Below, piece by piece: positions 1 through 49,696 of a stretch of 49,696 nucleotides of DNA. Positions within the stretch are counted from its first letter, which is position 1. The number at the start of each line of letters is the position of its first letter. The notes under the pieces are model-generated. The model ran no database searches, was not told the origin of the DNA, and saw nothing but the letters and a program-made list of their open reading frames with translations. A program made the translations under genes and the position numbers. Source of the DNA: a virus; the IMG/VR virus record IMGVR_UViG_3300019762_000002, positions 1 through 49,696 of that record; one strand, written 5' to 3'.

Positions 1-123
1 GGTGAACGAGTATGTGTGTTACATATAACAAGTTTAAAAATATTGCAGATATTAAAGCTCGCGGCGAATTTATAAAAAAAGGTAAAATAATACCGGCACG
101 AATACTTAAATCTTCCAAACGTA
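1..123. repeat. Terminal direct repeat, left copy
   Basis: Bases 1-123 are identical to 49574-49696. The repeat falls inside the first gene and its ribosome binding site, so it looks like the overlap left when a circular or circularly permuted genome was assembled rather than a packaged terminal repeat. The unique genome is therefore 49573 bp and genes at the two ends are neighbours. Confidence 0.95.
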
Positions 124-383
124 AAAAACAACACTGTGTTAAAACAAACTCTAATCAATGGGTAATACCGACCATCTCAGGTTATTTAGTCTTTGTAGAG
201 AATAATGACGGTGATTTTGAAAGTGCCATTATTATAAGTAATATTACCGACAACGTTTTTGAAGGTTCACCGTACAATTCAGGTGGTACACACTGGCAAG
301 GTAATAGCGGTATGAGTGACGACGATTTTATCAATAAATTTAATGAAATTTACACTTTAATGAATGCTCCACAAGGTGAATGA
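12..383 (+). CDS. Hypothetical protein, 123 aa
   Basis: I do not recognise this protein. It is lysine-rich at the N-terminus (residues 10-45) and more acidic and serine/glycine-rich later. No signal peptide or membrane segment is visible. The ATG follows AAGGTGAACGAGT, whose AAGG is visible only when the circle is closed (49573 onward). It is the first gene after the DNA polymerase and would be transcribed from the promoter with operator at 49507-49535. It is probably an early gene, with the next gene directly behind it. Confidence 0.75.
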   Translation: MCVTYNKFKNIADIKARGEFIKKGKIIPARILKSSKRKKQHCVKTNSNQWVIPTISGYLVFVENNDGDFESAIIISNITDNVFEGSPYNSGGTHWQGNSGMSDDDFINKFNEIYTLMNAPQGE

Positions 384-384
384 C

Positions 385-672
385 ATGGGTACATACGAAC
401 AGTGTAAAGGTGATATACGTAAAGTATACATTGCAGGTTATGACGACGGTAGAAACGAAAAAGATCACGACCCGTTATCACACCATTCAGTGTGTGACGT
501 GATTGACCAATTATATGACGTTACACGTCGCAACGCAGAATTACTTGAAGTACTCAAAAAAGCGCACGAAATACTATTACATGAAATGGATAACGGACGA
601 ACGCCGAACATGTTACAAGGCGTTGGGCTTGGTTATTTCGAAGATATTATATGTGGGGTTAATCGCGATTAG
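385..672 (+). CDS. Hypothetical protein, 95 aa
   Basis: Unrecognised small protein. I chose ATG 385 rather than the in-frame ATG at 364 because AAGGTGA lies 5 bases before 385 and because it starts right after the stop of the previous gene. Residues 10-25 contain a YIAGYDDGRNE-type stretch, and the middle (DVIDQLYDVTRRNAELLEVLKK) looks like an amphipathic, possibly coiled-coil helix. The 3' end overlaps the convergent holin-like gene by 14 bases with no terminator between them. Confidence 0.75.
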   Translation: MGTYEQCKGDIRKVYIAGYDDGRNEKDHDPLSHHSVCDVIDQLYDVTRRNAELLEVLKKAHEILLHEMDNGRTPNMLQGVGLGYFEDIICGVNRD

Positions 673-955
673 CTATCGATTGAACCATTGCGGCGAGTGC
701 ATCCATTTGTTGTTGCGCTCGCCTCGCTTCTTCAGTGCGATACGCTAATTCTTCTTTACGTCTCAACTCTTCTTTACGACTTGCCGAAACCTTAAAACAT
801 ATACCCGCAACCAACGACACGACGCTTAAAACCAAACCAAGAGCGACCGCATACTCGTTTATCACACCTAGTGCGCTAGTTCCCGCTATTGTCGCGGCGG
901 TTGCTCCTGAGCCTATAATGTTTGCATTGGCCGCATCGGGTAAATGTGCGCTCAT
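659..955 (-). CDS. Holin-like membrane protein (pinholin-like topology), 98 aa
   Basis: Two hydrophobic segments are visible. The first (residues 10-32) is weak and rich in Ala/Gly/Ser/Thr, like a signal-anchor-release helix. The second (about 36-56, with ALGLVLSVVSLVAGICF) is strongly hydrophobic. A highly charged C-terminus rich in Arg/Glu/Lys follows. This arrangement resembles phage 21-type pinholins and the HP1 holin family, in which the first helix leaves the membrane and the second forms small pores. The ATG overlaps the stop of the upstream membrane protein gene (ATGA at 952-955), so the two are probably translationally coupled. Function is inferred from topology only. Confidence 0.6.
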   Translation of the reverse strand: MSAHLPDAANANIIGSGATAATIAGTSALGVINEYAVALGLVLSVVSLVAGICFKVSASRKEELRRKEELAYRTEEARRAQQQMDALAAMVQSIANRD

Positions 956-1392
956 GTTCTTTGATTCCTCTGTAAATGTAAAAGGCTACGTACACCACGT
1001 TTAATGTGATCATAATTAACGTACCGTATCGCTGTAAAAATTCCAATAAATTGACAAGCGACAAGTCCATAAATCACCGTTTCGTAACTGTTATAAATCA
1101 AGACGTGTTGCCCTTGTGATACGTCGTAAGCGAGCGCTGTGTAAGCGCACAGTGTTGCTAGTAGTACTACTGACTGGTAATAACCTATCGTCGTTCGCGG
1201 TATACATGCGAGTACAGCTACAGCGGTCGTACCGATTGTTCTTAACCAGTATAACGCATCACCGTTTCTATCGCAAAATGTTGTTACAATTAATAAAAAC
1301 ACGTTAAGCCCACATAGTAGCGAGCATATGTAACGAACTTTGGGGTTAATAGCGAGTAGCCCGAAGACTACCGCTAGTGCGAAGAATAACAT
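952..1392 (-). CDS. Multi-pass membrane protein, 146 aa
   Basis: Four hydrophobic segments can be seen (about residues 1-17, 22-40, 50-85 possibly split, and 107-122), followed by a basic tail (RNQRT end). It lies just upstream of and overlaps the holin-like gene, and its ATG starts 1 base after the stop of a 17-codon reading frame. No convincing ribosome binding site of its own is visible, so it may depend on re-initiation from that peptide. It could be a holin partner, an antiholin or a superinfection-exclusion protein; the sequence does not decide. Confidence 0.6.
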   Translation of the reverse strand: MLFFALAVVFGLLAINPKVRYICSLLCGLNVFLLIVTTFCDRNGDALYWLRTIGTTAVAVLACIPRTTIGYYQSVVLLATLCAYTALAYDVSQGQHVLIYNSYETVIYGLVACQFIGIFTAIRYVNYDHIKRGVRSLLHLQRNQRT

Positions 1393-1446
1393 TTACTTAT
1401 TCTTCGGTTTTGGTTTTGGTAAGTCTGGTTTAGTTGGATCAGGCAT
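1393..1446 (-). CDS. 17-aa Pro/Lys-rich peptide
   Basis: The frame encodes MPDPTKPDLPKPKPKNK and is preceded by GGAG with 8-base spacing, a better ribosome binding site than the next gene has. Its TAA directly abuts the ATG at 1392. It is the first frame after the TATAAT-type promoter at 1479-1484. It may be a leader peptide that delivers ribosomes to the membrane protein gene, or a small functional peptide. Confidence 0.4.
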   Translation of the reverse strand: MPDPTKPDLPKPKPKNK

Positions 1447-1478
1447 AACTTCACTCTCCTATCTGTTGGTTAATTTTA

Positions 1479-1484
1479 ATTATA
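1479..1484 (-). promoter_or_regulatory. Minus-strand extended -10 promoter for membrane/holin genes
   Basis: On the minus strand the sequence TGTTATAAT is a consensus extended -10. No good -35 box is seen. It lies back to back with the plus-strand promoter at 1492-1520. Transcription would proceed into the 17-aa peptide, membrane protein and holin-like genes. Confidence 0.5.
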
Positions 1485-1491
1485 ACAAGTG

Positions 1492-1533
1492 TTGACACGT
1501 TGTGCGAGTGTGTATATAGTGACGATTCAGTCA
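1492..1533 (+). promoter_or_regulatory. Plus promoter with TGAC-N6-GTCA operator (site A)
   Basis: TTGACA (1492-1497), a 17-base spacer, then TATAGT (1515-1520). The palindrome TGAC-GATTCA-GTCA (1520-1533) begins in the last base of the -10 and is followed by AATTAAATAAGTGAG. Nearly the same 70 bases recur at 25225-25300. It drives the 29-aa membrane peptide. The operator is assigned to the TetR-like protein by inference. Confidence 0.75.
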
Positions 1534-1554
1534 ATTAAATAAGTGAGTATAAAA

Positions 1555-1644
1555 ATGCCAGATTTACAAGCAATAATTATTACAGTTGTTTTAGTGTGCG
1601 GTCTTTGTTATTTACTATACAAAGACCGCACTAGTAAAGATTAG
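1555..1644 (+). CDS. 29-aa single-span membrane peptide
   Basis: The ATG follows the strong promoter at 1492-1520, with AAGTGAG about 8 bases upstream. Residues 5-22 (QAIIITVVLVCGLCYLLY) form one hydrophobic span, followed by a charged tail KDRTSKD. Its stop overlaps the convergent tailspike stop by 4 bases. It sits behind the same promoter cassette as the accessory islands, so it is probably an expressed early accessory peptide. Its target is unknown. Confidence 0.55.
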   Translation: MPDLQAIIITVVLVCGLCYLLYKDRTSKD

Positions 1645-3707
1645 GTAATAACTTTCCAGTTTGTATTATCCCACGGGCCTAAGCTAGCTCCCACTGATTT
1701 ATACCAGTTCTGACCAGAAGTATCAAACACCTCTTCACCGAGCCATCTAGGGACTAGAGCGCCAACAGGCGTGCCGTTATTTCTTCGGTGCCCTGTTTGT
1801 GCGCCTATCTCGTCATAGTTGTTAAACCATGATACACCGAGCAATCCGGGGTCTGCTAGATTGCCAGTTTTAACAAGATTGTTAGCAACTACCGCAACGC
1901 CGCCGCCACCCGTTCTTGTGTCCGTTACAACATCGTCCGTATATGTGAAGTTATCGATAAATCTATAACTACTTGAGTGTGATGTCCCCCCTTCGAACCA
2001 TAGAGCCACTTGTGTTTTAGCGTCCTGTATACCACCCACAACGTCGTTATTCCTAAGCGTACAGTTTGCTATTAGTAAGTCATTTATCTCTTGGTTTGCC
2101 GTTGTATCAAAATGTAAACAGGCAACAACTCCCGCATTGCCTATGCCGTTTGCAGCTATGTATACCCCGTCAATGGTCATGTTACGTAAAGCGCTTGTTA
2201 CTTTAGTGGTTATGCCATGACCAAAGTTCTCAGTAAGCCTGCCTCCCGATATCACCGTGCCGTTTATCTGGCCACCGTAAGCAAAGTTCGGGTTTACTAT
2301 CAGTGCGGGACCGTTTGAACGCCAAATATTATTGTTAGTAAAGTTAAAATTAGAGTTCCCACCGTCAAGCACAGCCCCCGCTCCGACACTATTACGAATG
2401 TCATTATCCGATATATCTTTACTCGATGGGGTTTCAAACTTAACCGCGGCAACTCCATCACCGCAACGTTGTAGCAAGTTATTTGAAAACCCTGTTCTTT
2501 GCCAGATGTAAAGCAAGCCAGTACATTCTATAAACCGATTGTGTGATACGTCACAATCGTGCAGGTGGTAAGTTCTTAGCGAGTCCACGCCGTTTCTAAC
2601 TGTGTTTCTACTAATGTCAACGTTAGCCGCATAAGCGCTAGAAAAGTTGTTAAACAGGTACGGTATGCCCACACTGGTATTCTTGCTAATATCCCACCCA
2701 AGTTGTGTAGTAGCGTCGACCGTTGCGGATGATAATTGCATCATTACACACGCAACATTTTTAGTCCCTAAATTTGCTCCCGACTGGAATCTATTCTTGT
2801 CACTCACTGTCAAGTCGAACACTCTACCCACCGCACTTATTACGCCACGATTAGTTGGCATGTCACCGATATTGAATTTATTGGTCCCGAAGCTAACACC
2901 ACGTATAACATTATCGGGGTTGTTATAGTCACCTACCACAAAAGGCTTACCAGTTAGGACGCCGTTACCAAACTTACCATAGGTAACATCAACGTTATCG
3001 CTGCGTATGTAAAACCAAGGCTCATCGTCTGCTGTTGTCTGACCGTAGATAGTCATACCCATTAGTTTAAACTGGCACTCATTACTGATAGTGATTGGTT
3101 GGGTTGTTCTTACCTTTAAATCCCTAAGACCACGAACCCTCGGGTAAGTGAGTGCGTGCCTAAGCGCCTCTGTATCGTCAGTACCGTCAGTACCATCGGT
3201 AGAGTCTCCGACCACACCCATCTGTCGCACATTAATCAGCCCACCGTTAACATCATTAAAAACCAAGCTTTGGTTTGTTGTGGCGTTAGCTATGATGTCA
3301 AACCCATTAGCTGTACCCGTGCCACTGATAACAGTGTATGACGAGTATCTATCAAGCAGTCGTACTTGCTTGCCGATTGGGAACGCTATATCACTAGATT
3401 GGAAGTCAGAAACAGTTTTGAATGTATAAGATTGTGACAGGTTGTTTGTGGTAACTTTACTAACCACTGTTTTAACAGCCTCTAAGCGCTGTGAAGATTG
3501 CACCGTGTCAGGTAAACCGTTATGTGTAATACCAGCCTCGTCAAGCAGTGCGTCGGTGAAACCGAGCATGTCGTTACCCCACGACGCGTCTAGCGGTGTA
3601 CCGTCTTTAGCGCCCGGTACTGATTCGTTTTTAATTGAACCGTATGGGTAATCTGCGTCCGCTGGGTTCGCTCGCGGTGAGAATTTCTCAAAAATTTTAA
3701 GTGCCAT
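1641..3707 (-). CDS. Tailspike / tail fibre with beta-helix, 688 aa
   Basis: Receptor-binding or capsule-degrading fibre at the end of the tail operon. The N-terminus (residues 1-60, including ADYPYGSIKNESVPGAKDG and a GNDMLGFTDALL stretch) is typical of phage tail-fibre attachment regions. VRQMGVVGDSTDGTDDTEA at about residue 160 marks the start of a right-handed beta-helix of the pectate-lyase type. The helix is rich in short N/D/V repeats up to about residue 600. The C-terminal 50 residues form a separate capping region. The catalytic residues, if any, cannot be read from sequence. It lies 5 bases after the DUF2612 gene. Confidence 0.85.
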   Translation of the reverse strand: MALKIFEKFSPRANPADADYPYGSIKNESVPGAKDGTPLDASWGNDMLGFTDALLDEAGITHNGLPDTVQSSQRLEAVKTVVSKVTTNNLSQSYTFKTVSDFQSSDIAFPIGKQVRLLDRYSSYTVISGTGTANGFDIIANATTNQSLVFNDVNGGLINVRQMGVVGDSTDGTDGTDDTEALRHALTYPRVRGLRDLKVRTTQPITISNECQFKLMGMTIYGQTTADDEPWFYIRSDNVDVTYGKFGNGVLTGKPFVVGDYNNPDNVIRGVSFGTNKFNIGDMPTNRGVISAVGRVFDLTVSDKNRFQSGANLGTKNVACVMMQLSSATVDATTQLGWDISKNTSVGIPYLFNNFSSAYAANVDISRNTVRNGVDSLRTYHLHDCDVSHNRFIECTGLLYIWQRTGFSNNLLQRCGDGVAAVKFETPSSKDISDNDIRNSVGAGAVLDGGNSNFNFTNNNIWRSNGPALIVNPNFAYGGQINGTVISGGRLTENFGHGITTKVTSALRNMTIDGVYIAANGIGNAGVVACLHFDTTANQEINDLLIANCTLRNNDVVGGIQDAKTQVALWFEGGTSHSSSYRFIDNFTYTDDVVTDTRTGGGGVAVVANNLVKTGNLADPGLLGVSWFNNYDEIGAQTGHRRNNGTPVGALVPRWLGEEVFDTSGQNWYKSVGASLGPWDNTNWKVIT

Positions 3708-3712
3708 GTTGT

Positions 3713-4351
3713 TTATGCTCCAAAATACTGACCGAATGTGGCCCGTGTGTCACCGAATCCAAACGACCCGCCAAACTGTGTAATTGCTGTTTCTTCAGTA
3801 TAACCCAAAAACCCTACGCCTTGCGGGCGTGGTAATATGTCAAACGTATTAAAAACGAATCGTTCTATCTCGCTAAGCTCTGAACCGAATGACACACTGA
3901 ACGTCATATCCTCGTTGTCTATTACGCTAATCGGGTTAATATTCGTTATGTAACTTAACGCTTTTACAACACCGTCAAGTGTTGCGTCTGAATTGTTTTT
4001 CGCTATTTTAGCTTTGATTAATACTCTGTATATCTCGTTACTAACCTCGTCGGTTATCGTAGCACCGACAGATTCAAATTGTGAATCGTCACCACCAAAC
4101 TGTGCAGCGAGTGTATCAGCACCGAAGTACGTATCTGGTTCAAACGTAACACTAGACTCGTAACTTCTATCAATAACAACTATTCGACCGATGACGTCAA
4201 GCTCTGCGCTGTTAGCCGTGTCGATATTATACGACGTCCTAACCTGTTCGTAAGCGTCCGAGATTTGACCTGCAAGCGACGGTACGATGTTGTACCATGC
4301 GACCGCTTTTGGTTTATCTCGATACTGTGCATATATACGGGTATTAATCAT
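3713..4351 (-). CDS. Baseplate protein, DUF2612 family, 212 aa
   Basis: Baseplate component linking the wedge to the fibre. Family signs are the N-terminal stretch of helices ending in AELDVIGRIV, and the C-terminal ILPRPQGVGF segment near residue 180. The C-terminus is rich in Gly/Phe (FGGSFGFGDTRATFGQYFG), as in other family members. Its start overlaps the end of the baseplate J gene by 8 bases and the tailspike follows directly, which is the usual order. Confidence 0.85.
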   Translation of the reverse strand: MINTRIYAQYRDKPKAVAWYNIVPSLAGQISDAYEQVRTSYNIDTANSAELDVIGRIVVIDRSYESSVTFEPDTYFGADTLAAQFGGDDSQFESVGATITDEVSNEIYRVLIKAKIAKNNSDATLDGVVKALSYITNINPISVIDNEDMTFSVSFGSELSEIERFVFNTFDILPRPQGVGFLGYTEETAITQFGGSFGFGDTRATFGQYFGA

Positions 4352-5549
4352 TTATAATCACCGTTATGTTCGATAAGTCCCAACGTGACAACTCATTAAA
4401 CGCTATAGGTACTTGACCAGACGTTAGGGTGTTCACTGTTAATGCTGTGATGTACGAGTTACCGAACACACCTATCACCTGATTAACAGGTGTGTACATG
4501 CGTGACACTGGTACTTCCTCGCCAATGTCAAAACCTAATACGTTAAACCCACACTCTGCAGCTACTAACTCACCAGACGAGTAATCAATAATAGCTTGTT
4601 TGACTCGCTCATCGGTATCGTTAGGTAATGTACCGTCGTTTTGTATCGTAACACTTACGATCATATCCACATAATTAGGTCGACTGAACGTGATGTCGCG
4701 AGCGTTGCTCGGGTAAATGTCGAACACGTCGGGGACTGTTACGCTTGTACCGGCGGCGTGTAATTTACACCCGGGGTTCTTCTTACGGAATATCGCCTTG
4801 GCAATATCTTCGTTCGTACCACCGTCAACAATCGGCGCAACGCTATGTTCGGGTAGTCCGTTAGCGTCAGTCACACCCGTATCGTTTTCTAGTACGATAG
4901 CGCGCCGAACACCTTCAACAGCGAATATCTCACCGAGCATGTTATCAACCTGAGCATTACCAGGGCGTGACACAGCTTTAGCGCGTTCAAGACGCAACGA
5001 CGAATCATTCTGTCTATTCGTACCGAGCGTAGCAACCGTTGGGTTTGTAACTTTTTGCCACCCACCTACAGTGTCTACTATTCGTGTAATTGTTCCAATG
5101 CTCGCAACCGTCGCACCGTTAGTCGTACACGTTGCGGTCGCTGCGACTGTACCACCTACACCGATTGTTACGTTCGAGTCAATCGACCATTGTGAACCAT
5201 CGACTACAGACTCGACGAGTTTACCGGCTAAAATGACTGTACCCGCGACACCAGTTAGAGTTAATTCCACATTGCTTGGTGTGCCTTGACTGCGTATCGT
5301 ACCTGTGAGTGAACATATGATGTTTAGATCAACGTCTTTCGCTTTGTTCGGGTCTTTAGAGTTGTAAGCACGTTGGCCGAGTTCGTCGAGGTTTGCGAAT
5401 ATCTCAGCGTCGGACGCGAGTTTTAGACCGTCGGGTGTCGATGGGTCTAAGTTCCAATTCGGATCGATGTCCAAATATAGCTGGCGCTCTTCAGCGAACC
5501 ACGTGTTTTGATTTTTTATAACGTAACCGTTAAAAGTTATTTCAGCCAT
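4344..5549 (-). CDS. Baseplate J-like wedge protein, 401 aa
   Basis: Forms the outer baseplate wedge of contractile tails. The N-terminus (FNGYVIKNQNTWFAEERQLYLD) and the GTIRSQGTPSNVELTLTG region around residue 85 are typical of the baseplate J family. A conserved R-A pattern (NDSSLRLERAKAVSRPG) sits near residue 185, and GVRRAIVLENDTGVTDANGLP near 215 is also characteristic. The length matches the family. It overlaps both neighbours by 8 bases, indicating coupled translation. Confidence 0.9.
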   Translation of the reverse strand: MAEITFNGYVIKNQNTWFAEERQLYLDIDPNWNLDPSTPDGLKLASDAEIFANLDELGQRAYNSKDPNKAKDVDLNIICSLTGTIRSQGTPSNVELTLTGVAGTVILAGKLVESVVDGSQWSIDSNVTIGVGGTVAATATCTTNGATVASIGTITRIVDTVGGWQKVTNPTVATLGTNRQNDSSLRLERAKAVSRPGNAQVDNMLGEIFAVEGVRRAIVLENDTGVTDANGLPEHSVAPIVDGGTNEDIAKAIFRKKNPGCKLHAAGTSVTVPDVFDIYPSNARDITFSRPNYVDMIVSVTIQNDGTLPNDTDERVKQAIIDYSSGELVAAECGFNVLGFDIGEEVPVSRMYTPVNQVIGVFGNSYITALTVNTLTSGQVPIAFNELSRWDLSNITVIIND

Positions 5550-5892
5550 TTGTCAAGCTCACCGTTGTTGATCCGTATTGTGTAAGTATACCAGCAGTCA
5601 CGGTATAAGCGCGAGTATTGATGTCGAAATCAGTTTTAAACTCTATGAGTTTTGTTACACCCTCTGTGCGTATGATGCGATTTTTTATAATCGCTTCTTT
5701 GTTTGACAGTGTACCTTGCTTACCAAGAATAGACTCCCACCATGGTGTACCGTCCGTCACGTCTCTGAAATACTCGCCGAGGTATAAACGTAAACGAGTC
5801 TGTACAGTCTGTGCGACCTCTTCAACTTCTGTTGTGAATTGACGACCGCTTGTCGTTATGTCTCCGTCTACGTCTAATAATCTCACAGTCAT
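5542..5892 (-). CDS. Baseplate wedge, gp25/W-like, 116 aa
   Basis: Small wedge protein related to T4 gp25 and P2 W, expected to nucleate sheath assembly at the baseplate. It has the family order: an N-terminal GDI-type strand, helix EEVAQTVQTRLRLYLGEYF, then the DGTPWWESILGK segment, and a C-terminal beta region. Size is normal for the family. It starts in the last base of the spike gene's stop and overlaps baseplate J, so the three genes are tightly coupled. Confidence 0.8.
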   Translation of the reverse strand: MTVRLLDVDGDITTSGRQFTTEVEEVAQTVQTRLRLYLGEYFRDVTDGTPWWESILGKQGTLSNKEAIIKNRIIRTEGVTKLIEFKTDFDINTRAYTVTAGILTQYGSTTVSLTNG

Positions 5893-6659
5893 TATAATGC
5901 TCCCGTATCGCCGGATTTAAGCGGCCTGTCTTCCGCGTCGAGGTAAGTACCCTTACCGTGCGTATGTTCTTTAACTTCTTTACCAGCAACGACAAGAGAC
6001 GATGAACCTGTTACGGTCGGTGCGGTTACGCTGACAGGACTTGACGCTGAACCGTCGGGGTTGATTATAAACCCGTTAATGTTCACAGTGCCGTCAGTCG
6101 CTACGGTTTTAGTGTACGCCCCGTTCGTTTCAGTTAACGAGCCGTCAGGGTTTACCGTCGTTGTGAAGTTACCGTTAGTCGTTTCGATTGTACCGTCTTT
6201 CTTTAACCACACGTAATGTGTACCAGCTTTGTTACGCCAGCGTATACCATCGTTCGCGTGGTCAACTATTACATTCGGTTGCGAGCGTAAGCCCGGTACG
6301 AACATGGCGTCCTGTAAATCGTGAAAACGTAGAATAGGGTTATTAGCAACACCACCTGTCGTTTTCCAACCGTCAATACAACGTTGTGAAAAATGTATAG
6401 TACCCTCAGACCCTACGTCGATTTGATGTTCTTGGAAGTATTCAGACCCACCAATAAACGCCACGGGTACTTCTATCAGCGGCGATGGTGTAAACGTTGT
6501 CCCGTTCACGTCGATACGTTGCACGCCGATTTGTATTTGGGCGTGTTGGGTCGTCGGGTCAAATGCTATCACATGGCCCGTTATGGATGTCGCGACGGAT
6601 TTCATTAGCTCACGGTGTGAACGCTTGAAAAGTTCCGTTAGGGTTGCTTTATTACTCAT
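5892..6659 (-). CDS. Membrane-puncturing spike, Gp138-like, 255 aa
   Basis: Central spike that pierces the outer membrane. An OB-like N-terminal domain of the Gp138 type spans about residues 20-110. Repetitive beta strands follow (TNGNFTTTVNPDGSLTETNG and similar), and an EHTHGKG motif near residue 230 could bind a metal at the tip, as in related spikes. I prefer ATG 6659; an in-frame codon at 6677 lies inside the likely promoter. If the -10 at 6668-6673 is right, the message has almost no leader. Confidence 0.8.
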   Translation of the reverse strand: MSNKATLTELFKRSHRELMKSVATSITGHVIAFDPTTQHAQIQIGVQRIDVNGTTFTPSPLIEVPVAFIGGSEYFQEHQIDVGSEGTIHFSQRCIDGWKTTGGVANNPILRFHDLQDAMFVPGLRSQPNVIVDHANDGIRWRNKAGTHYVWLKKDGTIETTNGNFTTTVNPDGSLTETNGAYTKTVATDGTVNINGFIINPDGSASSPVSVTAPTVTGSSSLVVAGKEVKEHTHGKGTYLDAEDRPLKSGDTGAL

Positions 6660-6667
6660 ATGTTCAC

Positions 6668-6673
6668 AGTATA
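6668..6673 (-). promoter_or_regulatory. Minus-strand late promoter before the spike gene
   Basis: On the minus strand TGTTATACTGTGAA gives an extended -10 (TG-T-TATACT). The -35 region (TTAAAT) is poor. The same TTATACTGT core occurs at 12323, 22681, 25223 and 32741, so it is probably the late promoter class. The predicted start of transcription is within about 2 bases of the ATG at 6659. Confidence 0.5.
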
Positions 6674-6716
6674 ACACTCACGCGGCGATAATTTAAAATT
6701 TATTTACGTTTAGGTG

Positions 6717-6745
6717 TTGACAGGTTCGTCACTAGCTAGTAAAGT
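6717..6745 (+). promoter_or_regulatory. Plus promoter with operator, for the structured RNA (site H)
   Basis: TTGACA (6717-6722), 17-base spacer, TAAAGT (6740-6745). The palindrome TGAC-AGGTTC-GTCA (6718-6731) covers the -35 box. This is a plus-strand promoter inside a minus-strand tail operon, with no plus-strand gene downstream, only the structured RNA and its terminator. Confidence 0.75.
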
Positions 6746-6751
6746 TAATCG

Positions 6752-7073
6752 TGCATACAGGATATTCCTTACTTAATCTTGAAAAAAGAGTAAATTATGT
6801 AATCAAATATACGGGTACTCAAATCGCAGATGTGAATATCGAATCGTAACTGAGGAGGTGGTCAATATCTCGGGGCTATGACCGATAGATTAGCGAGACT
6901 TAACGACTGTTGAGATAATAGACGGTAGGTCGATTTAGAATGTAACGGTGTTACACACTCGGTAAAATACTGCTTAATAGACGTTACGAGGCGCTAGCAG
7001 TGGTGTAACACCGATACATTCTGTATCAATCAAGTTAGAACCTTTTAACCCCGTTTCGCGACGGGGTGTTTTT
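6752..7073 (+). ncRNA. Putative structured non-coding RNA, about 320 nt
   Basis: The stretch has its own promoter (6717-6745) and intrinsic terminator (7048-7073) and no credible reading frame. Long-range pairings are visible. ATACAG 6755-6760 pairs with 7021-7026. GATATTC 6762-6768 pairs with GAATATC 6834-6840. A stem of 19 pairs with one mismatch joins GAATGTAACGGTGTTACAC (from 6938) to GTGTAACACCGATACATTC (to 7021). Inside its loop ACTGCT pairs with AGCAGT (6969-6974 with 6996-7001). TCGTAAC 6844-6850 is complementary to GTTACGA 6983-6989, a possible pseudoknot. GAGGAGGTG at 6852-6860 is complementary to the 16S rRNA 3' tail. I do not recognise the RNA class. Confidence 0.7.
7048..7073 (+). 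terminator. Intrinsic terminator of the structured RNA
   Basis: ACCCCGT-TTCGCG-ACGGGGT stem-loop followed by GTTTTT. The T-run overlaps the stop codon of the minus-strand hub gene. Orientation matches plus-strand transcription from the promoter at 6717. Confidence 0.85.
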
Positions 7074-7938
7074 ATGTACGAATACGTAAACCGTATATCT
7101 TATTCGACCATGAGTCACCCCACGTATCACCAGTGTATTCAATCTTAATAATTTTATGTTCACCTTGCCCTGCTGTTTCAGGTACGTCGCGAAAATATAA
7201 GTTACTAAAATTAAACGTCGCTAAGTCCGACTCGATACGAAACTTACCACCTATACGAAACTTAGGGTTTAGTCGTGTCGTTACGTCCACACCAACGTCA
7301 GATATTTCAGGTATACCTTCCATGCCTGTGAATTGCGATATGACATTCACAGCACCTTGACGAGCGTAACCCTGTCTAACGACGACTAGCTTCTCGTTTT
7401 CGATAACGTAATCAAACTTGTGGGTTTGTGCCAACTCATCGAGGTACACACGCGGATCACCTTGTAACGCATACCCATAAGGATACGGGTCGACGTCTGC
7501 GAACTGTGAGTCGTCAATCACTATCGGGTAACCTAACGCTGTACCACACGCACGTATAATGTTGATCAGTTTAGTGTCAACACCTAACGTTTGATTAATT
7601 TGCGGTTGTTGCTCAGTGACCTTACCACCTCTACAAACCAAGCGTGTGATCGTGTTAGGCCCTCTACGTTCTGGAAACACGTTACGCACTGTACCGCTAA
7701 ATATAGTGTCGATTGAGTCCACATAGCCGGCTCTAAAAACGATGTTCTTACCACGCTTTAACGCTTTACTTATCGTATCAGTTGATAAATTATATATTGC
7801 TATATCAGCGTAACTAGTAAACCCGCCGAAGTCGTGGAGTATTTGAAACGTTGCTTTAAACTGTCGGCCAGCAACAGCTTCGATAAGTACCTCGCCGTCA
7901 ACCTCAAGCGACCAACGTCGATCGTTATAACTACTCAT
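7072..7938 (-). CDS. Baseplate hub protein, 288 aa
   Basis: Probable hub that joins the tube to the spike. The sequence has the hub pattern: an N-terminal immunoglobulin-like strand set (RWSLEVDGEVLIEA ... AIYNLSTDT), then VFRAGYVDSIDTIFSGTV, a middle LDELAQTHKFDYVIENEKLVVV segment, and a C-terminal strand YRDVPE-type region ending in the DTWGDSW motif. ATG 7938 is preferred over 7962 because it follows GGTGTGGG and overlaps the plug gene stop by only 8 bases. Spike and hub genes are separated by the RNA gene. Confidence 0.8.
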   Translation of the reverse strand: MSSYNDRRWSLEVDGEVLIEAVAGRQFKATFQILHDFGGFTSYADIAIYNLSTDTISKALKRGKNIVFRAGYVDSIDTIFSGTVRNVFPERRGPNTITRLVCRGGKVTEQQPQINQTLGVDTKLINIIRACGTALGYPIVIDDSQFADVDPYPYGYALQGDPRVYLDELAQTHKFDYVIENEKLVVVRQGYARQGAVNVISQFTGMEGIPEISDVGVDVTTRLNPKFRIGGKFRIESDLATFNFSNLYFRDVPETAGQGEHKIIKIEYTGDTWGDSWSNKIYGLRIRT

Positions 7939-8221
7939 CCCACACCAACTTATTATCGACACCTAAATTATCAAGTGTTACGTCCTCACCGATAAAATAC
8001 AATTTACCGATACCCGCTTCGTAATTTTCGAGTATATCAGCACCCGGTTCAAGCATCGCACCCGCTGCGAGTAATACATCATCGCGACGAATGTCAACAG
8101 ACCAAGCGGGCCCAGCGAGTGTAATATAATTTAAAGTGAACTCTAAAAAGTTTTCACCCAGTTGAATGTTAAACGTGTAATGAGCGTTAGCAGCACCTTT
8201 ACGTAACGGTAATGTGATCAT
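7931..8221 (-). CDS. Baseplate plug protein, Pam3 gp18-like, 96 aa
   Basis: Small beta-rich protein with the family's pattern: an N-terminal NAHYTFNIQLGENFLEFTLNY strand pair, a WSVDIRRDDVLLAAGAML segment, and a C-terminal GKLYFIGEDVTLDNLG stretch. In related contractile phages it plugs the tube at the baseplate. It overlaps both the Dit-like gene (4 bases) and the hub gene (8 bases). Confidence 0.75.
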   Translation of the reverse strand: MITLPLRKGAANAHYTFNIQLGENFLEFTLNYITLAGPAWSVDIRRDDVLLAAGAMLEPGADILENYEAGIGKLYFIGEDVTLDNLGVDNKLVWDE

Positions 8222-8859
8222 TCGAACAAACTCCCTATCGTTGATAGCACCGATGCACTCGATACATTTCCCGTGACCTCACCTAAATCCACAGTTGCTA
8301 CAGCTTGAGAATAGCTAGGGTCGTTAGGGTTTAACTCAGATAGAGGCGCACCGTTTTTACTCAGTGTCGTTTCGAGCGTTGGGTATTCTTGTAAGTCTGC
8401 TTCGAATATAAGTGCGTTTTCGTTTACAGGGTCTTTCGTACGTCGAATGCGACCAATCACCATGTTCTTTAATTGTATGTCACCCGCGTCAATGTCAAAC
8501 GGTTCACCACTGACCATCAATGTGATCAGAAAATCAAGCGTTGAACTTGCGCGAGTCTCACTACTACCAGCTAAGAAACCCGCCGATAAACCAGCAACCG
8601 TTGAGAGTACACCACCCACGTCATTACTTAACGCGCCGATAAAGTCCGTAACACTCGCGTTAAGTGGGTTATTACTAACCGCACCGACTAGCGACCATTT
8701 GAACGGTTTGATTATACGGTGGTCAACGGCTCTCGCACCTAGCTCAATCGTATAACCTGTCAACTCAACTTCAGCTTCGAACGTGTCTTCGAGTATCGCG
8801 TCAAACTCGTAACCCGCTAACGTCGGCGCTTTCGGTGTGAATATATTAATTAATGCCAC
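8218..8859 (-). CDS. Dit-like baseplate protein, 213 aa
   Basis: Matches the N-terminal pattern of Dit-like proteins in small myoviruses: YEFDAILEDTFEAEVELTGY followed by ARAVDHRIIKPFKWSLVGAVSN (residues 17-62). A Gly/Ser/Ala-rich insertion lies around residues 75-105, then SSTLDFLITLM and IRRTKDPVNENALIFEADLQE. It lies directly between the tape measure gene and the plug gene, the expected position for a protein at the tube-baseplate junction. Confidence 0.75.
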   Translation of the reverse strand: MALINIFTPKAPTLAGYEFDAILEDTFEAEVELTGYTIELGARAVDHRIIKPFKWSLVGAVSNNPLNASVTDFIGALSNDVGGVLSTVAGLSAGFLAGSSETRASSTLDFLITLMVSGEPFDIDAGDIQLKNMVIGRIRRTKDPVNENALIFEADLQEYPTLETTLSKNGAPLSELNPNDPSYSQAVATVDLGEVTGNVSSASVLSTIGSLFE

Positions 8860-8860
8860 A

Positions 8861-10180
8861 CTAACCCCCTGTGCTTGACGATAAGTCGTCTATAGCTGTT
8901 TGTGCCATACCATCCACAACCGATACAACTTTGCGATCTATAACAGCACCGTCAAGCATTATCGGTATCTCAATAGTTTGTCGTGTCGGTGCTTGTCGCG
9001 CTTGTGGTTGCGTTACAGACTCGATACCTTCTCTACGTCGCTCAGAGAATCCAGATTCAGATAGACTACGCACCGGCGCAGAGTCGTTACCAAAATAACC
9101 CGCTTCGACTTGTTTCTGATACGTGTCGGTAAAACCACCCGCTTTTGCTTCGGCGTCGAGTGCCGCTTGTGCCTCTTCGTTGCCGAACATCGCTAACGTT
9201 TGAGCAATGCCACGCCCTAAATCTAGTTTATAATCTTCTGGTAATTTGTCGCTAATTATCGTTCCGATACCGTAACCAGCAGCAGCCGCAGCACCTACAC
9301 CCGTAACAGCCGCAGCACCACTTGCAACACTTGCTAGACCCGTGCCGATTGCTGGGATATAACGAGCTAGAAGTGCGAGTGTATTTAGCGCACCTGTACC
9401 AGCGACAAGTGCCGAGAACCCCGCGAACGTTACAGCGTTGGAGTTCACAAGGTCTTTGTTAACACCTATCCAATTGTTGATACCGTCTATCGCACTATTA
9501 ACAACGGGTAGAAACTGATCGCTTACTGAGTCCGTAGCACTCCCGATGTTTTGCCCAAACTCGACCCACTGTCGATTGAACTCAGCAGCCGCTTCAGTTG
9601 AAGACTCAGTAACAGGACGTATCGTACGGAAACGCTCGACAAGTTGATCAACACCCTCACGCCCTTTACTCAATAAGCGAATACTCGCTTCGTCAAGTCC
9701 TAGCGCTTCAGCGGCGTTGATACGTTGTTGTGTAGTCATCGTAGAGAATGAGTCGGCTAGCGCAAGATAAGCGTCCGTAGCGTTCTCAGCGTTTGCTATA
9801 ACACTCGGATCAATACCAGCCTTCGCAGCGGGTGCGAAAAATCCCACATCGCCAACAAGTATGCGAGCGCGTACACGTTCAAGGTTTTCGAGTTGCGACA
9901 TAAACCCTTCGAGCGAACCCTGCTCAGTTGCGAGCGCGTTACCGAAAGCCATTACGTCGTTAGGAAGTACACTGAATGTTTCGGCGAATTTGCCGAGCAT
10001 ATCGCGTGATGACGCGAAGTCAGCTGTTAGTGCTTTTAAACCGAAGCCACCCGCAACGACTGAGCCGAGTTGTAACGCTTTGGATTTCACAGAGTCGATT
10101 GAACCCTCGAACTCCCTTGCGCCTTTTTGGTCTACGTCAAAACCGAGGCCGACTAGTAAACTACTTATAACTTTAGCCAT
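8861..10180 (-). CDS. Tape measure protein, 439 aa
   Basis: Sets tail length and is ejected during infection. It follows the chaperone gene, begins with MAKVISSLLVGLGFDVDQKGAREFEGSI-type tape-measure N-terminus, is rich in Ala/Gly helices, and has a hydrophobic stretch around residues 255-305 (LNTLALLARYIPAIG ... GVGAAAAAGYGIGTI). At 439 residues it is short for a myovirus, predicting a short tail. Its first 8 bases overlap the end of the frameshifted chaperone product. Confidence 0.85.
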   Translation of the reverse strand: MAKVISSLLVGLGFDVDQKGAREFEGSIDSVKSKALQLGSVVAGGFGLKALTADFASSRDMLGKFAETFSVLPNDVMAFGNALATEQGSLEGFMSQLENLERVRARILVGDVGFFAPAAKAGIDPSVIANAENATDAYLALADSFSTMTTQQRINAAEALGLDEASIRLLSKGREGVDQLVERFRTIRPVTESSTEAAAEFNRQWVEFGQNIGSATDSVSDQFLPVVNSAIDGINNWIGVNKDLVNSNAVTFAGFSALVAGTGALNTLALLARYIPAIGTGLASVASGAAAVTGVGAAAAAGYGIGTIISDKLPEDYKLDLGRGIAQTLAMFGNEEAQAALDAEAKAGGFTDTYQKQVEAGYFGNDSAPVRSLSESGFSERRREGIESVTQPQARQAPTRQTIEIPIMLDGAVIDRKVVSVVDGMAQTAIDDLSSSTGG

Positions 10181-10726
10181 TATTAGCCGCCTCTATGATT
10201 TGGTCTAATGTGATATTAAATCGCATTATATCAGTGATTGAATACGTGCCGTCTTGAACTTGCGACCATGTGCACAATGGTGGACATAAGCCCGACACAC
10301 CGACACACGGTCGCATGAAGAACCAGTCGACTAGCTCTTCACATTTATTTGGTTGCTCGCTCGCCTTGCGACCCTTTCGGCGTCGAGCCAGATGAAAAAA
10401 TCGTTCAGGTTGTGATAAACCGCTTCGGCTATAAGCGTGAATAGGTTCATCATACCACCCTGAAAGTCTTTAACATCTACCGATACCTTCGCACCCGACT
10501 TCATTACACGACCCAACACGATGCTAGACACCTTATCAAATGTTTCTTCGGGTAACGTCATTAACGCACCGATGAGTAATTGCACATCGATGTCAGCGTC
10601 AGCAGCGTTAGAGTTAAACGCTATTTTACCACCTAGTAACAACATTAAACGTTTTTGTTCAGGCGCGGGGGCCTGAGCAATGTTATACGTTGTGTCACCG
10701 ATTGTAGTCGATTTAATCTGTGACAT
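10173..10726 (-). CDS. Tail assembly chaperone, -1 frameshift product, about 184 aa
   Basis: The slippery heptamer T-TTT-TTC (minus strand of 10394-10400) lies in frame at codons Asp-Phe-Phe. After a -1 slip the frame stays open past the zero-frame stop at 10331 and ends at 10173, inside the tape measure start. The added tail contains EQPNKCEELVDWFFMRP and an IMRFNITLDQIIEAANNG end. Lengths agree: 554 bases plus one re-read base gives 185 codons. Such paired short/long chaperones before the tape measure gene are a known feature of long-tailed phages. Confidence 0.75.
10331..10726 (-). CDS. Tail assembly chaperone, short form, 131 aa
   Basis: Zero-frame product that would coat the tape measure during tail assembly. 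The N-terminus (MSQIKSTTIGDTTYNIAQAP) and the LLLGGKIAFNSN / ALMTLPEETFDKVSSIVLG stretch fit tail chaperones of this phage group. It starts in the stop codon of the tube gene (TAATG-type overlap at 10726). A frameshifted longer form is annotated separately. Confidence 0.8.
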   Translation of the reverse strand: MSQIKSTTIGDTTYNIAQAPAPEQKRLMLLLGGKIAFNSNAADADIDVQLLIGALMTLPEETFDKVSSIVLGRVMKSGAKVSVDVKDFQGGMMNLFTLIAEAVYHNLNDFFIWLDAERVARRASNQINVKS

Positions 10727-11139
10727 TATTCACCACCTTTGAAAGCATTCCACACGTTAAACTCAAACGTGTATTGATCATCACTGATAGTTGTACCACC
10801 GCGACTGTTCGTCGCGTCGTTTTTTATTAAACCATCTGTACCAATCGCCTCGTCTAACGTGCCGATTTGTTTCATTGACATTGTTATATTAGCTTTAGAG
10901 TTCTTTAAAGCTTGAACGTACGCGCTGTCAGGTGAACCGGGGTTTAAATAAATATTAACCGTACGTCCTGGGTTAGTTCGATTTAGTCTGACAGCGCGAC
11001 CACCTTGACCACGACGAAGTGTTGAGTCGTCGTCAATCGGTGCGTCTTGGAATGGTGAAGCTGTTTCACCGAAGTCAGTTATTTGACGAGTGTTAATTGT
11101 CAGTATAAACGAGTCGTTACCGTAATCTGCTAAGCTCAT
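10726..11139 (-). CDS. Tail tube protein, DUF3277-like, 137 aa
   Basis: Inner tube subunit. The N-terminus DSFILTINTRQITDFGETASPFQDAP matches the DUF3277 pattern, as does the RTNPGRTVNIYLNPGSPDSAYVQAL stretch (residues 55-80). Size and position directly after the sheath gene are as expected for tube proteins of contractile tails. Confidence 0.8.
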   Translation of the reverse strand: MSLADYGNDSFILTINTRQITDFGETASPFQDAPIDDDSTLRRGQGGRAVRLNRTNPGRTVNIYLNPGSPDSAYVQALKNSKANITMSMKQIGTLDEAIGTDGLIKNDATNSRGGTTISDDQYTFEFNVWNAFKGGE

Positions 11140-11150
11140 CAGTCAGCCCC

Positions 11151-12293
11151 TTAATATACGTCAATGTCAACAGGTGCTACATGTATAGCGCCAGCTCTGA
11201 ATAATCGAATACGTAACGGTGCGGATTTACGCGCGTCACGGTCTGGATCTGTTAAGTTCAAAATTCCTTCAGGTTTCGTTAAGATTTCGTAACCCACCGT
11301 AAACTTAGTTTGTCCGTCGTCAGGGTCGATATAGTTACGCGGACCTAAGTAACCGTTGGCGATGTAAAGTTCACAGAATGCTTTTGCAGTACCGATAAGT
11401 ACGCTTTGACCCGCTGGAGTCTGACCGAGTTTAGTCGGTTGATTAAACACAGCGTTGTAAAGCTCTACACCAATACCGTTGATGAACGCCGACAAGTTGA
11501 TCACGTCGTCCATGTATTCACCAAACGAACTATGGGACCATGAGTTAATTACGCGACCCGCATCGACTGAACCTTTATTCTCTACTTGCGTATAGAATTG
11601 ACATTTCTTAGTCGGTAGCTTCATCGCTGCGTAAGCTGTACCCGTTAAGTCTTCACCCGCAACACCTGACAACACTTTACCTTCACCGGTAATAGTTGAG
11701 TTTGTAGCAGTGTAATTAACTTTAGCGAATAACTTACAGAGTGTAATACCCGCGTAAGCGTCTGTAGCGTGAGCCATTGTAGACACGTAACGGTATCCGT
11801 TTGTTGTGAATACTGTAGCGATGTCAGTGTCGTCGTTAATGTCACGAATTGCAGTGGCGTTAACACCCGTTTGACAGTTCATGAAAAACGATTCGTTGTC
11901 GTTAGCCCAACCAGCTATAGCGGTAGCGTCAGCAACCGAAGCGTAGACGGTAGCCGTTACGAATGTGAAGAACCACCAAAATTCGTTACGCGCTTTGTTT
12001 AGTGTAGTCGGCCAATCGGCGTCTAAGTCGTTAGTAGCCCAAACTGTTAGTGATGACATCGACGGTGTACCGCCTAGCCATTTACTAGCTGCTTTATATG
12101 TTTCAGTTGTGGATGCGAAGTCCACGGATAAGTCGGTCAACGATGTGTAAACGCGTCGCGTATCAACGTCGAAATCGACTGGTAGTTCTGATTCAGGCGC
12201 GAATAATGTGGCGCTCCCGAAGTTTGCGTAACCTAATCCCTGCGGGGAAACCCGAAGGTTGATAGGTACGATATTATTTATATCATACGACAT
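11151..12293 (-). CDS. Tail sheath protein, DUF3383-like, 380 aa
   Basis: Contractile sheath subunit. The start ATG 12293 has AGGAG 9 bases upstream; an in-frame TTG at 12314 overlaps the promoter and is less likely. The sequence follows the DUF3383 layout: an N-terminal NNIVPINLRVSPQGLGYANFGSATLFAP segment, a middle LTVWATNDLD and WWFFTFVTATVY region, and a C-terminal DPDRDARKSAPLRIRLFRAGAIH segment. The tube gene follows 11 bases later. Confidence 0.85.
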   Translation of the reverse strand: MSYDINNIVPINLRVSPQGLGYANFGSATLFAPESELPVDFDVDTRRVYTSLTDLSVDFASTTETYKAASKWLGGTPSMSSLTVWATNDLDADWPTTLNKARNEFWWFFTFVTATVYASVADATAIAGWANDNESFFMNCQTGVNATAIRDINDDTDIATVFTTNGYRYVSTMAHATDAYAGITLCKLFAKVNYTATNSTITGEGKVLSGVAGEDLTGTAYAAMKLPTKKCQFYTQVENKGSVDAGRVINSWSHSSFGEYMDDVINLSAFINGIGVELYNAVFNQPTKLGQTPAGQSVLIGTAKAFCELYIANGYLGPRNYIDPDDGQTKFTVGYEILTKPEGILNLTDPDRDARKSAPLRIRLFRAGAIHVAPVDIDVY

Positions 12294-12305
12294 TTTAAAT
12301 ACTCC

Positions 12306-12328
12306 TGATTGCAATCAATAACAGTATA
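12306..12328 (-). promoter_or_regulatory. Minus-strand late promoter before the sheath gene
   Basis: Minus-strand TGTTATACTGTT (extended -10, TATACT at 12323-12328) and a perfect 12-base palindrome TGATTGCAATCA (12306-12317) at the predicted transcription start. The -35 region is poor. It would boost the sheath and tube genes above the upstream head genes. Confidence 0.5.
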
Positions 12329-12335
12329 ACACTAC

Positions 12336-12884
12336 TTAATCGGGCACGCTACCAGTTGCTACAACCGTACCGTCTTCGTACTCTATCCCGTAACTAGCCG
12401 ACTCGATAGAGTTTATCGTAACCTCGTCGGTTGTTTCGTAATACAAGTACACGTAACACTGTGCACGTTGCTCAGGGTTTCCCGATTGCATACGCGTTAA
12501 GTTGTTTGGAGCGCTTACACGCTGCCAACCGAGTTTATTAGCTCGTAACGCCGATGATACGTCAGGGCGCTTGTTACACTCCTGTAAGCGCGATACGCGA
12601 CTAATGGCGTCAACACCACGGTAAACGTTTATATCGGCTTCCACGATGATTTGAGCGCGCACATCGACGTCTAGTGATAGCGGTGTCGCGGACGTGTTGC
12701 GATGGATATTAGCTTGACCACGTTGCGCGACGGATTGTTTCGGCTCGATAGTGATATACTCACCTGTCGGCGATGGGATACCCGTACCGTCTGATTGAAC
12801 TTGGTTGGCGAGTATAACCGTCGATACGCCCGTAACGGACTTAACGATTGGTTGTAATATTTGGAATAACTCTAAACGGTTCAT
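12336..12884 (-). CDS. Neck terminator protein (LIC_12616-like), 182 aa
   Basis: Probable tail terminator or neck protein that ends the tube and joins it to the head. Residues 1-60 (FQILQPIVKSVTGVSTVILANQVQ then PSPTGEYITIEPKQS) and the VDVRAQIIVEADINVYRGVDAISRVSRLQ stretch are typical. The C-terminal YVYLYYETTDEVTINSIES strand also fits. It lies between the head-closure gene (4-base overlap) and the sheath gene. Confidence 0.75.
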   Translation of the reverse strand: MNRLELFQILQPIVKSVTGVSTVILANQVQSDGTGIPSPTGEYITIEPKQSVAQRGQANIHRNTSATPLSLDVDVRAQIIVEADINVYRGVDAISRVSRLQECNKRPDVSSALRANKLGWQRVSAPNNLTRMQSGNPEQRAQCYVYLYYETTDEVTINSIESASYGIEYEDGTVVATGSVPD

Positions 12885-13237
12885 TGATTGTCAATCCTAC
12901 TAACCACGGCGCGGCAATAGTTGCGCCAGTGTCGATTATCTAATTCGTGACATTTGTAGCGTTGGCCGTCAAATTCCCATACGTCGGCGGGTGATATGCT
13001 TGCGTTAATACCGTCGTTGACGTGTATCACGCGAGCGTCTTTGATACGCTCACCGCCTTTTTCAAGCGCTTCGATTTCTCTGTCCGTTGCGGGCTGTATA
13101 TTCACAGTGTGTGGTGTAGTCGTCTCAGCACCCGGTTGATAAATACCATCCGAGTCGTAACCGCCACCCGTCTTAGCGATACGTGTCGCTGGTATCGATG
13201 TGAATACAGGGTCGATGAAACCCATCATGTCTAACAT
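12881..13237 (-). CDS. Head-closure / head-tail joining protein, 118 aa
   Basis: Small beta-rich protein. The ATDREIEALEKGGERIKDARVIHVND stretch (residues 50-75) is characteristic of phage head-tail connector proteins in this position, as is the C-terminal WEFDGQRYKCHELDNRHWRNYCRAVVSR. GGGG lies about 6 bases upstream of the ATG. It overlaps the neck terminator gene by 4 bases. Confidence 0.7.
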   Translation of the reverse strand: MLDMMGFIDPVFTSIPATRIAKTGGGYDSDGIYQPGAETTTPHTVNIQPATDREIEALEKGGERIKDARVIHVNDGINASISPADVWEFDGQRYKCHELDNRHWRNYCRAVVSRIDNQ

Positions 13238-13271
13238 TTGGAACCCCTAATCTTCTTCGTTAAATTTATTG

Positions 13272-13370
13272 CTAGCATCCGCAAAGCCAAAATACAAAAC
13301 CTAAAAATAAAACAGCTGCAAAAACACCTGACCCTACAATAATCAACAAATCTTTATTATCTTTACTCAT
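13272..13370 (-). CDS. 32-aa membrane peptide
   Basis: Frame with GGTGG 4-5 bases before the ATG. Residues 8-30 (LLIIVGSGVFAAVLFLGFVF) form one strong hydrophobic helix, and the peptide ends WLCGC with two cysteines, one of which could be lipidated only if the helix were cleaved. It lies between head-tail genes. Function unknown. Confidence 0.5.
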   Translation of the reverse strand: MSKDNKDLLIIVGSGVFAAVLFLGFVFWLCGC

Positions 13371-13408
13371 GTTACCACCCATTTATCGGCGTTTTTACAT
13401 ATCTAAGC

Positions 13409-13486
13409 TCATGGTCCTGTAAACTCCGAACCTAAGTAATCAAGACCTTGATCGTCACCAATAATCGGTTCATAGTCGTTGTTCAT
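13409..13486 (-). CDS. 25-aa acidic peptide
   Basis: Short frame MNNDYEPIIGDDQGLDYLGS... preceded by GAGGG inside the repeated 3' end of the upstream gene. Its ATG starts 2 bases after that gene's stop. Acidic, no hydrophobic segment. It is supported only by its ribosome binding site and by filling the gap between two other small genes. Confidence 0.35.
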   Translation of the reverse strand: MNNDYEPIIGDDQGLDYLGSEFTGP

Positions 13487-13488
13487 GA

Positions 13489-13650
13489 TTACAAGCCCTC
13501 AGTTGGTTTAGTTGCGTAAGGTTCACTAACAACCATACAAAATTTAGGCACGTAAGGTTTGAAACCTAATATAACGAGCGGGATATTAATCAATTTAATT
13601 AACCATATGTGACGTATTGAAACGTCTACTTTTAATTCTCCGATCGCCAT
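13489..13650 (-). CDS. Hypothetical protein, 53 aa
   Basis: Unrecognised small protein with a basic and hydrophobic middle (HIWLIKLINIPLVILGFKPYVPKF, residues 14-37, written here as one run only for its character). Its C-terminus TKPTEGL and the DNA encoding it are nearly identical to the 3' end of the upstream gene (13652 onward). GAGGG in the upstream copy serves as its ribosome binding site. This suggests insertion by recombination at the repeated junction. Confidence 0.5.
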   Translation of the reverse strand: MAIGELKVDVSIRHIWLIKLINIPLVILGFKPYVPKFCMVVSEPYATKPTEGL

Positions 13651-13651
13651 G

Positions 13652-14248
13652 TTACAGACCCTCAGTTGGTTTAGTTGATGTGACTTTAAACGTTACGCTT
13701 TGTCTCAGCGCTCCCGAGTCGATAAGCGGGTTTGATGACCCTTTCGCTTTTATCGTGCTCGGCGCGTTTGGTGGTGTGCGTAACTCTGTCATGTATTTTT
13801 GAACCATACCGACCGCGACAACCCCGACGCGCTCTAACGCCGTGTTAAGTGTTTCGCCATTGTCGAGTGCGCGTTCAATGATTTTTAAATACTCTTCGTT
13901 CCCTGAGTTGACTCCTGGGTTTAACCAAGGTCGTGCGGGTATGTTCACAGTGTGCGGACCTGTTACGCCTAGCTCAGCGTAACCCGTACCGGACTTTAAA
14001 AACCTAACCTCGTTTCGATTCGCTGCGACTTTCGATGCGAAACCGTACGATGTGCCGCCTGGGTGGTTTATCTCAGCGCCGAACTCATGTACCGCACCTA
14101 ACGACGCGTTTGTGATGTCGTCGCTCTCATGGTTCCCCGCGTCTTCGTGTATTCCGATCGTGACGTAGTTATCCGCCGTCAGCTCTTCAAGCTCCCGTCG
14201 TAATTGTTCGATGGTGTCTTGAACACCTGTCACGCTAGTCTTTATCAT
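13652..14248 (-). CDS. HK97 gp10-like head-tail protein, 198 aa
   Basis: Probable head completion or tail completion protein. The N-terminus MIKTSVTGVQDTIEQLRREL, the AVHEFGAEINHPGG stretch near residue 75, the IPARPWLNPGVN segment near 125 and the ALERVGVVAVGMVQKYM helix near 160 all fit the family. The end LIDSGALRQSVTFKV is also typical. The ATG begins only 7 bases after the -10 box at 14255-14260, so the message would be leaderless. I see no ribosome binding site. Confidence 0.8.
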   Translation of the reverse strand: MIKTSVTGVQDTIEQLRRELEELTADNYVTIGIHEDAGNHESDDITNASLGAVHEFGAEINHPGGTSYGFASKVAANRNEVRFLKSGTGYAELGVTGPHTVNIPARPWLNPGVNSGNEEYLKIIERALDNGETLNTALERVGVVAVGMVQKYMTELRTPPNAPSTIKAKGSSNPLIDSGALRQSVTFKVTSTKPTEGL

Positions 14249-14254
14249 GTGTCT

Positions 14255-14283
14255 AGTATATTCACAATTTGATGTTGTTGCAA
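14255..14283 (-). promoter_or_regulatory. Minus-strand promoter of the gp10-like gene
   Basis: On the minus strand TTGCAA (14278-14283), 17-base spacer, TATACT (14255-14260). The ATG at 14248 coincides with the expected transcription start. It lies at the left edge of the duplicated control region and faces away from the plus-strand genes at 14610. Confidence 0.65.
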
Positions 14284-14500
14284 TCGACCCCGTTTAAATA
14301 CTTATGGGGTTACGGTATGGGGTTACTCTAAGCCCTTGATATTACTATATACTATACTCTTTACCCCTTTACCCCTTAAAATATAAGAATAGATAGTAGA
14401 GAGAATAGTAATAGTAGAGTATACATAAACATAATAATAATATTAAGAGTATTACTAAGAGAGTGAGAAACTGTAGGGTTTTACCCGTTTTTGGGGTATC
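14284..14500. repeat. Control region I, paralogous to 30924-31140
   Basis: AT-rich non-coding stretch with clear similarity to the second region. Shared blocks include GGGGTTA..CTAAG, TTGATATTACT, ACTATA followed by ACCCCTTTACCCCTT, and AGATAGTA followed by GAGAG and AGTAATAGT. Inverted TATTACT/AGTAATA and GTATACTC/GAGTATAC segments allow extended pairing. It holds no gene. It could be a replication origin or a regulator-binding region. Confidence 0.7.
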
Positions 14501-14550
14501 GCTTTAAAATCAAAGACTTATAGCACCCTACACTAACCCCGAGATAATAC

Positions 14551-14579
14551 TTGACGGGTGCGTCACTATGTAATAAACT
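14551..14579 (+). promoter_or_regulatory. Plus promoter with operator (site I)
   Basis: TTGACG (14551-14556), 17-base spacer, TAAACT (14574-14579). The palindrome TGAC-GGGTGC-GTCA (14552-14565) covers the -35 box. It drives the HTH gene at 14610 and the zinc-ribbon gene at 14939. Confidence 0.7.
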
Positions 14580-14609
14580 TCCCGTACAGTAAATCTGTGG
14601 AGATACAGA

Positions 14610-14942
14610 GTGCGTAGCGACATGATACGAACGATAAAAGAAAACCCGAACTTACAAGTCGGTGCGTTGTCAAGACTGTTGGGTATACCGAGCGACACTA
14701 TAAAACGATATAGAGCTCGTAATAATTTGCGCGGTAAATGGTCTTATACTGGTATAGGTATACCCTTTTTAAGATTCGACGGGTTGTATCGTATAAACTA
14801 TAACGGCAAATACGTGACGGCATCTAACAATTTTAAACAGGTTATTAACGTTTTAGACCACTTATTATGGTGCATAGAAAAAGGTATTATGTCCGACAAG
14901 ACACGTATTGAACACCCTTACTTCGAGAGGCTTAAATTATGA
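14610..14942 (+). CDS. HTH DNA-binding protein, 110 aa
   Basis: I chose GTG 14610 because GGAG lies 7 bases before it; the ATG at 14622 is too far from it. Residues 5-40 (IRTIKENPNLQVGALSRLLG then SDTIKRYRARNN) form a helix-turn-helix of the type that reads DNA. The remainder (FDGLYRINYNGKYVTASNNFKQVINVL) looks like a small alpha/beta domain found in phage regulatory proteins. It overlaps the next gene by 4 bases. It is probably an early regulator under operator control. Confidence 0.6.
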   Translation: MRSDMIRTIKENPNLQVGALSRLLGIPSDTIKRYRARNNLRGKWSYTGIGIPFLRFDGLYRINYNGKYVTASNNFKQVINVLDHLLWCIEKGIMSDKTRIEHPYFERLKL

Positions 14943-15241
14943 GTAGATACATATTATCAAGTGATTCGGTTACGATAAATGCTAAAGTAACCGTCAACAA
15001 AATGACAAAAGACGAGTGTCAAAAACTTGACATACCCGTCTATTATCACGAATGTAAACACGGTCACAAATTACGCTACGTGTCAAACGATAAGTGTGTC
15101 GATTGCTCAGTGGCTCAAAGCCGTAAACACACTGGTGATGCGAAACGCGTCGCGATTAAAAAGCGTCTCGACGAAATCGAAGCACGTCGAGAGCTTGAAG
15201 CACTAGACAGTACGTGCACCCATGCCCGCACGACGTCGTAA
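14939..15241 (+). CDS. Single zinc-ribbon protein, 100 aa
   Basis: Contains C39-K-H41-G-H43 and C53-V-D-C56, a metal-binding knuckle (ECKHGHKLRYVSNDKCVDC) that in other phages often precedes endonuclease VII-type nuclease domains. No HNH or nuclease domain follows here; the C-terminus is a basic and then Glu/Arg-rich helix. The same motif occurs four times in the 31282 gene, which lies behind the paralogous control region. The 3' end overlaps the convergent DUF4054 gene by 39 bases. Confidence 0.65.
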   Translation: MSRYILSSDSVTINAKVTVNKMTKDECQKLDIPVYYHECKHGHKLRYVSNDKCVDCSVAQSRKHTGDAKRVAIKKRLDEIEARRELEALDSTCTHARTTS

Positions 15242-15634
15242 GCGAAGATATTGGACACCGTAGTTACTTAACGATAAATAATCATCCTGTGTCGTTTGTA
15301 TAGCACCCACACGATACGTAACAGACTCGTCGCGTATTGACTTAGCCGCAACGTTTAAACGCGCTGTGGGATTCACTGAGGTCGGGTCGGTTGCTCCCGC
15401 ACCTGTCGTGTATTCAATACTTAACCAGTGCGCCGCGAATAAGAACACACCGCGACGTTTGAAGTTTTGACAGTCCGTTACGTCGAACACACCCCAACCA
15501 CGTCCACCACATTCGGGAAACGCTTCGCAAAACGCTTCGGTTACTACTTCGTCCGGCCATTTCGTAACGTCGCTAAACGCGGGTTTTGACGCTCGAAACG
15601 CGTCGATAATTTCTTGTGTTATTTCCACACTCAT
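15203..15634 (-). CDS. Head completion protein, DUF4054 family, 143 aa
   Basis: Matches DUF4054: an N-terminal FRASKPAFSDVTKWPDEVVTEAF helix pair, a central GVFLFAAHWLSIEY helix, and AAKSIRDESVTYRV followed by a DYLSLSNYGVQYLRLRRR end. Family members close the portal after packaging or form the connector. It overlaps its upstream neighbour by 4 bases. Its end is overlapped by the plus-strand zinc-ribbon gene. Confidence 0.8.
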   Translation of the reverse strand: MSVEITQEIIDAFRASKPAFSDVTKWPDEVVTEAFCEAFPECGGRGWGVFDVTDCQNFKRRGVFLFAAHWLSIEYTTGAGATDPTSVNPTARLNVAAKSIRDESVTYRVGAIQTTQDDYLSLSNYGVQYLRLRRRAGMGARTV

Positions 15635-16239
15635 GTCGGGATATCCTCGTTTGGTACGTCTAAGCCACCGTCGTACATTTCGATACGCACGGCAATATCT
15701 TGAATTTGTGGATCTGCGCTGTAAAACTTTAACAGATAACTTGTGTTAGCAGCTAAAATATAATTAGACCCGTAAAGCGCGTTAGGTGCGCCACGTGATT
15801 GTTGTGACGTTGGTCCAAGCACGTAAACAGTCGGCGCAAACTTATCACCCTCATCAGTCAACGTAAAACCCGTCAATAAATCCACGTTAGGCGTTGTCTC
15901 TACGATACCGCACGCACTGTACAACGGATCTTTCGTCCCACCCGTGTAAACTGGATTTTCGAATATATCCGCGATTACAGTCGTGCCGGTGTGTGCAAAC
16001 TCACGGGACTTTAAGTCCACAGGTTTATCACCCGTGACGATCATAGAGTAGTAAACACCAGCGGAATTAATCGCACCAGTGCTTGTCGGTGCGGCGAGTA
16101 TGAGTCGAGACGCACCCCATTGACGACCACGCTTTTTATTCATCTCGTCATACGACTGCGTACAGATAGCTTTAAATCCGTTAATAACCCTAACGAACAT
16201 TCCGTCTATCGAGTTTTTAAATTGCCACGGCGTTAACAT
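15631..16239 (-). CDS. Virion-associated hypothetical protein, 202 aa
   Basis: I do not recognise this family. It is a soluble, beta-rich sequence with an N-terminal amphipathic part (TPWQFKNSIDGMFVRVINGFKAI) and several Thr/Gly-rich loops. Its position between the tailspike-like gene and DUF4054, with a 4-base overlap with the latter, suggests a head or neck component. It could be a decoration or fibre-anchor protein. Confidence 0.6.
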   Translation of the reverse strand: MLTPWQFKNSIDGMFVRVINGFKAICTQSYDEMNKKRGRQWGASRLILAAPTSTGAINSAGVYYSMIVTGDKPVDLKSREFAHTGTTVIADIFENPVYTGGTKDPLYSACGIVETTPNVDLLTGFTLTDEGDKFAPTVYVLGPTSQQSRGAPNALYGSNYILAANTSYLLKFYSADPQIQDIAVRIEMYDGGLDVPNEDIPT

Positions 16240-16262
16240 TATAATTTCCTACAGTGTGAATA

Positions 16263-16285
16263 GACCCGCCGTAATGTGACGGGTC
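16263..16285. terminator. Stem-loop between structural genes
   Basis: GACCCG and CGGGTC enclose an 11-base loop. Neither side has a strong T-run (TATTC on the minus strand, GTTGTTTG on the plus strand). It may weaken read-through from the beta-helix gene into the genes below 16239, or only stabilise the message. Confidence 0.4.
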
Positions 16286-16298
16286 GTTGTTTGGTTAA

Positions 16299-18188
16299 TT
16301 AACCCATGTTAATGATGTTAAACTCTCTAACATTAGTGGGAGCGTATTCACCGCCATCAGCCCTCACGGGGGTTGCTGGATTTCCTTTACAGAAAACGTT
16401 ACCTATAATGTGATTATCACCAAGAGATAAATATACCCCGTTGGCACTAGCACCATGAATATTTGTCATAACGGTGTTATCACAAGATGTTGCAAACACT
16501 AATGTTGGTGCGGTATCTGTTTTTATGTTATTACAAGTTGTTTTACCTATCGTCTGTAAAACTATAGCTTGCGTATACCCTAGTTCACCATTAACAGTGA
16601 CGTTATCTATGTTAAGATTCTCAATACCAGTTACCTGTATATTATGCCAGTAGTCTGAATTAATCATCTCACCGTTTTGAATATCAATAGTCCCTATTGT
16701 ACCTACTTCTTTTGTCACCAATATGTCTCTGAACCTACCAGTCACTTTGATGTTAAAGCCGTCAATCTTAACTTTCTCAACTCTATTCCCCGTGGATAAA
16801 CACCTGACAGACAAACCAACACCGTTACAATCAACGTCAATATTGTTTAACGTTACTAAACCTATGTTACCGTTTTCTGGTTGTATAGTAGGACCTTGTG
16901 AGCTACCTATAGACTTAACATTAGTTATATTACACGATCCTCTCACTACTTTCACAGGTGTACTGAAAAGACCGAGACCGTTAGCATCAACTACATTATA
17001 AAATCTACCATTCACATCGTCTATCGTGTTCCCTTCACCTTCACTATCAGCTACACATCTGCCGCTTCCCATCATAGACACTCTTGAAATTGACGAGTTA
17101 TTACCATAAATTGAAGCAGCTGACCACATAGGTATAACGTTATCAGCAGCATCCGCGTAAACATCAGATACAACAACACCAGACGCCTGTACCTTCACAA
17201 CGCGGTAACTAATATTCTTACCGTAAATCTCTTCTATTTTTATATTGAAATGATCGTCCATCGAAGTAGCTAGTAGATGTACTACGTCAGCCGCCTCACC
17301 CGTCATATTCATTGCCGATACTTTCCTTATAGTACCATTTGACGGCGTGGTTACAACGGTTGTTTTTGGCTCCATGTATATTAGTCTCACCGAACCGTTA
17401 ACATTATTTTTGTTACCATCGGCTAAAGCTGTAAGGTCTAACCCTGTAATATTCTCAAAATTGAAATCAACTACTGAATCTTCCGCAAAAACAAACGCTC
17501 TTGTGTAAGTCGAACTATTAAAGTTTTTGAATTTCTGACCGTGGATATGTGGGGATTTACAGCCACTTTCAACCCTTATCATTGTCTCACAATCTTTATT
17601 CTCAGCGTCAAAAATACCACCTACGAACTCTAAATCTTCACAAATGAAGGAGAAGCAATTATTCGTAGTGTTTGTGAATACAGCATCGCTAGCGTCAACG
17701 TAAAGACCGTTTTTAGTAACGTTAAGTGTTGTCTCAATATGACAGTTTCTGACAAGTCTAGTTTTTTCGTGAGAATTAAACAAAGCTACTATTGATTTAT
17801 ATTGATCAACTCTTTCCACAGCGCCGAATTGGTATTGGTCAGGGTACTGGTCAGAACCAACCCTAACAAAACAACCAGTGCCAGCACCAACCCAGTCTAA
17901 CAATGTTGATATATCTGTGTTAGTCCCATCCCAAGCAGCTAATGATTCTGGTGAAATCACTGTACCACCGTTATGCTCCGATTTATTCATTGTCGAATCA
18001 TACTTGAAATAGCCACCACCCATCGACCCGCCAGAATAAAAAGACATTACGTTTAAAAACACATCTTCTGTTTGTGGTAAGTTTTTCACACCATCTACAG
18101 GTGTTGATAATTCGATCAATTCATTTATGTTATTCTTTATTAATTCCGTGCTGTAATTAACGCCACATATTATTTTTTCTAAAGGCAT
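16299..18188 (-). CDS. Beta-helix fibre or spike protein, 629 aa
   Basis: Second large beta-helix protein. The N-terminus carries a DVFLNVMSFYSGGSMGGGYFKYDS segment (about residues 43-66), which in tailspikes precedes the helix. SDQYPDQYQFGAVERVDQY then leads into a long series of short beta rungs rich in N/V/I/D to the C-terminus. It lies in the head region, far from the tailspike at 1641-3707, and follows lectin-like and small genes. It may be a head fibre, a second receptor-binding protein or a depolymerase. The AT-rich composition (many tta/aat codons) differs from the flanking head genes. Confidence 0.7.
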   Translation of the reverse strand: MPLEKIICGVNYSTELIKNNINELIELSTPVDGVKNLPQTEDVFLNVMSFYSGGSMGGGYFKYDSTMNKSEHNGGTVISPESLAAWDGTNTDISTLLDWVGAGTGCFVRVGSDQYPDQYQFGAVERVDQYKSIVALFNSHEKTRLVRNCHIETTLNVTKNGLYVDASDAVFTNTTNNCFSFICEDLEFVGGIFDAENKDCETMIRVESGCKSPHIHGQKFKNFNSSTYTRAFVFAEDSVVDFNFENITGLDLTALADGNKNNVNGSVRLIYMEPKTTVVTTPSNGTIRKVSAMNMTGEAADVVHLLATSMDDHFNIKIEEIYGKNISYRVVKVQASGVVVSDVYADAADNVIPMWSAASIYGNNSSISRVSMMGSGRCVADSEGEGNTIDDVNGRFYNVVDANGLGLFSTPVKVVRGSCNITNVKSIGSSQGPTIQPENGNIGLVTLNNIDVDCNGVGLSVRCLSTGNRVEKVKIDGFNIKVTGRFRDILVTKEVGTIGTIDIQNGEMINSDYWHNIQVTGIENLNIDNVTVNGELGYTQAIVLQTIGKTTCNNIKTDTAPTLVFATSCDNTVMTNIHGASANGVYLSLGDNHIIGNVFCKGNPATPVRADGGEYAPTNVREFNIINMG

Positions 18189-18364
18189 GTTATTTGCTCC
18201 AAGTTACATTCGAGTAGGTCATAGCTGCAATCAACTAAACCGGTAGTTATGTTGTACCAATCAGTAAAAGGTTTAGGTACCTCATCGGTATTACCACCAG
18301 AAAAAACCAAAACGCCGTTAATAGTTAAAGTGACTGGTACAATATCATCTACTAAATACGCCAT
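18179..18364 (-). CDS. Hypothetical protein, 61 aa
   Basis: Small protein rich in Val, Thr and Asp (VDDIVPVTLTINGVLVFSGG), with three cysteines in the last 20 residues. It overlaps the beta-helix gene by 10 bases and the upstream gene by 1 base. Probably part of the same fibre module. Confidence 0.5.
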   Translation of the reverse strand: MAYLVDDIVPVTLTINGVLVFSGGNTDEVPKPFTDWYNITTGLVDCSYDLLECNLEQITCL

Positions 18365-18648
18365 TACACACCCTTTTCAACACTAAAATGTTTATCGACT
18401 TCTCTCGCTTGTTCGATGTTGCAAATAAATGGGCCGATAGCACCAACAGTCATCTGCTCTATTGTTTCAATTGGTTCAAGGTGTTTGAACTCTGCGTCCG
18501 CGTATTCAGCTTTTAATTTTGGTAAGTCAGACTCAGTAAAAACTAACATCCTATAACTTCCACACAATGGTGCATGAGGGCGAACAGCTGTTAACTTGTC
18601 ATTCCATCCAGTGTTAGTTACAAAAGCGTATAAGTCTCTCTTAATCAT
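18364..18648 (-). CDS. Hypothetical protein, 94 aa
   Basis: ATG 18648 is chosen because GGGAGG lies 4 bases upstream; the frame is open a little farther. The sequence (IKRDLYAFVTNTGWNDKLTAV, then an ESDLPKLKAEYADAEFKHLEPIETIEQM stretch) has no motif I recognise. It could be a fibre-assembly or chaperone protein since it lies between two fibre-type genes. Confidence 0.55.
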   Translation of the reverse strand: MIKRDLYAFVTNTGWNDKLTAVRPHAPLCGSYRMLVFTESDLPKLKAEYADAEFKHLEPIETIEQMTVGAIGPFICNIEQAREVDKHFSVEKGV

Positions 18649-19262
18649 ACTTCCTCCCACGTATCCGTGTAGTTGATAATTGTTGCTGATACGCTACCGA
18701 CAGTCGGTAACTGTGTAGCTCCTTGGGTTTTGTTTGTTAGCGGGATTTGATTGGTTATAACGCTGTTAATTTCAACTTCAAAATTCTTAATGTAACCAGC
18801 AAACTCATCACCACCGAACTCACAAAGTGCGCTTATTGAAAACGAGCCGCTAGATAATGAAAGCGTAAACGATTGCCCACCCACATCAATATAAAACCTA
18901 CCAGCTAACCTTCTAAGTGTAAACTCCCTATCTTGCCCGTTCCTAACTGTCAAAGAAGAATACGGTACACCACTGATAAAAGTACCACCTAAATTACCTT
19001 GAAAGTTACTACCTTGAGATGATGGTATTAATCTAAACCAATCTGAACCATCGGCAGACTTGAACAATCCTTCGTAGTTATCAGAAGTACCGTTCAAAGT
19101 GAACCGTATAGCACAATCTGTACTTGCAGGTATAACAATTTGGTCACTCAGTTGATAATACTTGGTCAACCCATCAAGCCTATAAACGTATCTCTTAACG
19201 CCCGAAGCAGTACCGAACGAAACGTCGTCAAGTGTTGGTAGGTTGTTGGCGATGAAACCCAT
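18645..19262 (-). CDS. Lectin-like (ConA-type) structural protein, 205 aa
   Basis: Beta-rich sequence with a pattern of a jelly-roll lectin: IPASTDCAIRFTLNG, then GLFKSADGSDWFRL, FTLRRLAGRFYIDVGGQSFTL and FAGYIKNFEVEI. In such domains a carbohydrate-binding face is common. ATG 19262 follows GAGGTGG and overlaps the upstream stop. Position in the fibre module suggests a head-exposed binding protein. The lectin assignment is by fold pattern only. Confidence 0.5.
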   Translation of the reverse strand: MGFIANNLPTLDDVSFGTASGVKRYVYRLDGLTKYYQLSDQIVIPASTDCAIRFTLNGTSDNYEGLFKSADGSDWFRLIPSSQGSNFQGNLGGTFISGVPYSSLTVRNGQDREFTLRRLAGRFYIDVGGQSFTLSLSSGSFSISALCEFGGDEFAGYIKNFEVEINSVITNQIPLTNKTQGATQLPTVGSVSATIINYTDTWEEV

Positions 19263-19534
19263 CACACCACCTCAACGACTTGTACAGCTCCACCCGTTAC
19301 GCTCCAAGCCCATAGACCCGAATCACCCTGTGTATTCTCGCCGCTCTGACCAGGTACGAGTAACGCAGCACCCGATTCACCCATTGTCGGCGCAACAACT
19401 CCAACGTGTACGCGTACGTCAGAACTTGTAATGTTTTGAACACTTACTTTTGTACCGACTGTTATACCTGTCTCGGCGTATAAATCCACAGGTGTTTTAG
19501 CGGGTAGTGTTACGTCCGGTAATGTATCAGACAT
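19262..19534 (-). CDS. Hypothetical structural protein, 90 aa
   Basis: Begins MSDTLPDVTLPAKTPVDLYA, then a VTVGTKVSVQN-like beta stretch and a SGLWAWSVTGGAVQVVEVV end. It looks like a small beta sandwich. It starts downstream of the terminator at 19553-19577, so it needs its own promoter or read-through. Likely a fibre-base or decoration protein. Confidence 0.55.
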   Translation of the reverse strand: MSDTLPDVTLPAKTPVDLYAETGITVGTKVSVQNITSSDVRVHVGVVAPTMGESGAALLVPGQSGENTQGDSGLWAWSVTGGAVQVVEVV

Positions 19535-19552
19535 GGTTCGTTCTCCAAATAT

Positions 19553-19577
19553 AAAAAAGGGCTACATATAGCAGCCC
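19553..19577 (-). terminator. Minus-strand intrinsic terminator
   Basis: On the minus strand GGGCT-GCTATATGT-AGCCC followed by TTTTTT. It lies after the 19601-19963 gene and before the fibre module, so it would separate capsid-gene transcription from fibre-gene transcription. Confidence 0.75.
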
Positions 19578-19600
19578 AACAGTCAGTCAACTATGAGTTT

Positions 19601-19963
19601 TTACTCGTCCGCAGCTTCAAGCTTAGCGATAAGCTGTGTCGCTGTGTCGCGGCTCTTCACTTCAATGTCACGCGCTTCACACTGTGCGACTAGTTGCGCT
19701 TTGTCGAAGTCTGCGTAAAGTGAGTCACCACCGTCAGCGTCGCTACGTGGCTTTAAGTCTGGTTTAACCGGACTACCAGCAACGGCGATTAAATCTTCAT
19801 TGTCGATTAGTGATTGTACAAACGCTGAACCACATAACTCGTCAGGTACTTCAACCGCTGGGTTTTTACCCGGTTTGATTAAGTACTTCTCGGTGCGTTC
19901 ACCTTTATCGTTTAACGAACCATTAACGGTAATTAAACGTGCTGATTTATTTTTCAATAACAT
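19601..19963 (-). CDS. Capsid-adjacent protein with HeH/SAP-like C-terminus, 120 aa
   Basis: Residues 1-40 look like a small basic beta region; the last 40 residues (ADFDKAQLVAQCEARDIEV then DTATQLIAKLE) match the helix-extended-helix pattern of HeH/SAP domains that bind DNA. Such proteins are common beside capsid genes in tailed phages. It lies downstream of the long stem-loop after the capsid gene. Confidence 0.6.
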   Translation of the reverse strand: MLLKNKSARLITVNGSLNDKGERTEKYLIKPGKNPAVEVPDELCGSAFVQSLIDNEDLIAVAGSPVKPDLKPRSDADGGDSLYADFDKAQLVAQCEARDIEVKSRDTATQLIAKLEAADE

Positions 19964-19993
19964 GATATTAGCCCTCGACCCAAGAATTAGTAT

Positions 19994-20042
19994 AACTCGT
20001 TACGGTGGGGCGGGCCTTCCCCTTTTTCGTCCGTAACGAGTT
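19994..20042 (-). promoter_or_regulatory. Long stem-loop downstream of the capsid gene
   Basis: AACTCGTTACGG (19994-20005) and CCGTAACGAGTT (20031-20042) form a perfect 12-base-pair stem. The 25-base loop holds GGGG and CCCC that can add 4 more pairs. No T-run follows on the minus strand. It could be a message-stabilising 3' structure or a partial terminator that lowers expression of the genes after the capsid. Confidence 0.65.
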
Positions 20043-20050
20043 AATTAGTT

Positions 20051-21064
20051 TTACAGGTGATCGCGGTACGCAGCGCTGAACGGGTAACGGAACTCAACAC
20101 CTGAGATTTTATACTCTGCAGGAACGATAACAGTTAGGTTCTTCATCTGTGGAGCTAGTGGGCGCCATGGGATAGGGTTAACCATACCAAGGTTATCGTC
20201 GTTAAGCTCGTAAGCCATCATACGGTCTTTACCACCGTTTGACACACCGTTAGCCGCTAATACTGAAGCGCTAAGCTGTAAACGTGGGAAGATGCGAAGT
20301 TCTGAACCTGTCATAGTGGTGTACAGGTTGTTCTTTTTAAAGAACTCTAAGATAGTCGTATCTGTACCGCTGTCCATACGCTGCGAGCTAATCTGCGCGT
20401 AACGTGCTGAGTCAAGGCCAAACGCGTTAGCTACGTGCGTATTCGCTGAGTTAATCCACACTTCGATTAGTAAGCTGTTCATGTCTGCAACGATTTCTTG
20501 ACCTGTAGCGGTCGCCCAATTCACTGTCGAGTTATCTACAGCAATGTTAGGGTTGTTGAACAGACCAGTCATGTTACGTGCCGCGTCACCGAAGTAAGCT
20601 ACACGTTGTGAATGCTCTTGTGAACCACGGAACGCCGCACGACCCTTAATAGTGTCGATAGGCATACGCATTTGTTGAGTCTTACGAAGCTCGTCAAGTG
20701 AGTAGTCGAACGAGTTACCAGCGTAACCGATCGGTACACTTGTTTTGTTCGCACTAGCTTGTACAGAAGGTAAGTCGTCAGCACTTGAGCCGATGAATTT
20801 ACCAAGCGTTACAGCATCGTATGAGATGTAATCCCACGAATCAACGTATTCAGGTACAGACGTATTAACTGGGACCATTTCTTGGAAGTTAATATTTGTG
20901 TATTTAGCTTCGTAAATCTTAGCTTCTAAGTTAGCAAGCTGAGAGATATAGAAACCCATACCGTCGTCCATTGTTTTAAGGCCGTCAGAAAACTGAACTG
21001 TGTGACCCGCGTCCATACCTAAGCGTTCAGCTAGGTCGGCGTCTAAAGTAAATGTATGTTTCAT
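20051..21064 (-). CDS. Major capsid protein, DUF2184-like, 337 aa
   Basis: Main shell protein. The pattern FYISQLANLEAKIYEAKYTNINFQEMVPVN (residues 40-70), the VDSWDYISYDAVTLGKF segment and the MAYELNDDNLGMVNPIPWRPL segment near the C-terminus fit the DUF2184 capsid family. ATG 21064 follows AGGTGG. It lies directly after the DUF2190 gene and before the long stem-loop. It is the most likely most abundant product. Confidence 0.85.
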   Translation of the reverse strand: MKHTFTLDADLAERLGMDAGHTVQFSDGLKTMDDGMGFYISQLANLEAKIYEAKYTNINFQEMVPVNTSVPEYVDSWDYISYDAVTLGKFIGSSADDLPSVQASANKTSVPIGYAGNSFDYSLDELRKTQQMRMPIDTIKGRAAFRGSQEHSQRVAYFGDAARNMTGLFNNPNIAVDNSTVNWATATGQEIVADMNSLLIEVWINSANTHVANAFGLDSARYAQISSQRMDSGTDTTILEFFKKNNLYTTMTGSELRIFPRLQLSASVLAANGVSNGGKDRMMAYELNDDNLGMVNPIPWRPLAPQMKNLTVIVPAEYKISGVEFRYPFSAAYRDHL

Positions 21065-21065
21065 G

Positions 21066-21548
21066 TTAACCACCTAAACCTAGTGAGATTTTAACAAGAT
21101 CGCCAGCATCGCCAGCCGTTAAGAATTTTGCATTTGGTAGAAGTACGCCAAGTGTCGCACCTGAACCCACAATACCCGAGAAGTCACCAGCACCCGTAGC
21201 GCCTACACGTAAATACACAGGTGCGTCTTTAGCAACTGTATCGAGCACTTTAACCCAAATAACACCTTCGGTTAACAACGTCATGTCGTAACCGTCTGGC
21301 GCACCTGATTCACCGTCTTGACGTGCACGGTTCAACTCGTAAACTAATACACCGTTAAATTCTGCAGCGGTTGACGCTGGTACGGGTAATTGTGCGCTTT
21401 GTTCGTCTTCAGTAACCAAACCTTTACCGTATGGGATTGAATCACCCGTTTGGTTAAGTTTCGATACTTTATTGCGTAACTGTAAGTCAGCTACTTGACC
21501 GGCATACGCTACGCCGTGATTAATTGCATTACCACCTAAAACAGCCAT
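21066..21548 (-). CDS. Decoration or cement protein, DUF2190-like, 160 aa
   Basis: Small beta-rich protein, MAVLGGNAINHGVAYAGQVAD, then RNKVSKLNQTGDSIPYGKGLVTE. It matches the DUF2190 pattern of capsid-stabilising proteins. ATG 21548 is chosen since GGAG lies 8 bases upstream in the protease gene's last codons. The capsid gene follows immediately. Confidence 0.75.
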   Translation of the reverse strand: MAVLGGNAINHGVAYAGQVADLQLRNKVSKLNQTGDSIPYGKGLVTEDEQSAQLPVPASTAAEFNGVLVYELNRARQDGESGAPDGYDMTLLTEGVIWVKVLDTVAKDAPVYLRVGATGAGDFSGIVGSGATLGVLLPNAKFLTAGDAGDLVKISLGLGG

Positions 21549-21550
21549 GG

Positions 21551-22090
21551 TTATTTCTCCTGCCAAGCGTTTTGTAATTTCGCACGATGTGCGTCGTATG
21601 CAGAGACTTTAGCCTCGGCTGGTTTCTGTACGTTAGCTGCATCTAAAGCAAGCTTAGCGTGTTGATCTTCTGGTTTGTGCGCTGGGGTCGCTTCGGCGTC
21701 CGCAACGGCCATGTCGAAAGCGGCTTGTACGTACGCTTCGGCTTTTTCAGACCAGTCGATTGAATCGCGTACTAGTGTAAGCGCTTCACGTTGAATCGTT
21801 AATGTGTCCACACTTTCACATGTGAACTTATCACCCGCAACTTTACGCGCTTGAGACTGTACGCTCGCAACGTCTGCAACGCGCTTAGCGATTGCTTCGT
21901 CGCTTGTAGCTAGTTCAGCGGCGATGAGTTTCTCGGCGATAGTGTCACGCTCTGCGGTCGCTGCGTCGATAGCGGCTTGAGCGTCGGTGACTTGTTTTTC
22001 TAATCGTGCAATCGAATCTGTAACGAGTGCGGCAACCGCAGCGTCTTCAATCTCGATTGAGCGACCAGCGTCAAGTGTTACCTTGTTCAT
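21551..22090 (-). CDS. Internal scaffold product of the protease gene, 179 aa
   Basis: ATG 22090 (MNKVTLDAGRS) lies in frame within the protease gene and is preceded by GGAG with 8-base spacing. It begins just where the protease domain ends and the coiled-coil scaffold begins. The arrangement copies lambda C/Nu3. Independent translation is inferred from the ribosome binding site. Confidence 0.6.
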   Translation of the reverse strand: MNKVTLDAGRSIEIEDAAVAALVTDSIARLEKQVTDAQAAIDAATAERDTIAEKLIAAELATSDEAIAKRVADVASVQSQARKVAGDKFTCESVDTLTIQREALTLVRDSIDWSEKAEAYVQAAFDMAVADAEATPAHKPEDQHAKLALDAANVQKPAEAKVSAYDAHRAKLQNAWQEK

Positions 22091-22651
22091 GGTTTTTACT
22101 CCGTGGTTGTCATTGATACGAACTTGATCCCCACCGCGTCCACGCTTAACAATCGCGACGTGGTTTACATCAATTCCGGTTTGTTTAAAATCGTAAGCTG
22201 TACCACAAGGTGCTGTACCTTGCTCGGCTTTGTACACCGCTGTGTAACCTGGCGATAGTTGAGACTTACCACTCTCAATATCACGAATCGCGTCGTCTGC
22301 TTTAATAATCATATCCACATTGACGAAGTCACCGTCTTGTGTCGCGCTGATAACGTGACCCACACTTGTCGCTTTGTACGACTTAGAGTCTACCATAGCG
22401 GTCGGGTGGTCGTTCGTTACGTCTACGTTTTCATATGATGAGAGCGAATCGGTGTTAAACACTTCTTCGGCTGGGCGGTACACGTTCACAATGTCATTCG
22501 GTGCGCGGTCGGTTAACTCTAACTCACTCGCAAGGTATTGATAAACACCCGTGCGGGCTGCACGACCTTTAACACGCAAAAAACCGTTATCCGTATAGGT
22601 ACGAGATGACGGTGCGAAATCGAACGTGTCTGTGATATGTAAATGTTTCAA
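21551..22651 (-). CDS. Prohead protease fused to scaffold, DUF2213-like, 366 aa
   Basis: Matures the prohead. The protease part (residues 1-185) has a DVTNDHPTAMVDS segment with the likely catalytic His, and GKSQLSPGYTAVY with the likely catalytic Ser, then INHVAIVKRGRGGDQV, all typical of DUF2213. The second half is a charged Ala/Glu-rich coiled coil, the scaffold. An internal start for the scaffold is annotated separately. The gene starts next to the divergent promoter cassette B. Confidence 0.85.
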   Translation of the reverse strand: MKHLHITDTFDFAPSSRTYTDNGFLRVKGRAARTGVYQYLASELELTDRAPNDIVNVYRPAEEVFNTDSLSSYENVDVTNDHPTAMVDSKSYKATSVGHVISATQDGDFVNVDMIIKADDAIRDIESGKSQLSPGYTAVYKAEQGTAPCGTAYDFKQTGIDVNHVAIVKRGRGGDQVRINDNHGVKTMNKVTLDAGRSIEIEDAAVAALVTDSIARLEKQVTDAQAAIDAATAERDTIAEKLIAAELATSDEAIAKRVADVASVQSQARKVAGDKFTCESVDTLTIQREALTLVRDSIDWSEKAEAYVQAAFDMAVADAEATPAHKPEDQHAKLALDAANVQKPAEAKVSAYDAHRAKLQNAWQEK

Positions 22652-22680
22652 GACTGCGTGTCCTCTGCTTTAATAGCTAC

Positions 22681-22710
22681 AGTATAACGCGTTAACAATA
22701 ATACTTGCAA
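22681..22710 (-). promoter_or_regulatory. Minus promoter of the protease/capsid genes
   Basis: Minus strand: TTGCAA (22705-22710), 18-base spacer, TATACT (22681-22686). The -35 hexamer is self-complementary and is also the -35 of the opposing plus-strand promoter. Only one polymerase could use it at a time. Confidence 0.6.
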
Positions 22711-22746
22711 ATATTTATTTCGTGTCGTATAGTGACGATTCAGTCA
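22705..22746 (+). promoter_or_regulatory. Plus promoter with operator (site B)
   Basis: TTGCAA (22705-22710), 17-base spacer, TATAGT (22728-22733). Operator TGAC-GATTCA-GTCA (22733-22746) then AATTAAATAA. It drives the 22770-24300 island. The palindrome lies directly after the -10, as at sites A, C, D and E. Confidence 0.75.
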
Positions 22747-22769
22747 ATTAAATAAAGGGTTACAAGACG

Positions 22770-23036
22770 ATGAGCGATTTAACAATATATAAGTACATAG
22801 TACCTGTTACTGGCGCCGGTGTCGAAATGAAAGTAGGCGCTGAAATAATCAACGTTGGTTCACAAGGTAACGACGTGGTTGTGTGGGTGATGGAGAATAT
22901 TAACAACCACGCGGAACATCGTAACGTTTTCGGTAAGATGACGGGTGAGAGTGTTAAATGTTCTGACCAGTACCACGGAACAGCCCAAATGACTAACGGT
23001 ATAGTTGTACATGTTTTTGAAGAGGGTCGAGTATGA
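22770..23036 (+). CDS. DUF7352-like hypothetical protein, 88 aa
   Basis: Matches a widespread small phage family: TIYKYIVPVTGAGVEMKVGAEIINVGSQGNDVVVW at the start and NGIVVHVFE at the end. Function unknown. It is the first gene of the site B island and ends EEGRV, with AGAGGGTCGAG serving as the next gene's ribosome binding site. Confidence 0.65.
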   Translation: MSDLTIYKYIVPVTGAGVEMKVGAEIINVGSQGNDVVVWVMENINNHAEHRNVFGKMTGESVKCSDQYHGTAQMTNGIVVHVFEEGRV

Positions 23037-23197
23037 GTGACGAAGAGTTAGAGCAAGCTATATACAAAATAATTAAACCTGGTGAATTTAACACGTGTGA
23101 CGTTTTCGGTGATGGTGACATAGGGTTGGAAGCAACTGTCACACCTAAACAAATAGTAGCAATCGCAGAGTTACTTAAAAAAGAGGGTCGAGTATGA
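23033..23197 (+). CDS. Hypothetical protein, 54 aa
   Basis: Acidic small protein (SDEELEQAIYKIIKPGEF ... VTPKQIVAIAELL). It overlaps the previous gene by 4 bases and the next by 4. Both of its junctions carry the same repeated sequence AAGAGGGTCGAGTATGA, encoding EGRV-stop and the next ATG. Unrecognised. Confidence 0.6.
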   Translation: MSDEELEQAIYKIIKPGEFNTCDVFGDGDIGLEATVTPKQIVAIAELLKKEGRV

Positions 23198-23898
23198 ACA
23201 GTCTAGAATTTATTAAACAACACGTTACGGAATGGCCTAGTGGTGAATACCACACGGTACTGTTATATAGTGAAGGGTTTGCGGTATTCGCCAATAGTTT
23301 CGAACCAGTGCTACGTGTCCAATCAATAGACCTAACCGAACACTTCTCACCGAGTTACTACGACGGTAAGGTGTGGACGCGCGAAGAGTTTGAAACGTGT
23401 GGTAAGTCTACAGTGGATTGTGGTAACTCACCGGATTGGGACGAAGCACCGAGTTGGGTGACAAGTTACGGTTTTGCTGGGTTGAGTAAATTCCCAGTTT
23501 GGTACAATAACAACGGGTACATGATTGTTGATGATCCAAGTCAACTGTATGAATTCTCGCGTAATACTAATTTCACTATCAATGATATTACACACCACTC
23601 TCACCGCCCAACACCCAACACCGAATCATCGACAGGTATCGACGCGACAGTCGAAGAGCGTGGAAATCGTTACGGTGCGTTTAAAGACGGTGCGGATATT
23701 ATGCAAGAGCTTAAAAGCGTGATGCGCTCGACACCAAACTGGTCGAACTTAACACCTTCACAACGCGAAGCACTTGAAATGATACAACACAAAGTGGGAC
23801 GTATTTTAAACGGTGATCCAAATTACATAGATTCGTGGCATGATATTAAGGGTTACGCACATCTAATCGAAGAGGAGTTAAACGGGAATGTCAAATAA
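23194..23898 (+). CDS. DUF6378-domain protein, 234 aa
   Basis: The C-terminal third (from about residue 150, VEERGNRYGAFKDGADIMQELKSVM, then LTPSQREALEMIQHKVGRILNGDPNY and DSWHDIKGYAHL) matches the DUF6378 domain found in many phages, with a likely helical fold. The N-terminal 150 residues are an unrecognised, Trp/Tyr-rich region. Function unknown. It is the largest gene of the site B island and overlaps both neighbours by a few bases. Confidence 0.65.
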   Translation: MNSLEFIKQHVTEWPSGEYHTVLLYSEGFAVFANSFEPVLRVQSIDLTEHFSPSYYDGKVWTREEFETCGKSTVDCGNSPDWDEAPSWVTSYGFAGLSKFPVWYNNNGYMIVDDPSQLYEFSRNTNFTINDITHHSHRPTPNTESSTGIDATVEERGNRYGAFKDGADIMQELKSVMRSTPNWSNLTPSQREALEMIQHKVGRILNGDPNYIDSWHDIKGYAHLIEEELNGNVK

Positions 23899-24100
23899 CG
23901 AATGGTACGTAAAGAAGCGCGGCGAAATGTATCGCGCTTATCAAGCGGCTTTAGAAATGGAAGAACTAGACGAAGCCGAACGGTTGTTCAAAGAGTACGA
24001 AACGTACGCTAAGTTGAGTGCACCGCAACCAGAACAAGGCGATTCTAAAACTGATAAAGTGAATCGACCGTTCTTGAGAAGTGTTGGAGGTGCGTCGTGA
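23888..24100 (+). CDS. Hypothetical protein, 70 aa
   Basis: Overlaps the previous gene by 11 bases. Contains a long helix (RAYQAALEMEELDEAERLFKEYE, residues 16-38) and a flexible C-terminus. No recognisable motif. It is probably an early accessory protein of the site B island. Confidence 0.55.
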   Translation: MSNNEWYVKKRGEMYRAYQAALEMEELDEAERLFKEYETYAKLSAPQPEQGDSKTDKVNRPFLRSVGGAS

Positions 24101-24300
24101 TTAGACCATCAGACGTATTGTTACCTTACAACGAGTTTAAAACTCGAATGGTAGAGTTAAACCCTGTGGACAAAGACCGTGGATGGCTTAACGAATGGGA
24201 ATCATGGGATTTAGCATGTTCACCAATGGATGATAACGAGCGTAAATTAATACGTTACGGTCATTATCTTGGTTGGACGTCTCGCAACTCTCCCAGTTAA
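24097..24300 (+). CDS. Hypothetical protein, 67 aa
   Basis: Starts with GTG overlapping the previous stop, with GGAGG 6 bases upstream. The sequence (PSDVLLPYNEFKTRMVELNP ... LNEWESWDLACSPMDDNERKLIRYGHYLGW) is Trp-rich and soluble and is not recognised. It converges on the Mu F-like gene with a 4-base overlap and no terminator between. Confidence 0.55.
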   Translation: MIRPSDVLLPYNEFKTRMVELNPVDKDRGWLNEWESWDLACSPMDDNERKLIRYGHYLGWTSRNSPS

Positions 24301-25193
24301 CGTAACACACCCTTACGGACTCGACCAGCCCTTACGTTCGAGTCCACTTCTTCCTGACTCACCGGTCGACCGATACACCTACATTGAAAATCGCTTCCAG
24401 GAATTATAGGTGTACCACGGTCGCTTAGTGGCGGATTATCCCAACGATAAACACCCTTACCGTACGCTGTAACCTTGTCGTTAATATCGGCGTGTCTATC
24501 ACGTACACGTTCATCACCACTATCAGTCCATTCAAAGTACGGAAAGCCCGCAGCGGTTTGACGCTTAGCGTTCAAGTCACCGTTAACCTTTGCAGTCTGG
24601 TCACGTGCGATAAGTTTAGCTCTACGCTCCGTAACGCCGAATTGTTCTTGTAGTAGCTTAGCGATTGCGCTGGGTCTACCGCCCGCTCGTACATTCGTCA
24701 TCACGATGCTATCGACTTGCGTTAAGTATTGGGTCGGTATCGATTCGATTAAACGCACGTTATCGTAGATCGACGCTTGAACGTAGTCGCGCAACTCTGA
24801 GTTATCGACAAACACGTCGATACCTAAATCACGTTTCGTACGTTCAGCGTTTGAGTTATTAGCCGTCGTAACGAACTTACGCGCGATACGAGTCGCAAGC
24901 GCGTTAAATTGTGGACTTGCCCAACGCTCCCGAACGAGTTTTAACGCCCCTGCAATAACGTCAACATACGAGTCGAGCGTTACCATGGTCGATATACCGT
25001 CGGTAGTGTATTCAAAGCTTGTCGACTTAACGGCACTCATCACATACGTATCGATGTCTTTACGCACCTCACGCACGATACGGCGTAACTCTGTTTGGTA
25101 CGTTGCGCCCGCTTGTAAGTCTTGCTTAACACCTTTCGGTTTGCGGCGCTTGCTGGTCGCTAGTTGCTGTTGTAATAGTTCGGCGCTCGTCAT
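24297..25193 (-). CDS. Mu F-like head morphogenesis protein, 298 aa
   Basis: Minor head protein that sits near the portal. The C-terminal pattern ERRAKLIARDQTAKVNGDLNAKRQ, then YFEWTDSGDERVRDRHADIND and GSDFQCRCIGRPV is the conserved Mu gpF-like domain (about residues 195-285), with the Cys pair near the end. The N-terminus is helical and basic. ATG 25193 is chosen; an open frame to 25232 runs into the promoter at 25223. Confidence 0.85.
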   Translation of the reverse strand: MTSAELLQQQLATSKRRKPKGVKQDLQAGATYQTELRRIVREVRKDIDTYVMSAVKSTSFEYTTDGISTMVTLDSYVDVIAGALKLVRERWASPQFNALATRIARKFVTTANNSNAERTKRDLGIDVFVDNSELRDYVQASIYDNVRLIESIPTQYLTQVDSIVMTNVRAGGRPSAIAKLLQEQFGVTERRAKLIARDQTAKVNGDLNAKRQTAAGFPYFEWTDSGDERVRDRHADINDKVTAYGKGVYRWDNPPLSDRGTPIIPGSDFQCRCIGRPVSQEEVDSNVRAGRVRKGVLR

Positions 25194-25222
25194 GATGCTA
25201 CTCGGTTCGTGGATATATTCAC

Positions 25223-25228
25223 AGTATA
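25223..25228 (-). promoter_or_regulatory. Minus-strand late promoter for the Mu F-like gene
   Basis: Minus strand TTGTTATACTGTGAA, extended -10 (TG-T-TATACT). The -35 is not clear. It lies back to back with the plus promoter of site C. Confidence 0.5.
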
Positions 25229-25235
25229 ACAAGTG

Positions 25236-25277
25236 TTGACACGTTGCGCGAGTGCGTATATAGTGACGTTACAGTCA
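25236..25277 (+). promoter_or_regulatory. Plus promoter with operator (site C)
   Basis: TTGACA (25236-25241), 17-base spacer, TATAGT (25259-25264). Operator TGAC-GTTACA-GTCA (25264-25277). Almost identical to site A over about 70 bases including the minus -10 on its left, so the whole divergent cassette is duplicated. Confidence 0.75.
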
Positions 25278-25299
25278 ATTAAATAAGTGAGTACGAGTT

Positions 25300-25602
25300 A
25301 TGGGTGTTTTATTAAACGTATGGTTTAGGTGTGAATGCGGGGGTTACCTTTGTGTTGGTGAAACCCATGACGTGGGTGATAAGGTTAATTATGTTAGAGT
25401 CACTAGTCGCGGTAAGTCGGTTAACGTGACTAACGTCACGGGTAGGATAATTAGCTTCCCATCTAAAGACGAGGTTGGCGTTATATATCGCGGATATAGA
25501 CAACGTGTACATAAAGATAACATTACTTCAAATAGAGGTGTTAACGCATTGTCTGTCGGTTTAGGTGAACGATGTGACTGTGATAAAGGTCGTTACACAT
25601 GA
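25300..25602 (+). CDS. Cys-pair hypothetical protein, 100 aa
   Basis: Has a C-E-C pair near residue 11 and a C-D-C pair near residue 94, which could bind a metal together. The middle (VGDKVNYVRVTSRGKSVNVTNVTGRIISFPSKDEVGVIYRGY) looks like a small SH3/KOW-type barrel. Function unknown. First gene of the site C island; overlaps the next gene by 4 bases. Confidence 0.5.
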   Translation: MGVLLNVWFRCECGGYLCVGETHDVGDKVNYVRVTSRGKSVNVTNVTGRIISFPSKDEVGVIYRGYRQRVHKDNITSNRGVNALSVGLGERCDCDKGRYT

Positions 25603-25709
25603 AACACATCGCAGCGAAAATAATAGCGTTTGCCGACTGGCTCGGTCAACAAGACGAAACGCTCGTAGAGTGCTACGAGAAACGTTTAAAATTTTGGAGG
25701 TTAGTGTGA
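25599..25709 (+). CDS. Hypothetical protein, 36 aa
   Basis: Small helical frame (MKHIAAKIIAFADWLGQQDE...) overlapping the previous stop by 4 bases and the next ATG by 1 base. GGAGG inside its end serves the next gene. It is supported by tight coupling but not recognised. Confidence 0.45.
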   Translation: MKHIAAKIIAFADWLGQQDETLVECYEKRLKFWRLV

Positions 25710-26323
25710 TGATATTTAATACTTTTGAGATTGTAAAGAATACAAGTATAGATTTAAGTAAAATAAACATGGGTGATCAATATTGCGGCTTGTTTAGATG
25801 TCCTCTTGATGAAGCTGAAAGCGTTATGCCCGATTTCAAGTGTTTGTTTGACTCGGCACCTGTTAATGATAAGTCAGAGTGGGAACTCGACTTAAAAATA
25901 CATATGCTTATGAACGATCAATTCCCATGTTTACCAAATTGGCATTGTGACAACGTACCACGCTTCGACGGTGTAACTGATTATTCAAAGTGTGACTTAG
26001 AAAACCCAAAAATGTTATTATGGGTTAGTGGTGCACCATACACAGAGTTTCTCAAGTATAGAGAGAGTTTTAACCATCCTTTAAGTCACGCTGACTTAGC
26101 TGAATCAATACGAAACTCAAAAGTTGAAACCGTGAAAATAAAAGGTCAGTGTTGGGTTTCAATGGATCAGCTAACACCACATAGGGGTACTATTTCAAAC
26201 GAACCAACTTGGCGTGTGTTTGCAAGGTTGACACACAAGTCAATCGCACCGGTCAGACCTGTAAATAATGTTATTCGTAGACACTGTCAAGTTTATTTAA
26301 ACCCTGAGTCGTTTAGTTGGTAA
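25709..26323 (+). CDS. Putative 2OG-Fe(II) oxygenase-like protein, 204 aa
   Basis: The start ATG 25709 follows TTGGAGG, and an upstream open stretch in the same frame is ignored. An H-x-D pair lies in PNWHCDNVPR (about residue 80). A later His and an Arg about 11 residues on lie in TPHRGTISNEPTWRVFAR (about residues 165-182). This order (HxD, then H, then R) is that of iron and 2-oxoglutarate dioxygenases with a jelly-roll fold. The WVSGAPYTEF segment in between would fit a beta strand. A function in DNA or protein hydroxylation would be speculation. It is the last gene of the site C island. Confidence 0.4.
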   Translation: MIFNTFEIVKNTSIDLSKINMGDQYCGLFRCPLDEAESVMPDFKCLFDSAPVNDKSEWELDLKIHMLMNDQFPCLPNWHCDNVPRFDGVTDYSKCDLENPKMLLWVSGAPYTEFLKYRESFNHPLSHADLAESIRNSKVETVKIKGQCWVSMDQLTPHRGTISNEPTWRVFARLTHKSIAPVRPVNNVIRRHCQVYLNPESFSW

Positions 26324-26346
26324 AAACGACCCGCGCTTAGCGGGTC
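26322..26346. terminator. Bidirectional terminator between oxygenase-like and portal genes
   Basis: GACCCGC-GCTTA-GCGGGTC stem-loop. On the minus strand it is followed by GTTTTTA, and on the plus strand by TCTTC. It overlaps the portal stop codon. It ends both the site C island and the portal transcript. Confidence 0.75.
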
Positions 26347-27719
26347 TCTTCATTCTTCTTAACTTGCTCTTCAGCGTAACGCATCGGATCATCTTCAGCG
26401 CTTGGCATTTCTTCGAACATGTTACCCTCTTCAAGTTCTTCTAATTCTTCAAGCTCGTCGTCGTCGTATTGGTACTCTTCGTTTGCTTGGAGTTCACGCA
26501 TAACTTGTGACTTCTGTACGATGCCTTCAGCTAAATATAGCGAGTGCTTATCGGCTCGTAGCTTCTCAGCCTGTGCGTGATCAAGGTCGTTAGGTAGCGC
26601 TAGCGGATTCCACACATAGTCGTACTCGTCAGGGAATCGACCCAACGCGCTACGTACTAACACCTCGTCAAGTATTCTCATCGGTTCGTGTAGGTATGAG
26701 GTCTGTTGAGCACGAATCGAATTGTTGTAATTCTTGTCGTCACCCTCACCCGTGGCGTTCATGCCTTTAGCGCTAGTACCGAACATGCGCGTGACCGGTA
26801 TATCTGCAGCACCTGAAATCCACGTGATGAATTGTTCGATAATCGGCGCAACACCCGACAGGTTTAACGTGGCTCGTTCGAACTTCTCGGCCGTACCACC
26901 GCCCGCACCGTCACCACCGTCAAGCAATGCCATTTGAATCGATGACTTCATAAGGCTAAACATCTGGTAACGCTTTGTGATCATATCGTCCTGGTCGGTA
27001 CTTAACTCGTCCGCTAGGCCATTACGTGTGATTATGTCGATATTCGCTTCTTGCATTAGCTCAGCGATACCGTCTTTAGCTGCGACCATATCGGTAATAT
27101 CTTCGATACACTTACGAAGCGTTGAATCGCCCCAGCCTTGCGTCTGTTGCTGCATACGTAGCGGTAAACGCTCACCTGTGAAACGTGCGAAGTGTGAGTG
27201 ATGGATTTGCATCGCACCGCCACGCACCGTGTAAAACTCAGGTTTTAAATAGTTCTCAGCGAGAATATCCCACGTGTTAATCGTACCGGCTTGCATATCG
27301 TAGCGGTCGAAAACTTTAAGACCTTTGAGCCCGTCGCGCTTGATTAGCTCAACGCGTAACGGTTTCGTTAAGTCCTGGTCGGTTAACATCAAGATACCGC
27401 CACCACCGTAAAGACGACCCCAGCTCACAGCTTCTTGCACTTTTGGACGTAACCCAACACGCGCTTCGTACGCTGTGATTTCTTCAGCGCCGTCACACTT
27501 GATACGACGCCACTCGCGCGTCATGTCCTCGGCGGGTATATCCACGATTTTACGTGCTATCCAGTTAGACGTGTAACAGGCGTCAAGCTCTGAGAAGTTA
27601 CCAAACAGTGGATAGTTCCATTGGTTATGTGAGCGTTTAGAATTTGGACCACCTAGACCGGTCATAACGTTACTAAGCCCGTCAAGCGTCGGTGGTGGTA
27701 TTGGTACGATGTCGGTCAT
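26337..27719 (-). CDS. Portal protein, DUF1073-like, 460 aa
   Basis: Forms the DNA gateway in the capsid. Strongly matches the DUF1073 portal pattern: YTSNWIARKIVDIPAEDMTREWRR (residues 49-72), SWGRLYGGGGILML, HHSHFARFTGERLP, MVAAKDGIAELMQEANIDI and GMNATGEGDDKNYNNSI. A very acidic C-terminal stretch (DDDELEELEELEEGN) lies near residue 425. No extra C-terminal phosphodiesterase domain is fused. The site D cassette separates it from the terminase genes. Confidence 0.9.
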   Translation of the reverse strand: MTDIVPIPPPTLDGLSNVMTGLGGPNSKRSHNQWNYPLFGNFSELDACYTSNWIARKIVDIPAEDMTREWRRIKCDGAEEITAYEARVGLRPKVQEAVSWGRLYGGGGILMLTDQDLTKPLRVELIKRDGLKGLKVFDRYDMQAGTINTWDILAENYLKPEFYTVRGGAMQIHHSHFARFTGERLPLRMQQQTQGWGDSTLRKCIEDITDMVAAKDGIAELMQEANIDIITRNGLADELSTDQDDMITKRYQMFSLMKSSIQMALLDGGDGAGGGTAEKFERATLNLSGVAPIIEQFITWISGAADIPVTRMFGTSAKGMNATGEGDDKNYNNSIRAQQTSYLHEPMRILDEVLVRSALGRFPDEYDYVWNPLALPNDLDHAQAEKLRADKHSLYLAEGIVQKSQVMRELQANEEYQYDDDELEELEELEEGNMFEEMPSAEDDPMRYAEEQVKKNEETR

Positions 27720-27753
27720 GTTATACGGTACTCAATGAATCGGAATTATTAAG

Positions 27754-27759
27754 AGTATA
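27754..27759 (-). promoter_or_regulatory. Minus-strand late promoter for the portal gene
   Basis: Minus strand TTGATATACTC, extended -10 (TG-A-TATACT). The -35 is unclear. It opposes the site D plus promoter, whose -35 begins 8 bases away. Confidence 0.5.
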
Positions 27760-27766
27760 TCAACAC

Positions 27767-27809
27767 TTGACACGTTGCGCTACCATCAGCTATAGTGACG
27801 ATACAGTCA
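27767..27809 (+). promoter_or_regulatory. Plus promoter with operator (site D)
   Basis: TTGACA (27767-27772), 18-base spacer, TATAGT (27791-27796). Operator TGAC-GATACA-GTCA (27796-27809) then ATTAAATA. It drives the 27831-28697 island. Confidence 0.75.
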
Positions 27810-27830
27810 ATTAAATAGAGGTGGATAGTG

Positions 27831-28298
27831 ATGGGTAAACCAGCGATAGGTAGACTTGTAAAGATACTTTTCGACCAACGTTTCGATTATGGAGTGGTTG
27901 TCGAGTCTAATGGTGATAACGATATTATAAGCGTTAAGGTTGGTAACGGTAAAGTAAAACAGTTTTACGCACACGAGGTGTCTGAGTATAGGAGAGTGAC
28001 CACCCAAACCAAACGAGACTACACGACCCGCGACGAGCTAACTATGCGTGAAATGGTTGAAGAGGGTTGTTCAATCGCAGAGGTGGCGAAACGACTCGAC
28101 CGCACATACGCAGCGACCGCACAGCGCTTATCGACGTTGGGTATCGCTACACGTGCACCGCGTTATACACCTGAACAGTGCGAGCGAATCTTAACGTGTG
28201 CTGACAACCAACTGTTAGCGCGTGAGATGAACCGCACACCAGATATGATAATTATGAAACGATACAAACTTAAAAAGGCGATGAGAAATGTTACTTAG
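27831..28298 (+). CDS. HTH protein with N-terminal SH3-like part, 155 aa
   Basis: ATG 27831 follows GAGGTGG. Residues 1-55 look like a small beta barrel (GRLVKILFDQRFDYGVVVE). The middle (LTMREMVEEGCSIAEVAKRLDRTYAATAQRLSTLG, about 65-100) is a clear helix-turn-helix, possibly followed by a second, weaker one (QLLAREMNRTPDMIIMKR). Likely a DNA-binding regulator in the site D island. It overlaps the next gene by 11 bases. Confidence 0.6.
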   Translation: MGKPAIGRLVKILFDQRFDYGVVVESNGDNDIISVKVGNGKVKQFYAHEVSEYRRVTTQTKRDYTTRDELTMREMVEEGCSIAEVAKRLDRTYAATAQRLSTLGIATRAPRYTPEQCERILTCADNQLLAREMNRTPDMIIMKRYKLKKAMRNVT

Positions 28299-28506
28299 AG
28301 AAACTTTAGACCAGTTACCAAATCCTAGGGTGTGGTATACGACGTGGGGTAACGCACCGGCAAGGGTCGAAAAACGCGATTGGCGTGCGTTACCTCGCGT
28401 CAGGTGTGATGGGAAAATACCGTCAATCGAAGAAGTTGTAGAATATTACGAGTTTAGAGCTATTCGAACATTTAACAATGATTTCGATTGGGAGTTAGTG
28501 AAATGA
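28288..28506 (+). CDS. Hypothetical protein, 72 aa
   Basis: Starts inside the previous gene's end and overlaps the next gene by 4 bases. Trp/Arg-rich (VWYTTWGNAPARVEKRDWRALPRVR) with an acidic C-terminal helix (SIEEVVEYYEFRA). Not recognised. Confidence 0.5.
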   Translation: MLLRETLDQLPNPRVWYTTWGNAPARVEKRDWRALPRVRCDGKIPSIEEVVEYYEFRAIRTFNNDFDWELVK

Positions 28507-28697
28507 TGATCACAACAGTAGACAACCGCAAAGCGTACAAAAAGCTCGAACACGCGTTACGCTTTGAACAACCATACGCGCAATTCGGGCTAAGCACCCT
28601 ATCGTTCTACGAGCGTGTCACGCGCGGTCAACGCTTTCAATTTGAATTGCGCGTAAGGCGTGAAGTTAAACGACGTCGCGCTCTGAGGGCTATTTAA
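28503..28697 (+). CDS. Basic hypothetical protein, 64 aa
   Basis: ATG 28503 follows GGGAG. The protein is very basic at its C-terminus (VRREVKRRRALRAI) and could bind nucleic acid. It converges on the terminase large subunit gene and overlaps its end by 8 bases, with no terminator visible. Confidence 0.5.
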   Translation: MMITTVDNRKAYKKLEHALRFEQPYAQFGLSTLSFYERVTRGQRFQFELRVRREVKRRRALRAI

Positions 28698-30183
28698 CCC
28701 AGTCTTTCAACGATGGGCGCTTATGGTCGAGCATTTGGTCAATAGCGTCAATCATCGGGTCGATTTGGTCATCGTGGGTTTTGAAGTCACTTTGAAGCCC
28801 CTCACATTCCGCTAAGAAATCGTTAAGCCACGGTGCATCCTTCGGTAATTTCACATAGCCTGATTCAATATAACCCTGCACGTCCATGAAGCGCGTCAAC
28901 TTATCGGTGTTACGCTGTATCGCCATGACAGGTATTAACGGTTTCGTAGATTTACGTATCTGTTGTATCAAACCCGTGCCACTCGCTTTGTCCTCAACCA
29001 TCAGTTTACGACACGACAAGCCGTGAATGTGTTTCGCTTTTTGCCAAAACGCAACGCAGCGTTTCTTCAGTTCGTCGCTTTCCCACTTACCACGAATCAT
29101 ATCGATGAGATATAAATACCCGTCGTTACCTAGACCCCAATGTTCAAACACTGAGAAATCGTTCCGTTCTTTCGTCTTCTGGGCCGTATCGCCGATGATG
29201 TACGAGAATTTCATCTTAGGTAGTATATCGTACTCGCCGAACCATTCAGACTTGATGAGTGAACCACCTTTAGCGGTGGGTCGCTGTTGATAAAGCGCGT
29301 TCCATGTTAGCGAGCCTGACGCCTTACATTGGTCGACGAATCCTTGTGGCATACGTTCAGGGAATAATATTTCTCCAGGCTGACGCAACGTGTACGTATC
29401 ACCGTTAAGTTCGTGGCGCTCTGGTACGTCGCTGTCCCATTCCATCGGAAACGAAACAACACGAAAATGTTCACCGCCCTCACGCGCTCGTTCAAGCAAC
29501 TGACCAGCTAAGTCGTTTTTGTGCCAACGCGTCAGGATGATGATTATCCCGTTAACCTTCGGATCGCGTCGAGTGTAAAACGTCGTTTCGTACCAATCGA
29601 TAACCGTTTCCTGGTACGCAGGGCTTGACGCTTCTTTGTAATCTTTTGCGGGGTCGTCAATGATACCGATGTTCATACCTTGACCGGTGATACCACCACC
29701 TACACCAGCCGCACGATACGTACCACCAGCAAGCGAACCGTCCGATTTAATCGTTTCCCACTCGTCTACCGATGTACGGGCATCAGATTTTAACGTGCCC
29801 ATTTGCGCGTCAGGGAATACGTCAACGTGTTGCTCTGATTTCACAATGCGTTGTGTATCACGTGACATTTTGAACGCAAGCGGTGAGGCGTACGACGCTG
29901 CGATGATGTTCCAATTTGGATACTTACCCATCGTGTAGGCTGGTAGGCGTCGTGAGGCTAGCTCACTCTTACCTGAGCGCGGCGGAGCAAATATCATGAG
30001 GCGTGGTGACTTACCGTCCGCAACGTCCAAAAGAAATTGGTCAAGCTCAGCACATAGCAGCTCGTTGAACCAGCCTGTTTCGTACATTGGGTTCGTGTAG
30101 AGCGTGTAACCCATAAGTGAGTCACGCGCCTGTTCGATTACTTCGCGTTTAAGCGTTTCGTAAATCGCTGCGTTACTGGTCAC
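28690..30183 (-). CDS. terL: Terminase large subunit, 497 aa
   Basis: Packaging motor and nuclease. Walker A APPRSGKSE at residues 66-74, Walker B NIGIIDDPAKD near 171-181, and a TRWHKNDLAG segment that couples ATPase to motion. The C-terminal nuclease has IIGDTAQKT (about 330), MVEDKASGTG (about 400) and THDDQIDPMIDA (about 475), giving the expected three acidic sites. The start is GTG 30183, overlapping the small subunit gene by 11 bases after GGGCGG. Length is normal. Confidence 0.92.
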   Translation of the reverse strand: MTSNAAIYETLKREVIEQARDSLMGYTLYTNPMYETGWFNELLCAELDQFLLDVADGKSPRLMIFAPPRSGKSELASRRLPAYTMGKYPNWNIIAASYASPLAFKMSRDTQRIVKSEQHVDVFPDAQMGTLKSDARTSVDEWETIKSDGSLAGGTYRAAGVGGGITGQGMNIGIIDDPAKDYKEASSPAYQETVIDWYETTFYTRRDPKVNGIIIILTRWHKNDLAGQLLERAREGGEHFRVVSFPMEWDSDVPERHELNGDTYTLRQPGEILFPERMPQGFVDQCKASGSLTWNALYQQRPTAKGGSLIKSEWFGEYDILPKMKFSYIIGDTAQKTKERNDFSVFEHWGLGNDGYLYLIDMIRGKWESDELKKRCVAFWQKAKHIHGLSCRKLMVEDKASGTGLIQQIRKSTKPLIPVMAIQRNTDKLTRFMDVQGYIESGYVKLPKDAPWLNDFLAECEGLQSDFKTHDDQIDPMIDAIDQMLDHKRPSLKDWVK

Positions 30184-30853
30184 GCTTACCGCCCAACTGG
30201 TTATGGTAACGACCCAACCCTAAAGCTTTAAGTTTCGCTTCGAGTTCTTCGTCCGGTACGTCTTGAGTTTGTATCGGTGCGCCGTTTGGCCCTGAGATTT
30301 CACTCTTCGTCGGTGCGTTGTATCCACACATTTCGGCGATTTGCTTACGAGCGGCTAACGAATCGTACAGCGTAATCTCTAAACCATTTTTAGTTTGCTT
30401 AACGGACTTAATCGCGCTGCGAGCACCTTCGGGTATTTCGTCGATTGATTTCACATGTACCGATGAGTTATACACTTCAAGTCCCGATTCCATGTCAACG
30501 CTAGGACGCTCTGTAAAGCTCACCACGTCGTCGATAGTCGTTCTGGCTATGGTCGTAAGACCCATAAGGAGTTCGTCGCGTGAGAGTACCGCTGAGGCGA
30601 TTTCAGGCGATGGTTCGACCGCCATTGTCGATAGGAAGTGCTTCACGAGAGGATTAGATAGGATCTGATTACCCAAGTCTTTACGGTGCGATTCGTTCTT
30701 ACATTTCCCGCCGCCGATGCGATGAGCTTCGGCTGGTTCGTTTCCAGCAAGCGAAGCAAGCGCAACGCCACGTTGTAATTTCGTAAGCGCGTCGTAAGCC
30801 TCAAGTTGTTCATCGGTCAATTCAACCGACCGCCCTTCTAATTCCACAATCAT
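30173..30853 (-). CDS. terS: Terminase small subunit, 226 aa
   Basis: DNA-recognition subunit of the packaging machine. N-terminal helices (LTDEQLEAYDALTKLQRGVALASLAG) act as a helix-turn-helix of the Terminase_2 type, followed by NPLVKHFLS and a long central helix region. The C-terminal part contains the GPNGAPIQTQDVPDEELEAKLKALGLG segment seen in relatives. CAGGGC lies 8 bases before the ATG. It is the first gene of the late operon. Confidence 0.85.
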   Translation of the reverse strand: MIVELEGRSVELTDEQLEAYDALTKLQRGVALASLAGNEPAEAHRIGGGKCKNESHRKDLGNQILSNPLVKHFLSTMAVEPSPEIASAVLSRDELLMGLTTIARTTIDDVVSFTERPSVDMESGLEVYNSSVHVKSIDEIPEGARSAIKSVKQTKNGLEITLYDSLAARKQIAEMCGYNAPTKSEISGPNGAPIQTQDVPDEELEAKLKALGLGRYHNQLGGKRDQ

Positions 30854-30882
30854 AATTCTAGCCCTGTTCGTAACATACGCTC

Positions 30883-30911
30883 AGTATATCCACAAACGCA
30901 CAGCCTCGCAA
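30883..30911 (-). promoter_or_regulatory. Minus promoter of the terminase operon
   Basis: Minus strand TTGCGA (30906-30911), 17-base spacer, TATACT (30883-30888). It lies at the left edge of control region II in the same relation as the promoter at 14255-14283 in control region I. Confidence 0.65.
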
Positions 30912-30923
30912 CAATTCGCAACG

Positions 30924-31140
30924 CACCCCATTAATAACCATACAGGGTTAACATGGCGGGGTTATCCTAAGTCATTGATATTACTTTACTATACACTATA
31001 TACCCCTATACCCCTTTAAAAAGAGAAATAGATAGTAAGAGAGAGTAATAGTGATATGTATATATACAGTAATATATCATAATCATAAACATGGTATTAG
31101 AGTTTATAGAAAGGAAGTACGAAAATTCAGGGTTAAATCA
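30924..31140. repeat. Control region II, paralogous to 14284-14500
   Basis: Non-coding, AT-rich. Shares with region I the blocks ACCCC-TTAA, GGGGTTA-TCCTAAG, TTGATATTACT, ACTATA, ACCCCTATACCCCTTT, AGATAGTA and GAGAGTAATAGT. It also has GTATATATAC and TAATATATC segments that can fold. No gene is seen between 30854 and 31281. Confidence 0.7.
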
Positions 31141-31220
31141 GGTAAAACGCTACAACCCGCGTCACCACTGGGCTAGACCGCCCCCTGTGTGAAATTCCCC
31201 GCAGTGTAAAATCTGGGGTA

Positions 31221-31249
31221 TTGACCATAAACATTAATTGCGATACTAT
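31221..31249 (+). promoter_or_regulatory. Plus promoter of the four-zinc-ribbon gene
   Basis: TTGACC (31221-31226), 17-base spacer, TACTAT (31244-31249). The operator is not present; only the first half-site TGAC remains. Unlike control region I, this promoter would escape TetR-type repression. Confidence 0.5.
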
Positions 31250-31281
31250 GCGTATTCCATAATTATGAAGAGATACAGAAA

Positions 31282-32010
31282 ATGGGTAGGTACTACAAAC
31301 TTTCCAACGGTACGCTTGGACCGTTCCCTGAGGGACGAATCGCAGCCGCTAGAGCGTCCAGCCGAGTATATACAGACCTCAACGGTTGTAAAAATTGTAA
31401 AAGTGTAACGTTTATCACAGCAAGTGGCCGCTGTGCAGCGTGTATGAGAGACCAAATTGCTGCAGTTTACATGTTTATTTCGATACCTGAAGGCGATAAA
31501 AGTTATCGTCCAGCGTTCAATTTACCAGAGAATTTCGAACCGATTAAAGAGGCTCACGAAGCGGTAAAACTGTTAAAAAACGACGAAGGTTTTAAGCTTG
31601 GTAAAGAGGTGTGCGCGGACTACGGTCACATCAAATTGACCAACGATAAACACCATCGATGTTACTTTTGTGAGACGCAAGGTAATAAACAAGAACAAGC
31701 TAGACAAAACGAGCAGGAACATTATTTAACACGTTCAAAGTGTGGTGGGTGCGGCTTGATGACATTACGCAACACAGCCGACGCATCGTGCGTAGATTGT
31801 GGACATTTACCGGGTACTCGTAAAGGTAGTGTATCACCAACCACACAAATGATGCGGGAAAACCCTGACATGGTGATAAGCCGTGACGACGCTATCGACC
31901 TAGACATGGTTGTATATCGAACAGGTGAAAAATGTAAGCACGGCCACACAGGCTGGCGCTATGTAACAACGGGAAATTGTATCCCATGTATGAGAGGTGA
32001 ACAGGTATGA
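31282..32010 (+). CDS. Four-zinc-ribbon protein, 242 aa
   Basis: Four metal-binding knuckles in a row: C36/C39 with C51/C54; C111/H116 with C127/C130; C154/C157 with C170/C173; and C218/H220/H222 with C233/C236 (CKHGHTGWRYVTTGNCIPC). The last resembles the single unit of the 14939 protein. No nuclease motif is seen. It may bind DNA, RNA or protein. The start is ATG 31282 after AGAGATACAG, a context shared with the 14610 gene. It overlaps the next gene by 4 bases. Confidence 0.7.
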   Translation: MGRYYKLSNGTLGPFPEGRIAAARASSRVYTDLNGCKNCKSVTFITASGRCAACMRDQIAAVYMFISIPEGDKSYRPAFNLPENFEPIKEAHEAVKLLKNDEGFKLGKEVCADYGHIKLTNDKHHRCYFCETQGNKQEQARQNEQEHYLTRSKCGGCGLMTLRNTADASCVDCGHLPGTRKGSVSPTTQMMRENPDMVISRDDAIDLDMVVYRTGEKCKHGHTGWRYVTTGNCIPCMRGEQV

Positions 32011-32234
32011 ACAGCAGTGAAGTTAAACTAAACAAATTCGGTAAACCGATAATTCTTGAAGATTTCGACACCGGTGAGCGATACGTACAACACGGTGACA
32101 TGTTAGTTAACGTAAAATCCGAAACGTTTTACAAGTCGATAGGTCAATGGTACGTGATAACCACAGAGGGGCGAACCAAACTGTTGAATCATGGTGATGA
32201 CGTCCCACCACTCGCAAAAATCAAACTGTACTAA
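32007..32234 (+). CDS. Hypothetical protein, 75 aa
   Basis: Small beta-rich protein (FDTGERYVQHGDMLVNVKSETFYKSIGQWYVITTEGRT). It overlaps the zinc-ribbon gene by 4 bases and would be co-transcribed with it. Not recognised. Confidence 0.6.
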   Translation: MNSSEVKLNKFGKPIILEDFDTGERYVQHGDMLVNVKSETFYKSIGQWYVITTEGRTKLLNHGDDVPPLAKIKLY

Positions 32235-32236
32235 CC

Positions 32237-32263
32237 AAAAACTAGGCGCTCCCAACGAGCGCC
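32237..32263 (-). terminator. Minus-strand terminator after the holin gene
   Basis: GGCGCTC-CCAAC-GAGCGCC hairpin (32245-32263) with AAAAA at 32237-32241, giving a T-run for minus-strand transcription from the holin and endolysin genes. It also lies downstream of the plus-strand gene ending at 32234. Confidence 0.75.
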
Positions 32264-32278
32264 ACACCCGCCACACAC

Positions 32279-32680
32279 TTAACGACGTATAGACTTCAAG
32301 CCTTTGATACCCACCGCAGCAAGCACCACGATTTCAAGTATCTCATCATAACTAGGTAGTAACGTCTTAACGGACGCAATGGCCGCATCACTCGCTTCGA
32401 GTAGTTCAGGCTTAGCGAATAGTATAGCGACGAACGTACAGACGAACACGAGTACCAGCGGCAATGTGATAATAACCGTCACATACTCATCAGTCCACGA
32501 CTCAGCGCTCTGCGACTTACCGAGCATTTCCCACTCTTGATCGTTAAACCCAGCACGTGCTTCATTGTCTTGTTTCTGACCAGTGAGCTTAGCTTTTAAG
32601 TTTTGCTTAGCAGCCTTACGATCTTGATGTCCTTCCCACAAACTCGTGACAGGACCTAATAACACTTTTAACCAACCCAT
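32279..32680 (-). CDS. Holin-like protein, GTA-holin type, 133 aa
   Basis: Membrane protein for lysis. N-terminal amphipathic helices (LLGPVTSLWEGHQDRKAAKQNLK), then SWTDEYVTVIITLPLVLVFVCTFVAILF (about residues 61-88) and a C-terminal helix (EILEIVVLAAVGIKGL), as in the three-helix holins of gene transfer agents. Preceded by a CGTCGC-CTA-GCGACG hairpin next to the GGGGAG ribosome binding site, which may limit its translation. Lies downstream of the endolysin-like gene. Confidence 0.65.
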   Translation of the reverse strand: MGWLKVLLGPVTSLWEGHQDRKAAKQNLKAKLTGQKQDNEARAGFNDQEWEMLGKSQSAESWTDEYVTVIITLPLVLVFVCTFVAILFAKPELLEASDAAIASVKTLLPSYDEILEIVVLAAVGIKGLKSIRR

Positions 32681-32713
32681 AATATTCTCCCCGTCGCTAG
32701 GCGACGCTTAAAC

Positions 32714-32738
32714 AAAAAAACCCGCACAATGGCGGGTT
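32714..32738 (-). terminator. Minus-strand terminator between endolysin and holin genes
   Basis: On the minus strand AACCCGC-CATTGT-GCGGGTT followed by TTTTTTT. Strong stem and long T-run. It would isolate the holin gene from upstream transcription, so the promoter at 32741 may be needed. Confidence 0.85.
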
Positions 32739-32740
32739 AC

Positions 32741-32768
32741 AGTATAGCATGGTGGTCGGGTATCACAA
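32741..32768 (-). promoter_or_regulatory. Minus promoter for the holin-like gene
   Basis: Minus strand TTGTGA (32763-32768), 16-base spacer, TATACT with an extended -10 (TG-C-TATACT, 32741-32746). The transcript would begin at or in the terminator stem, allowing the holin to be timed separately. Confidence 0.5.
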
Positions 32769-33224
32769 TTCCCCCGCTCGCCACGCTATCCAATCGGATA
32801 TATAGCGAGCACTTGTGGCCTTACCCGCGCTAGTATTCCAAACGCGCTTAGCGTACGCACCCATACCTAACACGTCGTCGGGTATCGGATGAGGATCCAT
32901 CGCGATAAGGTGACGCGCTAAGAATATCGAATAGCGATCACCATCCTCAACACGTGACCAATCGCGAGTAATGCCCATCGCTTTCGACGTCTGTGCAATT
33001 GTATCGCTGTTATCCCATATACTGTCGTGCGTATCGGGTTCGATTTGTAACACACCACGAGCAGGCCCACCACCCATCTGCACACGTAACACACCGCCAA
33101 GTGACTCATGTGCACATATCATGCAGATAAGCTCAACAGCGTTAGGGTTAAACATACCGCGGCGCACCTGACCCATTTCGGTAAGTACATCACTCACCTG
33201 ACGTTTAAACGTTTCGTATTTCAT
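32763..33224 (-). CDS. Lysozyme/transglycosylase-like endolysin, 153 aa
   Basis: ATG 33224 follows GGAG with 7-base spacing and overlaps the previous stop. MICAHESLGG at about residue 35 holds the likely catalytic Glu. GGGPARGVLQIEP (about 48-60) matches a substrate-binding loop of transglycosylase-like lysins from marine and vibrio phages. The rest is helical and ends YISDWIAWRAGEL. No signal peptide, so it should need a holin. The holin gene lies next. Confidence 0.65.
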   Translation of the reverse strand: MKYETFKRQVSDVLTEMGQVRRGMFNPNAVELICMICAHESLGGVLRVQMGGGPARGVLQIEPDTHDSIWDNSDTIAQTSKAMGITRDWSRVEDGDRYSIFLARHLIAMDPHPIPDDVLGMGAYAKRVWNTSAGKATSARYISDWIAWRAGEL

Positions 33225-33460
33225 TTCGCATCTCCAGCAGTGTGACGAATAAAATCGTCGATTATAATTTGTGTAACCCCACATATAACATCTTCCATCA
33301 TTTGGTGCGTATAGATACGACTCAAATCGTGGTATTGGGTGCCGACATGCCACTTAAACGTTATTCTCAGCATGTCGTCATCGTTACAGTTAAACTCTAT
33401 CGATACGCGAGAACTCACAGCAACCTTACACTCACGCATTAACCTTACGATGTCGATCAT
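33221..33460 (-). CDS. Hypothetical protein, 79 aa
   Basis: ATG 33460 chosen, following GGGG and overlapping the previous stop (ATGA). The sequence (VRLMRECKVAVSSRVSIEF, then MLRITFKWHV and MMEDVICGVTQIIIDDF) suggests an alpha/beta fold. Not recognised. Part of a run of small overlapping minus genes. Confidence 0.55.
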   Translation of the reverse strand: MIDIVRLMRECKVAVSSRVSIEFNCNDDDMLRITFKWHVGTQYHDLSRIYTHQMMEDVICGVTQIIIDDFIRHTAGDAK

Positions 33461-33744
33461 GACAACCCCCAACCGATAAGAATAAAGCCGATACACATTA
33501 TACCAGCGAATGCCGCGGCGACTTGTAACATGTCACCAGTATATTGATCGCACTCGTCAATCTCCACAGGTTTGATTGTGAACTCAAGCGCGTCACCAGC
33601 GTGAAGAGACGGTAAGACCACTATATCATGAGTCAATCCACGACCCGAAGCGTTCCACGCATCGTACAGCTCGTCAGGTGTCGCACACGTTGTGTAAGTA
33701 CGCCCACACTCAGCGTGTTTAATCATTTCACCTACGTAGCTCAT
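33457..33744 (-). CDS. Hypothetical protein with C-terminal membrane segment, 95 aa
   Basis: Residues 72-93 (LQVAAAFAGIMCIGFILIGWG) form one membrane span; the preceding 70 residues (RTYTTCATPDELYDAWNASGRG ... HAGDALEFTIKP) are soluble. C-terminally anchored, possibly a spanin-like or accessory lysis protein because it lies near the endolysin, but there is no coiled coil to support that. Overlaps both neighbours by 4 bases. Confidence 0.55.
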   Translation of the reverse strand: MSYVGEMIKHAECGRTYTTCATPDELYDAWNASGRGLTHDIVVLPSLHAGDALEFTIKPVEIDECDQYTGDMLQVAAAFAGIMCIGFILIGWGLS

Positions 33745-33953
33745 GACACCACCTCACACTCTTTACCTATTATAAACGGCCATGGTGTATCGTCTTCCAT
33801 ATTGATAAACCCGACGCGATGTAGCTCGTCATGGTGCACATCACACATAGTACCACTTGGTCTAATACGACCTTTGACAACCACAGGGAACTTAACGTCC
33901 TCTGCGTTACCGTAATCACCATCGTTTAGTAATTTCACTTGAACAGTTTGCAT
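33741..33953 (-). CDS. Small paralogue of the 34095 protein, 70 aa
   Basis: VKLLNDGDYGNAEDVKFPVVV, then HHDELHRVGF and a WPFIIGKECEVV end. The N-terminal half of the 34095 gene product has the same layout (LLLNDGGFGDAENVEFPVEVE, DELHRVGF, WFFAEGSEAVL), so the two arose by duplication. Function unknown; may bind a small ligand or nucleic acid. Confidence 0.6.
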   Translation of the reverse strand: MQTVQVKLLNDGDYGNAEDVKFPVVVKGRIRPSGTMCDVHHDELHRVGFINMEDDTPWPFIIGKECEVVS

Positions 33954-34108
33954 TTCGGTTTCTCCTGTTTTTTTAAGTTATGTCTAGCGCGTAACACATC
34001 GGTCGGTTTCTTACACTCGGGGCGCTCGTCGTCCGACACACCCCATTGAAGTCCACACCACCCGCAGTGCATCTCATCGTTACAGCGATACGCTTTACAC
34101 CTGTGCAT
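33935..34108 (-). CDS. Cys-rich small protein, 57 aa
   Basis: ATG 34108 is preferred to an upstream start. Residues include MHRCKAYRCND and HCGWCGLQW and a later CKK, a likely zinc-binding fold. GGAGG lies 11 bases upstream. Overlaps the 33741 gene by 19 bases. Confidence 0.5.
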   Translation of the reverse strand: MHRCKAYRCNDEMHCGWCGLQWGVSDDERPECKKPTDVLRARHNLKKQEKPKCKLFK

Positions 34109-34499
34109 TATGGTCGAGCCTCCGCTGTAACCGTTCAACCTCACACTCTAAGTCAGCGATACGCGCCCCACGTGCTATAACGTCAGCTTGTAACGAGTTA
34201 ATAATACGTTGCATCTCGTCACGCTCCCCGAATTGATTACAACACATGTCACGTATACACGGTGTTCCGTTTGGTTGCTCGACTGATGCGGGTTCTTCGG
34301 GTGCTAGCACAGCTTCACTACCTTCAGCGAAGAACCACTCACTTTGACTATTGAAACCTACGAACCCTACGCGATGTAATTCATCCTTACTTATTTTGAA
34401 ATGACTGCCATCTGTCAAGCGCAACGCCTCAACCTCTACAGGAAACTCAACGTTCTCGGCATCCCCAAACCCACCATCATTCAGTAATAATACTCTCAT
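34095..34499 (-). CDS. Paralogue of 33741 with coiled-coil tail, 134 aa
   Basis: Residues 1-65 match the 33741 protein. A Cys-containing linker (CIRDMCCNQFG) follows, then a coiled coil (RIINSLQADVIARGARIADLE, then VERLQRRLDHNAQ). GAGGTGA lies 9 bases before the ATG. It overlaps the next gene by 14 bases. The coiled coil suggests an oligomer. Confidence 0.6.
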   Translation of the reverse strand: MRVLLLNDGGFGDAENVEFPVEVEALRLTDGSHFKISKDELHRVGFVGFNSQSEWFFAEGSEAVLAPEEPASVEQPNGTPCIRDMCCNQFGERDEMQRIINSLQADVIARGARIADLECEVERLQRRLDHNAQV

Positions 34500-34520
34500 A
34501 CTCTTTCACCTCGTTGTTTT

Positions 34521-34541
34521 AGCGCCACGACGTGTGACGCT
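34521..34541 (-). other. GCGTCAC-type hairpin, copy 1
   Basis: Minus strand AGCGTCAC-ACGTC-GTGGCGCT, eight pairs with one G-U. Resembles the hairpins at 45216-45236 and 49543-49563. On the plus strand TTTTTT follows. It lies between the PrimPol gene and the 34095 gene. Confidence 0.5.
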
Positions 34542-34551
34542 TTTTTATACT

Positions 34552-36942
34552 TTAGCTGTTAGTGACGGAGGTGTCAACTGTTTGAGCTAATAAATCACCT
34601 TGCGCCGCTGCGTAACATCGCGCAACCTCCGCACCACTCGTTAAGTTACTGTGAATATGACCCGCACGGATATATAAGCGAGGTTTACCACCTTCACATG
34701 GTATAACGTTATTAGCACGTCCACCGTCTTTAAGTGCTGGGTGATAGTCGTAACCAAGCGAGCGTAACAGTTCGCGATGTTTGCCCGGCGGTAACATGTT
34801 GTCTTTACGAATGTCTTTAAGTAACTTACTGAACGCAAAGCTGCTGATCCATCCACCAGCAAAACCCGGACGGTCTTCACCAATCGCTTCGAGCACTTCC
34901 TGTTCGATACGACCCATACCAATCGAAGCGGCCTCTGCGGTGCTTGACGTGTCCGGCGCTGTTTGACAGCTCATCGTCGGGTTAAACTCGTTAGGTATCG
35001 CGTACTCGTTAAGAAAGTGTGCAACCTTAGCGTAACCGTTATGATTATCTAACCAATCGTAAAGATTCGAGAAGTAATCGCCCGTCATACCGTCGCGTAT
35101 AAGGTCTATTTTTTCTTGTTGTGCTGAATAAAATACACAGTAGCGGCGGTCTTTCGTAGCGTCTTTGATACCGTCTTTATGATTCGAGTTAAACATAAAG
35201 TTACAGCAAATATTGTGCATCGCTTGGTCGGTATTCATCGCACGTTTAGCTAAGCGCTTATTTGTGATCATAGGTTTAAGCGTTTCAATCATTTCAAGCT
35301 TATTACTCGGGACGTAAATATCTTCAACGCCGATGAATAACGTATTAAATAACCATGCGTTAAACTTCTCAGAGATTTCTAGCGCTGGTGGCATGTGTGT
35401 ATAACGCTCACCGATGGCATACGCAACGCAACGAGTGAAAAGTGTTTTACCATTACCTACCACGCCTTGTAGTAGTGGTGCCCATTGGATTTTATACCCT
35501 TTATACTGAACACACGCAGCCATGTACGATAACAGTATCGTTTGGTCACGCTCATCTGGTAACACTTTCGACAAGTGAGTCATAAACGGCTTAATGTCAC
35601 CCGACACAGTGTGAATATCGATAGGCACGTACGTATTAACGTAACGCCACCCGTCAATCTCAACGATAGCGCCAGGTGCTACGTCAGGGCGGAATGTCAT
35701 CGAGTCAGCTTTAGGGAAGTGCATTATCTGAGACTCTGTGAACGCCTCCCACGCTTTTTTGGTCGTCTTCTCGCCGTCTTCACCCGCTGCGAAATTGTAA
35801 CCACCGTACATCGCGTTAAACTGCTCAGGTTTAAGTAACGCACCGTTAGAACAAAAAATACGGTTCACCTCGGCAATATATACACACCCTTTAAACAACT
35901 CGACTTGCTTATCGGCCGCTAGTAACTGATAACCTTCACGCATGACAGGCTCAAGTACGGTCGTAACTTCTGTGATTTCAGTCGTCGATAAACCGACAGC
36001 ATAAAAACTACCTTGACGACCTACAGCGTTCGTGATAGTGCGTTGCATGTACGACTTATGGTAATCCCATTTGTCACGCACAAGCGCAGACTTACGCATT
36101 AACGACTCGATACGCTCACAATTACCACCTGTCCAGAACGCCAAGTGTTGAGCAAGCGCAGCATCAGCGCTCGAACGGTCGTACTCACCTTCCAGCGTGT
36201 CGTGCGGGTAGCCACGTGACAACACGGGAGCGTTACCAGCCCACAAGTCTTTGAACGATACTTTAGTCGGTTCAGCACCGAACATAACAGCTACTTCTTT
36301 AGGTTTCGACGCGAGCGCTTTCTCGATCAAGTCCGCATCGTCTTTAGGCGGGTTCGAGTCTTCAACGTGTGTCGTCGACCATTCGCCAGCTACTCGCTCG
36401 GGGTCTTTACCCGCGAAATACTGATCAACAACCGAGTCGAGTCCGTCCGTAACGTGCGAAGCGTCACCATTTACACCGTTACCCGTCAACGCGATGAAAC
36501 GCTCCGAGGTGTAAAGCTCGATACCTAGCGCGATATTCTTACACTTATGCTCAGGCTCAGTGCCAGCGTACGACCCGATAATATGCAAACCTGTACCACT
36601 ATGTGAAATCTCAACAGCAGCACCGCTTAACTCTGCGCATAGCTGCGTAGCGAGTGGCGACCACTGACCATCGTAAGCGCCGTCAATATCTACACAGTAA
36701 AAAGGGTCGTTCGATGTGAATACAAAACCAACACCGTAATTATCACCAAGCAACTGAGCGCTACTAATAGCGGTGTCAGGGTCTAACCATACGTTAGGGT
36801 TGTGTGCGTCCGTCACGTTACCGGTAATGTCACAAGGGAATTTGTCGAATTTACCAGGTCGTGACTTGCTCGCCACGGCTTTCCACAATACGAATTGTGC
36901 GTAGGCCCGTAACGCATTAAAAGATTGTGGGAGTTGTTGCAT
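34552..36942 (-). CDS. PrimPol-helicase fusion (NrS-1-like), 796 aa
   Basis: Replication protein with an N-terminal primase-polymerase: GVGFVFTSNDPFYCVDIDGAY holds the D-x-D pair at 85-87, EISHSGTGLHIIG (111-123) and ELYTSERFIALTG (142-154) follow the order of NrS-1 type enzymes. The C-terminal SF3-like helicase has Walker A GVVGNGKT (493-500), WLFNTLFIGVEDIY (Walker B) and FMFNSNHKDG (sensor). Its ATG follows GGGGAG, 3 bases after the TetR-like gene's stop, so the two are co-transcribed. Confidence 0.85.
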   Translation of the reverse strand: MQQLPQSFNALRAYAQFVLWKAVASKSRPGKFDKFPCDITGNVTDAHNPNVWLDPDTAISSAQLLGDNYGVGFVFTSNDPFYCVDIDGAYDGQWSPLATQLCAELSGAAVEISHSGTGLHIIGSYAGTEPEHKCKNIALGIELYTSERFIALTGNGVNGDASHVTDGLDSVVDQYFAGKDPERVAGEWSTTHVEDSNPPKDDADLIEKALASKPKEVAVMFGAEPTKVSFKDLWAGNAPVLSRGYPHDTLEGEYDRSSADAALAQHLAFWTGGNCERIESLMRKSALVRDKWDYHKSYMQRTITNAVGRQGSFYAVGLSTTEITEVTTVLEPVMREGYQLLAADKQVELFKGCVYIAEVNRIFCSNGALLKPEQFNAMYGGYNFAAGEDGEKTTKKAWEAFTESQIMHFPKADSMTFRPDVAPGAIVEIDGWRYVNTYVPIDIHTVSGDIKPFMTHLSKVLPDERDQTILLSYMAACVQYKGYKIQWAPLLQGVVGNGKTLFTRCVAYAIGERYTHMPPALEISEKFNAWLFNTLFIGVEDIYVPSNKLEMIETLKPMITNKRLAKRAMNTDQAMHNICCNFMFNSNHKDGIKDATKDRRYCVFYSAQQEKIDLIRDGMTGDYFSNLYDWLDNHNGYAKVAHFLNEYAIPNEFNPTMSCQTAPDTSSTAEAASIGMGRIEQEVLEAIGEDRPGFAGGWISSFAFSKLLKDIRKDNMLPPGKHRELLRSLGYDYHPALKDGGRANNVIPCEGGKPRLYIRAGHIHSNLTSGAEVARCYAAAQGDLLAQTVDTSVTNS

Positions 36943-36945
36943 ATA

Positions 36946-37287
36946 CTACTCCCCGTCTTCTTCGCTGATACCATTGCTGATCAACCAATCCATTGCTTGA
37001 CGTTTTAACGCATCATCAGCACCGTGAGCGATACGACAACCCGACGCGATACCATGAGCGATGATAGGTAACTCGGCGCGGTGTATCGCTGCGCGCATAA
37101 CTGCACGGTGTAACTGATTCATAGTGTTAAACACTTTACTCACCAAACCCGTGGAGATACCACCTTGCTCGGCGATACGTTCACGCGTTAAAGCGTCGTA
37201 ACCCTGTTTAATAGCTATATCCATCGCAACACCTAAGATGTGCTCGCGACGTGCTTCTGGTTTCATTCTTGTTCTACGGTCTGACAT
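36946..37287 (-). CDS. Short TetR-like repressor, 113 aa
   Basis: Residues 10-60 follow the TetR DNA-binding domain: EARREHILGVAMDIAIKQGY, then ALTRERIAEQGGISTGLVSKVFNTM with the recognition helix. TetR proteins are usually about 200 residues; here only about 50 residues follow the HTH, too few for a normal ligand pocket. Two TGAC-N6-GTCA operators flank its own promoter, one over the -35 and one after the -10, and nine more copies lie at other promoters. I infer it is the regulator of that set. It is co-transcribed with the PrimPol gene. Confidence 0.75.
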   Translation of the reverse strand: MSDRRTRMKPEARREHILGVAMDIAIKQGYDALTRERIAEQGGISTGLVSKVFNTMNQLHRAVMRAAIHRAELPIIAHGIASGCRIAHGADDALKRQAMDWLISNGISEEDGE

Positions 37288-37309
37288 GTTATTTCTCTCT
37301 TTAAATTAA

Positions 37310-37351
37310 TGACTAGATGGTCAATATAAGCGCGCGTGACGGACTTGTCAA
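37310..37351 (-). promoter_or_regulatory. TetR-gene promoter with two operators
   Basis: Minus strand: TTGACA (37346-37351), 17-base spacer, TATATT (37323-37328). Operator 1 is TGAC-N6-GTCA at 37310-37323, just after the -10. Operator 2 is at 37337-37350, overlapping the -35. Both orientations read alike as the palindrome is symmetric. Strong basis for autoregulation. Confidence 0.85.
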
Positions 37352-37870
37352 CTATTTCATCCAGTCACGGTCGATTAATCTTACCTTTCGATCACCTTTA
37401 CCAAACGTAAACACCACTGAACCTTTAAAATTACCGTTAACAGGTGAACCAGTTGAAGCGTTAACGAACGATATCCTACCGTTTATTAAATCCACATGGT
37501 GTGCGTGTTCCCACGCTTTTTTAAACCATTTAACTGACGTGTCGGCGGGTATCAACATACTAACGTTAACGTCAAGTCGCTTCGATAACTCGATACATAA
37601 ATCAACCCAAGGCGGTATATCACTATAAGGTGGGTTACACCATATATTCATGGTATCGGCTTCGCACATCGATAAAGCGCTTAAAGTTGTTGACATGTCG
37701 AGCGCGTTCATTTCTTCAGTGATGTAAAAATCACACTTATGATTTGTATGGTCAGCGCATAAATCTACACCATAATTATAAATTCCGTTGTAGTAATCAA
37801 AAACAAATTGTGGAGTAGACCACAAATCTTTAATCTCTACAGGTGTTTTACTTCCGTGATAACCCTTCAT
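37352..37870 (-). CDS. dam: DNA N6-adenine methyltransferase, phage Dam type, 172 aa
   Basis: CNPPYS (residues 78-83) is the catalytic NPPY motif. LWSTPQFVFDYYN near residue 16 and VDLCADHTNHKCDFYITEE near 35 fit the Phage N6-adenine methyltransferase family. Target sequence unknown. Overlaps the VRR-NUC gene by 4 bases. It could protect phage DNA from host restriction. Confidence 0.85.
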   Translation of the reverse strand: MKGYHGSKTPVEIKDLWSTPQFVFDYYNGIYNYGVDLCADHTNHKCDFYITEEMNALDMSTTLSALSMCEADTMNIWCNPPYSDIPPWVDLCIELSKRLDVNVSMLIPADTSVKWFKKAWEHAHHVDLINGRISFVNASTGSPVNGNFKGSVVFTFGKGDRKVRLIDRDWMK

Positions 37871-38343
37871 AGTGACCCCACATCATTACAAAAACACGCA
37901 TCACCACCAAGCGACACGATAAGTTCTAAAAACCGCAACTGTGCATTTTCGCGCTCAGTACCCGTATATTTCCAATCAGCGCGTTTAACTTCACGTGCGA
38001 CAAATTGCCCAATCGTACTACCCACCATGTCAGGCGTGATAAGTACGGGGCGTATACCAATCAGGTCGGACGACTTGAGCGCTTTATTCATAGCCGCTGA
38101 GTCATTCGCCAACCCGTAACGTATTAAACGCCCTCGCTTATCTTCACAGGCGCCTACGTTGTTACGCCACACTCGCGACCCGACGTGACTAGCCTCAAGG
38201 CGTACAGCGTTCAACACAGCCGCTTCACTCGCACCGGTCATAGAGTGCGGTAAGTCCGTCGGCTGCGTGAATAACTGTTGCAACTCTGCGAGCGCTTCGG
38301 GCGTTACGCCGTGACGCTTCGCCCAATCTTGGATGTGTATCAT
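37867..38343 (-). CDS. VRR-NUC nuclease, 158 aa
   Basis: Residues 39-60 (SEAAVLNAVRLEASHVGSRV), SSDLIGI (91-97, Asp) and FVAREVKRADW (114-124, the E-x-K pair) form the VRR-NUC active site. ENAQLRFLELIVSLGG follows. Such nucleases act on branched or replicative DNA. ATG 38343 overlaps the upstream stop by 4 bases. Confidence 0.85.
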   Translation of the reverse strand: MIHIQDWAKRHGVTPEALAELQQLFTQPTDLPHSMTGASEAAVLNAVRLEASHVGSRVWRNNVGACEDKRGRLIRYGLANDSAAMNKALKSSDLIGIRPVLITPDMVGSTIGQFVAREVKRADWKYTGTERENAQLRFLELIVSLGGDACFCNDVGSL

Positions 38344-39500
38344 AACTGATACCCGTTGCAGCTTTCTGCACAACCTGACTCTTCATTAATGTTGGCCCCA
38401 ATTAACTTGCGCAGCATGTGAGCATCCATTAATTGAGCCTCACCAATAATCATTTCGCTGTTTCTGTGCTTCCTGAAAAACACTCGATCCTGTCCATTTT
38501 TAGTGTTTGGCTTAACGTGCTTGTATGTTTCTTCAAACCATTTAAAAGCCTCGTACTTTTCTGGATTTTCTAGCGCTATTAGATGAAGTTTTTTGTCTGA
38601 TTTTTTCCAGCACGTTGCGCAATTACCCATATGAGCTTCAAGCTCTAAATTGAACGGTTGCTCTTCCCAAAAGTCATTTACATCCTCTTTTGTCATTGGG
38701 AACCAGTCAATCATTGGGAAGACAAGATTGTATTTTTCTATTTTTTTAACGTAAGACATAGCGGCTAAGCAGTCTGACTTTGTTATATTCTGATTTATAT
38801 ATTTATCGGCCTGTTTCTTAGTTTCGGAAATCTGACTTATGAATTTATTGGTTGTGGTCACGCTATCCTTAATCCACAAAAGATTGTAATCATAAATACC
38901 TGACGTTTCACTAGCAACTCTCCTGCTTTTAACCCCTAAAAATAAATTGGCAGTTCCAAGGCCGCTGTATATTTCACTCCTAAATGATTTACCATGGTCG
39001 CCGACATAAAACCCCATTTTTGACAATGCTGTTTTTACGGGTTTACTCATAGCCCTATTGCTTTCATCTATACGCATCCCTAACGCCTGCTTAACACCCT
39101 TTAAACCGTTGGCTTTTTTGTAAGACTCGATCACCTGTTCTTTTAGCCTGTCGCTGCACTGTGGGTACGTAGCGTTAGGTATGCCATTCTTTCTAACGTG
39201 CGCGTGAAACGGATGTAAAGGATCTTTGTATTGGTGAATACGATAAGCATTTTCAAAATCTGTAATTCTATAAGTATTCCCAACCCCATGCTCATGCACT
39301 ACAGCCTCAAGCCAGATAATATTAAGTCCGTAGTGATCTGCGCATTTTTTAAGGAATATTAAAGTTTCTTTATTTTCCATTCCGGTGTTTGCGAACAGAA
39401 AAATCAAATTGTACTTATGTCCATATAGTTTCTTTATTATAATTGCTTGCGCCATGGATGACTTTCCGCCACTTGTGTTTATTATTAGCGTTTCTTTCAT
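38340..39500 (-). CDS. PAPS-reductase-like PP-loop protein, 386 aa
   Basis: The PP-loop motif TSGGKSS (residues 9-15) is followed by LIFLFANTGMENKETLIF and YPQCSDRLKEQVI. Cys pairs (NCATC near 293 and CAESC near the end) could hold an iron-sulphur cluster. Similar proteins are common in phages. They may take part in sulphur-based DNA or RNA modification, as in DndC, but that is not shown here. The gene is richer in A/T than its neighbours. Its promoter carries operator site G. Confidence 0.75.
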   Translation of the reverse strand: MKETLIINTSGGKSSMAQAIIIKKLYGHKYNLIFLFANTGMENKETLIFLKKCADHYGLNIIWLEAVVHEHGVGNTYRITDFENAYRIHQYKDPLHPFHAHVRKNGIPNATYPQCSDRLKEQVIESYKKANGLKGVKQALGMRIDESNRAMSKPVKTALSKMGFYVGDHGKSFRSEIYSGLGTANLFLGVKSRRVASETSGIYDYNLLWIKDSVTTTNKFISQISETKKQADKYINQNITKSDCLAAMSYVKKIEKYNLVFPMIDWFPMTKEDVNDFWEEQPFNLELEAHMGNCATCWKKSDKKLHLIALENPEKYEAFKWFEETYKHVKPNTKNGQDRVFFRKHRNSEMIIGEAQLMDAHMLRKLIGANINEESGCAESCNGYQL

Positions 39501-39545
39501 ATTTAATCTCCAATTAATTTCGAGTTATTGCGTTTCAGTAAGTGC

Positions 39546-39574
39546 ATATTATACACTAGTGACGTTAGCGTCAA
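39546..39574 (-). promoter_or_regulatory. Minus promoter with operator (site G)
   Basis: Minus strand TTGACG (39569-39574), 17-base spacer, TAATAT (39546-39551); a TATAAT box overlaps at 15-base spacing. Operator TGAC-GTTAGC-GTCA (39560-39573) overlaps the -35. It drives the PAPS-reductase, VRR-NUC and Dam genes. Confidence 0.65.
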
Positions 39575-39582
39575 GTATTTAT

Positions 39583-41520
39583 TTACGCACTTAAGTTACC
39601 AATGTCAAGTGCGACACGTTCACTTAACGCTAGCGACTCACTCGACCCGAGCGCCTGGGCGCTTAACCAGTCCACACCGTAACGCAGATAAAAACGTCTA
39701 AATATCTCACTATCTGAACGACCCGCCGCGCGATGATGACCCGCCCAAACCGCTAAGATTTCACGCAATGCTTCGAGTGCTTGTTGTTGTGCTTCAAGCT
39801 TCGCAGCGAATCGACGCGAGTGAGCAGCAATGTGTAACGGTTTGGTATGTTTCGCGGCGAGCTCCATACGATACTGTGCAATTGCGTCTTGTAACGGCAT
39901 ATCCACACGCGCAACCTCGCCACGCATCTGTGCAAGCGTATCGGCGTCAAGCTCCGTCAAGTCACCGTCAACGAGCTCAGGCTCTTTACGGTCTGCGGGT
40001 GCGGGTTTCGGTACGGGTGTATCGCAGAACGGACAAACCGTTAAGTAACGCTCGTACACACTGTAACACTCTTCGTTCATGCACGTGCGTAACGGTGTAG
40101 CGTCGTCGCCACCAGCTCCACGTTTTTCACGTCTATCAAGTGTCCATTCGCGCTTAGCGTCTGGTAGTCCGTGGCGCATCACGTTACCCGCGTGGTCTGA
40201 ATAGATACCAAACTCTTTACCGTCCATTAGTCGCAACATACGCCCGAAGCGTTGACAAAACAAACCGTATGATTGTGTAGGGTAAGCGTCCTGTACCACT
40301 TCAATCGCTGGAAGATCGAAGCCTTCGTCGAAAAGTGCCACGTTTATTAACACTTGAAGTTCACGACGAGCAAAGCGGTCGATTGATTTGTTACGTATCT
40401 CGTCGGGTGTTGAGCCGTTTAACGATTTGGCAGCTACACCAGATTTAATAAATTGTCGCTCTAACTCTTCAGCCGCTTTTACACTCGGGACGAATACAAC
40501 GGACAACATACCTTTAAATTTACTTAGATACGTTTCAACCACGTCACCAACCACACGCTTTGTTTTGTCGTCCGCTACGATTAGACCCGACCCCTCAACA
40601 GCGTCGCGCAAGTCGTTAGTATTATACTCACCTGTGGATTTACTAACCTTAACAGCACCCATACGACCCGACAGGTCTGACGGTGGCGCAAAGATGCGAT
40701 ACTCTGTTAAAAACTTCTGGTTGATCAAGTCGCGCATAGTTGGACCAATAACCATTTGGTCGAACACACCGTCGTGATGACGACCCAACCCAGCACCATC
40801 GGCACGACACGGTGTGGCGGTCACACCCAAACCTTTGGCACGACCGAACAAGTCGACCGCTTTCATCCATTTGTTACGTTTACCACCAACCGCCGCGAGG
40901 TGGTGAGCTTCGTCAGTTATCCACAACGTAACTGTAGGTGCGTAACGTCTTAAACGGTCTGACAGGTCTTTAGGTGGTTTTTTACCAAGTAACGAGCCGT
41001 GAGGTGCTTTATCGACTTGATGAGGCTGACCCCATCGCCCGTTTTCGCGTGGACCGTACAACCATTTAGACTTATCGGCGCGTGCCTCAGTGAATAAATC
41101 ACCGTCAACACCCGACCCGTTCCAACTCATAATCGTATCGACACCGGCCACCGATGCGATAGCGTTAGGGTTGTAAAACGACTTGCCAATCTTAGACATG
41201 TGAGATTGTACGACTTGACGGATAACCGAGTCGGGTCCAATGATACGATGCTCTACACCGTTACGTGCTAGCGCGAGTGATATTTGCCCCACAAGCTCCT
41301 GACGATGCGCAATGGTACAGCTCGCCCCGTGGTGGTTCATTATCACAGCGGACAGTAATACCGTCTTACCCATACCAGTAGGGCCAACAGCAAGCACGTT
41401 ACGCACGCCTGAACCCCACAACGTGTGTATTTGTTCGTACATGTCCTGTTGATACGGTCGCAGCTTGATAAGTGACTGGGTAACAGCAAGCCCGACACGC
41501 GATTGAATAGGTGTTGTCAT
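39583..41520 (-). CDS. SF2 helicase, DEAH type, 645 aa
   Basis: Walker A GPTGMGKT (46-52), DEAH in WITDEAHHLA (about 203), GVTATPCRADG (about 237), QRFGRMLRLMDG (about 420, motif VI). A C4-type zinc knuckle (CMNEECYSVYERYLTVCPFC) lies near 480-505. The final part is helical. Probable replicative or recombination helicase. Overlaps the upstream gene by 4 bases (ATGA) and ends just before operator site G. Confidence 0.9.
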   Translation of the reverse strand: MTTPIQSRVGLAVTQSLIKLRPYQQDMYEQIHTLWGSGVRNVLAVGPTGMGKTVLLSAVIMNHHGASCTIAHRQELVGQISLALARNGVEHRIIGPDSVIRQVVQSHMSKIGKSFYNPNAIASVAGVDTIMSWNGSGVDGDLFTEARADKSKWLYGPRENGRWGQPHQVDKAPHGSLLGKKPPKDLSDRLRRYAPTVTLWITDEAHHLAAVGGKRNKWMKAVDLFGRAKGLGVTATPCRADGAGLGRHHDGVFDQMVIGPTMRDLINQKFLTEYRIFAPPSDLSGRMGAVKVSKSTGEYNTNDLRDAVEGSGLIVADDKTKRVVGDVVETYLSKFKGMLSVVFVPSVKAAEELERQFIKSGVAAKSLNGSTPDEIRNKSIDRFARRELQVLINVALFDEGFDLPAIEVVQDAYPTQSYGLFCQRFGRMLRLMDGKEFGIYSDHAGNVMRHGLPDAKREWTLDRREKRGAGGDDATPLRTCMNEECYSVYERYLTVCPFCDTPVPKPAPADRKEPELVDGDLTELDADTLAQMRGEVARVDMPLQDAIAQYRMELAAKHTKPLHIAAHSRRFAAKLEAQQQALEALREILAVWAGHHRAAGRSDSEIFRRFYLRYGVDWLSAQALGSSESLALSERVALDIGNLSA

Positions 41521-41879
41521 AGGTCGTCACCTGTTACGCCGAGCGCTTTGGCTATTGCAATGGCTCTATCTTTATCTAATTGCCACATTAAATGATTAAC
41601 GTATAAATCCTTTCCGTTTTTATGCTTCGTTAAAATACCTGACTTAAACAACTCGTGTTTAGTTATGTCGAAAGGCTCAACTGAGTACGAGGGTATTAAA
41701 TTACATTTCGTTAATTTAGACTTATGTTTGAATGGACCTCTTTTTATAAATGGAAAGTTTACACCCACGGCCATCCACCGTGTGGCACTCTCAAATAAAA
41801 CCTCAGATGAGTTATACCTGTAATGCGTAGCCCAAAAAGGTTTTATTGTGTTCAACTCTTTGTTTGTTAGTTCTCTCAT
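41517..41879 (-). CDS. Hypothetical protein, 120 aa
   Basis: ATG 41879 chosen after GGGAAT. Sequence begins MRELTNKELNTIKPFW and has FESATRWMAVGVNFPFIKRGPF and DITKHELFKSGILTKH stretches; basic. Not recognised. Lies 3 bases from the upstream gene and overlaps the helicase gene. Confidence 0.55.
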   Translation of the reverse strand: MRELTNKELNTIKPFWATHYRYNSSEVLFESATRWMAVGVNFPFIKRGPFKHKSKLTKCNLIPSYSVEPFDITKHELFKSGILTKHKNGKDLYVNHLMWQLDKDRAIAIAKALGVTGDDL

Positions 41880-41881
41880 GA

Positions 41882-42115
41882 TTATTCCCAATTCCTCGGT
41901 AAGATTGTTATAAGTGTGCGATTATGTGACGTTACGACGAAGATACAAAGCTCCGTAACATAGTAACGTCTGTCGCGTCTGATACGCACGCCAAGTGTGC
42001 GAACCTTGTTAGGTTTCCATTTAGTAGCTTTACGAAACTCGGCGATGATACCACCTTTAATCCGTTTCTCGAATCGTTGCCGCCAGCGAATCCCCGCGTG
42101 TTTAGTTATTATCAT
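41882..42115 (-). CDS. Basic hypothetical protein, 77 aa
   Basis: ATG 42115 is preferred, with GGGG upstream. Very basic: HAGIRWRQRFEKRIKGGI ... VRTLGVRIRRDRRYYV. Residues 1-20 resemble small toxin-type or RNase-like folds (DUF4258-like), but the match is weak. Probably binds nucleic acid. Overlaps the 42102 gene by 14 bases. Confidence 0.5.
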   Translation of the reverse strand: MIITKHAGIRWRQRFEKRIKGGIIAEFRKATKWKPNKVRTLGVRIRRDRRYYVTELCIFVVTSHNRTLITILPRNWE

Positions 42116-42296
42116 TGGCGATACGACCCCACATAAATTCAAGTAGTTCGGTAACGGTAACGTAATAAATACTATCAGCGCATCCCTGACCGTTATATAT
42201 CCTAGCGACATATAGTACTTCATCGTTGTCGATTTCCGTATGGTAAGATGATACTGACACACTGTCACCAAAATACGCTTCGATTAATTCTTTCAT
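42102..42296 (-). CDS. Hypothetical protein, 64 aa
   Basis: First gene of the minus helicase operon. Acidic, beta-rich with VLYVARIYNGQG, and ends RIANDNN. Not recognised. Confidence 0.5.
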   Translation of the reverse strand: MKELIEAYFGDSVSVSSYHTEIDNDEVLYVARIYNGQGCADSIYYVTVTELLEFMWGRIANDNN

Positions 42297-42316
42297 AAAT
42301 TATTTCTCATTTGTTG

Positions 42317-42360
42317 TTGACTGAGTGGTAACTATACGTTTATAGTGACCGTGTTGTCAA
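42317..42360. promoter_or_regulatory. Divergent promoters sharing operator (site E)
   Basis: Plus: TTGACT (42317-42322), 18-base spacer, TATAGT (42341-42346). Minus: TTGACA (42355-42360), 18-base spacer, TATAGT (42331-42336). The operator TGAC-CGTGTT-GTCA (42346-42359) is after the plus -10 and over the minus -35, so one repressor would block both replication arms. Confidence 0.75.
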
Positions 42361-42384
42361 TAACCAACTACGAGGAATTTACAA

Positions 42385-42555
42385 ATGACAATATCGCGTA
42401 AGGATGAGAAGGAGGTTCAGCAAATTTTAGACGACATGATGTTAAGAGTGTCTATCGGTAACGGTATACCTTTAGGTCGCTTAGGACTTAAACCAGAACA
42501 AATTAAACGAATTGAAACTAAACTTAAACAGGACCAAGAAAATGACACGAATTAA
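42385..42555 (+). CDS. Hypothetical protein, 56 aa
   Basis: ATG follows GAGGA with 8-base spacing. Charged helices (RKDEKEVQQILDDMMLRVS, then LKPEQIKRIETKLKQD), not recognised. It overlaps the next gene by 14 bases and is the first gene of the plus replication operon. Confidence 0.55.
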   Translation: MTISRKDEKEVQQILDDMMLRVSIGNGIPLGRLGLKPEQIKRIETKLKQDQENDTN

Positions 42556-43546
42556 AATAGAAGTACCAGCAAACGACCATATCGCACTTTCAGCAATGGC
42601 CGACGCCTTACAACGTATCGCTGATGAACGCGCCCCAAGTGTTACGACAAGTGTGGATCAGTCTGACGCTGAAAAGTATGGTAAGGCATGGTCAGAACAT
42701 TACGGTTCTAACACCGAACAAATTAACGCCGAGCTAGAACACGCTGAAACCGCACAATTAGACGAAGAGATTGAAGTGCATACCCACCACAACGAATCGT
42801 TTGATAAAACTGTTAGTACTTTACCGGACTGCGAAGCGTCTATCCATCACGAAAACACTAAACACGACGAAGCGTTTGAAGAAGCTGTCGCGACAACCGA
42901 GCAAGATGACACGCTCGACGCGGACGGTATCCCACACGATAAGCGTATACACAGTAAAGGTGCTACACGCTTGGCTGATAACACGTGGCGTTTACGCAAA
43001 CGTCCAGCCGATAAGACCGAAGAAGAGTGGACAGCTTACATCGAATCAGTTAAAGCAGAACTTAAAGCTGTGCAAGATATTCCGAGCGAAATAACAGTTA
43101 CCGAAACCGTACAACTTAACGAAGGTGTGACCACCGACGACATCGTCGAAGCTCTGACAGGCGAACCAACACTTGACGAACAAGCCGTAGCGGACTTAAC
43201 ACCGCCGGTAATCGACACTGACACACCGAGTGGAATGTCTGAAGCTAATGAAACACCAGTAGCGCCCGTAACGCCTCCGACGAGTTTAACGCCACCTGTA
43301 ATCGAAGCGGCTAGCGACAAGGACGCTTGGTTAATCAAAGCTAAGGCTGACGCTAAACTAGTCAAAACATTTCAAGAATTAATGCTTTACATTACGGGCA
43401 ACGCGAAGAAACGTGGGGCTGATAACGACATGATTAAAGCGACACTGTTAGAAGTTGATCCAGCACTTACAGCAATTCCACTGATTGCCACACGTGCCGA
43501 CCTAATCCCTAAATTCGTAGAAGCACTTGAGGCGAAGTTATCATGA
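42542..43546 (+). CDS. Acidic protein with a DGIPxDxRIH motif, 334 aa
   Basis: ATG 42542 after AGGACC, in frame with an earlier open stretch. Residues 129-139 (GIPHDKRIHSK) and following THxLADNTWRLRKRP-type stretch form a module that also occurs near the C-terminus of the DNA polymerase (GVPWDERIHTK). The rest is acidic and Thr/Ala/Pro-rich with a C-terminal helical domain. It could be a polymerase partner or clamp-type protein, but this is unproven. Confidence 0.55.
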   Translation: MTRIKIEVPANDHIALSAMADALQRIADERAPSVTTSVDQSDAEKYGKAWSEHYGSNTEQINAELEHAETAQLDEEIEVHTHHNESFDKTVSTLPDCEASIHHENTKHDEAFEEAVATTEQDDTLDADGIPHDKRIHSKGATRLADNTWRLRKRPADKTEEEWTAYIESVKAELKAVQDIPSEITVTETVQLNEGVTTDDIVEALTGEPTLDEQAVADLTPPVIDTDTPSGMSEANETPVAPVTPPTSLTPPVIEAASDKDAWLIKAKADAKLVKTFQELMLYITGNAKKRGADNDMIKATLLEVDPALTAIPLIATRADLIPKFVEALEAKLS

Positions 43547-43788
43547 TTGAGTCATTAGAAGAGTTAAAAGCGATACGTGACGGTGCGCCAGATGGTTCTG
43601 AATACGTGAGCATATGTGGAAACGCATATGCTAAATTTGAAAATGGTGTGTTCTTACAATGTGTCAATGGTGAATGGTCTGGTGTGGTTACAGGTAATAT
43701 TTACTCGCGCTCACTATCAGATATTAACCGTATCATCGAACTTGAAGAATACGCGATGAGTCTTGAAAAACGTTTGGGAGTCGAGTAA
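43543..43788 (+). CDS. Hypothetical protein, 81 aa
   Basis: Overlaps the previous gene by 4 bases and the next by 1. Sequence SLEELKAIRDGAPDGSEYVSICGNAYAK and a C-terminal helix (SDINRIIELEEYAMSLEKRL). Not recognised. Confidence 0.6.
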   Translation: MIESLEELKAIRDGAPDGSEYVSICGNAYAKFENGVFLQCVNGEWSGVVTGNIYSRSLSDINRIIELEEYAMSLEKRLGVE

Positions 43789-44975
43789 TGAACAAATCAC
43801 CCTTAGCGCCGCACAACGCGGCAACATGGGTACATTGTACGGGTAGCGTCAAGCTGTCCCAACAATTCCCACGAATCGAAACGGATAAAAGCAGCGAATC
43901 AATGTTAGAGGGTCGTGCGTTTCACGAAGTAGCTCAACGTATCTTAGAATCGTTTAAAGATGGTGTCGAAGGTGAGTTAGTAGGACGCCACCAGCTAATC
44001 GACACGTTAAGTCGTGACAATGTACTCATCACCGACGAGATATACGACGCTGCGCTCGAATACGCTAACGACGTCTTAAAGTTTTGTAACTCTAACGGTT
44101 CGTTACAAGCGTTACGAGTTGAACAACGTATCGAGCTAGGCGACATTATCGAAGGTATGTACGGTTACTGTGACGCGTGGTGTTTCTCTAAATCCACAGG
44201 TGAGTTAGTCGTATGGGATGCTAAGTACGGTCATAAGCGTGTCGAAGCTTTTGAAAACTGGCAGCTGATAACGTACGTGATGGGTATTCTACGTCACCTA
44301 GGTATCGACGGACACGCAGAGCAACACATCAAAGTATCGTTACGTGTAGCACAACCGCGTGTATTCCATCGTGACGGGTGTATCGCTCGTTGGGACGTTA
44401 CAGCGTCTGACCTACGTGGATATTTTAACACGCTAATCGAAGCGGCTAACGAATCGTACAGTGACGATGCTAAGTGCGTAACGTCCGAGTCGTGTTTTCA
44501 TTGTCCCGCTCGTTACGCTTGTGACGCGTTTCGTGACAACACGATGGGGCTAGTCGATCAAGTTGGTGAAGTCACAGGTTCATCGTTGTCGGGTCATGAG
44601 CTGTCGATACAACTTCGCATATTGCAACGTGCGTCTAAACAGGTTAAAGCGTTGTTGAGCTCGTATGAAGAGCAAGCTATTGCACAGTTGCGTAACGGCG
44701 AGCAATTACCAGGTTACAGTATTGAACAGGGTAAAGGCCGTAAGCGCTGGAAGAAAGACACGCCAGTCGATGAAATCATAATGATGGGTGAATTAATGGG
44801 TGTTGACCCCCGTAAACCCGTGGATTTAGACACACCGACAAAATTAATTAAATTAGGTATTGACGAGACCGTCATTAATCTTTATAGTGAAACACCATCA
44901 ACTGGCTTAAAGCTTGTTGAGATGAGCGGCGCAAAGTTGCGCAACATTTTTAGAAATATTAAACAGGATAAATAG
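43788..44975 (+). CDS. DUF2800 exonuclease, Cas4/RecB-like, 395 aa
   Basis: SKLQxF-type start (NAATWVHCTGSVKLSQQF), RAFHEVAQRILE (about residue 43), VVWDAKYGHKRVEAFENWQLITYV (PD-D/ExK site, about 142-165) and a Cys-rich end SESCFHCPARYACDAF (about 225-240) that may hold an iron-sulphur cluster. Likely processes DNA in recombination-dependent replication, next to the DUF2815-like ssDNA-binding gene. Confidence 0.85.
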   Translation: MNKSPLAPHNAATWVHCTGSVKLSQQFPRIETDKSSESMLEGRAFHEVAQRILESFKDGVEGELVGRHQLIDTLSRDNVLITDEIYDAALEYANDVLKFCNSNGSLQALRVEQRIELGDIIEGMYGYCDAWCFSKSTGELVVWDAKYGHKRVEAFENWQLITYVMGILRHLGIDGHAEQHIKVSLRVAQPRVFHRDGCIARWDVTASDLRGYFNTLIEAANESYSDDAKCVTSESCFHCPARYACDAFRDNTMGLVDQVGEVTGSSLSGHELSIQLRILQRASKQVKALLSSYEEQAIAQLRNGEQLPGYSIEQGKGRKRWKKDTPVDEIIMMGELMGVDPRKPVDLDTPTKLIKLGIDETVINLYSETPSTGLKLVEMSGAKLRNIFRNIKQDK

Positions 44976-44977
44976 TC

Positions 44978-45196
44978 ATGAATAAGTCAATAGCTTTACA
45001 TATTTTAGGCGCGTTAGCAGGTGGTTTCGGTGGTTTGAACGCTTCAACAATTCCACAAATGAACGCACACGGCGAAACAATTCGTAACGGTAAACCACGC
45101 AAGGGTCAGCTTCGTAGCGCTAAACCAAAAGCGTCAGGTGCTGCACGATTGAAACGTGCAGCTACAAAACGTAACAACATTCGTAAACACGGCTAA
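44978..45196 (+). CDS. Basic hypothetical protein, 72 aa
   Basis: Starts 2 bases after the nuclease gene, with AGGA upstream. The N-terminal stretch is hydrophobic and Gly/Ala-rich (LHILGALAGGFGGLN), and the C-terminus is very basic (KPRKGQLRSAKPKASGAARL). Possibly nucleic-acid binding. Not recognised. Confidence 0.55.
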   Translation: MNKSIALHILGALAGGFGGLNASTIPQMNAHGETIRNGKPRKGQLRSAKPKASGAARLKRAATKRNNIRKHG

Positions 45197-45215
45197 TAAT
45201 ATCACTTAATATCAA

Positions 45216-45236
45216 TGCGTCACATGTCGTGGCGCA
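45216..45236 (+). other. GCGTCAC-type hairpin, copy 2
   Basis: TGCGTCAC-ATGTC-GTGGCGCA, eight pairs with one U-G. It lies in the leader of the DUF2815-like gene. No T-run, so not an ordinary terminator. Confidence 0.5.
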
Positions 45237-45260
45237 CAGTCAGACTCGGAGTAAAATAAT

Positions 45261-46139
45261 ATGTCATATCCAGTATTTAAAGCGCGTCACGTAATGGGTT
45301 CATTAACACTGCTTAACACTAAAGACCACCAAGGAAACCCTGAAGCGAACGAGAATAAGCACCATTGGTTTATGGGTTTCGCAGTGCCAAAAGCCGAATG
45401 GGATCCAATTTGGAATCACATGTATCAAACCGCAGCGAGCGACCCAGCGTGTACAGCAGCTTTATGTGGTCAAGCGGGTTTCAATTGGAAGATTGAAGAT
45501 TGTGACGCACCTGAAAACCCTCAAAACCTTGGTAAACCTTCGTACCCTGCGGGTCACATGTTGATTAAATTCACACGTTATAAAGTGATGGGCTGCGTGT
45601 CGTTAGTTGACGGTAACTATCAACCTATCGTTAACCCTGCGAGCGTTAAGAAAGGCGATTACTACTACGTGGCCGCATCGACTAAGTTCAACGGCGCAGC
45701 AACCGTTAAGACTAACGCCGGCATGTATCAAAACCTTGAAGGTTTAATGTTCGCTGCTAGCGGTGAAGAGATTGTAAGTGAAGGTGGATTCAACGCGGCT
45801 AACGCATTCGCAGGCGTTCAAGGTGGTCAAGTCGCAGCGGGTCAACAAGCACCAGCCGCTACGACACCACCAGCTCAAACAACGCCGAGTGCTACGCCAG
45901 CCGCTACACCAGCCGCTACGACACCGCCAGCACAGCAAGCGCCTGTAACACCGGCACACGACTTGGTACAGCCTCAAACGCCCGGTAACGCTACACCACC
46001 ACCAGTACTTGACGCACCTGTATCGACCCCACCAGCCGAGCCGAGCTACTCGTACAATGGCAATGTGTACACAAAATCACAGTTGCTAGTAATGCCTGGT
46101 TGGACTGAAGCGCACTTAGCGGGTTTAACACAAGTTTAA
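45261..46139 (+). CDS. ssDNA-binding protein, DUF2815-like, 292 aa
   Basis: The first 190 residues match DUF2815: VFKARHVMGSLTLLNTKDHQG, then FMGFAVPKAEW and PAGHMLIKFTRYKV, and a FNGAATVKTNAGMYQNLEGLMFA end. It is followed by a long linker rich in Ala, Thr, Pro and Gln (about 195-250) and a C-terminal SYSYNGNVYTKSQLLV piece. It likely coats single-stranded DNA during replication. Confidence 0.75.
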   Translation: MSYPVFKARHVMGSLTLLNTKDHQGNPEANENKHHWFMGFAVPKAEWDPIWNHMYQTAASDPACTAALCGQAGFNWKIEDCDAPENPQNLGKPSYPAGHMLIKFTRYKVMGCVSLVDGNYQPIVNPASVKKGDYYYVAASTKFNGAATVKTNAGMYQNLEGLMFAASGEEIVSEGGFNAANAFAGVQGGQVAAGQQAPAATTPPAQTTPSATPAATPAATTPPAQQAPVTPAHDLVQPQTPGNATPPPVLDAPVSTPPAEPSYSYNGNVYTKSQLLVMPGWTEAHLAGLTQV

Positions 46140-46146
46140 TTTTAAC

Positions 46147-46173
46147 GCCCCGCTTCTTGCGGGGCTATATTTA
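46147..46173 (+). terminator. Plus terminator after the ssDNA-binding gene
   Basis: GCCCCGC-TTCTT-GCGGGGC followed by TATATTT. Strong stem; weak T-run. Confidence 0.75.
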
Positions 46174-46184
46174 AGGAGTCCGAC

Positions 46185-46571
46185 ATGTTCGGGATATTTA
46201 AGAAAAAACGCAAACATAAAAAGGTTGATTTCACCAAGCGTCGTATGATTAATAACGAATACGAATATTACAACCCAAGTTTAAACCAGTGGCTATTATG
46301 GTCAAATATAAGTTCTGACACTGAGTTCACCAATGAAAGCGAACTTTTAAATACCACATTATTGGATTTAGAAAATCCTAATACTAATACACCACGTTTC
46401 GATCCTATCGATGAACACATGGTTAGTTTAGGTTCATCTAACAACCATTCACAAAACTCAGCTGGTTACGACGGCGGGTTTACACATTCGTCAAGCTCAT
46501 CGTCTAGCAGTTATGACAGTTGTTCAAGCTCATCATCTTTCGGTAGTGGTGACTCGGGAGGTTGTTTCTAA
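46185..46571 (+). CDS. Serine-rich hypothetical protein, 128 aa
   Basis: N-terminus basic (FGIFKKKRKHKKVDFTKRRM), followed by an asparagine-rich middle. The last 30 residues are Ser-dominated with Gly, Asp and three Cys (ending GGCF). Low complexity prevents a family call. ATG follows AAGGAG. Its stop overlaps the next gene's start. Confidence 0.5.
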   Translation: MFGIFKKKRKHKKVDFTKRRMINNEYEYYNPSLNQWLLWSNISSDTEFTNESELLNTTLLDLENPNTNTPRFDPIDEHMVSLGSSNNHSQNSAGYDGGFTHSSSSSSSSYDSCSSSSSFGSGDSGGCF

Positions 46572-47095
46572 TGCGATACAATATAAAGTTAGTTGAAGAA
46601 TGGGCGCGCGATAAAGGTTTGGTCGAAGAGTCAAACGATGCGTTACGTTCACAGTTTATTAAAGGTGTTGAGGAAGGTGGGGAGATATTCGACGCTATTC
46701 TCAATCGTGACAAGGACGAGCTAATCGACGCGATAGGTGATCGTTTAGTCGTTGCGACAATCGAGTGTCTTAACGCTGGTTTAGATCCGCAAGAGTACAT
46801 TAAGCGTAACACCACTAGTCATGAATGCATTATATTCGACTCGTTCGAAGAGGCTGTTAAAAGTGACAACACTTTACGATTTGCTTGCAACTACGGTTCA
46901 GTACAAGGGCGATTAGCTCGCGCAGTCGCTAAACAACAACCAATCGAAAAACCACTAACCGAGTTAATACTAGTACTTAACGGCATAGCAACCCTACTAT
47001 GTGTGGATATCGGTGAGTGTTACCGTATCGCTTACAACGTGATACGTGACCGCACAGGTTCAACGGTCGACGGGGTCTTTGTAAAAGACGAATAA
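46571..47095 (+). CDS. MazG-like NTP pyrophosphohydrolase, 174 aa
   Basis: ATG 46571 after GGGAGG. GVEEGGEIFDAIL and ELIDAIGDRLVVATIE (about residues 30-60) give the EExxE and ExxxD metal sites of MazG-type all-alpha NTP hydrolases. It could clear nucleotide pools or alarmones. Followed by a strong terminator. Confidence 0.7.
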   Translation: MRYNIKLVEEWARDKGLVEESNDALRSQFIKGVEEGGEIFDAILNRDKDELIDAIGDRLVVATIECLNAGLDPQEYIKRNTTSHECIIFDSFEEAVKSDNTLRFACNYGSVQGRLARAVAKQQPIEKPLTELILVLNGIATLLCVDIGECYRIAYNVIRDRTGSTVDGVFVKDE

Positions 47096-47100
47096 CAACG

Positions 47101-47130
47101 ACCCGCAGCGATTCGGTGTTGCGGGTTTTT
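47101..47130 (+). terminator. Plus terminator after the MazG-like gene
   Basis: ACCCGCA, 12-base loop, TGCGGGT followed by TTTT. It lies between the MazG-like and next gene, so read-through or another promoter would be needed for the polymerase. Confidence 0.8.
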
Positions 47131-47144
47131 AATAGGTGATAACT

Positions 47145-47348
47145 ATGACTAAACGTAAAGCAATGTTATTGGATGAGCACACTTACGGGTATTATTACCC
47201 TGACACTAACGAATTTAGCTGTACGCACGGTGATTGGTCGTCAGACATTAAGCTAATCGACGAAATCACGTGTGAACTTGAAGCTGTACGGGGTGTGATG
47301 AAATATAAGTTCATTGACGAAATACCAGAGGGCTATGTATATGACTAA
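47145..47348 (+). CDS. Hypothetical protein, 67 aa
   Basis: ATG 47145 follows AGGTGA. Acidic with YGYYYPDTNEFSCTHGDW and a KFIDEIPEGYVYD end. Not recognised. It overlaps the polymerase gene by 8 bases and supplies its ribosome binding site. Confidence 0.55.
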   Translation: MTKRKAMLLDEHTYGYYYPDTNEFSCTHGDWSSDIKLIDEITCELEAVRGVMKYKFIDEIPEGYVYD

Positions 47349-49527
47349 ATACCTTTCGTTGTGTGACTGCGGGAAAACGTACCCTGGCGATATGGATAAC
47401 TGTCCGCATTGTGGCGAGCCTGAATGGGCGTCAAGCCACGCACAGATTAATCCGCGTGACTATGCTTACGATGAGGAAACGTATCCTAACGCGTTTACAG
47501 CTCGCTTTATCCACATTGCAACCGATACGCGCTGGCAATTTGAAATTTCGCACCGACGTAACGACTTACCACAGTTGACCGATTTTGTGTGGCAGCTCAA
47601 AGCCGCTAACGCTCGCGGCGTTGGTTACAATAGTGTAGGGTTCGATTACCCTGTGTTACATCGTATCGTTATGCAACAGATGAGCGACCCCCGCGCTATT
47701 TACGATTTAGCGATGAAACTTATCAAAGGTTCAAAAGACGAAAAGTTTGCTCTACAAGTTTGGGATCGTGACAGATTATTCGAGCAGTTAGATTTGATAA
47801 TGGTGTGGCATTACAACAAAGAGAACCCTGTCACCGGTACAGAGCCGACGAGCCTTAAAGCGCTTGAAATTGCGATGCGTATGGATGATGTCGAGGACTT
47901 GCCGTTTGACGTTGGTACGGTCTTAACGGACGAACAAATCGACGAACTTCACAGGTACAACGAGCACGACGTAATCGCTACGATATTCTTTTACGTACGG
48001 TCATTGACTCAAATTAAACTGCGTGAAGAGTTATCAACCACATTCGGTAAGAATTTTATTAACCACTCCAACACTAAAATGGGTGGTGACATTCTTATAC
48101 ACGAATGTGAAAAAGCGGGTATTGAGTTTTTCGACCGTGTGGGTAACAAGCGAGTCAAACGCCAAACGATACGCCCGTCTATTAATCTCGGTGAATGTAT
48201 ATTCCCTTACGTGCGTTTCGAGCGTCCAGAATTTGAATCCGTACGCGCGTTACTAGCGAGTAAAACAATCACCGAAACGAAAGGTGTGTTTAAAGGGCTT
48301 AACGCTGAAGTCGACGGTTTGAAGTATTATTTTGGTACGGGCGGTATTCACGCGAGTGTCGAGTCTCGCATATTCGAATCGAACGACACGCATCAAATTT
48401 TAGATATTGATGTCGCTAGCTTTTATCCGAACCTAGCGATTAAAAACCGTTTACACGCCGAGCATTTAGGCGTGGCGTTTTGTGACGCTTACGAGGGGGT
48501 TTATAAAACTCGTAAAACGTACGGTAAAGGTACACCAGAAAACGCAGCGTATAAAGAAGCACTTAACGCTAACTATGGGAATAGTAACAACGCGTATAGT
48601 GTGTTCCTTGACCCTAAATTCACAATGTCGATTACGCTTAACGGTCAGTTATTATTATGTATGCTCGTTGAGCAAATGATAAAAATACCGGGTCTTGAGA
48701 TGATCCAAGCGAACACGGACGGCATTACCTACTATTGCCCGCGCGAATATATCGAACACACCAGAGCGTTATGTAGATGGTGGGAACAGTTAACATGTTT
48801 AGAACTTGAAGAGGCGCAATATTCACGCATGTTCATTCGTGACGTTAACTCGTATATCGCTGAGTACGAGGGGGGTGGGTTAAAGCGTATCGGTGCTTAC
48901 GCTCATGAACGCATGGACGAAAACCCAGGTACGCGTGAAGTGCCTTACGGTAAAGACCCGTCAGGTCTAGTCATACCAAAAGCAGCCGAAGCGGCACTCG
49001 TCAGAGGTGAAGATATACGCACGTTTATCGAATCTCACGCGGATAATTACGACTTTATGTGTCGTGCAAAAGCGCCACGCTCGAACCGTTTTGTTATGCG
49101 TTGGCCCGAATACGATAACGCTGAGATAGACTTAGCGAATATCGTACGTTATTACGTATCGAATAGCGGCGGTTCACTCGTTAAGATTGCACCACCTACC
49201 GGTGAGTTAGGTACGTGGAAACGCGCCGCGAAGGTGTCAGACGCAACATACGCGGCGGTTCTTGCTGAGATAGATACGGGTCGATTGGCACCATACGGTA
49301 CTAGTAATGTTCAAGACGTGGACTCAGCGGGTGTACCGTGGGACGAGCGTATACACACTAAAAACCGTAGCAAACACGGTATACGTGAAATGGGTGTATG
49401 TGTTGGCTGGCGCGTAACGGACTGTTCGAACGTCAAGAATTTCGACCGCTCGACAGTTAATTACGATTACTACGTACAAGAAGCTGAAAAACTAGTTAAA
49501 CCCTTATTGACAACCCCGTCACTATAG
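47341..49527 (+). CDS. Family B-type DNA polymerase with exonuclease, 728 aa
   Basis: N-terminal zinc knuckle (CDCGKTYPG then CPHC, residues 8-24). Exonuclease motifs DEETYPN (44-50), YNSVGFDY (96-103) and YNEHD (206-210). Polymerase motifs A (DIDVASFYPN, 355-364), B (KEALNANYG, 405-413) and C (TDG, 459-461). Near the C-terminus GVPWDERIHTKN is shared with the 42542 protein. ATG 47341 follows GAGGG; an earlier in-frame start is less likely. Operator site F overlaps its last codons. Confidence 0.88.
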   Translation: MTKYLSLCDCGKTYPGDMDNCPHCGEPEWASSHAQINPRDYAYDEETYPNAFTARFIHIATDTRWQFEISHRRNDLPQLTDFVWQLKAANARGVGYNSVGFDYPVLHRIVMQQMSDPRAIYDLAMKLIKGSKDEKFALQVWDRDRLFEQLDLIMVWHYNKENPVTGTEPTSLKALEIAMRMDDVEDLPFDVGTVLTDEQIDELHRYNEHDVIATIFFYVRSLTQIKLREELSTTFGKNFINHSNTKMGGDILIHECEKAGIEFFDRVGNKRVKRQTIRPSINLGECIFPYVRFERPEFESVRALLASKTITETKGVFKGLNAEVDGLKYYFGTGGIHASVESRIFESNDTHQILDIDVASFYPNLAIKNRLHAEHLGVAFCDAYEGVYKTRKTYGKGTPENAAYKEALNANYGNSNNAYSVFLDPKFTMSITLNGQLLLCMLVEQMIKIPGLEMIQANTDGITYYCPREYIEHTRALCRWWEQLTCLELEEAQYSRMFIRDVNSYIAEYEGGGLKRIGAYAHERMDENPGTREVPYGKDPSGLVIPKAAEAALVRGEDIRTFIESHADNYDFMCRAKAPRSNRFVMRWPEYDNAEIDLANIVRYYVSNSGGSLVKIAPPTGELGTWKRAAKVSDATYAAVLAEIDTGRLAPYGTSNVQDVDSAGVPWDERIHTKNRSKHGIREMGVCVGWRVTDCSNVKNFDRSTVNYDYYVQEAEKLVKPLLTTPSL

Positions 49528-49535
49528 ACGATACT
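49507..49535 (+). promoter_or_regulatory. Plus promoter with operator (site F)
   Basis: TTGACA (49507-49512), 17-base spacer, GATACT (49530-49535). Operator TGAC-AACCCC-GTCA (49508-49521). It overlaps the DNA polymerase stop codon and drives, across the circle junction, the genes at 12-672. Confidence 0.6.
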
Positions 49536-49538
49536 ATC

Positions 49539-49563
49539 AAAAAGCGTCACATTCCGTGACGCT
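49539..49563 (-). terminator. GCGTCAC hairpin, copy 3, minus-strand terminator
   Basis: AGCGTCAC-ATTCC-GTGACGCT (49543-49563) with AAAAA at 49539-49543, so on the minus strand the hairpin is followed by TTTTT. It would stop antisense transcription coming from the holin-like gene through the left end. Confidence 0.6.
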
Positions 49564-49573
49564 AATTACACAA

Positions 49574-49696
49574 GGTGAACGAGTATGTGTGTTACATATA
49601 ACAAGTTTAAAAATATTGCAGATATTAAAGCTCGCGGCGAATTTATAAAAAAAGGTAAAATAATACCGGCACGAATACTTAAATCTTCCAAACGTA
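49574..49696. repeat. Terminal direct repeat, right copy
   Basis: Exact 123-base copy of the left end. It contains the start of the gene annotated at 12-383, which is complete only in the left copy. It joins the DNA polymerase gene to the two small genes at the left end. Confidence 0.95.

Follow-up and report, generated by a model that had tools for sequence, protein, structure and literature searches.

What occupies a gap of several hundred bases between two tail genes of a phage, and why should it carry a promoter and a terminator that face against those genes? The question is raised by the genome of a contractile-tailed marine phage, a virus record of 49,696 bases that was taken whole and is referred to below as the window; judged by the major capsid protein (77%), the isolates nearest to it are vB_VchM-138 and CP-T1, both phages of Vibrio cholerae. 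Two minus-strand genes, one for the spike (5892-6677, PF18352) and one for the baseplate hub (7072-7962, PF22759 and phrog_196), flank a gap of 394 bases in which both the promoter and the terminator lie on the plus strand. Comparison with related phages gives good support to the view that this region is a member of a previously undescribed, modular family of phage non-coding RNAs that is absent from Rfam.

The sigma70-type promoter (6717-6745, plus strand) consists of TTGACA (6717-6722) and TAAAGT (6740-6745) separated by 17 nt, and it recurs in relatives. An intrinsic terminator follows at 7048-7073 on the same strand, with a stem at 7048-7067 and then a T-run. With its start placed from the -10 box and its end from the terminator, the predicted non-coding RNA is about 320 nt long (6752-7073, plus strand). 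A sequence-only reading of the locus had already described a promoter with operator, some 320 bases free of reading frames and a terminator, all on the opposite strand from the tail genes. The two boxes, the operator statistics given below and the terminator stem with its T-run bear this out, and no plus-strand open reading frame longer than 32 aa lies within 6717-7073.

The predicted RNA folds strongly (-94.9 kcal/mol, z -4.4, with none of 100 shuffles as strong), mostly because of one long hairpin at 6937-7022; the stretch 6930-7030 gives -41 kcal/mol and a z of -7.2. The closing stem, the long hairpin and the pseudoknot named in the same reading are all present as letters. The long, near-perfect hairpin has held up well, with compensatory changes in relatives. 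The closing stem (6755-6760/7021-7026, ATACAG/CTGTAT) is lost or altered in two close relatives (L005, L046) and is not used in the minimum-energy fold of 6752-7073, and the pseudoknot (6844-6850/6983-6989, TCGTAAC/GTTACGA) was discarded because its partner falls within an insert that every relative has replaced. Both are probably chance pairings, so that the idea of a structured, repressor-controlled RNA survives in its control, its termination and its structure but not in these two details. The suggestion that the RNA fits no known class stands insofar as Rfam yielded no family: a search of 6600-7200 returned nothing, with no GOLLD match up to E 10, and across the window and its relatives only tRNA and int-alpA were matched, the core remaining unmatched. 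A distant blastn search of the window region against isolate phages gave no match. On the evidence of the relatives' sequences, what had been overlooked is the modular family itself, which occupies the same gap in related phages and also occurs in unrelated ones, with its conserved 16S-tail complement at 6851-6863 and its exchanged inserts, some of them tRNAs.

An apparently regulated slot among the tail genes

The operator, TGACAGGTTCGTCA (6718-6731, plus strand), is a TGAC-N6-GTCA dyad that overlaps the -35 box. Exact TGACN6GTCA sites occur 14 times in the genome, mostly at promoter-like positions, against 0.82 expected from shuffles, the largest of which held 4. Two of the sites (37310-37323 and 37337-37350) lie immediately upstream of a gene for a TetR-type HTH protein of 113 aa (36946-37287, minus strand; PF00440, TetR_N, E 2.3e-6). 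Judged by its position and its TetR_N domain, this protein is likely the repressor, controlling its own gene and a regulon that takes in roughly a dozen promoters. The RNA promoter shares its operator both with other promoters of the phage and with that of the candidate repressor gene, as would be expected of a repressor-controlled transcript.

The dyad is also found at the RNA promoters of ten relatives (L004, L005, L012, L046, L016, L018, L020, L021, taken to be CP-T1, L024 and L025), its central letters differing in most, and it is retained in L017 even though a protein gene there takes the place of the RNA. Since the operator recurs across relatives, even with the RNA so replaced, the gap appears to act as a regulated slot. 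In L017 the operator-controlled protein gene (4858-5477, minus strand) is oriented like the RNA that it replaces: a moron slot in which an RNA and a protein gene are interchanged. The layout of operator and promoter occurs a second time in the window itself, opposite to structural genes (14552-15241, plus strand) and followed by two small open reading frames (phrog_25039 and phrog_1081), apparently another regulated moron.

Among phages with a related hub gene, most have a hub-spike gap of between a few hundred and about 1000 bases, and others have little or none; in bacterial genomes, the search for hub relatives gave one distant match only. The RNA lies opposite to the tail genes in the window and in L004, L005, L012, L046, L016, L019, L020 and L025, and on the strand of the tail genes in L007, L009-L011, L018 and L024.

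A conserved core

The most constant part of the family is a core (6846-6937, plus strand) that is captured by a covariance model, R1, with an E-value of 3.8e-10 and no second match in the window. The model yields one match for each phage genome, and a search of 101 bacterial genomes from an unrelated phylum gave none. Two hairpins make up most of the core structure. Hairpin A (6870-6885, plus strand) reads TCGG-GGCTATGA-CCGA and has predicted equivalents in most members; hairpin B (6897-6931, plus strand) is built from an outer GACTTA/TAGGTC stem, a CG/CG step and an inner CTGTT..AATAG stem, and it ends in a GNRA-type tetraloop in most members. Across 19 sequences the inner stem of hairpin B is paired in 98.9% of cells and four of its five pairs have changed on both sides, whereas a control in which the partner was slid gave 17-48% paired. 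Such compensatory changes are what a family held together by RNA structure should display.

The family was widened by a pattern scan, which added L185, L187-L189, L191, L195 and L198. Outside its training set R1 finds L190, L200, L201 and L202, among them three isolates that had come up by similarity and that the model confirmed: Oceanospirillum phage vB_OliS_GJ44, Shewanella phage ZP9 and Shewanella phage 3/49. Most matches to the GTAACGTCG pattern were due to chance. Five pattern matches (L184, L186, L192, L196 and L197) proved to be coding, and L175 has the letters of the motif and no R1 match. With a weak R1 match (E 0.11), L135 is a doubtful member; its stretch 5843-9491 comes from a phage contig that encodes 14 tRNAs and one tmRNA, and a sequence resembling a 16S complement stands just before the tmRNA gene.

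Complementarity to the 16S rRNA tail

The constant element of the family is (A)GGRGGTGRTC, a run of 11-14 nt that complements the 3' tail of 16S rRNA (GGAUCACCUCCUUA, as read from E. coli rrsB). The window has a 13-bp complement, TGAGGAGGTGGTC, at 6851-6863 (plus strand), which at -22 kcal/mol is the strongest on either strand of the 49.7 kb; the next best (-19.1 kcal/mol) falls in a coding region, and the best gene start in the genome reaches -13.1 kcal/mol against the 16S tail. The same holds more widely: 15 of 17 non-coding hub-spike gaps, picked by synteny and not by motif, contain a complement with an energy of -18.9 to -24.8 kcal/mol, and none of 1242 segments of the same length from the same phages reaches -18.9 kcal/mol. 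Part of the members were found through a pattern that fixes GGTGRTC and were thereby selected for it, so the conservation of the motif rests mainly on the 15 gaps found by synteny, five of which, of type I, are closely related to each other. The complement is missing from the gaps of CP-T1 (L021) and L068, and in Shewanella phage 3/49 (L200) it is weakened to -12.4 kcal/mol. An extended pairing with a strand of 16S helix 45 (AACCG opposite CGGTT) occurs in some members only and was dropped.

The account that we favor, and to which as a whole we give slightly better than an even chance, is that this repressor-controlled RNA uses anti-Shine-Dalgarno pairing to dock on 30S subunits, the docking and its effect being what we infer from sequence. 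Once the repressor is relieved, the RNA would be transcribed and would pair with the free 16S tail of the 30S subunit more strongly than any mRNA start of the phage. Because no start codon follows the complement, the RNA would park on the subunit instead of initiating, and it would carry its inserts, as tRNAs or mimics of tRNAs, to the ribosome. Translation initiation would then most likely be hindered or biased during infection. The family thus suggests an undescribed route by which phages may latch onto ribosomes. That it represents a whole class of phage RNAs which seize 30S subunits in this manner without initiating, with tRNA or tRNA-mimic modules as exchangeable cargo, is a more tentative proposition, and one that we hold at somewhat short of even. 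The open-licence literature yielded no description of a phage RNA that complements the 16S tail.

Exchangeable inserts

Two slots around the core hold sequences that differ from phage to phage. The 5' slot (6752-6830, plus strand) carries unrelated inserts in L005, L012 and L046, and L004 retains the core although its 5' insert is missing. The 3' slot (6937-7022, plus strand) is the long hairpin, AGAATGTA.CGG...CCG.TACATTCT, whose inner part is exchangeable. The outer stem is constant in the close relatives of the window, and the inner helix is altered on both sides (TGTTACAC/GTGTAACA, GTTAACAG/CTGTTAAC, TGTGTAAT/ATTACACA and TGTGCAAT/ATTGCACA); it is this two-sided variation under a constant outer stem that supports the hairpin. 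In all, 5 phages carry 8 copies of the 3' module; their inner helices compensate, and a tRNA-like sequence sits inside one of the copies. In L005, L012 and L046 extra copies lie past the RNA terminator, each with an insert of its own.

Some inserts are tRNAs outright. True tRNAs lie inside the gaps of L009 (Arg and Ser) and L016 (Asp), and if those beside the RNA are counted the list extends to L187, L188, L195 and L202; in L187, L188, L195 and Shewanella phage ZP9, tRNA genes come next at a distance of no more than about 300 bases. The RNA of the window has no tRNA within it. Other inserts are common to several phages, always in the RNA sense: L009 and L019 share 165 nt at 84% identity (2.7e-47), L024 and L016 share 98 nt, and L018 and L019 share 60 nt. 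Inserts of L019 reappear in the tRNA region of Klebsiella phage phi1_146050 and in other phages, about 100 Vibrio phages among them.

These observations lend themselves to another reading, in which the inserts (tRNAs, mimics, or decoys against host defences that cut tRNAs) are the functional part, the core is a platform for folding, processing or stability, and the complement is a 30S-binding stabiliser of the STAB-SD kind. That the inserts are the most variable part of the RNA, pass between phages in the RNA sense, reappear in the tRNA arrays of unrelated phages and in some cases are tRNAs all fits such a cargo carrier. The core, however, is the constant part, and L004 has it with no 5' insert at all, which leaves this reading unlikely in our estimation.

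The modules also turn up in places that have been annotated otherwise. One insert module is common to the marine RNAs, to L096 (1929-3664), to L101 and to L098, the Q-S gap of CUS-3; L096 and L101 are long, non-coding, tRNA-rich arrays of Klebsiella and Escherichia phages, and these arrays and the L098 gap are annotated as tiny hypothetical open reading frames or as nothing. The 3' part of the L190 RNA includes about 93 nt that are more than 90% identical to a region that precedes rha in many lambdoid phages (phi80, HK620 and HK106; L199). That region of phi80 has no R1 core match, and the segment is possibly a separate conserved RNA module.

Pairing, structure or translation

The favored account of docking on the 30S subunit depends on the motif being what it resembles. 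It might instead serve inside the RNA as a structural element or a protein-binding site and match 16S rRNA by coincidence, and in isolated folds the motif is indeed partly paired (mean unpaired probability in the window 0.39). Its variation is nevertheless that which pairing with the 16S tail demands, position by position. Among 28 aligned members, the central positions opposite a 16S U hold only A or G (22:6 and 16:12), the one opposite a 16S G holds only C or T (25:3), and those facing C or A do not vary, one letter excepted, so that, in these alignments, the changes preserve the pairing. Moreover, when the motif is held open the downstream sequence still folds as hairpins A and B in most members, and a coincidence would have to account for 11-14 bp of complementarity in nearly all of the synteny-picked gaps and in none of the controls. 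A purely structural role for the motif is therefore improbable.

A complement of the 16S tail could also be nothing more than a very strong, ordinary Shine-Dalgarno sequence, with the RNA a short mRNA for a tiny peptide. Three type II members do have an ATG 8 nt past the motif, and one rejected pattern match, L194, turned out to be a true Shine-Dalgarno followed by a small basic open reading frame. In most members, though, there is no start codon at Shine-Dalgarno spacing: no ATG, GTG or TTG occurs 4-12 nt past the motif in the window, four close relatives and ten others, and changes in the length of the loop in the type II members disrupt the frame and keep the stem. A start codon at the proper spacing followed by an open, conserved frame was not found, and translation of this kind is very improbable.

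That the region is a DNA element (an invertible or inverted-repeat mobile element, or a recombination or packaging site) would suit its 19-bp inverted repeats and the tandem 3' modules of L005, L012 and L046, but promoter, operator and terminator point to transcription, the G-U pairs in the helices and the one-sided A/G variation found opposite U are hallmarks of RNA, and the location in the hub-spike gap is fixed, so that this can hardly be the explanation.

Relation to other phage RNAs

STAB-SD elements, which bind 30S subunits and stabilise mRNAs from within 5' UTRs, offer one parallel to the proposed docking RNA. Here too a strong Shine-Dalgarno stands without a start codon, but it lies inside a terminated, structured RNA and not in the 5' UTR of an mRNA. 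The tRNA clusters of T4-like and T5-like phages offer another, since some of the inserts are canonical tRNAs; unlike in those clusters, the tRNAs here are part of, or come after, a larger RNA that has a core of its own.

A closer comparison is with GOLLD, an RNA of phages and prophages whose gene often lies close to tRNA islands and which sometimes has tRNAs in a variable linker; its 3' part is conserved, its 5' part less so, and ribosome pull-down is reported to recover it (PMC12286853). Both RNAs have tRNAs in or beside them in part of their members. The new family is nevertheless mostly shorter, has an explicit complement of the 16S tail and, in this phage group, a fixed site between baseplate genes, and the window and its relatives yield nothing above the gathering threshold of the Rfam GOLLD model. 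ROOL is likewise phage-borne and structured, often near tRNA islands and without known function, at 659 nt (PMC12286853); its Rfam model is unmatched in the window and relatives, and the core differs. During phiKZ infection, phage tRNAs were found in fractions that contain 30S subunits (PMC8545117). Taken together, the ribosome pull-down of GOLLD and the cosedimentation of phiKZ tRNAs are, in our analysis, independent precedents for phage RNAs at ribosomes.

GOLLD and ROOL are large phage RNAs near tRNA genes for which no function is known, and the family described here provides a sequence-level, testable link of such RNAs to the ribosome, in that one element is predicted to pair with a defined segment of 16S rRNA. 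The core is also present in cultured phages (Shewanella phage ZP9 and Oceanospirillum phage GJ44). If the binding is real, it would amount to a new RNA-based control of initiation, an RNA-only lever for phages on host translation, with modular cargo that recombines between phages.

Shewanella phage ZP9 carries a further phage small RNA, int-alpA (RF02996), about 0.5 kb from the core, separate from it and not overlapping. Elsewhere in the window, the replication region (34552-36942, 37352-37870 and 38340-39500) encodes an NrS-1-like primase-polymerase (PF22763), a Dam methylase and a PAPS-reductase-like protein.
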